Below are positions 1 through 35,827 of a stretch of DNA of 35,827 nucleotides, piece after piece. The notes below the pieces were generated by a model that was given only the letters and a program-made list of their open reading frames with translations, was not told the origin of the DNA and did no database searches. A program made the position numbers and the translations under genes. The number at the start of each line of letters is the position of its first letter. Within the stretch, counting starts at the first letter, position 1. Origin of the DNA: Thermodesulfovibrionia bacterium (GTDB lineage: Bacteria; Nitrospirota; Thermodesulfovibrionia; UBA6902); assembly GCA_020057065.1 (NCBI GenBank), contig JAGVGM010000271.1, positions 1-35,827 on the forward strand, read 5' to 3'.

Positions 1-52
1 GGTGATAGGTGATAGGTGATAGGTGATAGGTGATAGGTGATAGGTGATAGGT
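1..52. repeat. Perfect 7-bp tandem array (unit GGTGATA, about 7 copies)
   Basis: The window opens inside or at the start of a perfect tandem array of the heptamer GGTGATA. Because the unit is not a multiple of three and contains TGA and TAG, a few copies place stop codons in all reading frames. The array runs directly into a GTAGGGGC-headed hairpin. The same unit and the same arrangement recur between livM and livG at 4402-4462. Confidence 0.97.
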
Positions 53-75
53 AGGGGCGGGTTTCAAACCCGCCC
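51..75 (+). repeat. GTAGGGGC-headed palindrome (REP-like), copy 1
   Basis: A 25-bp imperfect palindrome begins with the head GTAGGGGC and folds as GGGCGGGTTT against AAACCCGCCC with almost no loop. Further copies lie at 4438-4462, 5715-5739, 14248-14269 (degenerate), 16764-16788, 23246-23267 (opposite strand) and 28974-28998. A GTAG tetranucleotide before a palindrome is the known signature of REP sequences recognised by RAYT (TnpA-REP) transposases; the assignment here is inference because no such transposase gene is in the window. Confidence 0.85.
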
Positions 76-103
76 TTGCGGATGGGATACTTGGAGAATG
101 TAA

Positions 104-1834
104 TTGAAGAAAATCAGGATAGCGCTTGCACAAATAAATTCCACTGTTGGTGATCTTTCAGGAAATAAAAGGAAGATAGGCTCTTATATTAAAAAAGCAA
201 AAAAGTTAAGAGCTGATTGTATAGTGTTTCCTGAGCTTGCTGTAACAGGGTATCCTCCGGAAGACCTTTTGTTGAAACCCCAGTTCATTGCCGACAATAT
301 CGATGCCATGAATGTAATAATTGCTGAAACCAAAGGGATAACAACTGTTGTTGGTTTTGTTGATAATAACCACGGACTGTATAATGCAGCAGCAGTTATA
401 TCAAACAAGAAACTTGTTGACGTCTATCACAAAAAATATTTGCCTAATTACGGGGTATTTGATGAATATCGATATTTTCAGTCGGGAAAGAGATTCCCTG
501 TTTATAATATGGGCGGGGTTCGGATAGGCGTGAATATCTGTGAAGATATATGGCAGGAAAAAGGCCCTGCAAAAATACAGGCCCTGTCCGGCGCAGAAGT
601 TATAATAAATATCAATGCCTCGCCATATCATATGGGGAAACTGTCGATCAGGGAGGAGCTGCTGTCTGCAAGGGCGCAGGAATGCGGAGCAATAATTATT
701 TATGTAAATATGACAGGAGGGCAGGATGAACTTGTTTTTGACGGAGGAAGTCTTATAGTTGACAGGAACGGCAAAATTATTGGCAGGGGAAGGCAATTCA
801 GGGAAGAATTGCTGGTTGCGGATATCGATATCAAGGGTCAAATTCAGAAAATAACTGATAAGAATAAAAGAGAGCTGAAAACCCTGCTGCAGAATGATGA
901 GTATGTTGAAAACATAAAAATATCCTCTGTATTAATAAGTGGACAGAAACCGGCCATAAGGCAGAAGAAGTTTATCAGGATGGCTCAAAGCGAAGAAGTA
1001 TATAATGCGCTTTTGTCAGGTACAAAAGACTATGTACACAAGAACGGATTCAGTAATGTAATTATCGGAATGAGCGGAGGTATAGACTCTGCCCTTGTTA
1101 CTACAATTGCAGTAGACGCTCTTGGAAAAGAGAATGTCCATGGCCTGTTCATGCCGTCTGAATATACATCACAGGAAAGTTACGATGATGCTTATGCTCA
1201 CGCAGAGAACCTCGGCATTAAAATCACGACAATTCCTATTGATAATGTATTAAAAACATATTTAAATATCTTGTCCGACAGTTTCAGAGGTTTAAAACCG
1301 GATATCACAGAAGAAAATCTTCAGGCCAGGATCAGGGGCAATATATTAATGGCTTTCTCGAACAAGTTCGGCTGGCTTGTTCTCACTACCGGGAACAAAT
1401 CCGAGATGAGTGTTGGTTACGCAACGTTATACGGCGATATGGCCGGAGGTTTTGCCGTTATTAAGGATGTACCAAAGACCCTGGTATATGAGCTCTGTAA
1501 GTGGAGGAATGAAAAAGAAGGCAGGGAATTGATCCCGCATAGGATCATGTGGAAAGAGCCGACAGCAGAGCTGAGGCCGGATCAGCGTGATACGGATACA
1601 CTGCCGCCTTATCCTGTACTTGATCCTGTTTTAAAGGCATATGTGGAAGAGGACCTCAGCTTTGATGATATAGTTAACCTGGAGTGCAGTATCGAGTGCG
1701 TTAAAAAAGTTGTAAAAATGGTTGATCATGCTGAATATAAAAGACGGCAGGCGCCGCCGGGAGTTAAGATAACGCCAAGGGCTTTCGGCAAGGACCGGCG
1801 TTTCCCGATAACGAACAGGTATAAAAGCTATTAG
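104..1834 (+). CDS. nadE: NAD+ synthetase, glutamine-hydrolysing (fused amidase + synthetase)
   Basis: This enzyme makes NAD+ from nicotinic acid adenine dinucleotide, ATP and glutamine in the cytoplasm. The N-terminal nitrilase-type glutaminase domain (about residues 1-260) shows the Glu-Lys-Cys triad as E44 in FPELAVTGYPPEDL, K111 before YLPNYGVFDE and C146 in NICEDIW. The C-terminal synthetase domain has the PP-loop SGGIDSAL at 324-331 and LTTGNKSEMSVGYATLYGD further on. Its 576 residues are normal for the two-domain form. The start is TTG at 104, seven bases after a GGAG; an ATG at 99 is followed at once by a stop. The last codons (Ser, Tyr, stop) already belong to the 7-bp array that follows. 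With nadC at 29016 the window holds two NAD-pathway genes, not linked in an operon. Confidence 0.97.
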   Translation: MKKIRIALAQINSTVGDLSGNKRKIGSYIKKAKKLRADCIVFPELAVTGYPPEDLLLKPQFIADNIDAMNVIIAETKGITTVVGFVDNNHGLYNAAAVISNKKLVDVYHKKYLPNYGVFDEYRYFQSGKRFPVYNMGGVRIGVNICEDIWQEKGPAKIQALSGAEVIININASPYHMGKLSIREELLSARAQECGAIIIYVNMTGGQDELVFDGGSLIVDRNGKIIGRGRQFREELLVADIDIKGQIQKITDKNKRELKTLLQNDEYVENIKISSVLISGQKPAIRQKKFIRMAQSEEVYNALLSGTKDYVHKNGFSNVIIGMSGGIDSALVTTIAVDALGKENVHGLFMPSEYTSQESYDDAYAHAENLGIKITTIPIDNVLKTYLNILSDSFRGLKPDITEENLQARIRGNILMAFSNKFGWLVLTTGNKSEMSVGYATLYGDMAGGFAVIKDVPKTLVYELCKWRNEKEGRELIPHRIMWKEPTAELRPDQRDTDTLPPYPVLDPVLKAYVEEDLSFDDIVNLECSIECVKKVVKMVDHAEYKRRQAPPGVKITPRAFGKDRRFPITNRYKSY

Positions 1835-1888
1835 CTGTCAGCAATCAGCTATCAGCAAACAGCTAAAAGCTGATCGCTGATAGCTAAA
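1826..1888 (+). repeat. Degenerate 7-bp array (AGCNNNN units, 9 copies)
   Basis: Nine consecutive heptamers, each beginning AGC (one begins CGC): AGCTATT, AGCTGTC, AGCAATC, AGCTATC, AGCAAAC, AGCTAAA, AGCTGAT, CGCTGAT, AGCTAAA. The period is kept without a slip although the units differ at up to four positions. The array starts inside the final codons of nadE and supplies its TAG stop, and it ends just before the ribosome-binding site of the lipoprotein gene. Arrays with the same AGC phase occur at 5683 and 35708. Confidence 0.85.
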
Positions 1889-1899
1889 AAGGAGGGGAC

Positions 1900-2157
1900 A
1901 TGCGAAGAACCATATTATTGTTTTGCGTAATTTATTTGTTGATTTCTACACAGGCCTGTACCGATCCTAAAGGTCAAAAGCAGGAACCAGTCTTCAAACA
2001 GCTGCCTGACATCCAGGAGATCAAACCGGAGAGACCCGCAAAGATAAAACTCAAACGCGATGCAAAGGATGATCACTCATGGGAAATAAGCGGGGATGAT
2101 GTTGATGAGATCATCAGGGTGGATAAGAAGTTGAGAAAAGACCTGAAGACAGATTAG
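1900..2157 (+). CDS. Small predicted lipoprotein, function unknown
   Basis: An 85-residue protein with a charged N-terminus, a hydrophobic stretch (residues 5-16) and a lipobox-like STQAC with Cys at position 20, so it is probably a lipid-anchored envelope protein. The mature part is highly charged, rich in Lys, Asp and Pro, with no domain that I recognise. The start is well supported by AAGGAGGGG ending five bases before the ATG. It follows nadE after the 7-bp array and is closed by a strong hairpin at 2188. Some small lipoproteins act in envelope maintenance or as entry-exclusion-like factors, but nothing here points to a particular job. Confidence 0.75.
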   Translation: MRRTILLFCVIYLLISTQACTDPKGQKQEPVFKQLPDIQEIKPERPAKIKLKRDAKDDHSWEISGDDVDEIIRVDKKLRKDLKTD

Positions 2158-2187
2158 CATCACCGTAAATACAATATCCAATATTTA

Positions 2188-2220
2188 CCCCGTTAGAAGG
2201 ACGAAGGTCTTCTAACGGGG
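2188..2220 (+). terminator. Strong 12-bp perfect hairpin after the lipoprotein gene
   Basis: CCCCGTTAGAAG pairs perfectly with CTTCTAACGGGG across a 9-base loop. It is placed 30 bases past the stop codon, which suits transcription termination. The downstream tract is only TTTG, so it may act as a pause or mRNA-end-protecting hairpin rather than a classical intrinsic terminator. Confidence 0.6.
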
Positions 2221-2222
2221 TT

Positions 2223-2390
2223 TGCAGTTGCAGGTAAGCCTTTAGTTATGGGAGGATTGTATGATTCCCCTCTTTGAAAAAGAGGGGTTAGGGGAGATTT
2301 TATAGAATGAATTGAAAAAATCCCCCCTTGCCCCCCTTTGCCAAAGGGGGGGATAACCCGCATAACTGAGGGATTATCACTGCAGTTGCA
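2223..2390 (+). mobile_element. MITE-like element with 10-bp flanking direct repeats
   Basis: The outermost 10 bases on each side are the same, TGCAGTTGCA at 2223-2232 and 2381-2390, and look like a target-site duplication. Inside, the two ends are inverted copies: CCTTTAGTTATGGG on the left against CCCTCAGTTATGCGGG (complement) on the right. Each end is followed inward by a hairpin, CCCCTCTTTG with its complement at 2266-2287 and CCCCCCTTTG with its complement at 2331-2352, and then by a GGGGAGATTTT-like block pointing to the centre. No gene is inside. It lies immediately before livH, so it may carry or separate the livH promoter. Half copies occur at 14265, 17745, 29859 and 34843. Confidence 0.7.
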
Positions 2391-2445
2391 CATGCTGTTG
2401 CAATCCTATACACATCTCCTCTTCAATTTGTTACAATTTCACACC

Positions 2446-3348
2446 ATGCTGCTCCAGCAAATAATTAACGGTCTGACAGTCGGAGGAGTGTATGCTCTGA
2501 TCGCGCTCGGGTATACGCTGGTTTATGGGATCCTTGAGCTGATAAATTTCGCTCATGGCGAAATCTACATGATCGGAGCTTATTTGGGGATCATCTTTCT
2601 GGGTATCTTCACTGCAGCAGGACTCACCCAGTATAGTCTGATCCTGTCATTGTTCTTAACTTTTGTCATGTCCATTATTGTTTGTTCTGCATATGGGTTT
2701 ACTATCGAGAAACTTGCATACAAACCATTGCGGAATGCGCCGAGGCTTAATCCCCTGATAAGCGCAATAGGCGTATCGATCTTTCTCCAGAATTACGTGA
2801 TGCTTACACAGGGCGCAACGGACAAGGTATTCCCGCATGTTATACCGGTCACAAAGATTGAGTTTTCGAACGTTACGATGACCACCCTGCAGCTCTTCAT
2901 TATCATTTTCTCACTCCTGCTTATGACAATGCTGCATCTTTTTATCATGAAGACAAAGACCGGCAAGGCTATGAGGGCGGTAGCACAGGACCGGGTGATG
3001 GCGTCGCTTCTTGGGATCAATATAGACAGGATTATTTCAGTAACGTTTATTATCGGTTCGGGACTGGCTGCTGTTGCCGGTTTAATGGTTGCCATGTATT
3101 ACGGCCTTGTGAATTATTCGATCGGTTATATGGCAGGCATAAAGGCGTTTACTGCTGCTGTTCTCGGAGGCATCGGAAGCATCCCCGGCGCAATGATCGG
3201 CGGGTTTTTACTCGGGCTTATAGAGAGCCTCGGTGCCAGTTATTTATCAAGCGAATACAAAGATGCGTATGCGTTTATTGTTCTGATCCTGATCCTGCTT
3301 GTGAAGCCGACCGGATTATTTGGAAGATCGGAGGGGGACAAGCGGTGA
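2446..3348 (+). CDS. livH: Branched-chain amino acid ABC transporter, permease LivH
   Basis: This is the first of two inner-membrane permeases of a LIV-type (hydrophobic amino acid or related ligand) importer. It begins LLQQIINGLTVGGVYALIAL, the typical N-terminal helix, contains INFAHGEIYMIGAY, and has the cytoplasmic loop for the ATPases around TGKAMRAVAQDRVMASLLGI. The open frame extends upstream to 2338, but that part runs through a MITE-like repeat, so ATG 2446 (300 residues, the normal family length) is preferred; ATG 2392 is possible. Neither start has a clear Shine-Dalgarno sequence, so the start is the weakest point of this call. livM overlaps its stop by four bases. Confidence 0.92.
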   Translation: MLLQQIINGLTVGGVYALIALGYTLVYGILELINFAHGEIYMIGAYLGIIFLGIFTAAGLTQYSLILSLFLTFVMSIIVCSAYGFTIEKLAYKPLRNAPRLNPLISAIGVSIFLQNYVMLTQGATDKVFPHVIPVTKIEFSNVTMTTLQLFIIIFSLLLMTMLHLFIMKTKTGKAMRAVAQDRVMASLLGINIDRIISVTFIIGSGLAAVAGLMVAMYYGLVNYSIGYMAGIKAFTAAVLGGIGSIPGAMIGGFLLGLIESLGASYLSSEYKDAYAFIVLILILLVKPTGLFGRSEGDKR

Positions 3349-4406
3349 AGAAGTTGATCTTCATGCTATGGCTTTCTGTATTGTCAATGCCTTTTATGGG
3401 GATCAAAGGAGGGATATATCTCTTCCTCGGGATGTTATCTTCATACGGCATCTATCTTTTATTGGCAAATATATTCGGTAAGATCAATAAGCCTGCCATT
3501 CCTGTTAATATAAAATTTATTTTTACTGCATTAATTGCAGTCTCTTTCATTTTTCCCTTGTTAGTAAAAGACTACTATACGGATGTTGCGATCCTGGTCT
3601 GCATTTATATTATACTCGCACTTGGCGTAAATATCGTTATAGGTTTCAGCGGTCTCCTGCATCTCGGCTTTGCAGCGTTTTACGGCATAGGCGCATATAC
3701 AAATGCCCTGCTGACAACACATTTCGGCCTTGGCTTCTGGAGCGCGCTTCCTTTGACATTGATAGTCACTTCTGTTTCAGGCTTGTTACTGGCAGTTCCT
3801 TCATTCCGGCTCAGGGGAGATTATTTAGCCATTGTCACTTTGGGCTTTGGTGAGATAATCCGCCTTGTGCTGAATAACTGGGACAGTGTAACGAGGGGGC
3901 CGAACGGAATATCGAATATCCCTTCTCCCTTTATACTTGGTTTTGAGATCAGCAGTTTGATGTTCTATTACTACTTTGTTCTGTTCTTTGTTTTTTTAGC
4001 CGCATTTATAGTTAATCGCGTTCATCGTTCGAGAACAGGAAGGGCCTGGCTGTCAATTCGTGAGGATGAAACAGCGGCAGAGGCGATGGGCATTAATACG
4101 AAGAAATACAAATTCATGGCATTGACATTCGGCGCTTTCTGGGCCGGTCTTGCAGGAGCGTTATTTGCGAGCAAGATGCACTTCGTATCACCTGAGAGTT
4201 TTTCATTCATGGAATCCGTCTTCGTAGTCTGCATGATCATACTCGGGGGCCTCGGCAGCATACCGGGAGTGATACTCGGTTCATTGATACTTGTTCTTTT
4301 ACCGGAATTATTAAGAGAGTTTCAGTCGTACAGGATGCTCGCTCTCGGCATCGGTCTTGTATTGATGATGATATTCAGGCCGCAGGGGTTGGTGAGAAAT
4401 AGGTGA
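3345..4406 (+). CDS. livM: Branched-chain amino acid ABC transporter, permease LivM
   Basis: The second LIV permease, 353 residues, multi-spanning. The N-terminal third is a set of hydrophobic helices as in LivM; the core has DVAILVCIYIILALGVNIV, GFSGLLHLGFAAFYGIGAY and the ATPase-contact loop SRTGRAWLSIREDETAAEAM, then ILGGLGSIPGVILGS near the end, the same signature as in LivH. It starts with GTG in a GTGA overlap with livH, behind GGAGGGGG, which implies translational coupling. The TGA stop is provided by the first unit of the 7-bp array that follows. Confidence 0.94.
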   Translation: MKKLIFMLWLSVLSMPFMGIKGGIYLFLGMLSSYGIYLLLANIFGKINKPAIPVNIKFIFTALIAVSFIFPLLVKDYYTDVAILVCIYIILALGVNIVIGFSGLLHLGFAAFYGIGAYTNALLTTHFGLGFWSALPLTLIVTSVSGLLLAVPSFRLRGDYLAIVTLGFGEIIRLVLNNWDSVTRGPNGISNIPSPFILGFEISSLMFYYYFVLFFVFLAAFIVNRVHRSRTGRAWLSIREDETAAEAMGINTKKYKFMALTFGAFWAGLAGALFASKMHFVSPESFSFMESVFVVCMIILGGLGSIPGVILGSLILVLLPELLREFQSYRMLALGIGLVLMMIFRPQGLVRNR

Positions 4407-4462
4407 TAGGTGATAGGTGATAGGTGATAGGTGATAGGTTGGGGCGGGTTTGAAACCTGCCT
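4400..4462 (+). repeat. 7-bp array (AGGTGAT, 5 copies) joined to a GTTGGGGC hairpin
   Basis: Five perfect AGGTGAT units (4402-4438) run straight into a palindrome of the GTAGGGGC class (4438-4462), here with head GTTG and an imperfect stem. Order and spacing match 1-75. The array contributes the last residue and stop codon of livM, and the whole unit occupies the gap before livG inside the operon. Confidence 0.92.
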
Positions 4463-4481
4463 TTAGAAACAGGATACAATT

Positions 4482-5246
4482 ATGATATTAGAAGTCAGGG
4501 CATTGACAAAGGCTTTTGGAGGACTCAAGGCGGTTGAGGAAGTTGGTTTCAGGGTAAAACGCGGGAGCATTCTCAGCATAATAGGCCCAAACGGCGCCGG
4601 TAAGACTACGTTATTCAACTGTCTTACAGGTATGCTTTCTCCGACAAAGGGGCAGGTATTGTTTGAAGACGAAGACATCACGCATAAAAGACCATATGAA
4701 ATTACCGCAAAGGGAATTGCGCGGACGTTCCAGAATTTAAGGGTATTCGGTTCAATGACTGTCCTCGAAAACGTAATGATCGGACAGCATACACGTTCAA
4801 AGGAAGGATTGTTTACTGCGATATTAGGCACAAACAGATTTCGCAGGGAAGAGGATGAAATAAAATCAAAGGCGTTTGAATATCTGGAATTCGTTGGTAT
4901 ACAGGACTATGCTGATACCCTTGCAGAGAACCTTCCATACGGCGATCAGAAACGTCTTGAGATCGCAAGGGCGCTTGCAACAGAGCCAAAGCTCCTGCTG
5001 CTTGATGAGCCCGCCGCGGGCATGAATCCGCAGGAGACCATGGAATTAATGAAGCTCATCAAAAGGATCAGGGAGTGGGACAAGACAGTTATCATAATCG
5101 AGCATGACATGAAGGTTGTTATGGGTATATCGGATTGGATCATTGTCCTGGACCACGGAGTAAAAATTGCGGAGGGAACGCCGAATGATATACAGAACAA
5201 TCCCGATGTGATAGAGGCGTATTTGGGGAAAGAGGAGGTTATTTAG
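4482..5246 (+). CDS. livG: Branched-chain amino acid ABC transporter, ATP-binding protein LivG
   Basis: First of the two cytoplasmic ATPases that power the LIV importer. Walker A is GPNGAGKTT at residues 35-43, the ABC signature region is LPYGDQKRLEIARALA (about 150-165), Walker B is LLLLDEPAAGMNPQE, and the switch His is in VIIIEHDMKVVM. LivG-specific features are RTFQNLRVFGSMTVLENVM and the C-terminal LDHGVKIAEGTP...YLGKE. At 254 residues it has normal length. Only a weak AGGA precedes the ATG, probably because the repeat filling the livM-livG gap replaced the original leader. Confidence 0.95.
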   Translation: MILEVRALTKAFGGLKAVEEVGFRVKRGSILSIIGPNGAGKTTLFNCLTGMLSPTKGQVLFEDEDITHKRPYEITAKGIARTFQNLRVFGSMTVLENVMIGQHTRSKEGLFTAILGTNRFRREEDEIKSKAFEYLEFVGIQDYADTLAENLPYGDQKRLEIARALATEPKLLLLDEPAAGMNPQETMELMKLIKRIREWDKTVIIIEHDMKVVMGISDWIIVLDHGVKIAEGTPNDIQNNPDVIEAYLGKEEVI

Positions 5247-5269
5247 GTAATGTCTGAAAGATATGGTTA

Positions 5270-5348
5270 CAAAATCTCCCCTCACCCCTCTTTGTCAAAG
5301 AGGGGGATAGCTTTCCCCCTTTGTAAAAGGGGGATGAAGGGGGATTTT
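5270..5348 (+). repeat. Two adjacent CCCCTCTTTG-type hairpins between livG and livF
   Basis: Hairpin one is CCCCTCTTTG-T-CAAAGAGGGG and hairpin two is CCCCCTTTGTAAAAGGGGG; each is bordered on the outside by the TCTCCCCT or AGGGGGATTTT block found in the MITE-like elements, so this is two half elements, here with the hairpins facing inward. It fills most of the 128-bp livG-livF gap. It could act as an internal attenuator or mRNA stabiliser. Confidence 0.8.
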
Positions 5349-5374
5349 AAGAACAATTTAATTTTAGATATCTT

Positions 5375-6118
5375 ATGCTAAAACTTGAAAGTGTTCATAC
5401 ATCTTACGGACGTATTGAAGCGATCAAGGGGATAAGCCTTGAGATCAGCAGGGGAGAGATCGTCTGCCTCATCGGAAGCAACGGTGCAGGTAAAAGTACC
5501 ACTCTGATGACGATATCGAAGATCCTTACGCCATCAAGGGGGAGTGTAATTTTTGAAGGGAATGATATTAAAGAACTGCCCCCGCATAAAATTGTCTCAA
5601 TAGGTATATCCCAGGTCCCTGAAGGGAGAAGGATTTTCCCAAAACTTACAGTAGGAGAAAACCTGGAAATGGGAGAGTATTTAGCGGTCAGCGGTCAGCG
5701 GTCAGCCGTCAGCCGTAGGGGCGAGGCGGTGCCTCGCCCAAAAGATAATCAATTAGAACATGTCTTCAACCTGTTTCCTATTCTCAAAGAAAGACAAAAA
5801 CAGATGGGAGGGACACTCAGCGGAGGAGAACAGCAGATGCTTGCGATCGGAAGGGCGCTCATGTCCAAGCCTAAACTCCTCCTGCTTGACGAACCATCCC
5901 TCGGACTTGCGCCAATTATCGTAAGTAAGATTTTCAAAACGATCAGGGAACTAAATGCAGAAGGGTTGACGATCCTTCTTGTCGAACAGAATGCAAAGGC
6001 AGCTTTGAGGCTGGCCCACAGGGGATACGTTATGGAATCCGGAAGAATTACAAAAGAGGGAAAGGGTAGGGATCTTCTCGATGATCCTGATATCAAGAAG
6101 GCATATCTGGGAGAGTGA
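5375..6118 (+). CDS. livF: Branched-chain amino acid ABC transporter, ATP-binding protein LivF, with repeat-encoded insert
   Basis: Second LIV ATPase. Walker A is GSNGAGKSTT (34-43), the signature is TLSGGEQQMLAIGRALM (about 147-163), Walker B is LLLLDEPSLGLAP (168-180), and the His switch is in LLVEQNAKAAL. Between ENLEMGEYL (95-103) and HVFNLFPILKER (129-140), where the family has a short variable linker, residues about 104-122 are encoded by a 7-bp array plus a GTAGGGGC hairpin. The insert keeps the frame, and the protein at 247 residues is roughly ten longer than usual. The site is on the helical-domain surface, so the protein is probably still active. There is no clear ribosome-binding site before ATG 5375. 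Confidence 0.93.
   Translation: MLKLESVHTSYGRIEAIKGISLEISRGEIVCLIGSNGAGKSTTLMTISKILTPSRGSVIFEGNDIKELPPHKIVSIGISQVPEGRRIFPKLTVGENLEMGEYLAVSGQRSAVSRRGEAVPRPKDNQLEHVFNLFPILKERQKQMGGTLSGGEQQMLAIGRALMSKPKLLLLDEPSLGLAPIIVSKIFKTIRELNAEGLTILLVEQNAKAALRLAHRGYVMESGRITKEGKGRDLLDDPDIKKAYLGE
5683..5739 (+). repeat. AGCGGTC array plus GTAGGGGC hairpin inside the livF reading frame
   Basis: Three AGCGGTC units, one AGCCGTC and one AGCCGTA (5683-5716) overlap the head of a perfect GTAGGGGC palindrome (5715-5739; stem GGCGAGGC/GCCTCGCC). The segment is 57 bp, a multiple of three, and has no stop in the frame used. It is the same array-plus-hairpin composite as at 1-75 and 4400-4462, but here inside a coding sequence. 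Confidence 0.92.
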
Positions 6119-6275
6119 GAAGAAGTGCAAAAGCACAGCAGTGCAAAAGTGCAGAAGATCAAAAGCGCAAAAGTAAAAAAACAATTAATCCTTTACGATG
6201 AATACCACGCCATTTTATCAGCCCGGTTTTTACTTCTGCACTTCTACGCTTTTGCACTTTTGCTCTGTTGTACTG
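6115..6275 (+). repeat. Pair of inverted 8-bp-period arrays between livF and livK
   Basis: From about 6119 seven octamers of the type NAAGTGCA follow each other (GAAGTGCA, AAAGCACA, GCAGTGCA, AAAGTGCA, GAAGATCA, AAAGCGCA, AAAGTAAA). At about 6231-6275 a second array of the same type lies in inverted orientation (TTCTGCAC, TTCTACGC, TTTTGCAC, TTTTGCTC). The transcript could form a long imperfect hairpin between livF and livK; such a structure may set the higher level of binding protein relative to the membrane parts. This last point is inference. Confidence 0.75.
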
Positions 6276-6321
6276 TTTTCTGTTAGAATTTCTGAAAATA
6301 TTAAAACCTGGGGAGGGAGAA

Positions 6322-7431
6322 ATGCTAAAAAGAATTTTGCTGCTTTCACTTACATTGTTTATCATATTTGCTTGTGTTAAAAAAGGCGAAGATGTGATAA
6401 AGATCGGGGTTGCAGGACCGATGACCGGCGACCAGGCCAAGATGGGAACCGATTTTAAAAACGGTGTTGCGCTTGCAATTGAGGAATGGAATGCAAAAGG
6501 AGGGGTATTGGGGGAAAAGATCGTGAATCTTACGGAGGATGACCAGCATGACCCCAAGCAGGCTGTTTCCATAGCAAACAAACTTGTCAATGAGGGCGTG
6601 GCGGGTGTGATAGGGCATTTCAATTCGAGCTGCTCCATCCCCGCTTCGGATGTATATAACCGTGCAGGAGTTCCCATGATAACGCCGGCATCAACAAACC
6701 CGCAGCTTACGGAAAGGGGTTATCAGGGTGTATTCAGGGTCTGCGGAAGGGATGATCAGCAGGGCAAAGTAGGCGCTGATTTTACGATCACACAATTAAA
6801 GTTTAAAAGGGTTGCCGTAATACATGACAAGACTACCTATGGACAGGGGCTTGCAAATGAGTTCAGGAAAAATTTAGGAGACAGAGCAGAGGTTGTTTAT
6901 TACGGAGGGATAGTGCAGGGAGACAAGGATTTCAAGACTGTGCTGACTTCCATCAAAGAAAAAAAACCGGAGCTTATATTTTTAGGAGGAATATATCCTG
7001 AAGGGGGGCTTTTGGTAAGGCAGTCCCGTGAGATCGGATTAAACGTCCCGTTTATGAGCGGCGATGGAGTTATTGATCCTAAATTTATTGAAATAGCAGG
7101 AGCAGAGGCTGCAGAGGGGACTTATCTGACCTTCAGTCAGGACCCTAATGGGATCCCTACAGCAAAGGCGTTTATAGAACATTACAAGGCTAAATTCGGT
7201 GAGATCGGCCCTTATTCAAATTATGCATATGATGCGGCGAATATAATGCTGAAGGCTATAGAGGCTGCCGGAACAACAGAAGGCAAGGCGATTATAAATA
7301 AACTTCATTCCATGGAATTTAGCGGCACATTAGGGAATATAAAGTTCGATGCCAAAGGCGACGTGACTGTAGCGCCCTATGTGGTATGGATTACGAAAAA
7401 CGGGAAGTTTGAAGAATACTGGAAACCGTAG
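6322..7431 (+). CDS. livK: Branched-chain amino acid ABC transporter, substrate-binding lipoprotein LivK
   Basis: The ligand-binding subunit of the importer, a periplasmic-binding protein type 1 fold (Peripla_BP_6). From ATG 6322 it has a lipoprotein signal with IIFAC (Cys 18). Family motifs are IKIGVAGPMTGDQAKMGTD near the mature N-terminus, LVNEGVAGVIGHFNSSCSIPAS, PMITPASTNPQLTERGY (ligand-contact serine/threonine region), FRVCGRDDQQGKVGADF, and the late YDAANIMLKAIEAAG. The frame is open up to 6268, but GGGAGGGAGA directly before 6322 decides the start. Its position last in the operon, after a hairpin region and before a terminator, fits separate dosing. The ligand could be an amino acid, amide or small carboxylate; sequence alone does not decide. 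Confidence 0.95.
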   Translation: MLKRILLLSLTLFIIFACVKKGEDVIKIGVAGPMTGDQAKMGTDFKNGVALAIEEWNAKGGVLGEKIVNLTEDDQHDPKQAVSIANKLVNEGVAGVIGHFNSSCSIPASDVYNRAGVPMITPASTNPQLTERGYQGVFRVCGRDDQQGKVGADFTITQLKFKRVAVIHDKTTYGQGLANEFRKNLGDRAEVVYYGGIVQGDKDFKTVLTSIKEKKPELIFLGGIYPEGGLLVRQSREIGLNVPFMSGDGVIDPKFIEIAGAEAAEGTYLTFSQDPNGIPTAKAFIEHYKAKFGEIGPYSNYAYDAANIMLKAIEAAGTTEGKAIINKLHSMEFSGTLGNIKFDAKGDVTVAPYVVWITKNGKFEEYWKP

Positions 7432-7456
7432 AATTCCGAGCTGAAAATCCCCCTTC

Positions 7457-7483
7457 ATCCCCCTTTTGCTTAGGGGGATTTTT
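7457..7483 (+). terminator. Intrinsic terminator of the liv operon, made from a repeat half-element
   Basis: ATCCCCC pairs with GGGGGAT around a TTTTGCTTA loop and is followed by TTTTTG. It begins 26 bases after the livK stop. The sequence AAAATCCCCCTTCATCCCCC just upstream is the inner block of the MITE-like half-element, so the terminator appears to derive from a repeat. The remaining stretch up to 7647 holds nothing I can name. Confidence 0.75.
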
Positions 7484-7647
7484 GTTTCTCCTAAGGGTAA
7501 ATTAAAAACCGGGGCACTAAGCTGCAGCGCTGAAATCAAAAGTTCAGAAGGCAAATGAAGTTACAGTAATATCCCCGATCCCGGAAAGGCCTGGACAGAG
7601 GAAAGATGTAATGTGAAGATAATGGAAAGTTATTTTGTATTATGAGG

Positions 7648-8325
7648 TTACTTTCTCTCGCATACAGGAGACTTTGAAATTTTTTGCCTGTTCATACGGG
7701 ACAGGAAGTATATTGATATCAGGAGCAGGATAATTCCGCCGGTTACAATGGCAGGACTCCAGACGTGTTTTGGAAGGGATTCATAGAGGCCGTAAATCCC
7801 AAAGGCGATGAAGATCAGCGCGGCAAACCATTTCATAAGTTTCTCCGGGATATTTTTACCCATGACAATGCCGACAATTATTCCAATGGCGTTGGAAATG
7901 AGCATCCCGAGTGTGGTCCCCATCCATACGGTGATAACGGTATTGTACTGAACGGCAAGGGCAATGGTTGCGAGCTGGGTCTTGTCCCCCATTTCGGCAA
8001 TGAAGAATGCAATTGCCACAGTCCAGAACGGGCTGAAATTAAACCGCTTGTCCTCGCCGTGCAGTGTATCGCCCCGAATGGTCCAGAGGCCGAAGATTAT
8101 AAAAGACGCAGATGCTGCAATCTTTATATATTCCATAGGTACGATAGCAGCGAGATATTTCCCGGCGGCCGCGGCAAGGAGATGGTTCAGCGCGGTTGCC
8201 CAGAATACAGCCCACATGACGGTCTGCCAGCGGTATCTGCAGGCAAATGCCATGGCAAGCAACTGGGTCTTGTCGCCCATTTCAGCAAGAACTACAAATA
8301 TGAGAGATGCCAGAAAAGCTGTCAT
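7648..8325 (-). CDS. GDT1/TMEM165 family (UPF0016) divalent cation transporter
   Basis: A 225-residue inner-membrane protein made of two homologous three-helix halves. Each half has the family signature E-x-G-D-K-T: VLAEMGDKTQLLAMA (E15-T20) and FIAEMGDKTQLATIA (E111-T116). The family exports or exchanges Mn2+ (bacterial MneA-type proteins, eukaryotic Gdt1/TMEM165, which also carry Ca2+). The acidic and polar residues of both motifs are intact. It starts one base after the stop of the upstream glycosyltransferase gene and so is almost surely co-transcribed and translationally coupled with it. No manganese (yybP-ykoY) riboswitch is visible upstream of the pair. Confidence 0.93.
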   Translation of the reverse strand: MTAFLASLIFVVLAEMGDKTQLLAMAFACRYRWQTVMWAVFWATALNHLLAAAAGKYLAAIVPMEYIKIAASASFIIFGLWTIRGDTLHGEDKRFNFSPFWTVAIAFFIAEMGDKTQLATIALAVQYNTVITVWMGTTLGMLISNAIGIIVGIVMGKNIPEKLMKWFAALIFIAFGIYGLYESLPKHVWSPAIVTGGIILLLISIYFLSRMNRQKISKSPVCERK

Positions 8326-8326
8326 T

Positions 8327-10060
8327 TTATATTTTTGCTATCTTCTCGTAAACCTGGAAATATTTCCCGGCATTTCTTTCCCAGGTGAAACTGCCGACCC
8401 TTTGAAAACCATTAAGGATCATCTTGTAATAATTATCCTGTTTATATTGATAAATATGGACGGCTTTTTTTAGAACCTCGTATAAATTATCCGCCATATT
8501 TTGAACCCATGGGTTGGATTTTCTCATTTGCACATTAGGTCCGGTCTCCACAAAGGCCCTTATGTTATTCAGTGTGCAGAAGACAGCGTTTTCTTTAAAA
8601 AGAAAACCGCATTCAGCATCTATCTGGTCTACCAATCCACCTGTTGCTCTGCCAATATTTACAGTCCCGTTTGCCATGTATTCAACGGCTGCTCCGAAAG
8701 GTTCGTATATGGAAGGCATGATGCCAAAGGTTGCGCCTGTCTGAAGTTCGTTGTACCCTTTTTCAATCCTGAAGGGATAGACGAGCAAATTCCCCTTACA
8801 TTTGCAGGCCACTTCATAAAAATAATCGAGGTCTGAATCACGGACGGTCAAAGGGGTCATAATTACCTTTATTTCATCTTCAGAGAATTTCTCTATTGCG
8901 CGTAACAGAATATCATATCCTTTCTGCAGGGGATCGTATCTTCCGCTCATCAGGATAATAGGGATATTGTCCGGCAATTTTGAAATGGTTTTTCCCTTAT
9001 AAGTCAATCCGCCGATCAGCTCTTTCGGTTTGTATATGGACAGTATCTTCAATAGCGCTTTTCTTTTTTGCAGTTTTATCTTTTTTAGTTCATCTAAAGA
9101 AGTCTTTTCTTTCTTGGCATAATCCGGTGAGAGATCAATGAAGGCCCCGTTGTCAACGCCATAGACGCCGCTTTTCCTGAATATGCCCTGCAGATGAGGC
9201 GCAAAATAATCTGTCTGTAAAATGTCTCTGGTCAATTCCTCTGCAAAATGTTCGCTTACAGTGGTCACAGGCGCATCGGTCAACTGAAGGCCTATCTGGT
9301 ATGCTGTTAATCCATTACCGGGGATCGAAGATAGTTTGTTCCTTGGAATGCCGTTAGTAATTCGTGACAATAATTCAAACGGAATGAATGAATCGTATGA
9401 ATTATGCATTGTTTGAGCAGTGCCGCATGATTCAAGTGTATTGTTCAACATGGCAATTTTTGAGGTTAAAGCAATAAGGGCAGTTTGCCATTCCTGCAGA
9501 TGAAATACAATATTTTTGCGGATATTTAATATATTGAGGGCCAGCGGCACAGCCTTGCAGAAGAAAAGTGCGCTTTCTCTAATGGCATTGTCATTCAGTT
9601 GGCTGTTCTCTTCAGTATAGAGGTACGGGTCCTTCAGTCTGTTACCGGACTGAAAAAAGCCGTCCGCCTTTAAATAATATTCAGTGACACTGCCGATTGC
9701 CGGTTTGCTGTACTTCCATGTATATTCGAACAGGTTGACCTGAACTTTCCTGCTATTGAATGGGACGCTGAAGGATTTCCCTGTAGGCTTTAACTTTGTC
9801 TTATCAATAAGGTTTGGATAGAAAGGGGTCATCAGGATGACACTCTGGATTTTCTGGACCTCTTTCAGATATGGCAGGATATTTGTTGTCACCGCAGCCA
9901 AACCGCCGCTTCTTGCAAAACGGCTTTCAAAAGAACAATAAACGACATTTTGTATTTCAAGCTTTTTAAGCCTGCCGGTGATCAATGCTATCTCACTGGC
10001 TTTGAAAAACCTGCTCATCAGCGCCCAGTCCTTGGTCCATTTGTTGAAATTAAGATCCAT
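8327..10060 (-). CDS. Glycogen/starch synthase-like glycosyltransferase (GT5 family)
   Basis: A 577-residue two-lobed GT-B enzyme. The N-terminal half has SGGLAAVTTNILPYL (51-65, counterpart of the KTGGLADV nucleotide-sugar loop), FHLQEWQTALIAL (186-198, counterpart of HDWHT), and VTTVSEHFAEEL. The C-terminal half has GRYDPLQKGYD (373-383) and PSIYEPFGAAVEYMANG (449-465) followed by RATGGLVDQI, the GT5 donor-binding region with the conserved Glu. It is about 100 residues longer than typical GlgA and has Arg-Ser in place of Lys-Thr in the loop, so donor and product may differ from ADP-glucose/glycogen. The start has GGGAGAAAAA before ATG. It heads a two-gene operon with the GDT1-type transporter. 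Confidence 0.85.
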   Translation of the reverse strand: MDLNFNKWTKDWALMSRFFKASEIALITGRLKKLEIQNVVYCSFESRFARSGGLAAVTTNILPYLKEVQKIQSVILMTPFYPNLIDKTKLKPTGKSFSVPFNSRKVQVNLFEYTWKYSKPAIGSVTEYYLKADGFFQSGNRLKDPYLYTEENSQLNDNAIRESALFFCKAVPLALNILNIRKNIVFHLQEWQTALIALTSKIAMLNNTLESCGTAQTMHNSYDSFIPFELLSRITNGIPRNKLSSIPGNGLTAYQIGLQLTDAPVTTVSEHFAEELTRDILQTDYFAPHLQGIFRKSGVYGVDNGAFIDLSPDYAKKEKTSLDELKKIKLQKRKALLKILSIYKPKELIGGLTYKGKTISKLPDNIPIILMSGRYDPLQKGYDILLRAIEKFSEDEIKVIMTPLTVRDSDLDYFYEVACKCKGNLLVYPFRIEKGYNELQTGATFGIMPSIYEPFGAAVEYMANGTVNIGRATGGLVDQIDAECGFLFKENAVFCTLNNIRAFVETGPNVQMRKSNPWVQNMADNLYEVLKKAVHIYQYKQDNYYKMILNGFQRVGSFTWERNAGKYFQVYEKIAKI

Positions 10061-10098
10061 TTTTTCTCCCGGATATTCCCTGTTATTTATGACTTTAA

Positions 10099-10127
10099 AG
10101 TATACATAAAAATGGAAAAGATTTAAA
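10099..10127 (-). promoter_or_regulatory. Possible sigma-70 promoter for the glycosyltransferase operon
   Basis: On the minus strand TTTAAA (10127-10122) and TATACT (10104-10099) are separated by 17 bp, about 40 bases before the ATG at 10060. The -10 box is good and the -35 box is weak (4 of 6). It is divergent from the cytochrome promoter at 10137. Confidence 0.45.
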
Positions 10128-10136
10128 TCGCCATTA

Positions 10137-10165
10137 TTGCAAGCAGAGTTTTTCTCTGATAGAAT
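10137..10165 (+). promoter_or_regulatory. Sigma-70 promoter for the cytochrome c gene
   Basis: TTGCAA (10137-10142) and TAGAAT (10160-10165) are separated by exactly 17 bp, and the predicted start point lies about 20 bases upstream of an ideal ribosome-binding site. The spacer contains AGAGTTTTTCTCT, a small palindrome that could be an operator. Confidence 0.65.
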
Positions 10166-10191
10166 CTAAATCAGAAAGGAGGTGAACAAGA

Positions 10192-10566
10192 ATGAGAATA
10201 TTTAAATTTACTTTTCTGCTGATACTGTTTGTTGCTTTGATATGTTCTTTTGCTTTTGCAATGAAACATACTCCTGAAGACAGTGGTAAAGCGCTCTTTA
10301 GTGACCCGAAATTTGCCGGGGGACAGAAGGCGTGCAACGAATGCCATCCAAATGGAAAGGGTCTGGAGAATGCTGCTAACAAAAAAGAGTTTAACATCAT
10401 GGGCAAAAAACAGAAGGGACTTGAGGAAGCGGTAAACTTCTGCATTGTTAATGCAAACAAAGGAAAAGCCATAGATGTAAAATCGGAACAAATGAAGGAT
10501 ATGGTTGCCTATATTAAGTCATTAATGGGTAAGATGATGGAAAAAAAGACAGGCGGTTACTATTAA
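10192..10566 (+). CDS. Small periplasmic c-type cytochrome
   Basis: A 124-residue exported monohaem cytochrome. Residues 1-23 form a Sec signal ending AFA; the haem site is CNECH (C48, C51, H52) preceded by GGQKA. The likely axial Met is M101 or M104 in EQMKDMVAYIKSL, the C-terminal helix typical of class I cytochromes. AVNFCIVNANKGKAID resembles small cytochromes of Geobacter-like and Nitrospirota genomes. It probably carries electrons in the periplasm. AGGAGGTGA seven bases before the ATG is a near-perfect Shine-Dalgarno, suggesting strong expression. A hairpin follows the stop at 10575. Confidence 0.9.
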   Translation: MRIFKFTFLLILFVALICSFAFAMKHTPEDSGKALFSDPKFAGGQKACNECHPNGKGLENAANKKEFNIMGKKQKGLEEAVNFCIVNANKGKAIDVKSEQMKDMVAYIKSLMGKMMEKKTGGYY

Positions 10567-10574
10567 TTTTTTTA

Positions 10575-10604
10575 AAGAGGAGGGCTGTGTGCGGTCCTCC
10601 TCTT
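10575..10604 (+). terminator. Hairpin after the cytochrome c gene
   Basis: AAGAGGAGG pairs perfectly with CCTCCTCTT across 12 bases. Its 5' arm also looks like a ribosome-binding site for an alternative GTG start (10589) of the next gene, so the hairpin could terminate or hide that site. The downstream T-run is short. Confidence 0.55.
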
Positions 10605-10624
10605 GCATTTATAGACATACCTCT

Positions 10625-11020
10625 ATGAGATCTCGCAAGTTATTCTGGATATGCATTGTTTCTGTTAGTTTAATTGCACTGTATTTTTCATTCAGATATT
10701 TTGTTTCAACAATAACTGAACTGCCTGCCGGGGACTCATTAAATAACATTATCAGGAGCGACACTGAAAATATAGCAAGAGGCAAGATTCTTTTTGATGC
10801 CAAGTGCAGGTTTTGTCATAATGCTTATAATACTGAAACAATTGCAGGCCCGGGCCTGCAAGGCATACTTAAAAAACCGGAACTTCCTGTGAGCAGACGC
10901 CCTGCAACGTCTGATGATGTCAGAAGTCAATTAAGGCAGCCTTTTAGCAGAATGCCTTCATTCGATTATCTGACAGATAAGGAAGTCGAAGATATCATAG
11001 CTTTTTTAAATACACTCTAA
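10625..11020 (+). CDS. Membrane-anchored c-type cytochrome
   Basis: From ATG 10625 this gives 131 residues: an uncleaved-looking signal anchor (about 5-27), a haem site CRFCH (C61, C64, H65) followed by GPGLQGIL, and a distal Met ligand M110 in SRMPSFDYL, then DKEVEDIIAFLNTL, the usual class I cytochrome ending. The frame also opens at GTG 10589, behind AGGAGGG, adding 12 residues; that site lies in a hairpin arm, so the shorter form with a normal membrane anchor is preferred. Placed right after another cytochrome, it may be its membrane partner in electron transfer. Confidence 0.85.
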   Translation: MRSRKLFWICIVSVSLIALYFSFRYFVSTITELPAGDSLNNIIRSDTENIARGKILFDAKCRFCHNAYNTETIAGPGLQGILKKPELPVSRRPATSDDVRSQLRQPFSRMPSFDYLTDKEVEDIIAFLNTL

Positions 11021-11027
11021 TAAAAAT

Positions 11028-11046
11028 GAGTTAAGAGTTAAGAGTT
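11028..11046 (+). repeat. Short 7-bp array (GAGTTAA, about 2.7 copies)
   Basis: GAGTTAAGAGTTAAGAGTT lies in the 42-bp gap between the cytochrome and the zinc-ribbon gene. It is short but shows the same 7-bp period as the other gap-filling arrays in the window. Confidence 0.55.
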
Positions 11047-11062
11047 TTGGTGAAGCAATTTT

Positions 11063-11341
11063 ATGGAAGACAAAGAGATTGATGATATACTCGGAATAAC
11101 GCGATGTGCGCGCTGCGGGCACAGGCTTGAAGGAGAGATTGAATGTCCGTTCTGCTCTCTTTTCCCTGACCATCCTAAAAAGGAAAGGATCCCCAAATGG
11201 ATCTACCTGACAGCGTGTTTTCTTACTTCACCGTTAAGTCTCTACTTTATTCTCAAAACAGATCGTTTAAACAAACTTGAGAAAATATTTGCTTTCTCCG
11301 GATGCATTCTGTGGATAGGCGGATACCGGTTGTGGATTTAA
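11063..11341 (+). CDS. Zinc-ribbon small membrane protein, function unknown
   Basis: A 92-residue protein with an N-terminal zinc ribbon, C15-x2-C18 and C28-x2-C31, and two hydrophobic helices (about 46-63 and 73-90). The ribbon would face the cytoplasm. Proteins of this layout are common and mostly uncharacterised. It follows the two cytochromes in the same direction and could be their accessory, but only position suggests this. The Shine-Dalgarno is weak (GGTGAAG, 13 bases before ATG). Confidence 0.7.
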   Translation: MEDKEIDDILGITRCARCGHRLEGEIECPFCSLFPDHPKKERIPKWIYLTACFLTSPLSLYFILKTDRLNKLEKIFAFSGCILWIGGYRLWI

Positions 11342-11357
11342 CCTACAAAAAGCATTT

Positions 11358-11491
11358 GGCCACAGATAAACACAGATTAACACCGATAGAACAAAAACTT
11401 ATATTTATTTCGTGAGTTACCCAAAAAGTGAAATCTGAACAACTTGTAATTCATTTAATAATCCGCGTCAATCAGTGCAAATCAGTGGCTA
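11358..11491 (+). repeat. Inverted pair of 10-bp-period repeats (MITE-like)
   Basis: The left arm at 11358-11388 is CACAGATAAA, CACAGATTAA, CACCGATAGA, three decamers. The right arm at 11461-11491 is the diverged complement: ATCCGCGTCA, ATCAGTGCAA, ATCAGTGGCT. They are about 70 bp apart with AT-rich filler. Sequences with this CACAGAT.../ATCAGTG... layout are scattered in many bacterial genomes. A shorter related piece (CTCTGTGCCCTCTGTGG) lies at 17404-17420. Confidence 0.65.
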
Positions 11492-11514
11492 ACTGCCGTT
11501 TTTAGATTTAAGTT

Positions 11515-11667
11515 TTATTTGCCTTTAAATCCGGGGCATCCCTCAAATCCCCTGCAGGATTTCTGCTTTCTTAATTTACATTCCTTGTTAAAACACACAG
11601 TAGATGACTGTCTTTCTGAAGCATTTTTATTGGAGGCAGATTTTTTGGAAATTCTCCTTATTGCCAC
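11515..11667 (-). CDS. Candidate 50-residue Cys-rich protein
   Basis: On the minus strand a GTG-started frame of 50 codons has a basic, Ser-rich first half and a compact Cys-rich end: C25, C30, C38 and C44 in the pattern Cx4C...CRGFEGCPGFKGK. Four cysteines in 20 residues, with the last in a GFEGC turn, suggest a metal site or small zinc or iron-sulfur fold, and chance AT-rich sequence rarely gives this. TATAAT lies five bases before GTG, and AAGGAG lies inside the frame, so the exact start is unsure (a later non-ATG start is possible). It is the only coding signal in the 465-bp stretch between 11341 and 11816; the plus-strand frame over it looks like its shadow. Confidence 0.45.
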   Translation of the reverse strand: MAIRRISKKSASNKNASERQSSTVCFNKECKLRKQKSCRGFEGCPGFKGK

Positions 11668-11815
11668 AATGTATTATAACCAATCCGAACGCCTTAAGTT
11701 TTGTTGCAGGGGTTGCAATTTAATTTAAATCTGATATAAAGGAGTTGATGAAAGGATGTTCTGAAAGCGCTGAGTTTAATAAATCCTTATTGAACAAGAA
11801 TGTATATTGATTAAT

Positions 11816-12382
11816 ATGAACAACATAAATTCAAAGGAATTGTTCAGGACTGCACAACGCCTTTTTATTGAAGACAAAAAGCATGAATGCATTGATGTAT
11901 TCTCAAAAGCTATAGATGCCGGCGAGAAGACACAGATCGCCTATCTCAGCAGGGGTGTAGCTTTTATTAAGACAGAACAAACTGATGATGCCATTAAAGA
12001 CTTCAGCATGGTTGTCAGTATGAATAATAACAATATGCGGGCGCACTTTTATCGTGGAATTGCTTATTTGTCGAAGGCTGATTTTCATAACGCTATCAGA
12101 GACTTTGACAAGACAATAGAATTGAAACCGGATCACGGAGCTGCCTTTTTTGCAAGAGGCTCTGCCTATGCGCAATCAGGCGATACGTCAGAAGCTGCGA
12201 GGAACTTCAAGACTGCTTTAATATATTCTGAAACTGAGGCACAGGGTTTTGCCGATACTTTTGGAATATTCAGGACTCAGTTCGAGAGGACCTTGGCGCT
12301 CATGACAGATGAGAGTAAAATGCCGGTCCTGGAGCTTACAGAAGATGAAATTGATAAGCTGAAAAGCTGGCTTGAAGAATAA
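11816..12382 (+). CDS. TPR-repeat protein
   Basis: A 188-residue soluble protein built of about three tetratricopeptide repeats. The clearest are AYLSRGVAFIKTEQTDDAIK, AHFYRGIAYLSKADFHNAIR (followed by DFDKTIELKPD) and AFFARGSAYAQSGDTSEAAR. These make a protein-binding superhelix. No signal peptide or enzyme domain is seen. A TTG three codons upstream (11807) is a possible alternative start; neither has a good Shine-Dalgarno. It is 27 bp upstream of transketolase in the same direction, but partner proteins are unknown. Confidence 0.8.
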   Translation: MNNINSKELFRTAQRLFIEDKKHECIDVFSKAIDAGEKTQIAYLSRGVAFIKTEQTDDAIKDFSMVVSMNNNNMRAHFYRGIAYLSKADFHNAIRDFDKTIELKPDHGAAFFARGSAYAQSGDTSEAARNFKTALIYSETEAQGFADTFGIFRTQFERTLALMTDESKMPVLELTEDEIDKLKSWLEE

Positions 12383-12397
12383 TTTAAATAAAATACT

Positions 12398-12403
12398 TAT
12401 AAT
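12398..12403 (+). promoter_or_regulatory. Consensus -10 box placed for a leaderless transketolase mRNA
   Basis: TATAAT ends six bases before the transketolase ATG (12410), so transcription from it would begin at or next to the A of ATG. The upstream -35 region has no good match, and the gene lacks a Shine-Dalgarno, which is consistent with a leaderless message but not proof. Confidence 0.35.
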
Positions 12404-12409
12404 TTCAGA

Positions 12410-14251
12410 ATGGATATAGAAGGAAGATTAAAAGAATTAGCCAGACTCATCCGTTATTACATCCTTGTCTCAACAACAGAGGCAGGGTCAGGGCATCCAA
12501 CATCTTCGTTGTCAGCAGCAGATCTGATGACATGCCTGTTATTCGGGAATGTATTCAGATTCGATATAGCCCATCCCGAGCATCCGAACAATGACCGGCT
12601 TATTTTTTCAAAGGGCCATGCCTCACCGCTATTTTACTCGCAGTGGGCTGCAGCAGGGGTTTTGAGCTATGAGCAACTGATGAGCCTGCGAAAATTCGGC
12701 AGTATTCTTGAAGGACATCCGACCCCGGCATTTAATTTTGTTGAAGCAGCAACAGGTTCTTTGGGACAGGGACTTTCCATAGGGGTCGGGATCGCCTTAA
12801 ATGCAAAATATATAGATAAATTACCATATAACACCTTTGTGCTTCTCGGAGACAGTGAAATGGCTGAAGGTTCTCAATGGGAGGCAATACAGATCGCCGC
12901 ACATTACAAACTGGACAACCTTATCGGGATCCTTGATGTCAACCGTCTGGGTCAGCGCGGGGAGACGATGTACGGGCATGATATTGCCGCATATGAAAGG
13001 CGAATTTCATCTTTCGGATGGCAAACCATTATGATCGATGGTCATTCATTAACTGAAATACTCTCTGCATATGAAAATGCACTGAAGTCAAATGACAGAC
13101 CTGCTATGATCATTGCCGGAACCACGAAAGGGAAGGGTGTATCATTTCTTGAAGACAAAAATGGATGGCACGGAAAGGCAGTTACAAAAGAAGAGCTTCC
13201 AAAGGCGCTTGAAGAAATAGGGGAAGTAGATAAATCAATCCGCGGCGAAATACCCGGGCCTGAAGATCTTATGCCTGAAAAAAAATTATCAGGGACGATG
13301 AAAGAGATTTACTATGCCCATGATAAACCTGTTGCCACGAGAAAGGCATATGGTAATGCACTGAAACGCATCTTCACTGCTTTTCCCGATATTGTCGTTC
13401 TGGATGCAGAGGTGAGCAATTCAACCTATTCCGAGATATTTAAGAACGAATATCCCGACAGGTTTTTTGAAATGTATATTGCAGAGCAGAATATGGCGGG
13501 TGCGGCCCTCGGCCTGTCAAGCAGGGGCAAGATCCCTTTTGTTTCGACATTTGCAGCATTTTTAACCCGTGCATATGACCAGATAAGAATGAGCCAATAC
13601 TCGGATTCCAATATTAAATTCTGCGGCTCTCACGCAGGTGTATCTATCGGTGAAGACGGAGCTTCACAGATGGGGCTTGAGGACCTTGCCATGTTTCGGA
13701 CGCTTCTCGACAGTGTGGTGCTTTATCCTTCAGATGCTGTTTCAACAGAGAGGCTGATTGAAGAGATGGCAAAACACAAGGGGATATCTTATATACGCAC
13801 AACAAGAAAAGAAACACCCATTATTTACAACATCGATGAAAAATTTATGATCGGCGGGAGTAAGGTATTAACTGAGAGCAAAGAAGATGTTTTCACTGTT
13901 GCGAGCGCCGGGATCACACTGCATGAGGCGCTTAATGCTTATGAGGCATTGAAAAAAGAAAATATCATTATCCGTGTAATTGACCTTTATTGCATTAAAC
14001 CAATTGACGCGGTAACGCTTAAGAAAGCGGCAGAAGACACAAGAGCTATAATTACTGTTGAAGACCATTTTGCTGAAGGCGGGATAGGCGAAGCGGTAAG
14101 AAGCTCACTTGCAGAGAGTACGGTTCCTGTCTACTCACTTGCAGTAAGAAAAATGCCCCGGAGCGGGAAGCCGCAGGAACTTCTCGAGTATGAGGAGATA
14201 TCAAGCAAGGCGATTATTGCGAAGGTGAAGACTTTGCTTGGTAAGATGTAG
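12410..14251 (+). CDS. tkt: Transketolase (single-chain, animal/archaeal-like length)
   Basis: A thiamine-diphosphate enzyme moving two-carbon units between sugar phosphates in the non-oxidative pentose phosphate pathway. Motifs: GSGHPTSSLSAADLM (about 27-40), FSKGHASPL, EAATGSLGQGLSIGVG (112-127), and the ThDP/metal motif GDSEMAEGSQWEA (147-159) with DVNRLGQ. The second half has the catalytic-cofactor Glu in IAEQNMAGAALGLSS (E359) and RAYDQIRMSQ. The C-terminal domain is present (SVVLYPSDAVSTE, ITVEDHFAEGGIGEAV). At 613 residues it resembles the shorter class found in animals and many anaerobes rather than the 660-residue E. coli type. GDS replaces the common GDG. It is preceded by a TATAAT with leaderless spacing. 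Confidence 0.95.
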   Translation: MDIEGRLKELARLIRYYILVSTTEAGSGHPTSSLSAADLMTCLLFGNVFRFDIAHPEHPNNDRLIFSKGHASPLFYSQWAAAGVLSYEQLMSLRKFGSILEGHPTPAFNFVEAATGSLGQGLSIGVGIALNAKYIDKLPYNTFVLLGDSEMAEGSQWEAIQIAAHYKLDNLIGILDVNRLGQRGETMYGHDIAAYERRISSFGWQTIMIDGHSLTEILSAYENALKSNDRPAMIIAGTTKGKGVSFLEDKNGWHGKAVTKEELPKALEEIGEVDKSIRGEIPGPEDLMPEKKLSGTMKEIYYAHDKPVATRKAYGNALKRIFTAFPDIVVLDAEVSNSTYSEIFKNEYPDRFFEMYIAEQNMAGAALGLSSRGKIPFVSTFAAFLTRAYDQIRMSQYSDSNIKFCGSHAGVSIGEDGASQMGLEDLAMFRTLLDSVVLYPSDAVSTERLIEEMAKHKGISYIRTTRKETPIIYNIDEKFMIGGSKVLTESKEDVFTVASAGITLHEALNAYEALKKENIIIRVIDLYCIKPIDAVTLKKAAEDTRAIITVEDHFAEGGIGEAVRSSLAESTVPVYSLAVRKMPRSGKPQELLEYEEISSKAIIAKVKTLLGKM

Positions 14252-14300
14252 GGGCGGGGTGTTCCCCCCTTTGTTAAAGGTGGGTAATTACCACCCTTAA
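14248..14300 (+). repeat. Degenerate GTAGGGGC hairpin fused to a half MITE-like element
   Basis: GTAGGGGCGGGGTGTTCCCCCC is a decayed hairpin starting inside the transketolase stop codon. It runs into CCCCCCTTTGTTAAAGGTGG and CCACCCTTAACTGAATGG, which match the right half (hairpin plus outer end) of the element at 2223-2390. So the two repeat classes are joined here. Confidence 0.65.
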
Positions 14301-14331
14301 CTGAATGGATACTTTCGCAGGCAATTATTTA

Positions 14332-14361
14332 TTGACATCTATCGGCAAAACTGATTTACTA
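14332..14361 (+). promoter_or_regulatory. Possible promoter of the DUF433 antitoxin gene
   Basis: TTGACA is a perfect -35 box at 14332-14337. TTTACT or TTACTA follows at 17-18 bp as a moderate -10 box, about 60 bases before ATG 14420. Confidence 0.45.
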
Positions 14362-14419
14362 ATAATTGATCTATCCTGAAAAATTATTCTAAGAAACAGG
14401 TAATTGAGAGGTTACTGAT

Positions 14420-14665
14420 ATGAAAAAAGAAGATTTATTAAATCGTATTACGGTAAACCAGGAAGTAATGGTGGGCAAGCCAACGATCAGAGGATTGAGA
14501 ATAACGGTAGAACAAATATTGCAGGCGCTTGCAGGCGGAGTGACTGTTGCAGAACTGTTGGAAGACTATCCTGAACTTGAAAGAGAAGATATTCAGGCCG
14601 TTCTTGTTTATGCTTCTGAGCTGGTTAATGAAGAACAGGTTTTTGCTGTTAATAAGACGGAGTGA
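14420..14665 (+). CDS. DUF433 family antitoxin
   Basis: An 81-residue protein with the DUF433 pattern: ITVNQEVMVGKPTIRGLRIT, then VEQILQALAGGVTVAELLEDYPELEREDIQAVLVYASEL, a helix-turn-helix-like region used for DNA binding and autoregulation. In such pairs it normally neutralises a PIN-like DUF5615 toxin encoded just downstream. That toxin is here internally deleted (14670-14877), so this antitoxin is an orphan. It has its own candidate promoter. Confidence 0.88.
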   Translation: MKKEDLLNRITVNQEVMVGKPTIRGLRITVEQILQALAGGVTVAELLEDYPELEREDIQAVLVYASELVNEEQVFAVNKTE

Positions 14666-14669
14666 GGGG

Positions 14670-14877
14670 TTGAAATTTTTAGTTGATGGACAAGGATTTC
14701 GGGGAGCTTGTTTACAATTCCGGTTTAAAACATTCGGGAGTTCTGATACTGAGGCTTGAGGACGCCAATAGTGAGCAGAAGCTTGAGGTTGTAAAGAAAA
14801 TACTGGGTGATTATGCGGACAAGATACAGAATAGATTCTGTGTATTCCAGGATGGAAGATTGCGGATAAAGAAATAA
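14670..14877 (+). pseudogene. DUF5615 (PIN-like) toxin with its middle deleted
   Basis: Four bases after the antitoxin stop, TTG starts M-K-F-L-V-D, the normal N-terminus of DUF5615 toxins with its first catalytic Asp. The DNA then jumps, with a change of frame, into M-DKDFGELVYNSGLKHSGVLI, followed by LRLEDANSEQKLEVVKKIL and RFCVFQDGRLRIKK, which is the normal C-terminal half. About 60-70 residues between the two parts are missing. The junction is at GATGG around 14682-14687, where GATG may have served as microhomology. An ATG at 14683 could still give a 64-residue C-terminal fragment. The toxin is surely non-functional. Confidence 0.8.
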
Positions 14878-14903
14878 GGTTGTTTTTCAGGAGGGGAGGC
14901 ATT

Positions 14904-14951
14904 ATGGCAGCTAAATCATTCCCGGATAAATGTCCTCTCTTCTGGAGGTGA
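14904..14951 (+). CDS. Possible 15-codon leader or truncated peptide
   Basis: ATG 14904 is preceded by GGAGGGGAGG and encodes MAAKSFPDKCPLFWR before TGA. The stop lies in GGAGGTGA, the ribosome-binding site of the next gene, so translation of this peptide would be coupled to it. It may be a leader or the stub of a lost gene. Confidence 0.25.
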   Translation: MAAKSFPDKCPLFWR

Positions 14952-14957
14952 TAGACA

Positions 14958-15146
14958 ATGATTAAAGAAGACAACAGCATGAAGGAAATTCATAAAATTA
15001 TGGAAAACCTTTCTGCCAAGAGGGCTGTTATGAGCGCTGAGGATGTAGTCAGAGAAATCAACGAGGGAGCTGAGAAAACAAGAAAGAAACACAATGTGAA
15101 ACTCAGAGCGGTTGAACGGCACGGAAGAAAATTAACTGTTAAGTAA
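14958..15146 (+). CDS. Small basic protein in toxin-antitoxin cluster, function unknown
   Basis: A 62-residue, highly charged, helical protein with MKEIHKIMENLSAKRAVMSA at residues 8-27 and an alternating acid-base region, ending RAVERHGRKLTVK. An ideal GGAGGTGA lies nine bases before ATG. The size, charge and position between a DUF433 pair and a PIN pair suggest an antitoxin whose toxin partner is lost, but no family was recognised. The frame downstream (15317-15556) could be a decayed partner. Confidence 0.5.
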   Translation: MIKEDNSMKEIHKIMENLSAKRAVMSAEDVVREINEGAEKTRKKHNVKLRAVERHGRKLTVK

Positions 15147-15316
15147 GGATTTATAATCCCATAATTCGTTATTTTAATTCAGGTGGAAGGGGACGATATA
15201 ACCCGCGAGACTGCAACTTCACATAAAAGGCAATATGGTTTTAATCATCGGTATTTTTCCGTCATTTCTACTTAATTTGGTTAGAGCTTCGATTCTGGTG
15301 TAGAGGGTGATGTAAG

Positions 15317-15556
15317 ATGGAAATAATGGATACCAAAGGAGAAGAGGCTCTTAAGGCGATACCAGACCTGATAATTTCTCTTGGACTATTGAAATGGGGT
15401 CAATAAATCACTAATAAATCTAGTAGCATAGATTTCCTTCATACAAATAACTGGGCTAAACAGCAACAATTTATTCGTAAAGGGTTGGGATATACATTGG
15501 GGGGATATAACTCGATAAATAAATCTTTTGAAGCATATATCAATTATAAAAAGTGA
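15317..15556 (+). pseudogene. 79-codon frame interrupted by one TAA
   Basis: ATG 15317, behind AGAGGGTGA, opens MEIMDTKGEEALKAIPDLII and runs 29 codons to a TAA at 15404. The same frame then continues open for 49 more codons to TGA at 15554, with protein-like content (NNWAKQQQFIRKGLGYTLGG, NKSFEAYINYKK). One nonsense mutation in a small gene is the simplest reading. The product is unknown. The surroundings, 15147-15316, hold nothing else I can support. Confidence 0.35.
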
Positions 15557-15592
15557 TTGCTAATGATTAAAACTTCAGAAATTCAGAAGGGG

Positions 15593-15793
15593 TCAGGATT
15601 TTGATATGACAGCTAAAAATTTATTAAGAGAGATGATGGTTACACTATGTTGTGAAAGAAACGATGAGACTGTTTTGTCAAACTTGAGATCGTTATCTCT
15701 TGTTATAAGATACAGTGTCTTACCCTTAACAGCAGTTTCAATGACAATATCGTCATCTTTATCACGGCAGATTTTTTTACCAAAAATTTTTTA
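15593..15793 (-). pseudogene. C-terminal fragment of a PIN-domain toxin (COG1569-like)
   Basis: On the minus strand, after an in-frame stop at 15791-15793, the frame reads KIFGKKICRDKDDDIVIETA, then KGKTLYLITRDNDLKFDK and HSVTIISLNKFLAVISKS before TGA. The CRDxDDD...E...A and YLITRDNDL elements match the second half of PIN-family toxins in which CRDPDDD and YxVTGDxDL carry catalytic acids. The N-terminal half is absent. It lies just downstream of the intact PIN gene at 15816 and is related only distantly to it, so it is a remnant of a second toxin. Confidence 0.65.
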
Positions 15794-15815
15794 TAGAGGA
15801 GAGATTTTGGAGGGT

Positions 15816-16229
15816 TTATCCCAATACCTTTACAGCATGAGAATAAGGATGGTATTTAAAATGTTCATCAAAGGCAAAGACAGCTTCAATGTTGAATTGA
15901 TTTATCAGGGCAAAGCTGGTGCAGTCTGTGAAACTCAAGCGCCTGTCGTCAAACTTTTTAAAAATAATCTTTGCCGCATCCTCAATATCTTCATTCACAC
16001 GAAGAATTGTCATGCTGCATTTGTCCATCTGATTCATAAACTTGACTGCTGTGGCATGGCTGCTTCTGTTTTTAAGAAGTGTATAGACCTCATCCAGAAC
16101 ATAATCAGAGGTGTAAAGAATGGCTTTATCTTTTTGAATCTGTCTGTAGAGAGATTTTGCAATGAAATTATGCTGGTCTTTGGGAATGGTGAGGGCGCAG
16201 AAGGCGCTTGTATCAATAAAGACCTTCAA
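15816..16229 (-). CDS. PIN-domain ribonuclease toxin (VapC-like)
   Basis: A 137-residue complete PIN domain, expected to cut RNA with Mg2+ and to be held inactive by its partner. The acidic site is visible: D6 in VFIDTSAF, E47 in DYVLDEVYTLL, D102 in LSFTDCTSFALI, and D121 in FAFDEHF. The start is TTG at 16229, overlapping the antitoxin stop as TTGA, which ties its synthesis to the antitoxin. The neighbouring antitoxin is DUF104 type, a pairing known from archaea and Nitrospirota-like bacteria. Confidence 0.9.
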   Translation of the reverse strand: MKVFIDTSAFCALTIPKDQHNFIAKSLYRQIQKDKAILYTSDYVLDEVYTLLKNRSSHATAVKFMNQMDKCSMTILRVNEDIEDAAKIIFKKFDDRRLSFTDCTSFALINQFNIEAVFAFDEHFKYHPYSHAVKVLG

Positions 16230-16459
16230 TCAATGGCCTTGCCATACAGGTATTTGTCATGATGAGTAGAAAGATCGATGTCAGAACAGTCTTTGGCGAT
16301 GTCAATAATTCCGGAAAGGGAACATTTCTTTTTATGGACAGGTTCTTCTCCGGTATCAAGGATTATTCTAAGTTGTTTATGTTCAGGAAGTTTAACCTTC
16401 TTCAAAGGTTTAAAAACGCCATTTTCAAAAACAGCTTCTATAACTTTAGACATGGTCAT
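16226..16459 (-). CDS. DUF104 family antitoxin (AF2212-like)
   Basis: A 77-residue protein with the DUF104 opening SKVIEAVFENGVFKPLKKVK and LPEHKQLRIIL, a small beta-barrel-like module, then a C-terminal tail with HHDKYLYGKAID, the part that normally binds the PIN partner. It is the first gene of a two-gene minus-strand operon. AAGGAGG six bases before ATG 16459 favours this start over the ATG two codons later. Confidence 0.88.
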   Translation of the reverse strand: MTMSKVIEAVFENGVFKPLKKVKLPEHKQLRIILDTGEEPVHKKKCSLSGIIDIAKDCSDIDLSTHHDKYLYGKAID

Positions 16460-16559
16460 AATTGCCTCCTTATTAAATTTAAGCCTTTGAATATATCGTA
16501 TGAAATCATGCTTTCAATTTATCATATAAACAATCTTCTGTCAAAAACCGGAGGGGAAT

Positions 16560-16757
16560 ATGCTGAAGTATAAATTATCATTACTGATTATCGCTGCTTT
16601 CATTTTAATTACATCCGTCAATTCATTAACTGACGGCAACGCTGATGCAATGGGAATAGAAATTCGCAAACCTGATGGAATTCAATATTTTAAAGATCCG
16701 TCAGGCGGAGGCTCAAGAGCTTTAACAAAAGGAGATTTCAGTATTGTAAGGGAATGA
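16560..16757 (+). CDS. Small exported protein, function unknown
   Basis: A 65-residue protein with an N-terminal signal (KYKLSLLIIAAFILITSV) and a short mature part ending DPSGGGSRALTKGDFSIVRE. GGAGGGG lies six bases before ATG. No family recognised. Just after its stop there is a GTAGGGGC hairpin. Closeness to a PEP-CTERM gene suggests an envelope role, but the distance and the repeat between them argue against a firm operon. Confidence 0.6.
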   Translation: MLKYKLSLLIIAAFILITSVNSLTDGNADAMGIEIRKPDGIQYFKDPSGGGSRALTKGDFSIVRE

Positions 16758-16763
16758 TGGAAT

Positions 16764-16834
16764 GTAGGGGCGAGGCGCTGCCTCGCCCGATATTTAAAAA
16801 ATCTCCCCTGACCCCTCTTTGTCAAAGAGGGGAA
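16764..16834 (+). repeat. GTAGGGGC hairpin followed by a CCCCTCTTTG half-element
   Basis: The hairpin at 16764-16788 has a perfect stem GGCGAGGC/GCCTCGCC, identical to the livF copy except for one loop base. At 16800-16834 the block ATCTCCCCTGACCCCTCTTT with its complement follows. As at 14248, both classes are adjacent. Confidence 0.85.
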
Positions 16835-16869
16835 TAAGAGGACGGAATGAGAAAAAGGAGGATTTAAAA

Positions 16870-17389
16870 ATGAAGGAATTTTTAGCGGCAGTAATTCTTG
16901 CAGTAAGTATATTTGTATTTTCAGCAATGGCATTAGCATCGCCGGGAGCAAGTATATTGTATCAGGAGACTGATTTAGGAACTGGTCTGTGGCAGTATGA
17001 TTACACCTTTAATAACACATCTACAGCAGATGAAAGCCTTTATAGTGTGTATCTGTTTTACCCAGCTGGCGACAGTGACCGGCTCGTCGCTTCCAACGGG
17101 ATGGGATGGTATTTTATGGGCTGGCACAAATACAACTGATGTAATAGACACATTTTCAACTGACCCCGGTTATGACATATTAGCTAATAGTTCACTCGGC
17201 GTATTCAGTTTTAAAATTGACTATCAGGCAGGCAATATTGCCTGCGATGCATATTTTAGCGGAGATAACGTTGTCTCCGGCACAACTGCGCCCATTGTCC
17301 CTGAGCCGGTAAGCTCAATCCTCTTCCTCATCGGTGGAGCAATGCTTGGGCTGAGAAGTTACACGCGGAGAAAAAGACAGATGGTATAA
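16870..17389 (+). pseudogene. PEP-CTERM sorted exported protein, split by a frameshift
   Basis: ATG 16870, with AAGGAGG before it, starts a protein with a signal peptide (about 1-24) and a beta-rich segment ILYQETDLGTGLWQYDYTFN (about 30-49). The frame breaks around 17065-17085: the first frame ends at 17139, while the +1 frame carries on as TVTGSSLPTGWDGILWAGTN and ends in a PEP-CTERM signal, VPEPVSSILFLIGGAMLGLR plus RRK. Read through, it would be about 172 residues. PEP-CTERM proteins are processed by exosortase and usually belong to the exopolysaccharide/biofilm matrix. The break may be a real one-base insertion, a sequencing error, or programmed shifting; the first is my preference without strong support. 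Confidence 0.8.
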
Positions 17390-17436
17390 AAGCTACATCC
17401 ATTTCTCTGTGCCCTCTGTGGTAAATTCTTTTGTTA

Positions 17437-17452
17437 CTGACCGACCGGTCAG
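17437..17452. promoter_or_regulatory. TetR-type operator-like palindrome
   Basis: CTGACCGACCGGTCAG is a perfect inverted repeat CTGACCG-AC-CGGTCAG core of the kind bound by many TetR/AcrR regulators. It lies between the convergent PEP-CTERM and fmdB genes, downstream of both, so a role is unclear and no TetR gene is in the window. Confidence 0.3.
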
Positions 17453-17466
17453 CAGCGGGAAACACC

Positions 17467-17673
17467 TCAGCCACCGCCTCCACCGCCGAAACCTGGCGCA
17501 GACATTGAAGATGAACTGCTGCTCCCCGACGAACAGCTAAAAGAAGAGAATGCTTTTTTAACTTCTTTTGAAGAACATTTGGGACATTCGGTATTATTCT
17601 CAGCAGTATTTAAGCTTTGCAGAAGGGCAAACTTATTGCTGCATTTCAGACATATGTATTCATAAATTGGCAT
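17467..17673 (-). CDS. FmdB-type zinc-ribbon protein
   Basis: A 68-residue protein starting MPIYEYICLKCSNKFALLQS, the FmdB/CxxC_CxxC_SSSS family, with zinc ligands C8, C11, C30 and C33 and the usual Ser-rich then Gly-rich tail. The biochemical role is not established; it was first linked to formamidase/amidase regulation, and it may be a transcription or stress regulator. GGAGGTAAG before ATG supports the start. Confidence 0.9.
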   Translation of the reverse strand: MPIYEYICLKCSNKFALLQSLNTAENNTECPKCSSKEVKKAFSSFSCSSGSSSSSSMSAPGFGGGGGG

Positions 17674-17744
17674 TTCTTACCTCCGGATACTTTTTATTAT
17701 TTTAGCCGTTAGCTGTTTTGTATGTCAATAAATCGAACAAATTT

Positions 17745-17906
17745 AACCCTTCTGTTACGGGTGGTTATTACCCCCTTTGGCAAAGGGGGGCGAGGGGGGA
17801 TTTTAAAAATCATTCTACAAAATCTCCCCTAACCCCTGCTTAAGGCACCTACTGTTGGTCTTTGCCAAAGAGGGGGATAGTCCAATCCACCCGTAACTAA
17901 GGGGTT
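17745..17906 (+). mobile_element. MITE-like element with about 20-bp terminal inverted repeats
   Basis: AACCCTTCTGTTACGGGTGG at 17745-17764 is matched by the complement of CCACCCGTAACTAAGGGGTT at 17887-17906. Inward of each end is a hairpin (CCCCCTTTGGCAAAGGGGG; CTTTGCCAAAG) and a GGGGGATTTT or AAAATCTCCCC block. The right hairpin is interrupted by a 22-base insert at 17838-17859 also found in the repeat at the end of nadC. No clear target duplication is seen. It fills most of the 326-bp gap before the PilZ gene. Confidence 0.75.
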
Positions 17907-17927
17907 ACGGAAATGGAATAATAATTG

Positions 17928-17956
17928 TTACACTTTTTTATATGATTTGCTATACT
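17928..17956 (+). promoter_or_regulatory. Promoter of the PilZ gene
   Basis: TTACAC and TATACT are separated by 17 bp, and the predicted start is about 37 bases before ATG 18000. It begins about 20 bases after the MITE-like element ends, so the element sits just upstream of the promoter. Confidence 0.5.
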
Positions 17957-17999
17957 TTGACATCTATTTGCAATAAAGTTTTTCTAAAGGGGGTTTATT

Positions 18000-18320
18000 A
18001 TGGAAAGAAGACGTGCTACAAGAGTAACGGTTAATTTGAAAGCTGAACGTATCTCATGCAATAAGGACTGCTCGGTCTTTATTGAGAATCTTTCAGAAAG
18101 CGGAATATATATGACTACAGCCCCTGCTAAGAACAATGAATTTATTCCGGGCTCTGAGCTTGATCTCGAGCTCGAACTTAACTCAGGGAAAATAATAAAT
18201 CTGAATTGCAATGTAAAATGGGCGATCGATAATTCTCCTGATGATCTTACAGGCAGTGTAGGGTTGGAAATCATAGACCCTCCGTCGGAATACAGAGAAT
18301 TTCTAAATAACCTCCATTGA
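18000..18320 (+). CDS. PilZ domain protein (cyclic-di-GMP receptor)
   Basis: A 106-residue single-domain PilZ protein. The cyclic-di-GMP binding signature is present as the N-terminal RRRATR (3-8) and NLSESGI (the N-x-S-x-x-G motif, about residues 30-36). The rest is a beta barrel with VKWAIDNSPDDLTGSVGLEI. It probably binds cyclic-di-GMP and adjusts motility, surface or polysaccharide functions. AAAGGGGG lies eight bases before ATG. A short stub with the same N-terminal style follows at 18350. Confidence 0.92.
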   Translation: MERRRATRVTVNLKAERISCNKDCSVFIENLSESGIYMTTAPAKNNEFIPGSELDLELELNSGKIINLNCNVKWAIDNSPDDLTGSVGLEIIDPPSEYREFLNNLH

Positions 18321-18349
18321 TTTTACGTAATTTGTTGGAGAGTTAGTCT

Positions 18350-18403
18350 ATGGAAAGAAGAACCTTTGAGAGATTGCATGCGAAATTGCAGTCATGCTTT
18401 TAG
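18350..18403 (+). pseudogene. 17-codon stub resembling a PilZ N-terminus
   Basis: ATG 18350, behind GGAG, reads MERRTFERLHAKLQSCF before TAG. The beginning resembles the start of the PilZ protein 350 bp upstream (MERRRATRVTVNLKAER). It is probably the remains of a duplicated or second PilZ gene, or a short peptide. Confidence 0.4.
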
Positions 18404-18473
18404 ATCCTCTAAAGACTTTTGCAAGAGCCTCTCTTTTCTATAATTTACCTGTTATGTTATAGTTTTTTATTCC

Positions 18474-18508
18474 TTAATTTTAAATTTTAATCTTTAATTT
18501 TTGATTTT
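18474..18508 (+). repeat. AT-rich 7-bp array (five units) before mutS
   Basis: TTAATTT, TAAATTT, TAATCTT, TAATTTT, TGATTTT form five consecutive heptamers that end four bases before the mutS ATG. The period is kept while the sequence varies. It replaces the position where a Shine-Dalgarno would be. Confidence 0.6.
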
Positions 18509-18512
18509 TTCT

Positions 18513-21116
18513 ATGTCCGAACTTACCCCTTTAATGAGGCAGTATAATGATGTAAAAAGGAATTATCCTGATACGATAGTGTTTTTCCGGCTTGGTGATT
18601 TCTACGAAATGTTCGGGCAGGATGCTGTTACAGCCTCGAAAGTCCTGCAGATAACTCTCACGTCAAGGGACAAATCCAGAGAAGACCCTATACCTATGTG
18701 CGGTATTCCCCATTTTACAGCAGAGACCTATATCGCAAAACTTGTTAAAGCAGGATACAAGGTTGCGGTCTGCGAACAGGTTGAGGACCCTAAGGAGGCA
18801 AAAGGAATTGTGAGGAGAGAAGTTGTGAGGGTTGTTACACCTGGGACCTTTCTGCCTGATAATCCTAAAGAGAATAATTACATACTGGGGTTTTTTCAGA
18901 AGGAGAATATATACGGTATTGCTGTTGCGGACATCACGACAGGAGAGTTCCTTGTCTATGAAACGTGCAACAATCTTGAGGATGAAATAAACAGGTTTCA
19001 GCCGAAGGAGATACTTTATCCGTTAAGCTTTAAGAATAATGCAGCAATAATTGACAAGCTTGGTGATTATTACCTTACCAATTATGACGACTGGTATTTT
19101 GATTATATAGAGGCCTATAGAAAACTGATAAAACATTTAAAGGTATCCTCACTCGAAGGCTACGGCTGCGAAGGCATGATAGTAGCTGTTTCTGCGGCAG
19201 GGGCGCTGCTTAATTACCTTGAAGAGACGCAGAAAGATACTGTTTTATTCAGGAAAATAAGCGTGCTCCGGCGTGCGTCGCATATGTTTCTGGATGCAGC
19301 AACCCTGAGGAATCTCGAGATCACAAGAAACATGCGGAGCAGCGAAATTGAAGGCAGCCTCCTCTGGGTCCTTGACGAGACACTGACACCAATGGGGGGA
19401 AGGCTTTTAAGGTCCTGGCTTCTTAACCCTTTGCTTGATCCCGCAGAGATCAGCAAAAGACAGGACGCGGTCAGTGCATTTATAAATGACCCGGTGAGGC
19501 TCACAAAATTACAAGCCTCTCTGAAAGGGATATACGATATTGAACGCCTCGCTTCAAAGATAAGTTCCGGGTCGGCTAATGCAAGAGACCTTCTGGCATT
19601 GAGGAACTCACTGACTATTTTGCCGGAATTAAAAACCGTTCTTGAAGAGTATGACAACAGTACCATTAAGGACTTGCAGAAGCAGATCGATCCTCTTGCC
19701 GAAATAAAGCTGCTCATTGAAAAGGCAATAGCAGATGATCCTCCTTTTACACTGAAGGACGGCGGTTTGATAAAGAAGGGTTATAATGATGAAATAGATG
19801 AACTGCGTGAGATAAGCAGCACCGGTAAGGATTTTATAGCCAATCTTCAGAAGAGAGAAAGAGAAAGGTCGGGCATATCAACACTGAAGGTCGGCTATAA
19901 CAGGGTATTCGGTTACTACATAGAAATTACAAAGGCAAACCTTGCGCAAGTACCCGATGACTTTATCAGGAAGCAGACACTTGTTAACGGCGAGAGGTTT
20001 ATAACTCCTGAACTGAAGGAATATGAAGCAAAGGTACTGGGTGCAGAGGAACGGCTTAAGAATATTGAGTATGATGTTTTCATCAAAGTGAGAAACACTA
20101 TTGCTGCCGAGACAGAAAGACTTCAAAAAACCTCAGCAGCCATTGCAGAACTTGATACCCTGCACAGCCTGGCCGGTATTGCAGGAAAATATAATTACGA
20201 GCGTCCTGTTGTCTATGACGGAGATGTGATACGGATCTCTGAGGGCAGACATCCGGTGCTCGAGAGATTGTCGTCCGGAGATAAATTTATCCCGAATGAC
20301 GCCCTGATAGATTCCTCTTTAAACAGCATATCGATAATCACCGGCCCCAACATGGCCGGCAAATCAACCTATATGAGACAGATAGCGCTTATAGTGCTGA
20401 TGGCGCAGACCGGCAGTTTTGTTCCGGCAAAAGAGGCAAGGATAGGTATTGTTGACAGGATATTTACAAGGATAGGCGCTTCTGATGTGATAACAAAAGG
20501 GCAGAGCACTTTTATGGTGGAGATGCTCGAGACCGCCAACATACTGAACAATGCAACAGGCAAAAGCCTTATACTGCTGGACGAGGTCGGCAGGGGTACC
20601 AGCACCTTTGACGGTATAAGCATTGCATGGGCGGTTGTGGAATACATCTCTAAAGAATTAAAGACAAGGACACTCTTTGCAACTCACTATCATGAGCTTA
20701 CAGAACTTTCACTGATTATTGACGGTATCAGGAATTTGAATGTGGCTGTGAAAGAATGGGGCGATGAGATAATCTTCCTGAGAAGGATCGAGGAAGGTAT
20801 TGCTGATAAAAGTTACGGCATACAGGTGGCCCGGCTCGCAGGACTTCCTGCCTCAACTCTCGACAGAGCTAAAGAGATTTTATCCAATCTTGAAAAATCC
20901 GAGCTTAATGAACTCGGCAACCCAAAGCTTGCATATACTTCCACAACACCGGCTCCTGATTCTCAGAGAACAGGCCAGCTCGATCTCTTCACAACGCAGG
21001 CGGACCCGGTAATAAAAGAACTCCTCGGCCTTGATATTTTAAGCATGACCCCGCTTGAGGCGCTTAATAAATTATTTGAGATCAAGAAGAAGCTTGGGGA
21101 TGCGAAGAGCGGCTAA
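18513..21116 (+). CDS. mutS: DNA mismatch repair protein MutS
   Basis: The mismatch-recognition ATPase of methyl-independent or -directed repair. Residues 25-38 carry FRLGDFYEMFGQDA, with the mismatch-wedging F30-x-E32 pair. The ATPase has Walker A GPNMAGKSTY (about 611-620), QSTFMVEM and Walker B LILLDEVGRGTSTFDG (about 687-702), then ATHYHEL. The C-terminal dimer/tetramer helix is present (PLEALNKLFEIKKKL). At 867 residues it is normal length. MSELTPLMRQY at ATG 18513 is the natural start; the frame extends only four codons further to a TTG. There is no Shine-Dalgarno, only T-rich repeat sequence. MutL is not in the window. Confidence 0.97.
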   Translation: MSELTPLMRQYNDVKRNYPDTIVFFRLGDFYEMFGQDAVTASKVLQITLTSRDKSREDPIPMCGIPHFTAETYIAKLVKAGYKVAVCEQVEDPKEAKGIVRREVVRVVTPGTFLPDNPKENNYILGFFQKENIYGIAVADITTGEFLVYETCNNLEDEINRFQPKEILYPLSFKNNAAIIDKLGDYYLTNYDDWYFDYIEAYRKLIKHLKVSSLEGYGCEGMIVAVSAAGALLNYLEETQKDTVLFRKISVLRRASHMFLDAATLRNLEITRNMRSSEIEGSLLWVLDETLTPMGGRLLRSWLLNPLLDPAEISKRQDAVSAFINDPVRLTKLQASLKGIYDIERLASKISSGSANARDLLALRNSLTILPELKTVLEEYDNSTIKDLQKQIDPLAEIKLLIEKAIADDPPFTLKDGGLIKKGYNDEIDELREISSTGKDFIANLQKRERERSGISTLKVGYNRVFGYYIEITKANLAQVPDDFIRKQTLVNGERFITPELKEYEAKVLGAEERLKNIEYDVFIKVRNTIAAETERLQKTSAAIAELDTLHSLAGIAGKYNYERPVVYDGDVIRISEGRHPVLERLSSGDKFIPNDALIDSSLNSISIITGPNMAGKSTYMRQIALIVLMAQTGSFVPAKEARIGIVDRIFTRIGASDVITKGQSTFMVEMLETANILNNATGKSLILLDEVGRGTSTFDGISIAWAVVEYISKELKTRTLFATHYHELTELSLIIDGIRNLNVAVKEWGDEIIFLRRIEEGIADKSYGIQVARLAGLPASTLDRAKEILSNLEKSELNELGNPKLAYTSTTPAPDSQRTGQLDLFTTQADPVIKELLGLDILSMTPLEALNKLFEIKKKLGDAKSG

Positions 21117-21172
21117 CATCGTGGATCAACGGAACAAGTATATTGCTTTCTTTGGGCTGAGTTGCCAGGACT

Positions 21173-22129
21173 TTATTTCTTTGTTTTCCGGCCTAAATAT
21201 TTTGCCTTATGTTCATGCACTGCGGGGAATTTGTCCATCCACGACAAATCTTTGCCGATGACCAATTCCTCCATTGTTGCGTGATGTGTATTGTTCATGG
21301 GTATCAGACGCATCTGAAAGCCGTGACTTCGGGCCATTCTCTTAACTTCTTCAGCGTTATCATATGTCATTAAAAAATCGCCCTTCAACGTTTCACACAG
21401 TGTAAACAGGTGTTCATGGTCAAGCTCACAATGTTTATATAAGCGTTTGCCTGCTTTTTTCCCACCGGCAGTATATGGAGGATCTATAAAATAAACGGCG
21501 TTACTGTTGTTGGCAAATTCCTGCAGTACTTTTAAACCATCATCACATCGAAAATCGATTCTGTTGGCAACATAATTAAGGCTTATCAGTCTTTTTGCGA
21601 TTGTTGCCGGATACCAGCGGGAATGAATTCCCTTCCCATTTTCTCCGTACTTGAGAAACCCTGAACCCTCGGCGAGAATTCCTCCGTGAAGCGTACGATT
21701 CTTGAGAATCGTCTGAAATGCCTTCTCCTTTTGTGTCTTTGGAACTTGCCCGATTTCCTTTATCACGGATTCTCTGGTTAGTTCGAAAGTAAGAATTCGG
21801 TTGGCTAACCATTCTGCATCACCTTTAACAACTGATTTCCAGACTGCGGCTATCTCCTCATCCAGTTCGACCATAATCACCTTTTGCACGAGGTTTTCAA
21901 AAAGCGCGGTAAGGCTGATAATTCCGCCCCCTGCAAAGGGTTCAATAAGTAAATCGGGCTTTGGATAGATCTGTTCAATCCAGCGTCTGAATGTCGGAAC
22001 AAACCATGTTTTTCCACCTGGATACCGAAAAGGACTTCGTTGCGGGACAGATGCCACGTTCACCGGTTTGGGTATTTCTATTTTCTCTGATACATCGGGG
22101 AATAACAGTGTTTGTCTTTGCGTAGTCAT
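21173..22129 (-). CDS. DNA adenine-N6 methyltransferase (D12 class) of a restriction-modification system
   Basis: A 318-residue class-alpha adenine methyltransferase. It has SPFRYPGGK (32-40), the S-adenosylmethionine motif I EPFAGGGIISL (63-73), and the catalytic motif IV DPPY (216-219) in YFIDPPYTAGG. After motif IV is the region that contacts DNA. It starts one base after the stop of the endonuclease gene, so the two form an R-M operon. D12 enzymes methylate adenine, which predicts an A in the recognised sequence. The enzyme seems intact, so sites should still be methylated even though the endonuclease frame is broken. Confidence 0.92.
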   Translation of the reverse strand: MTTQRQTLLFPDVSEKIEIPKPVNVASVPQRSPFRYPGGKTWFVPTFRRWIEQIYPKPDLLIEPFAGGGIISLTALFENLVQKVIMVELDEEIAAVWKSVVKGDAEWLANRILTFELTRESVIKEIGQVPKTQKEKAFQTILKNRTLHGGILAEGSGFLKYGENGKGIHSRWYPATIAKRLISLNYVANRIDFRCDDGLKVLQEFANNSNAVYFIDPPYTAGGKKAGKRLYKHCELDHEHLFTLCETLKGDFLMTYDNAEEVKRMARSHGFQMRLIPMNNTHHATMEELVIGKDLSWMDKFPAVHEHKAKYLGRKTKK

Positions 22130-22130
22130 T

Positions 22131-23019
22131 TCAGAAGGGCCTCTCTATTGTTTTGTTTACCGGAGGAGTTTCAATTTGATCGTCAAGTTTCTCCTGAAGC
22201 AGATTTATGAAATCCTCAACTTTTCCGGGAGATGGTGTGGTAATAGTAAGAAGAGCAGGCTCGAACTCGGTGAAGACTTCATCCACCTTTTTGAGTGAGT
22301 ACCTACCTGATTCCTGTCCCTTTTCTTTAATCAGCTCCAAATCGTAGATAAGCCATACAATATCCGCTTTAGATTTGGAGACTCGTTTAAGTCTGGGCAA
22401 AGTGGCAAAGAAACTCTTATTCAATGCAACGGCGATCTTCTTTTTCCAACTGTGAAGGATTCCGCTTTTGAAAAGAAGCTGGGGGACAAGTCTCTTTCGG
22501 GAAGAGGAAAGGTAATCAGGTCGCGGATAGTTTGGTTCTTTGGACCAATCCATTGAAGCCCGGCCTCGCGGGTCTTTCATAAAGTACTCGAATGGTTCCC
22601 GAACATTCCCGGAAATGTATACTCCCTGAATTTCAAGAGCGCCGAAATCACACACTCTTCCATTATCATCATATGCAACAAGGACAACGTCGATATTTCC
22701 TGCGGACTTTCCTTGTATGTCATTTAAACGCACCTCTGTAAGCGAACTCCATGTTGTCCCCTCCTTGAAAAGAAAGCCGGCTGCGTCGTCGGTTATAATC
22801 CAAGTCTTCACGAAATCGGATCGGGCAGGTGATGACAGGTTGCTTCTCGTGGTAGATTGAACAAAGGCCAAGGGGGTTCTTTGCTTTGTCTTTTGTACAA
22901 TTCGGGACTTTGTTGTTAAAGGGACATAAACGACGGGAGCGGTAGCGTTCGGCTTTTTCTGTATGGTCGGTTGTTAAGTGGCCAAAGACCTCTGCCAGCG
23001 GTTGTCCTGTGTCAGCCAT
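22131..23019 (-). pseudogene. NotI-like type II restriction endonuclease, one frameshift
   Basis: The first frame (from ATG 23019) gives the N-terminal Cys4 metal fold, C32, C41, C53 and C65 (CPFNNKVPNC, NPLGLCSIY, VITCPIRFRED). The second frame, from around 22802, carries on as WIITDDAAGFLFKEGTTWSS, EVRLNDIQGKSAGNIDVVLV and DFGALEIQGVYISGN. Removing one T from GACTTGG at about 22802 joins RED to WIITDD exactly as in NotI-family proteins, giving about 295 residues. The PD-(D/E)xK-type site reads D (in GNID) ... E-x-Q (in LEIQ); as I recall, NotI itself also has Gln in place of Lys. AAGGATG precedes ATG. Either the nuclease is dead or the extra base is a sequencing error. Confidence 0.85.
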
Positions 23020-23192
23020 GATGTCATCCTTTAGAACTTAAGTATTTACTTTGGTAGCTTATCAGGAATTATAAAAAAATCCAATGTGATTTTGCATCTA
23101 CCCCAAAGCAAATTAGACGGGTCTTAGACAATGGAGGCTTTATAGAAGTTATCAGCGGGATGCAGGAAATTCAAGGAGAAAATGTGTAATGA

Positions 23193-23222
23193 AGGGACAG
23201 GCCTATGTGTCTGCCCTTTTAT
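23193..23222 (+). terminator. Hairpin with T-run, plus strand
   Basis: GGGACAG pairs with CTGCCC (one bulged A) over a short loop and is followed by TTTTATT. It comes just after an open stretch without a start (23058-23189, ending QEIQGENV) that may be the tail of a lost gene. The 283-bp gap 23020-23302 otherwise contains only the minus-strand terminator below. Confidence 0.4.
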
Positions 23223-23236
23223 TGAAAATGTTCATG

Positions 23237-23267
23237 AAAAAAGGACGACCCATCGGGTCGCCCCTAC
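23237..23267 (-). terminator. GTAGGGGC hairpin serving as terminator of the secreted-protein gene
   Basis: Read on the minus strand, the hairpin GGGCGACCC-GAT-GGGTCGTCC is followed by six T, 36 bases past the stop of the 23303-24739 gene. All stem positions pair in the minus-strand RNA, one of them as a G-U pair; on the plus strand the same position is an A-C mismatch. So selection, if any, acts on the minus-strand transcript. It is a repeat taken into use as an intrinsic terminator. Confidence 0.75.
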
Positions 23268-23302
23268 TTTTTCATAAGGTTGTCAATGGAAATGCCTTTT
23301 CA

Positions 23303-24739
23303 CTATGGTGTGATGGTGAAGTAATCATCACTCATATCAGTGCCCACTACTTTGCTGTTTGCGTTTTGCAGGATTATCTTTACTCTGCAGTTGGTTTTTT
23401 CCTTGGAAACAACAGGAATGTTCCAGTCATATGTGCCGGGATTGCTGCCGGTTATTTTGGTAATGGTCTTCCAGGTCTTTCCGCCATTTTTTGTATATTG
23501 AAGAATTACATTGGCAACCGGTGTTTTTGTTGCATTGGTACTCCACATAATAGACCATGTGGTATTTGACGTCAGTGTTTCCCCTCCATTCGGGGATATC
23601 AGTTTTACCACCTCAATAGTAAAAGGTTTTGAAATAACAGATGTTTTTTCTACTCTATCTGAATCATAGCCGATGATCTTTATAAGACATGCCGTTTTGT
23701 TGTTTCTGGGTGAAGGGACCTCCCAGTCGTAACTTGTGGCTGTTACAAGATCAGGGGTTATTGAATTCCAGGTCTTACCTGTGTCTGTTGAATACAGGAG
23801 TTCAAAGTATGTCGTATAGGGAGTTGTTTCCCAATTCATTGTATAAGTTTCTCCGGAAGAGATAATTTCATCTTCAGATGGTGATGATAATTTCACATAG
23901 TAGAAAGCCATTAATTCTTGTGTAGTACCATCGGAAACTTGTTTAACAATACCTATGTCCTCTGCCAGATAGAAAGTTTGCAAGACAGATTGATCTCCAA
24001 GTGAAAAAGATCCAGAAATTTTCAGAACATCAAAATTTCCAGCCGGAACAGTAATATTTTCTGTGTTGTTAAAACGATAAGTTGTGTTATATGGTAATTT
24101 TATTATTCTATCTGTAAGTGAAAAAGTAGATATAGCATTTCCATTTGAGACAAAGAGTTGTCCTATGTTTATCATACTATCGGCAATCTGAAGCGGCGGG
24201 ATAAAGGTTATTGTAAGGTTACCACGACCCATCGGTTCAATCAATACATCAGGAAAGAATAGTCGATGTAACATTATTCCATTTGAATCACTCGTGTAAT
24301 ATTCTTTTTGTCCGCATCCGCACAGAACAACACTTGTAATTGTTCCATTAACGTTAGCCATTTTGGGAAGAACTTTTGAAATATCTTTTGAATTTCCATT
24401 AACTGAAAATTCCCAGACAGTTCCAGAGTAGAGAGGAAAATAATCAGATGACTGATATTGAACAGCATCTGATGTAAAAGAATCTTCGGGAGGTACTGCT
24501 GGCAGTTGATCAAAAACGCCAATTCCGGTACCTATACCAGCTTCTTTCATTTGCATGGCTTCTGTATTGTTCCTGAGGTAGCTGTCAACTGCTATCTTGA
24601 GAATAGGATGTATTGCTGTGTTGTTTTTATATGAAATGTCACTGTTGGTGTCCAATATCGGGTTGATCTCTGTCGCTGAAAATGAATACTCTGCCATTAA
24701 GATAATGAAAGATATAATAAAGATGATTTTTTTAAACAT
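23303..24739 (-). CDS. Secreted protein with two C-terminal Ig-like (Kre9/KNH-type) repeats
   Basis: A 478-residue exported protein; a signal peptide of about 22 residues is followed by a region of unknown fold (about 25-285). The C-terminal 190 residues hold two tandem beta-sandwich repeats: one from VKLSSPSEDEIISSGETYT with LLYSTDTGKTWNSI, and one from VKLISPNGGETLTSNTTWSI with LQYTKNGGKTWKTI, each ending in a YDW-x-(I/V)-P strand and FTI. This SPNGGE...W...YSTDGGKTW pattern occurs in many bacterial surface and secreted proteins. The middle has a GCGQ Cys pair. No enzyme signature is seen, so an adhesive or structural role is most likely. Confidence 0.8.
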   Translation of the reverse strand: MFKKIIFIISFIILMAEYSFSATEINPILDTNSDISYKNNTAIHPILKIAVDSYLRNNTEAMQMKEAGIGTGIGVFDQLPAVPPEDSFTSDAVQYQSSDYFPLYSGTVWEFSVNGNSKDISKVLPKMANVNGTITSVVLCGCGQKEYYTSDSNGIMLHRLFFPDVLIEPMGRGNLTITFIPPLQIADSMINIGQLFVSNGNAISTFSLTDRIIKLPYNTTYRFNNTENITVPAGNFDVLKISGSFSLGDQSVLQTFYLAEDIGIVKQVSDGTTQELMAFYYVKLSSPSEDEIISSGETYTMNWETTPYTTYFELLYSTDTGKTWNSITPDLVTATSYDWEVPSPRNNKTACLIKIIGYDSDRVEKTSVISKPFTIEVVKLISPNGGETLTSNTTWSIMWSTNATKTPVANVILQYTKNGGKTWKTITKITGSNPGTYDWNIPVVSKEKTNCRVKIILQNANSKVVGTDMSDDYFTITP

Positions 24740-24927
24740 GTTAGCCTTAGTTAGATAATAATATGGTTTAAATCGACTGCCCTTTGCGGAAACTTCCCTC
24801 TTACTATAAATTAGTTCTGGTCCGGTATTTCAAGTTAAGTATAAAAGTGGTAAGAACCGCATTCCTTAATAAAAGTATAATACAAGCGTTACTTTTTAGG
24901 CAATAAAAAAATATACAGAAAGATAAC

Positions 24928-24948
24928 CCGTTAGTTACAGGTGCAACC
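24928..24948 (+). repeat. Solo end of a MITE-like element
   Basis: CCCGTTAGTTACAGGTG matches the outer inverted-repeat end (CC-TTAGTTACGGGTGG) of the elements at 2223 and 17745, without the following hairpin. It is the only recognisable item in the 234-bp gap 24740-24973. Confidence 0.4.
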
Positions 24949-24973
24949 ATGAGTATTTTCTTTAATAGAGACA

Positions 24974-25693
24974 TTAAATACCTCTGGTTAATATTGAAAT
25001 AATAACAGGCACTGCAGTTTCGACAGGTAAAATTCTCTCTCCAAAATTAAATTCTTCAAATCCGCATTCCTTTAATTTATTTATTTCGTAAGGAATAAAT
25101 CCGCCTTCAGGCCCAATAGCTAAAGTAAAGTATTTTCCTGAAGTATCAACTATCGTATCAGCGGCTTTTGGATGGGCGATCACAGGAATTGTATTTTTTA
25201 TTATATTCGGCAATTCGTCTTCAACAAAAGGTTTAAACAAAGGTCTCATAGAAAGCTCCGGTAAAATAGTATCACAAGACTGTGACAGGCTGTCCAGAAA
25301 AATATCTTGTATGTTCTCTTGTGCAAGAACAGGGGTTTGCCAGTAGCTTTTTTCAACGCGAAATGAATTTATTAAAAATATTTTTTTTACACCTAAGGTG
25401 GTTATATGTTTTAAAGTCCTTCTTAAAATTTTAGGCCTGGGCAATGCTAATAATAAAGTAAGGGTGGATGGTAAAGGTGGTTTTTTATCCAGGTTTACTG
25501 AAATATCGATAAACTGTGGATTTATCTCTATGACTTTTCCGGTTCCCAAATTACCATTTATCAGTCCTATTCGCAGCAAATCATTCTTTCCTGATCTTAA
25601 TACTTTTGAAATATGATCAAACCTGTGATCATATAACCTGATCGTATCACTGTTCTGATAGTAATCTGTCTCGTCAAAAAGAATAATATTCAT
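24974..25693 (-). CDS. rsmE: 16S rRNA (uracil1498-N3)-methyltransferase RsmE
   Basis: A SPOUT-fold methyltransferase of 239 residues that methylates U1498 in the decoding region of 16S rRNA. The N-terminal PUA-like part begins MNIILFDETD and has HISKVLRSGKNDLLRI. The SPOUT core has LALPRPKILRRTLKHITTLG, GPEGGF (194-199) and GERILPVETA (218-227), which make the knot that binds S-adenosylmethionine. The start is ATG 25693 without a clear Shine-Dalgarno; a TATACT lies 9-14 bases upstream, so the leader may be very short. It is divergent from valS; prmA, a frequent neighbour, is not here. Confidence 0.95.
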   Translation of the reverse strand: MNIILFDETDYYQNSDTIRLYDHRFDHISKVLRSGKNDLLRIGLINGNLGTGKVIEINPQFIDISVNLDKKPPLPSTLTLLLALPRPKILRRTLKHITTLGVKKIFLINSFRVEKSYWQTPVLAQENIQDIFLDSLSQSCDTILPELSMRPLFKPFVEDELPNIIKNTIPVIAHPKAADTIVDTSGKYFTLAIGPEGGFIPYEINKLKECGFEEFNFGERILPVETAVPVIISILTRGI

Positions 25694-25815
25694 TTTAATA
25701 GAGTATATGATTATTTAGACAGAATAAGCAGCATTGATATAAGACTTGTTAAAATGTCAAAATTATCTTTGCTCTGAATATAGCTTGAATTGAACTACGG
25801 GAGATTGAAACGAAC

Positions 25816-28488
25816 ATGCTTGAAAAAAGATACGAACCTAAGGATATTGAAAAGAAGTGGTATGATTTCTGGATTGAGAAGGAATATTTCAGGGCCGAGT
25901 CAAAAAGCGATAAGCCTGCATACTGCATAGTCATTCCACCTCCGAATGTCACCGGATCTTTGCATATAGGTCATGCGCTTGATATTACCCTGCAGGACAT
26001 AATGATACGGTGGAAAAGGATGTCAGGTTTTAATACGTTATGGCTTCCCGGTACGGACCATGCGGGCATTGCTACTCAAAATGTTGTTGAGAAAGAACTG
26101 CAAAAACAAAACACCGATAGACATACACTTGGGAGAGAGAAATTCATTGAGAGGGTCTGGGAATGGAAGAAGCTGTACGGCGGCACAATAATTAATCAGT
26201 TGAAGAGCATGGGAGCTTCATGCGACTGGAGCCGGGAGAGGTTCACGCTTGATGAAGGTCTCTCGAGCGCGGTGAGGGAGGTATTCGTCAGGCTTTATGA
26301 AGAAGGACTGATCTACAGAGGAGAATACCTTATCAACTGGTGCCCGCGATGCCATACTGCATTGTCTGACCTTGAAGTAGAGCATGAGGATAAGCAGGGC
26401 AATCTTTATTATATTAAGTATAATTTAGTTGACCAGGCTGGATATGTGACTGTTGCAACAACGCGCCCTGAGACCTATCTTGGTGATACCGCAGTTGCCG
26501 TAAATCCCGATGACAAAAGATATAAAGCCCTTATCGGCAGGAAGGTGCGGCTCCCGATCATCGACAGGGAAATACTGATCATAGCGGATGAATTTGTTGA
26601 TTCCTCTTTTGGAACTGGAGCTGTCAAGGTTACACCTGCACACGATCCAAATGATTTTGAGATGGGGAAGAGACATAATCTGCAGTTCATTAATATACTG
26701 ACCGGCGACGGAAAGATGTCTGAGGAGGCAGGGCCGTATAAGGGACAGGACAGGTTTGAATGCAGGAAGAATGTACTGAAGGACCTCGAGGGGATAGGGC
26801 ATCTTGAAAAGGTAACTGATCACAATCTCGCGATCGGACACTGCTACAGATGCAAGACAATCGTTGAGCCATATTTATCAATGCAGTGGTTTGTGAAAAT
26901 AAAACCTCTTGCTGACGAAGCAATAAAAGCTGTCAAAGAAGGACGCGTAAGGATAATACCTTCGGGATGGGAGAACAGTTATTTTGACTGGATGGAGAAC
27001 ATCAGGGACTGGTGCATATCCCGTCAGATATGGTGGGGGCACAGGATCCCGGTCTGGTATTGTGAAAAGTGCAATGAGGTGATAGTTTCAAGAGATACTC
27101 CAACAGAATGTAAGTGCGGCAGCAGGGAATTAATTCAGGATGAGGACGTGCTTGATACGTGGTTCTCATCAGCGCTCTGGCCCTTCTCCACTCTTGGCTG
27201 GCCTGATGATACTGAGGACCTTAAAACATTTTATCCTACAAGCGTTTTAATAACAGGGTTTGACATCTTATTCTTCTGGGTGGCCCGTATGATCATGATG
27301 GGATTGAAATTCAGGGATAAGGAACCGTTCAGGCATGTTTATATCCACGCATTGATCAGGGATTCTGAAGGACAGAAGATGAGCAAATCAAAGGGCAATG
27401 TGGTGGACCCGCTCAAAATGACGGAAATGTACGGCACGGATGCGTTCAGGTTCACGCTTGCAGCCTATGCTGCGCAGGGGAGGGATATTAAGTTCTCCGA
27501 GCAAAAGGTCGAGGGATACAGGCATTTTCTCAACAAGATATGGAATGTGGCAAGATTTATCTCCATGAATGTAAAAGATGGAGAAGAGATTGCAACGATA
27601 GGAGAATTGCGTAAGGACAGTTCGCGAACTGCCCTTACATTGGCGGACCGGTGGATATTGAGTCGTCTTTCAGCGGTTTGTTTGGAGGTCAACACAACAC
27701 TCGGGGAGTACAGGTTCAATGACGCTTCAGGGGCTTTATATCAATTTATATGGCATGAACTTTGCGACTGGTATGTTGAGATGATCAAACCGGAACTTTA
27801 TGGTGATAATACGGGAAAAAGAAAAGCGGCAATAAGCACTTTGGTACATGTCTATGAAGTATCACTTGCACTTCTGCATCCTTTCATGCCATTTATCACA
27901 GAGGAGATATGGCGCCAACTGCCATGCAAAAAGGAGCATGACTGCCTTTGCGTTCGATCGTATCCGACCAGTGAAGACGGAATTGATGATAAGGAAGCAG
28001 TAGAAAAAATGAATACGATTATGGAAGCTGTTACATGCATCAGAAGCATCAGGGGAGAATTGAACCTTTCGCCTTCTCTGGAATTACAGGCGATGATAAA
28101 GGCATCGAACAATAAAGAAATGGTACTTAAGGAGAATATTGCCTATATCGCAAAGCTGGCGAGGGCCAGGGATTTAGTAATAGGCAAAGAGATAGATCCG
28201 CCCAGGAACGCTGCTACTGCAATAAAATCGGAGATGGAGATATATGTACCGCTTGAAGGATTATTTAATATAGATACTGAGATCAGCAGGTTAAATAATG
28301 AGAAAGGCAAGGTTGAAGAGGATATCGAGTTTTTAAAAAAGAAGCTTTCAAATGAAAAATTTATAAATAAGGCGCCCCAGGCGGTAGTTGAAGAGATTAA
28401 AAACAAGTATAATGATTGTTTAGATAAGCTGCAATCGATACAAAACAATATTGATAAGCTTAATCAATGGAGGAAGTCCGATGAATAA
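25816..28488 (+). CDS. valS: Valine-tRNA ligase
   Basis: Class I aminoacyl-tRNA synthetase, 890 residues. HIGH motif at 50-53 in NVTGSLHIGHALD; KMSKS at 521-525 in GQKMSKSKGNVVDP. The editing (CP1) domain is present with TTRPETYLGDTAVAVNP and GTGAVKVTPAHDPNDFE, and the zinc-like Cys clusters WCPRCHTALSD and CRCKTIVEPYLS-type region lie in the catalytic insert. The C-terminal tRNA-binding coiled coil (ISRLNNEKGKVEEDIEFLKK onwards) is typical of ValRS. A GGGAG lies 12 bases before ATG, a little far. No T-box leader is visible. The downstream gene overlaps its end by eight bases. Confidence 0.97.
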   Translation: MLEKRYEPKDIEKKWYDFWIEKEYFRAESKSDKPAYCIVIPPPNVTGSLHIGHALDITLQDIMIRWKRMSGFNTLWLPGTDHAGIATQNVVEKELQKQNTDRHTLGREKFIERVWEWKKLYGGTIINQLKSMGASCDWSRERFTLDEGLSSAVREVFVRLYEEGLIYRGEYLINWCPRCHTALSDLEVEHEDKQGNLYYIKYNLVDQAGYVTVATTRPETYLGDTAVAVNPDDKRYKALIGRKVRLPIIDREILIIADEFVDSSFGTGAVKVTPAHDPNDFEMGKRHNLQFINILTGDGKMSEEAGPYKGQDRFECRKNVLKDLEGIGHLEKVTDHNLAIGHCYRCKTIVEPYLSMQWFVKIKPLADEAIKAVKEGRVRIIPSGWENSYFDWMENIRDWCISRQIWWGHRIPVWYCEKCNEVIVSRDTPTECKCGSRELIQDEDVLDTWFSSALWPFSTLGWPDDTEDLKTFYPTSVLITGFDILFFWVARMIMMGLKFRDKEPFRHVYIHALIRDSEGQKMSKSKGNVVDPLKMTEMYGTDAFRFTLAAYAAQGRDIKFSEQKVEGYRHFLNKIWNVARFISMNVKDGEEIATIGELRKDSSRTALTLADRWILSRLSAVCLEVNTTLGEYRFNDASGALYQFIWHELCDWYVEMIKPELYGDNTGKRKAAISTLVHVYEVSLALLHPFMPFITEEIWRQLPCKKEHDCLCVRSYPTSEDGIDDKEAVEKMNTIMEAVTCIRSIRGELNLSPSLELQAMIKASNNKEMVLKENIAYIAKLARARDLVIGKEIDPPRNAATAIKSEMEIYVPLEGLFNIDTEISRLNNEKGKVEEDIEFLKKKLSNEKFINKAPQAVVEEIKNKYNDCLDKLQSIQNNIDKLNQWRKSDE

Positions 28489-28966
28489 AGAAACCTTGGA
28501 ATTGGAAAAGAGCGAGGTACAGGTTGTAGAAGGAGAGTTTATTAACATAAAACATAGTTCGATAAGATCGGTTGATGGCGGGCATATAGAGATGGAGAAG
28601 GTGTGTGCTGTTACAATTGATGGTGAGCAGGCGGATATTATGCAGAGCGCTGTATGTGTTGCCAGGGCAGAGGCATTGAACATGAAGAATTGCGTCAATG
28701 TTTTATCTGTTACAGGCCGTGCCTCATTGAATTCATCATGTTCACTTGTGACACTTGCCGGAAAAGGCATTGATGAGGTCAACAGGAGCAACGTTGGTGT
28801 AATGGTATCCAATAATATACATGCAGAGAACACTTCAGCCCTTATTATGGTTGCTAATAATGTTAGTGGTAATGTCAAAACCTTCATGGACTGGCGGTCG
28901 GCCCTTGCATTCGGTGCGGCCTTTGGAGGGGTGTTTGGGTTGATAAAGATATTGTCGAAAAAATAG
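28481..28966 (+). CDS. Beta-helix-like protein with C-terminal membrane helix, function unknown
   Basis: A 161-residue protein whose first 130 residues are a run of short, regular strands (for example SSIRSVDGGHIEMEKVCAVT, IMQSAVCVARAEALNMKN, SNVGVMVSNNIHAENTSAL) with a pseudo-period near 20, as in beta-solenoids such as bactofilins. The C-terminus SALAFGAAFGGVFGLIKILSKK is a membrane helix with a positive end. No bactofilin signature is certain. The frame is open to 28451, but TGGAGGAAG before ATG 28481 decides the start, which overlaps valS by eight bases, implying coupling. Similar proteins of unknown role occur in several anaerobe genomes. Confidence 0.65.
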   Translation: MNKETLELEKSEVQVVEGEFINIKHSSIRSVDGGHIEMEKVCAVTIDGEQADIMQSAVCVARAEALNMKNCVNVLSVTGRASLNSSCSLVTLAGKGIDEVNRSNVGVMVSNNIHAENTSALIMVANNVSGNVKTFMDWRSALAFGAAFGGVFGLIKILSKK

Positions 28967-28973
28967 GGTTTAT

Positions 28974-28998
28974 GTAGGGGCGGGTTTTAAACCCGCCT
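28974..28998 (+). repeat. GTAGGGGC hairpin between the beta-helix gene and nadC
   Basis: GTAGGGGCGGGTTTTAAACCCGCC, a perfect palindrome after the head, differs from the copy at 51-75 only in the loop. It lies seven bases after the upstream stop and 18 bases before nadC. Confidence 0.9.
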
Positions 28999-29015
28999 TT
29001 ACAAATGGAACATAA

Positions 29016-29906
29016 ATGTATAATACAAATTTCATAGACAAAATCCTCCTTAACGCACTTCACGAGGACATCGGCAGCGGCGATATAACAACGTCCGCGC
29101 TGATCCCGGAAGGACATGTTTCAACATCTGAGATAATTGCAAAAGAGGCCCTGGTCCTTGCAGGACTTCCGTTTGCGGAGAGGACCTTTAAATTAATAGA
29201 CTGCAGTATTAAATTCAGGTCCCTTAAAAAAGACGGAAGCCGGGTAAAGGCAAAAACAGTTGTTGCAAAAATATCCGGTAATACAGGAAGTCTGTTGAAG
29301 GCTGAAAGGGTAGCGCTTAATGTCCTTCAAAGGTGTTCAGGCATAGCGACTCTCACAAATAAATATGTCGGGCAGATCAAAGGAATGCAGGTTAAGATCA
29401 CCGATACGAGAAAGACAGCTCCGGGGCTGCGGCTTTTTGACAAATATGCAGTAAGAACAGGGGGAGGGCATAATCACCGTTACGGTCTTTTTGACGGTGT
29501 ACTCATTAAAGACAATCATATCGTTGCAGCCGGAGGGGTCGGAAAGGCTGTACGGCTTGCACGTTCAAAGGCGCAGCATTTATTAAAGATCGAGGTAGAG
29601 GTAAAAAATATACGTGAAGTAAAGGAAGCGTTGTCTGCCGGAGCCGATGTGATCATGCTTGATAATATGTCAATTAATGAAATGAAGAAAGCTGTAAGCT
29701 TTATCCGTCAGAATAGCACAGTTGTATCAATAGAAGCATCAGGCAATGTGACACTCGATAATGTTCGCTCAATTGCCGAAACCGGTGTGGGCATAATTTC
29801 TGTCGGAGCGCTTACACATTCCGCCCCCGCTGCTGATATCAGCATGAATATCATCTTATCCCCCTCTTTGAAAAAGACCAACAGTAGGTGCCTTAAGCAG
29901 GGGTGA
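29016..29906 (+). CDS. nadC: Nicotinate-nucleotide pyrophosphorylase (quinolinate phosphoribosyltransferase), with repeat-encoded tail
   Basis: Converts quinolinate and PRPP to nicotinate mononucleotide in NAD synthesis. Motifs: LHEDIGSGDITTSALI (15-30), ERVALNVLQRCSGIAT, KITDTRKTAPGLR (about 127-139) with RTGGGHNHRYGLFDGVLIKD, KIEVEVKNIREVKEAL and the late VIMLDNMS plus EASGNVTLDNV. The normal protein ends near SAPAADISMNI; here 16 further residues, LSPSLKKTNSRCLKQG, and the TGA stop are encoded by a repeat that entered the 3' end. The tail is likely tolerated because the C-terminus is at the surface. The start has only a weak GGA. nadA and nadB are not in the window. Confidence 0.95.
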   Translation: MYNTNFIDKILLNALHEDIGSGDITTSALIPEGHVSTSEIIAKEALVLAGLPFAERTFKLIDCSIKFRSLKKDGSRVKAKTVVAKISGNTGSLLKAERVALNVLQRCSGIATLTNKYVGQIKGMQVKITDTRKTAPGLRLFDKYAVRTGGGHNHRYGLFDGVLIKDNHIVAAGGVGKAVRLARSKAQHLLKIEVEVKNIREVKEALSAGADVIMLDNMSINEMKKAVSFIRQNSTVVSIEASGNVTLDNVRSIAETGVGIISVGALTHSAPAADISMNIILSPSLKKTNSRCLKQG

Positions 29907-29975
29907 GGGGAGATTTTTTGATTGAATTTTCCTATAAAATCCCCCTTAATCCCCCTTTTCCAAAGGGGGAGGACA
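29859..29975 (+). repeat. MITE-like repeat overlapping the end of nadC, with 22-base insert
   Basis: The left hairpin CCCCTCTTTGAAAAAG...AGGGG is split by the 22 bases at 29877-29898 (ACCAACAGTAGGTGCCTTAAGC). It is followed by TGAGGGGAGATTTT, a centre, and a second inverted half AAAATCCCCCTTAATCCCCC with a CTTTTCCAAAG loop. The identical insert occurs at the same place in the element at 17745. The repeat supplies the last 16 codons and stop of nadC. Confidence 0.85.
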
Positions 29976-30000
29976 GTTGAGTATCCCCTTGGCTATGTGA

Positions 30001-30079
30001 GAGGTCGAAATGGGTTTTAAAATTGCTGTAATGCAAGAAGCCACGATATGGCTAAAAAATTGGGGGAACTCCCGACCTC
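30001..30079 (+). ncRNA. Possible structured RNA: closed multi-hairpin fold
   Basis: GAGGTCG (30001-30007) pairs with CGACCTC (30073-30079), enclosing TTGC-6-GCAA, AGCCA-5-TGGCT and GGGG-4-TCCC (the last shares one base with the outer stem). It lies before, not after, the promoter at 30089, so it cannot be a leader of that promoter's transcript. It resembles a cloverleaf in layout but lacks a T-arm and TTCGA loop, so it is not a tRNA. A short ORF covers the same bases. Confidence 0.25.
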
Positions 30080-30117
30080 CCTATCTAATTGACAATATAC
30101 CTGTTCAATCCTTATAA
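30010..30117 (+). CDS. Possible 35-residue peptide upstream of the yceD operon
   Basis: ATG 30010, five bases after GAGAGG, encodes a start MGFKIAVMQEATIWLKNW and an end RPPYLIDNIPVQSL before TAA. It looks protein-like (amphipathic helix, then Pro-rich), and may be the stub of a longer gene. It overlaps the -35 and -10 boxes of the next operon, so translation and promoter use would compete. Confidence 0.3.
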   Translation: MGFKIAVMQEATIWLKNWGNSRPPYLIDNIPVQSL

Positions 30118-30118
30118 T
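30089..30118 (+). promoter_or_regulatory. Near-consensus sigma-70 promoter of the yceD-rpmF-plsX-fabH operon
   Basis: Perfect TTGACA (30089-30094) and perfect TATAAT (30113-30118) are separated by 18 bp, giving a start near 30125, about 28 bases before the yceD ATG. It is the best promoter in the window and fits genes for ribosome and membrane-lipid synthesis. Confidence 0.8.
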
Positions 30119-30152
30119 TTAAAGTCAAAGTTTAACCGGAAGGTCTTTCAAT

Positions 30153-30674
30153 ATGAAGCTGAATGTCGATGAAATCCCGGAGGAAGGGCTGCTGCAGGAA
30201 GCGGACCTTCCGATCGTAATAAATAAAAACGCAAAACCTGATATCGCGCATGTGTTAATAAAGATATTCAGGTTTGAAAAGCGGGTGCTGGTTGAAGGGT
30301 CGGTAAAGTTAGAGGCAGCATTAAAATGCGGCCGCTGTTTGAAGGAGACTTTATTGCCGCTGGATCTTGCCTTCAGGGAGGAATATCTTCCTGCGGAAGA
30401 TACCGGAAAGGAAATTGACAGGGAATTGACAAACCGTGAGCTTGATCTCGGTTTTTACAGCAATAATGAGCTGGACATTAATGAAATTGTGAAGGAGCAG
30501 GTTCTTCTTTCCGTTCCCATGAAACCTCTCTGCAGAAATGAGTGCCCTGGTTTATGCTCTGTATGCGGAAAGGATCTGAACGACGGCGCATGCAGTTGCA
30601 GGAAAGAAGAAATAGACCCGAGGCTGGCCCCGCTCGCACAGTTTAAGGAAAATTTAAAGGAACGAAAGGAGTAA
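30153..30674 (+). CDS. YceD family (DUF177) protein
   Basis: A 173-residue protein of the YceD/DUF177 family, almost always encoded next to rpmF; in plants and some bacteria it is linked to 23S rRNA accumulation. The core has ALKCGRCLKET (C59, C62) and the C-terminal LCRNECPGLCSVCGKDLNDG with C127, C131, C135, C138, which may bind metal; C147 and C149 follow. GGAAGG lies nine bases before ATG. It is the first gene of the operon driven by the promoter at 30089. Confidence 0.9.
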   Translation: MKLNVDEIPEEGLLQEADLPIVINKNAKPDIAHVLIKIFRFEKRVLVEGSVKLEAALKCGRCLKETLLPLDLAFREEYLPAEDTGKEIDRELTNRELDLGFYSNNELDINEIVKEQVLLSVPMKPLCRNECPGLCSVCGKDLNDGACSCRKEEIDPRLAPLAQFKENLKERKE

Positions 30675-30678
30675 CAAG

Positions 30679-30870
30679 ATGCCAAATCCAAAATCAAGAC
30701 ACACAAGGTCGAGAAGAGACAAGAGGCGTGCAAACTGGAAGTTAGATTTATCCGGCCTGTCTGTATGTCCCAAGTGTCAGGAACCGAAACTGCCTCACAG
30801 GGTATGCATGAGCTGCGGCAGCTATAACGGGAAACAGATACTTGAGGTTGTAGAAAAAGAATCTGTATGA
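30679..30870 (+). CDS. rpmF: Ribosomal protein bL32, zinc-binding type
   Basis: Large-subunit protein of 63 residues. The N-terminus MPNPKSRHTRSRRDKRRANW is the standard rRNA-binding arm. Zinc ligands C30, C33, C43 and C46 are all present (VCPKCQEPKLPHRVCMSCG), so this is the zinc-dependent paralogue type. GAAAGGAG precedes ATG; the gene starts four bases after yceD and its TGA overlaps the plsX ATG. Confidence 0.97.
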   Translation: MPNPKSRHTRSRRDKRRANWKLDLSGLSVCPKCQEPKLPHRVCMSCGSYNGKQILEVVEKESV

Positions 30871-31892
30871 GAATAGCCCTGGATGCCATGGGCGGCGACT
30901 ACGCCCCGGCCACTACGGTTGAAGGCGCTGTAGAAGCGCTTCGAGAGAACAGTGATCTTTCGGTTATCCTCGTAGGTGATGAAGAGGAGATATCCTCAGA
31001 GCTCAGTAAGAAAAACTGCAGGGGACTGCAGATAAGCGTCAAACACGCCTCCCAGACAGTCGAAATGGCTGAGGCTCCGCTTACAGCTTTAAGGCGCAAG
31101 AAAGACTCCTCATTAAGAGTTGCCATTGACCTTATAAAAGCCGATAACGCCGATGCTATGGTCAGCGCCGGGAATTCAGGTGTTGTTATGGCAACAGCCC
31201 TTCATGTGCTCGGCAAGATACAGGGTATTGAAAGGCCGGCAATAGCGGCAGTTATGCCTACCCTGAAAGACCGTTTTATTCTCATAGACGCAGGAGCAAA
31301 TGTTGACTGCAAACCGGTCCACCTGTATCAGTTTGCGATAATGGGAGAGGCCTATGCGCGGAATATTTTCAATATAGAGAACCCCAGGATCGGACTGCTT
31401 GGGATAGGTGAAGAAGACGCCAAAGGTAACGAGCTTACAAAGGAAGCGATCAAGCTTTTAAGAAATTCCAAAATAAATTTCATAGGCAACGTAGAGGGAC
31501 AGGATATATTTGCAGGCGAAGCTGATGTGGTCGTATGTGACGGCTTTGTGGGAAATATAGCCCTTAAAATAAGCGAAGGACTGGCTGAAACAATAGCTAA
31601 GATGTTAAAAAGGGAAATATCTGAAAGGGCAGGGGGAAGAATAGGGTATCTTTTTTTCAGGGGTGCGCTTAAAAATTTCAAAAGGAAAACAGATTATTCA
31701 GAGTACGGAGGGGCTCCGCTCCTCGGCATCAGCAAGCCATGCATCATAAGTCATGGACGCTCAACATCTAAAGCCATTAAAAATGCAATAAAGCTCGCAG
31801 CCAACTTCCACAGCAAAGGAGTTCTTGACGTTATATCAAAAGAATTCAATCAGGGCATGTCAAGGAGGGAAGAGGTTGCCGTTAAGGAGTAG
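30867..31892 (+). CDS. plsX: Phosphate acyltransferase PlsX
   Basis: A 341-residue peripheral membrane enzyme that turns acyl-ACP and phosphate into acyl-phosphate, the acyl donor for PlsY in phospholipid synthesis. Family features: MRIALDAMGGDYAP at the start, VSAGNSGVVMATALHVLG, ERPAIAAVMPT, DAGANVDCKP, and VVCDGFVGNIALKISEGLAE. Starts in an ATGA overlap with rpmF. Its end overlaps fabH by 17 bases, so rpmF, plsX and fabH form a tightly coupled unit. Confidence 0.97.
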   Translation: MRIALDAMGGDYAPATTVEGAVEALRENSDLSVILVGDEEEISSELSKKNCRGLQISVKHASQTVEMAEAPLTALRRKKDSSLRVAIDLIKADNADAMVSAGNSGVVMATALHVLGKIQGIERPAIAAVMPTLKDRFILIDAGANVDCKPVHLYQFAIMGEAYARNIFNIENPRIGLLGIGEEDAKGNELTKEAIKLLRNSKINFIGNVEGQDIFAGEADVVVCDGFVGNIALKISEGLAETIAKMLKREISERAGGRIGYLFFRGALKNFKRKTDYSEYGGAPLLGISKPCIISHGRSTSKAIKNAIKLAANFHSKGVLDVISKEFNQGMSRREEVAVKE

Positions 31893-32859
31893 GATTACAG
31901 GCACAGGATCGTACACCCCTGAAAACGTTCTCACAAATCTCGATCTCGAAAAAAAAGTCGATACTTCAGATGAGTGGATTACCGAGAGAACGGGCATAAA
32001 AGAGCGCAGGATCGTCGGGGATTCGGAAACGACCTCCGATCTTTGTCTTGAGGCGTCGAAAAGGGCCTTGCAGGCAGCGGATGTAAAGCCGGCAGATATA
32101 GAGCTGATTATCGTTGCAACAATGAGCGGTGATATGCCTATGCCTTCCACTGCAGCTCTGCTCCAGAAAAAACTTCATGCTATAAATGCCGCGGCCTTTG
32201 ATCTCAATGCTGCATGCAGCGGTTTCCTGTTCGGTCTTTCCACAGCTGATAATTTCATTAAGGCCGGAACTTACAGGAAAATACTCCTTGTCGGTGCAGA
32301 TGTCATGTCAAAGTTCATTGACTGGCAGGACCGTTCGACGTGTGTATTATTCGGGGATGGCGCGGGCGCTGTTGTACTTGAGTCTTCAAGGGGGGCAAGG
32401 GGGGTCATCTCGACCCATCTTTTTACTGACGGAAATCTGTGGGATTTTATCTGTTTGCCCGGAGGCGGTTCTCAAAATCCACCCTCCGCAAAAACCATGA
32501 AGGACAGATTGCATTTTGTAAAGATGAAAGGCAATGAGACTTTCAAGGTCGCTGTGAGGACCCTTGAAAAGCTTGTTGTTGATACGCTGAAGAAAAATAA
32601 TTTAAAGCTTTCTGAACTGGCAATGTTGATCCCGCATCAGGCCAATCTCAGGATAATAAAGGCAACTGCTGAAAGACTGAATCTGCCGATGAACAAGGTC
32701 GCTATTAATCTTGACAGGTACGGCAATACTTCAAGCGCTTCTATTCCGATAGCCCTTGATGAGGTTGTAAGAGAAGGCAGGATTAAAAAAGATGATTATA
32801 TTCTGCTGGAGGCCTTTGGCGCAGGGCTTACCTGGGCGTCGGCGCTGATTAAATGGTAA
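31876..32859 (+). CDS. fabH: Beta-ketoacyl-ACP synthase III (FabH)
   Basis: Starts fatty-acid synthesis by condensing acetyl-CoA (or a branched primer) with malonyl-ACP. The catalytic triad is present: C114 in NAACSGFLFGL, H254 in IPHQANLRI and N284 in RYGNTSSASIP; SDEWITERTGI near the N-terminus is also typical. The frame is open from 31825, but TTG 31876, seven bases after AGGAGG, gives MPLRSRITGTGSYTPENVL, the normal start, and 328 residues. It lies inside the 3' end of plsX. Next comes an acyl-CoA dehydrogenase, not the usual fabD-fabG-acpP. Confidence 0.95.
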   Translation: MPLRSRITGTGSYTPENVLTNLDLEKKVDTSDEWITERTGIKERRIVGDSETTSDLCLEASKRALQAADVKPADIELIIVATMSGDMPMPSTAALLQKKLHAINAAAFDLNAACSGFLFGLSTADNFIKAGTYRKILLVGADVMSKFIDWQDRSTCVLFGDGAGAVVLESSRGARGVISTHLFTDGNLWDFICLPGGGSQNPPSAKTMKDRLHFVKMKGNETFKVAVRTLEKLVVDTLKKNNLKLSELAMLIPHQANLRIIKATAERLNLPMNKVAINLDRYGNTSSASIPIALDEVVREGRIKKDDYILLEAFGAGLTWASALIKW

Positions 32860-32864
32860 TTGAG

Positions 32865-32899
32865 AATTTCAAATTTCAAATTTGAAATTTCAAATTTAA
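32865..32899 (+). repeat. 7-bp array (AATTTCA, five units) between fabH and acyl-CoA dehydrogenase
   Basis: AATTTCA, AATTTCA, AATTTGA, AATTTCA, AATTTAA: five heptamers with no slip, which also make a long palindrome around 32881. It fills nearly the whole 52-bp gap and ends just before the GGAGGG of the next gene. Confidence 0.85.
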
Positions 32900-32911
32900 T
32901 ACGGAGGGATG

Positions 32912-34072
32912 ATGGATTACTTTTTGACTGAAGATCAAATAATGATAAGAGACCTCGCAAAGGAAATAGCAGAGGACAAAATAATGCCTGTCAGGGCTGA
33001 GCTGGATGAGAAAGAGGAATTTCCATGGGATATTATGAAGACCCTTGCTCAATCCGATTTTATGGGTATTTATATCCCTGAGGAATATGGAGGTATGGGC
33101 AAAGGAGGTTTTGAATTTATATTGGCGGTAGAAGAATTAAGCAAGGCCTGCCTCGGCGTATCAACATCTTACGCGGCAAATGCCCTTGGAACATATCCCA
33201 TTCTCCTTTACGGTTCAGATGGACAGAAGAAAAAATATCTGCCTGTTATAGCGTCAGGGAAAAAACTTGTTGCCTTTGCGCTTACCGAGGCAAATGCAGG
33301 CAGCGATGCTGCAGGTGTTCAAACAACTGCAAAGCTTGAGGGCAATGAATATGTCCTTAACGGTACAAAACAGTGGATAACTAACGCCGGAGAGGCAGAG
33401 ATTTACACTGTAATAGCAATAACAGATAAAAACAAGGGGGCCAGGGGCGCATCTGCCTTTATTGTTGAAAAAGGCACTCCGGGGTTCAGTTTCGGAAAGA
33501 AAGAAAATAAACTTGGAATACGGGCCTCCTCTACAAGAGAACTGATCTTTGAGAACTGCCGCATTCCAAAAGAAAACCTTATCTCGAAAGAAGGCATGGG
33601 GTTTATTGTTGCTATGAAGACGCTTGATAAATCGAGAACAGGAGTCGGCGCGCAGGGTGTCGGTGTTGCGCAGGGCGCCTTTGAGGCAGCGGCAAATTAC
33701 GCAAAAGACAGGCACCAGTTCGGAAAGCCGATAATCAGCATACAGGCCATACAGCATATTCTTGCTGATATGGCAACACAGATCGAAGCTGCAAGGGCTC
33801 TGGTATATGCAGTCGCAAAATATATTGACAGCGAGGCAAAAGACATATCAAAAGAATCCGCAATGGCAAAATTATTTGCCACTGATATTGCAATGAAGGT
33901 CACCATTGATGCGGTGCAGGTCATGGGCGGAGCAGGGTACATGCGCGAGTACCCGGTCGAAAAGATGATGCGTGACGCAAAGATCCTGCAGATATATGAA
34001 GGTACGAACCAGATACAGAGAAATGTAATCGGACAGGCGCTGATCAAAGAGACGGCAAAAAAGAAGGAGTAA
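32912..34072 (+). CDS. Acyl-CoA dehydrogenase, short-chain type
   Basis: A 386-residue FAD enzyme that desaturates acyl-CoA and passes electrons to electron-transfer flavoprotein. Features: FALTEANAGSDAAGVQTTA (substrate/FAD loop), YVLNGTKQWITNAG, DKSRTGVGAQGVGVAQGAFE, RHQFGKPI, and the catalytic Glu E363 in ILQIYEGTNQIQR. The position of this Glu is that of short-chain (butyryl-CoA type) enzymes. ATG 32909 directly touches GGAGGG, so the next ATG (32912) is taken as start. Linked to fabH it may work in branched or short acyl-CoA metabolism, for example providing primers after LIV-type amino acid uptake; this is inference. Confidence 0.94.
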   Translation: MDYFLTEDQIMIRDLAKEIAEDKIMPVRAELDEKEEFPWDIMKTLAQSDFMGIYIPEEYGGMGKGGFEFILAVEELSKACLGVSTSYAANALGTYPILLYGSDGQKKKYLPVIASGKKLVAFALTEANAGSDAAGVQTTAKLEGNEYVLNGTKQWITNAGEAEIYTVIAITDKNKGARGASAFIVEKGTPGFSFGKKENKLGIRASSTRELIFENCRIPKENLISKEGMGFIVAMKTLDKSRTGVGAQGVGVAQGAFEAAANYAKDRHQFGKPIISIQAIQHILADMATQIEAARALVYAVAKYIDSEAKDISKESAMAKLFATDIAMKVTIDAVQVMGGAGYMREYPVEKMMRDAKILQIYEGTNQIQRNVIGQALIKETAKKKE

Positions 34073-34075
34073 TAC

Positions 34076-34786
34076 ATGGATACGGAATGGCAGGATATCG
34101 AAGAAGTGCGGAAAAAGTGTGTGGATCTGGACAGCGAATTAGATACATTTTTTCAGTCCCTGAAAGAAATAAAGGAGATAAGGGATTTTGTCGGGGATCT
34201 TCCTGATAAATTAATGCAGGATCAGGAGGAGATCGAGAGCCGGAAAGCAGAAGTTGAACATTTAAAGTCTTCCGTGAGCAGCTTATTGATAACCTTTGAA
34301 GAGCAGGCAAAAGGTTTACTGTTCGATCTGCAGAAGAAGACAGAAGATCTTGCGGGTGATGTCAAATCGAGCATGTCTGAATTCAAGGATGTCTTTGAGT
34401 CAAGCGCATCCAGTTTGAACAATACACAAAGAGAAAGGCTTGAACAAATTACAGGGGCGTATCAGGAGATAAGGAGATTTTTTGAAAACATAAAGGGCGT
34501 TATTGACTCTCACGAACATTCAATAATTACACTTAACGATAATTGTGCCAAGTTATTGATGATGCTTGAAAGGACTGAACTCTCTATTAAAGGTATTCAG
34601 AATAATGCATTTTTATCACAAAAAAAACCAAATGAATTTGATGCAAAAATGAAAGTAATGGAAGAACGTTTAAAAGAACAGTTCTTTACAAAACTCGACC
34701 GGCAAAAGAACATCATCTTGTGGATGCTGACAGTATTTATATTTAGTATTATCTTTATTGTTTTTTATGTGATGTACGGGCGTTAG
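34076..34786 (+). CDS. Coiled-coil protein with C-terminal membrane helix, function unknown
   Basis: A 236-residue protein, mostly alpha-helical with heptads through about residues 20-210 (EIESRKAEVEHLKSSVSSLL; ERLKEQFFTKLDRQKN), and a single C-terminal membrane helix (about 213-232, ILWMLTVFIFSIIFIVFYVM). It is thus a tail-anchored cytoplasmic coiled coil. AAGGAG from the end of the dehydrogenase gene precedes ATG four bases later, so the two are coupled. No family recognised; such proteins often organise membranes or division/chemoreceptor sites. Confidence 0.65.
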   Translation: MDTEWQDIEEVRKKCVDLDSELDTFFQSLKEIKEIRDFVGDLPDKLMQDQEEIESRKAEVEHLKSSVSSLLITFEEQAKGLLFDLQKKTEDLAGDVKSSMSEFKDVFESSASSLNNTQRERLEQITGAYQEIRRFFENIKGVIDSHEHSIITLNDNCAKLLMMLERTELSIKGIQNNAFLSQKKPNEFDAKMKVMEERLKEQFFTKLDRQKNIILWMLTVFIFSIIFIVFYVMYGR

Positions 34787-34842
34787 TCTGTTATTAGCAG
34801 GCATACGTATTTATCAACACTCCTTCCTTTTTCATTTTTGTA

Positions 34843-34902
34843 CCCGTTCAGTTATGAGTGAAAAGTCCCCCTCTTTGAAAAAGAGGGGTGAGGGGAGATT
34901 TT
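34843..34902 (+). repeat. Half MITE-like element
   Basis: Outer end CCCGTTCAGTTATGAG, then a perfect hairpin CCCCTCTTTG-AAA-AAGAGGGG and TGAGGGGAGATTTT. It matches one half of the element at 2223. It is the uninterrupted version of the hairpin that is split by 22 bases at nadC, so it defines the exact insertion point. It is the only feature in 34787-35032. Confidence 0.8.
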
Positions 34903-35032
34903 TTGATGAATGTTTTTATTGCAATCACCTTTTATCCGTCCTGCCATACCATGAAGAACGCCCCAAATGAAATAACGAGAACTGCTCCCTTTATGACATA
35001 ACTATCTATTATTCATTTGAAGCAGAAAAAAC

Positions 35033-35063
35033 TTGTTTAACATAGGTATATATAAGGTATAAT
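35033..35063 (+). promoter_or_regulatory. Promoter/operator region of the brnTA pair
   Basis: A perfect TATAAT at 35058-35063 has a poor TTGTTT 19 bp upstream. The surrounding TATATATAAGG and ATAATTATATATTA are near-palindromic and could be the BrnA autoregulatory site. Confidence 0.5.
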
Positions 35064-35074
35064 AATTATATATT

Positions 35075-35344
35075 ATGGATTTTGAGTTTGACCCAAAGAA
35101 GAGTGACATCAATAAGTCGAAGCATGGAATTGATTTCTATGAAGCTCAAGCTCTTTGGGATGACTCTGATTTGATTGAGATTCCTTTAAAAACAAGCGAT
35201 GAACCAAGATTTTTGGCATTAGGAAAGATTTCAGAAAAATATTGGTCTGGCATTATAACTTATAGGAACAGCAAGGCACGAATTATTTCAGTGCGTCGGT
35301 CGAGAAAAGAGGAGGTTGATATATATGAAGACTATCAAGGCTAA
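35075..35344 (+). CDS. brnT: BrnT-family ribonuclease toxin
   Basis: An 89-residue toxin of the BrnT family, a small RelE-like ribonuclease fold that stops translation until bound by BrnA. The family pattern is clear: DFEFDPKKSDINKSKHGIDF at the N-terminus (with N-x3-KHGI), EAQALWDDSD, then the C-terminal basic strand ARIISVRRSRKEEVDIYED, which carries the likely catalytic Arg residues. BrnA follows with a 20-base overlap, the normal toxin-first order. It sits next to an integron-type recombinase gene end. Confidence 0.92.
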   Translation: MDFEFDPKKSDINKSKHGIDFYEAQALWDDSDLIEIPLKTSDEPRFLALGKISEKYWSGIITYRNSKARIISVRRSRKEEVDIYEDYQG

Positions 35345-35558
35345 AGAAATTGACAAAAAATTTGATGAAGGCGATGATATTTCCAAATATCTCGATTTGT
35401 CAAAAGCAAGAAGACCTGAGCAAGAACAGAAAAGGGTAAATGTAGATTTCCCTTTATGGATGATTCACTTATTGGATAAAGAAGCAAAACGATTGGGTGT
35501 GCCTCGTCAATCCATAATAAAAGTCTGGGTAGCAGAACGTCTCGAAAAGGCAAGCTGA
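35325..35558 (+). CDS. brnA: BrnA-family antitoxin (ribbon-helix-helix)
   Basis: A 77-residue antitoxin. The N-terminal part MKTIKAKEIDKKFDEGDDIS binds the toxin; the C-terminal VNVDFPLWMIHLLDKEAKRL and GVPRQSIIKVWVAERLE form the ribbon-helix-helix DNA-binding fold used for autoregulation. ATG 35325 lies nine bases after GAGGAGG and is preferred over the TTG at 35316. The coupling by overlap keeps toxin and antitoxin in balance. Confidence 0.9.
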   Translation: MKTIKAKEIDKKFDEGDDISKYLDLSKARRPEQEQKRVNVDFPLWMIHLLDKEAKRLGVPRQSIIKVWVAERLEKAS

Positions 35559-35707
35559 TAATAGCTGATTTTAACAAATCACTCGTGCAAACGGTGAATA
35601 GGCCGCTTTTTCGTTATTGACCCTAAAATGTCATTCCGGCTTCCGTTCTCCGAAGTTCTACGAAGGATGAATGTTCGGAATCACAAAATTACCGTTTCCC
35701 GATTCTT

Positions 35708-35735
35708 AGCTTGAAGCTTATTGCTTATAGCTATT
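35708..35735 (+). repeat. 7-bp array (AGCTTNN units, four copies) next to the recombinase gene
   Basis: AGCTTGA, AGCTTAT, TGCTTAT, AGCTATT: four heptamers in the same AGC phase as the array after nadE. It ends three bases before the recombinase stop codon. Between 35559 and 35707 the only other thing seen is a loose inverted repeat (TCATTCCGG at 35631 against CGGAATCA at 35679) with two decamers between (CTTCGTAGAA, CTTCGGAGAA on the complement). Confidence 0.6.
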
Positions 35736-35738
35736 TTC

Positions 35739-35827
35739 TCAATCCACCGGACTCCTGACAGCCAGCCCCGGCGTGTTTAAAACATGTGTATAAATCATTG
35801 TTGTTGAGACATCCGAATGTCCTAACA
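35739..35827 (-). CDS. Integron-type tyrosine recombinase, C-terminal end (partial)
   Basis: The last 28 codons of a gene that enters from beyond the right edge. They read LGHSDVSTTMIYTHVLNTP then GLAVRSPVD and stop. LGH carries the second His of the tyrosine-recombinase active site, and the Tyr in MIYTHV is the nucleophile. The short tail with VRSPxD is what integron integrases have (IntI1 ends THVL...GVRSPLD), more than Xer or phage integrases. The start, catalytic Arg residues and the IntI-specific insert are outside the window, so the class is a strong suggestion, not proven. Confidence 0.8.
   Translation of the reverse strand, partial: LGHSDVSTTMIYTHVLNTPGLAVRSPVD

Follow-up and report, generated by a model that had tools for sequence, protein, structure and literature searches.

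One-sided pairing of 7-bp tandem arrays with GTAG-type REP hairpins in a Thermodesulfovibrionia genome and its congeners

In this Thermodesulfovibrionia bacterium and its congeners, 7-bp tandem arrays pair with repetitive GTAG-headed hairpins (REPs), and the pairing is real and one-sided. We consider it rather probable that two separate repeat systems occupy the same places, the array being neither a part of the REP nor made by REP mobilisation, a reading that leaves the one-sidedness unaccounted for. As the arrays are linked on one side to a hairpin of known enzymology and can be compared over ten congeners, array growth becomes testable.

Results and discussion

Composites and hairpins in the window

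The window, which is the whole stretch of 35,827 nucleotides analysed, contains the three array-plus-hairpin composites of the original prediction, all on the + strand, and in each the array found by TRF continues into a REP head. The first array (GGTGATA x7.4, 1..52) is truncated by the contig end and leads into a GTAG REP at 51..79 with the head GTAGGGGC and the stem GGGCGGGTTT/AAACCCGCCC, 5' of the NAD+ synthase gene at 104. The second (ATAGGTG x5.9, 4399..4439) is followed by a REP at 4438..4462 with the head GTTGGGGC and one G-T pair, ahead of the livG-like gene at 4482. The third (AGCGGTC x4.4, 5683..5714) precedes a GTAG REP at 5715..5739 with the head GTAGGGGC and the stem GGGCGAGGC/GCCTCGCCC, and this composite occupies a species-variable loop of a livF-like gene (5375..6118, + strand) for a branched-chain amino acid ABC transporter ATPase. 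Two features of the gene context had been overlooked before: the livM-like permease gene has its stop codon at the start of the array at 4399, and the composite at 5683..5739 is carried in frame by the livF-like gene. Three further GTAG REPs stand without an array, at 16764..16788 and 28974..29000 on the + strand and at 23243..23267 on the - strand.

Single-stranded DNA folding of the hairpins at 51, 4438, 5715, 16764, 28974 and 23267 (- strand) left the head unpaired and gave a stem of 8-9 pairs with a 3-nt loop, the fold z ranging from -3.5 to -5.1 over the six (-4.6, -3.8 and -5.1 for 51, 4438 and 5715, respectively). Seven hairpin copies had been predicted; six of these candidates combine an unpaired head with a short palindrome (five GTAGGGGC and one GTTGGGGC, the one with GTTG), and the seventh, at 14248, was rejected as a head-only match without a REP fold (z -1.4). 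With up to one mismatch allowed, the window has 21 heads against a shuffle mean of 15.2, and 5 of 100 shuffles reach 21, so that such heads are not unusual locally. The junction was expected always at the GTAG (or GTTG), which is true of the three composites in the window; elsewhere in the genus the gap varies from none to about 10 bases.

REP family and RAYT genes

The hairpins belong to the GTAG-type REPs. In the genome (4.16 Mb in 377 contigs, 98.7% complete, 6% contamination), GTAGGGGCG heads reach the high copy number of 225, against 25 matches to a reversed-pattern control, and the nine congeners have 9 to 151 heads, the minimum being that of G001, under its own control of 25. Sites without the element were found in relatives: the REP at L090:14227 is absent from G005, and the tilS REP of G007 is absent from the window genome (G000), G005 and G008.

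Seven Y1_Tnp matches were found in the genome. Three of these loci (C346, C243 and C357) contain the motif MPNH[LI]HG, which we take to be the HUH motif, and match NF047646 (REP-associated tyrosine transposase, RAYT) with E values of 1.3e-16 to 4.1e-19, all under the 80-bit cut-off. The C346 gene has GTAGGGGCGGGTTTNAAACCCGCCCCTAC at each end and a near-identical copy in frame shortly after the motif, and its REP stem GGGTTT is that of the window copies 51, 4438 and 28974. The C243 gene carries GTAGAGAC-type REPs, and the C357 gene GTAGGGGC-type REPs, at the 5' end and inside. Among the other four loci, C284 lies about 1.2 kb from a REP, and the remaining three have no head within the stretch examined. 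The search for a RAYT gene flanked by like hairpins returned three, each with REPs at an end and in frame, and we infer that a RAYT mobilises these REPs. The original reading of GTAG plus hairpin as the layout of RAYT-mobilised REPs is confirmed as to REP identity by the folds, the copy number and the RAYT linkage.

Association of arrays with REPs

The association was counted in 917,714 bases of G000 (the window included), 389,998 of G008 and 400,000 each of G003 and G005. A head had to match GT[AT]GGGGC and carry an exact stem of 6 or more, symmetric elements being counted once per strand; an array was a lag-7 run of at least 10 within 40 nt. The window copy 4438 is missed by the head rule owing to its G-T pair and lies outside the counts. 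The rule yielded 169 heads, 7 of which were dropped, leaving 162 with full 40-nt flanks. An array was present on the GTAG side (upstream) of 13/162 heads (7/110 in G000, 3/33 in G008, 3/12 in G003 and 0/7 in G005) and downstream of 1/162, the latter being the symmetric element L040:9927 read from the opposite strand. Lags of 5, 6, 8, 9 and 10 gave no runs upstream of the 162 heads. Random intergenic windows contain an array in 0.76% (G000), 0.89% (G008), 2.48% (G003) and 0.59% (G005) of cases, so that about 1.5 arrays were expected upstream (P 6e-9 against random intergenic DNA). Six of the 13 were known before the stretches were chosen, and the other 7 still exceed the expected 1.5 (P 8e-4). 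Another 30 loci, from G002, G004 and G007, supplied 29 distinct heads, with the array upstream of 4/29 and downstream of 0/29. Heads with GTAG at one end only have an array upstream in 12/82 cases and downstream in 0/82; heads of two-ended elements have it in 1/80 each way.

The excess is modest against a stricter control of sites just past sense stops. Here an array was found in 144/4905 40-nt windows (2.9%), or in any of five windows at 65/981 stops (6.6%), and REP heads up to 100 nt past a sense stop have one in 5/43 cases (p 0.009 by the single-window rate, p 0.16 by the any-of-five rate). In-gene heads carry an array in 6/45 cases against 50/40,000 random windows, a control of random positions that does not match insertion-tolerant loops. 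Part of the array excess is shared tolerance of the same sites, and perhaps most of it. The upstream 7-bp test proposed at the outset gave a mixed answer: arrays are more frequent than in random intergenic DNA, on the GTAG side alone, and modestly more frequent than in the post-stop control. The array and the GTAG share the GT register in 8/16 usable cases of 20 composites, where chance gives 1 in 7. Register as proof of templating was rejected, as the whole-head score at phase 0 (28) lies within those of the other phases (21-31).

Arrays in relation to REP heads

Period 7 dominates the tandem repeats: 0.92 Mb of G000 contain 89 arrays with 3 or more copies of the unit, and period 8 comes next with 26. 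Among 300 arrays of at least 3 units, 287 lack a GTAGGGGC-type head in the 45 nt to either side. When the 300 are read on their purine-rich strand, such a head is up to 45 nt downstream in 12 cases and upstream in 1, the hairpin lying nearly always 3' of that strand. The array density does not parallel the REP number: G000, G008, G003 and G005 have 97, 156, 272 and 120 arrays per Mb, respectively, versus 225, 120, 151 and 29 heads per genome, and the REP-poor G005 is equally array-dense. The array units vary between composites and match no REP type.

Other hairpin families were considered as array partners and rejected. An inverted repeat of at least 8 within 70 nt was found downstream of 18 of the 151 arrays without an inverted self copy (10 of the 18 are REPs, as read from the list) and upstream of 1; compared with a background of 9.4% (1124/12000) in mostly intergenic windows, the downstream count shows no clear excess. 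The scarcity upstream may reflect arrays that abut coding DNA.

Orthologous sites in the congeners

Ten sites (livF, murE, tilS, L040, L144, L156, site B, livM-livG, site A and nadE) were compared in orthologues taken from the matches listed or refetched. Seven of them (livF, murE, tilS, L040, L144, L156 and site B) have an array without a GTAG REP in a congener, and livM-livG, site A and nadE are either unclear as to whether the array came first or speak against it.

The livF loop shows a 7-bp period at the same place in 10/10 species by eye, with about two units in G007 and a degenerate form in G001, and its units include AGCGGTC, AGAAGTC, AAAGGGC and AAGGGGC. A REP follows the array in five species (G000, G008 and G004, G002 with a mutated head and G009 in degraded form); the loop of the other five is without a GTAG REP, two of them (G006 and G007) having a CCCCCC-type palindrome and three none. 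The livF genes of G004 and G006 are 86-96% identical in 100-column windows outside the insert, yet array and hairpin have both changed. Independent REP gains were not counted, because the LivF tree gives good support for the G004/G006 pair and the outgroup split only. At murE, where G009 was not included, the array is seen by eye in 8/9 species (absent in G005) and in 7/8 REP-less ones; a REP follows it in G003 alone and a CCCCCC-type palindrome in four. Here G000 and G008 have the array in common with the palindrome after it in G000 only, and G004 and G006 have the palindrome in common with the array altered. At tilS, the array is present in 4/4 species examined, and 3/3 others than G007 are REP-less. 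The REP of G007 (L222) lies within the array, with array on both sides, and the open frame continues through it; this is the one such case, the array being otherwise on the GTAG side only. The genes livF, murE and tilS encode core proteins with fast-changing, repeat-coded insertions at a fixed place.

The REP-bearing L040:9927 and L144:2863 have a REP-free array at their G005 orthologues (the L144:2863 comparison leaves out G003), and L156:9645 at its G003 orthologue. At site B (L174), G003 has array and REP, G004, G006 and G008 have the array only, G002 has a REP without an array and G001 has neither; G000 and G007 are unclear. At site A (L061), G000 and G003 have array and REP, G007 has the array with another hairpin, and G001, G006 and G009 have no array, so that a hairpin follows the array in all three array-bearing species. 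Between livM and livG, both the array and the REP of G000 differ from those of G003; neither element is present in G002 or G005, the arrays of G008 are inverted octamers, and G009 and G001 have short or degenerate repeats; the comparison is without G004, G006 and G007, for which the query matched livF itself. Upstream of nadE, the composite is found in G000 only among seven species, with about two units in G008.

Origin of the composites

Based on these comparisons, we propose that 7-bp arrays of many units arise and turn over genus-wide, most likely by replication slippage, and would persist just past stop codons or in insertion-tolerant gene loops. The REPs would spread as copies across the genome, presumably through the action of its resident RAYT transposases, and a composite would form when a REP inserts next to or into an array at a permissive spot. 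The array appears to be the older part at most sites examined, an order that is tentative where few orthologues were seen. Because 287/300 arrays have no head, the REP-poor congener is equally array-dense and 7/10 sites have a REP-free array, we take most arrays to predate the REPs and none to result from REP mobilisation, contrary to the original suggestion that they are produced at the mobilisation event. The other suggestion, that arrays are targeted by mobilisation, is possible in view of the REP inside the tilS array, although shared site tolerance explains part of the excess. The side of the hairpin after stop codons is explained by the gene context, since only the 3' side is free; at livF, murE, L040 and L144, there is coding sequence on both sides and the hairpin is nonetheless 3' of the sense-strand array. 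Several results argue against two independent systems: plain insertion into arrays predicts arrays on both sides, which was found once, and the 12/82 versus 0/82 sidedness, the lone REP of G002 at site B, the joint livF change between G004 and G006, site A and, without backing from the whole-head score, the GT register point the same way.

The polarity would suit growth driven by the hairpin, an account to which we give a minor but real chance. It holds that the REP hairpin stalls the polymerase, or that RAYT cuts 5' of the REP, and that 7-bp units build up only on the GTAG side; in the variant with a cut, the 3'-OH left by RAYT re-anneals one unit back and is extended. According to Corneloup et al. 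(PMC8266576), TnpAREP cuts on the 5' or the 3' side of REPs, and the 3'-OH that remains could prime replication; such an end 5' of the REP would fit polarised growth. The REP without an array in G002 at site B next to array plus REP in G003, and the livF array and hairpin that changed jointly, are likewise consistent with it. However, the great majority of arrays are without a nearby head, most orthologous sites examined have REP-free arrays, and the array density does not track the REP number. The fuller form, in which nicking or stalling at the GTAG side drives both the polarised growth and the renewal of the arrays and many arrays are orphaned footprints, seems to us distinctly unlikely; if true, REP activity would have left the arrays of Nitrospirota, cyanobacteria, Delongbacteria and ruminococci as its footprints, many of them orphaned by later loss or replacement of the hairpin.

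Selection on array and hairpin together as a 3'-end, regulatory or linker element is improbable. Some array does recur at livF, murE and tilS despite the change of units, and, with ORFs called by length only, 42/70 purine-rich arrays after a sense stop start from 13 nt before to 15 nt after it. Against such a function, livM-livG is empty in G002 and G005, positions 1-6400 have no Rfam match at gathering score, and the three composite hairpins are not among the 11 terminator-like sites (G+C-rich hairpin plus T run) of the same interval, so that the intrinsic terminator was rejected; tolerance is the simpler reading. The stronger idea of the original prediction, that array and REP travel as one mobile element, has very little chance: the livM-livG composites of G000 and G003, which differ in both parts, and the joint livF change would fit it, but the array units differ per composite and match no REP type, 149/162 heads are without an array, and at murE each of the two parts has changed independently of the other.

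Known systems and distribution

Elhai and co-workers reportedly described in 2008 the small dispersed repeats (SDRs) of Nostoc as very small palindromic mobile repeats that often lie inside heptameric tandem repeats. SDRs are not known to have a named transposase. Unlike these, the present elements are GTAG REPs with resident RAYTs in a one-sided layout, and the embedding with array on both sides occurs only at L222.

The closest described elements are the REPs and REPtrons of the GTAG superfamily (Di Nocera et al. 2013, PMC3733652; Corneloup et al. 2021, PMC8266576), which likewise combine an unpaired GTAG with a short palindrome, many copies and RAYT genes flanked by like repeats. What differs here is that a 7-bp array accompanies about 1 head in 12, on its GTAG side. 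The name HUH is used in PMC3733652, and the word "heptamer" is absent from that paper. Heptanucleotide tandem repeats are known in bacteria (MacGregor 2015, PMC4679880), and the Geobacter metallireducens genome has 49 four-unit heptamer elements in and between genes (PMC2700814). The present arrays resemble them in having 7-bp units in multiple copies at genic and intergenic sites, and differ in the many units per genome, the same loops with other units in congeners and the excess beside REPs. For heptamers, PMC4679880 cites a proposal of slippage that involves a 7-nt polymerase contact; we found no tested cause of the 7-bp period of arrays, with which many bacterial genomes are filled, and, in literature mostly outside subscription journals, no paper on 7-bp arrays at REPs.

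Comparable composites are found in cyanobacteria and in further phyla. A scan of a contig collection for an in-register array plus head returned 82 stretches, 80 of which were made into loci, and as the pattern demands the array, the scan speaks of existence and not of enrichment. The 80 loci hold 86 matches, of which 45 have a stem, 30 a lag-7 run of at least 16 and 15 both, with a run also downstream in 8 of those matches; in 20,000 random fillings of the pattern, 99% of the lag-7 runs were at most 9 and the maximum was 13. The organisms with composites include Okeania, Oscillatoria, Scytonema, Fischerella, Delongbacteria, Ruminococcus, Prevotellaceae and Nitrospirae, and the Nitrospirae MAG contig JACRLN010000002.1 carries the same livF composite.

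Arrays and hairpins in core genes

The same loop of core genes is repeatedly occupied by 7-bp arrays in most of the congeners examined, and the array is translated in frame, with a unit that differs among congeners. Such loop arrays were found in livF (window 5683-5739), in murE (loci L175 and L326-L333) and in tilS (loci L222, L090, L186 and L144). Comparison of livF between the congeners G004 (L120) and G006 (L123) revealed that both the array unit and the hairpin following it are exchanged, whereas outside the insert the two genes are identical in 86-96 of 100 columns. An unrelated palindrome, CCCCCCTT..AAGGGGGG, also lies 3' of the array in livF of two species and in murE of four (L120-L126, L328-L330 and L332).

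Many of the arrays have an inverted self-copy facing them, with the purine-rich arm first. Among the 243 oriented arrays, this copy lies downstream in 82 and upstream in 14. Period-8 arrays with an inverted partner occur at window 6123-6263 and at the livM-livG junction of the congener G008; they represent a second unit length in the style of the 7-bp arrays.

REP stem turnover and the places where REPs lie

At an orthologous place, the REP stem is GACCCGGCGGGTC in the window's genome (L090:16431) and GAACGGCCGTTC in G008 (L144), a difference that represents stem turnover. At L090:14227 a REP sits inside the loop of another palindromic repeat, and the orthologous site in the congener G005 (L186) is present without the REP. 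All three RAYT genes (L035, L036 and L037) carry a REP within their own frame, shortly past the catalytic motif, and family models therefore match these genes in parts only.

The window at position 1 and contigs C28, C39 and C77 of the same genome start inside REPs or arrays or only a few bases away from them, and therefore the assembly was probably broken at these repeats.
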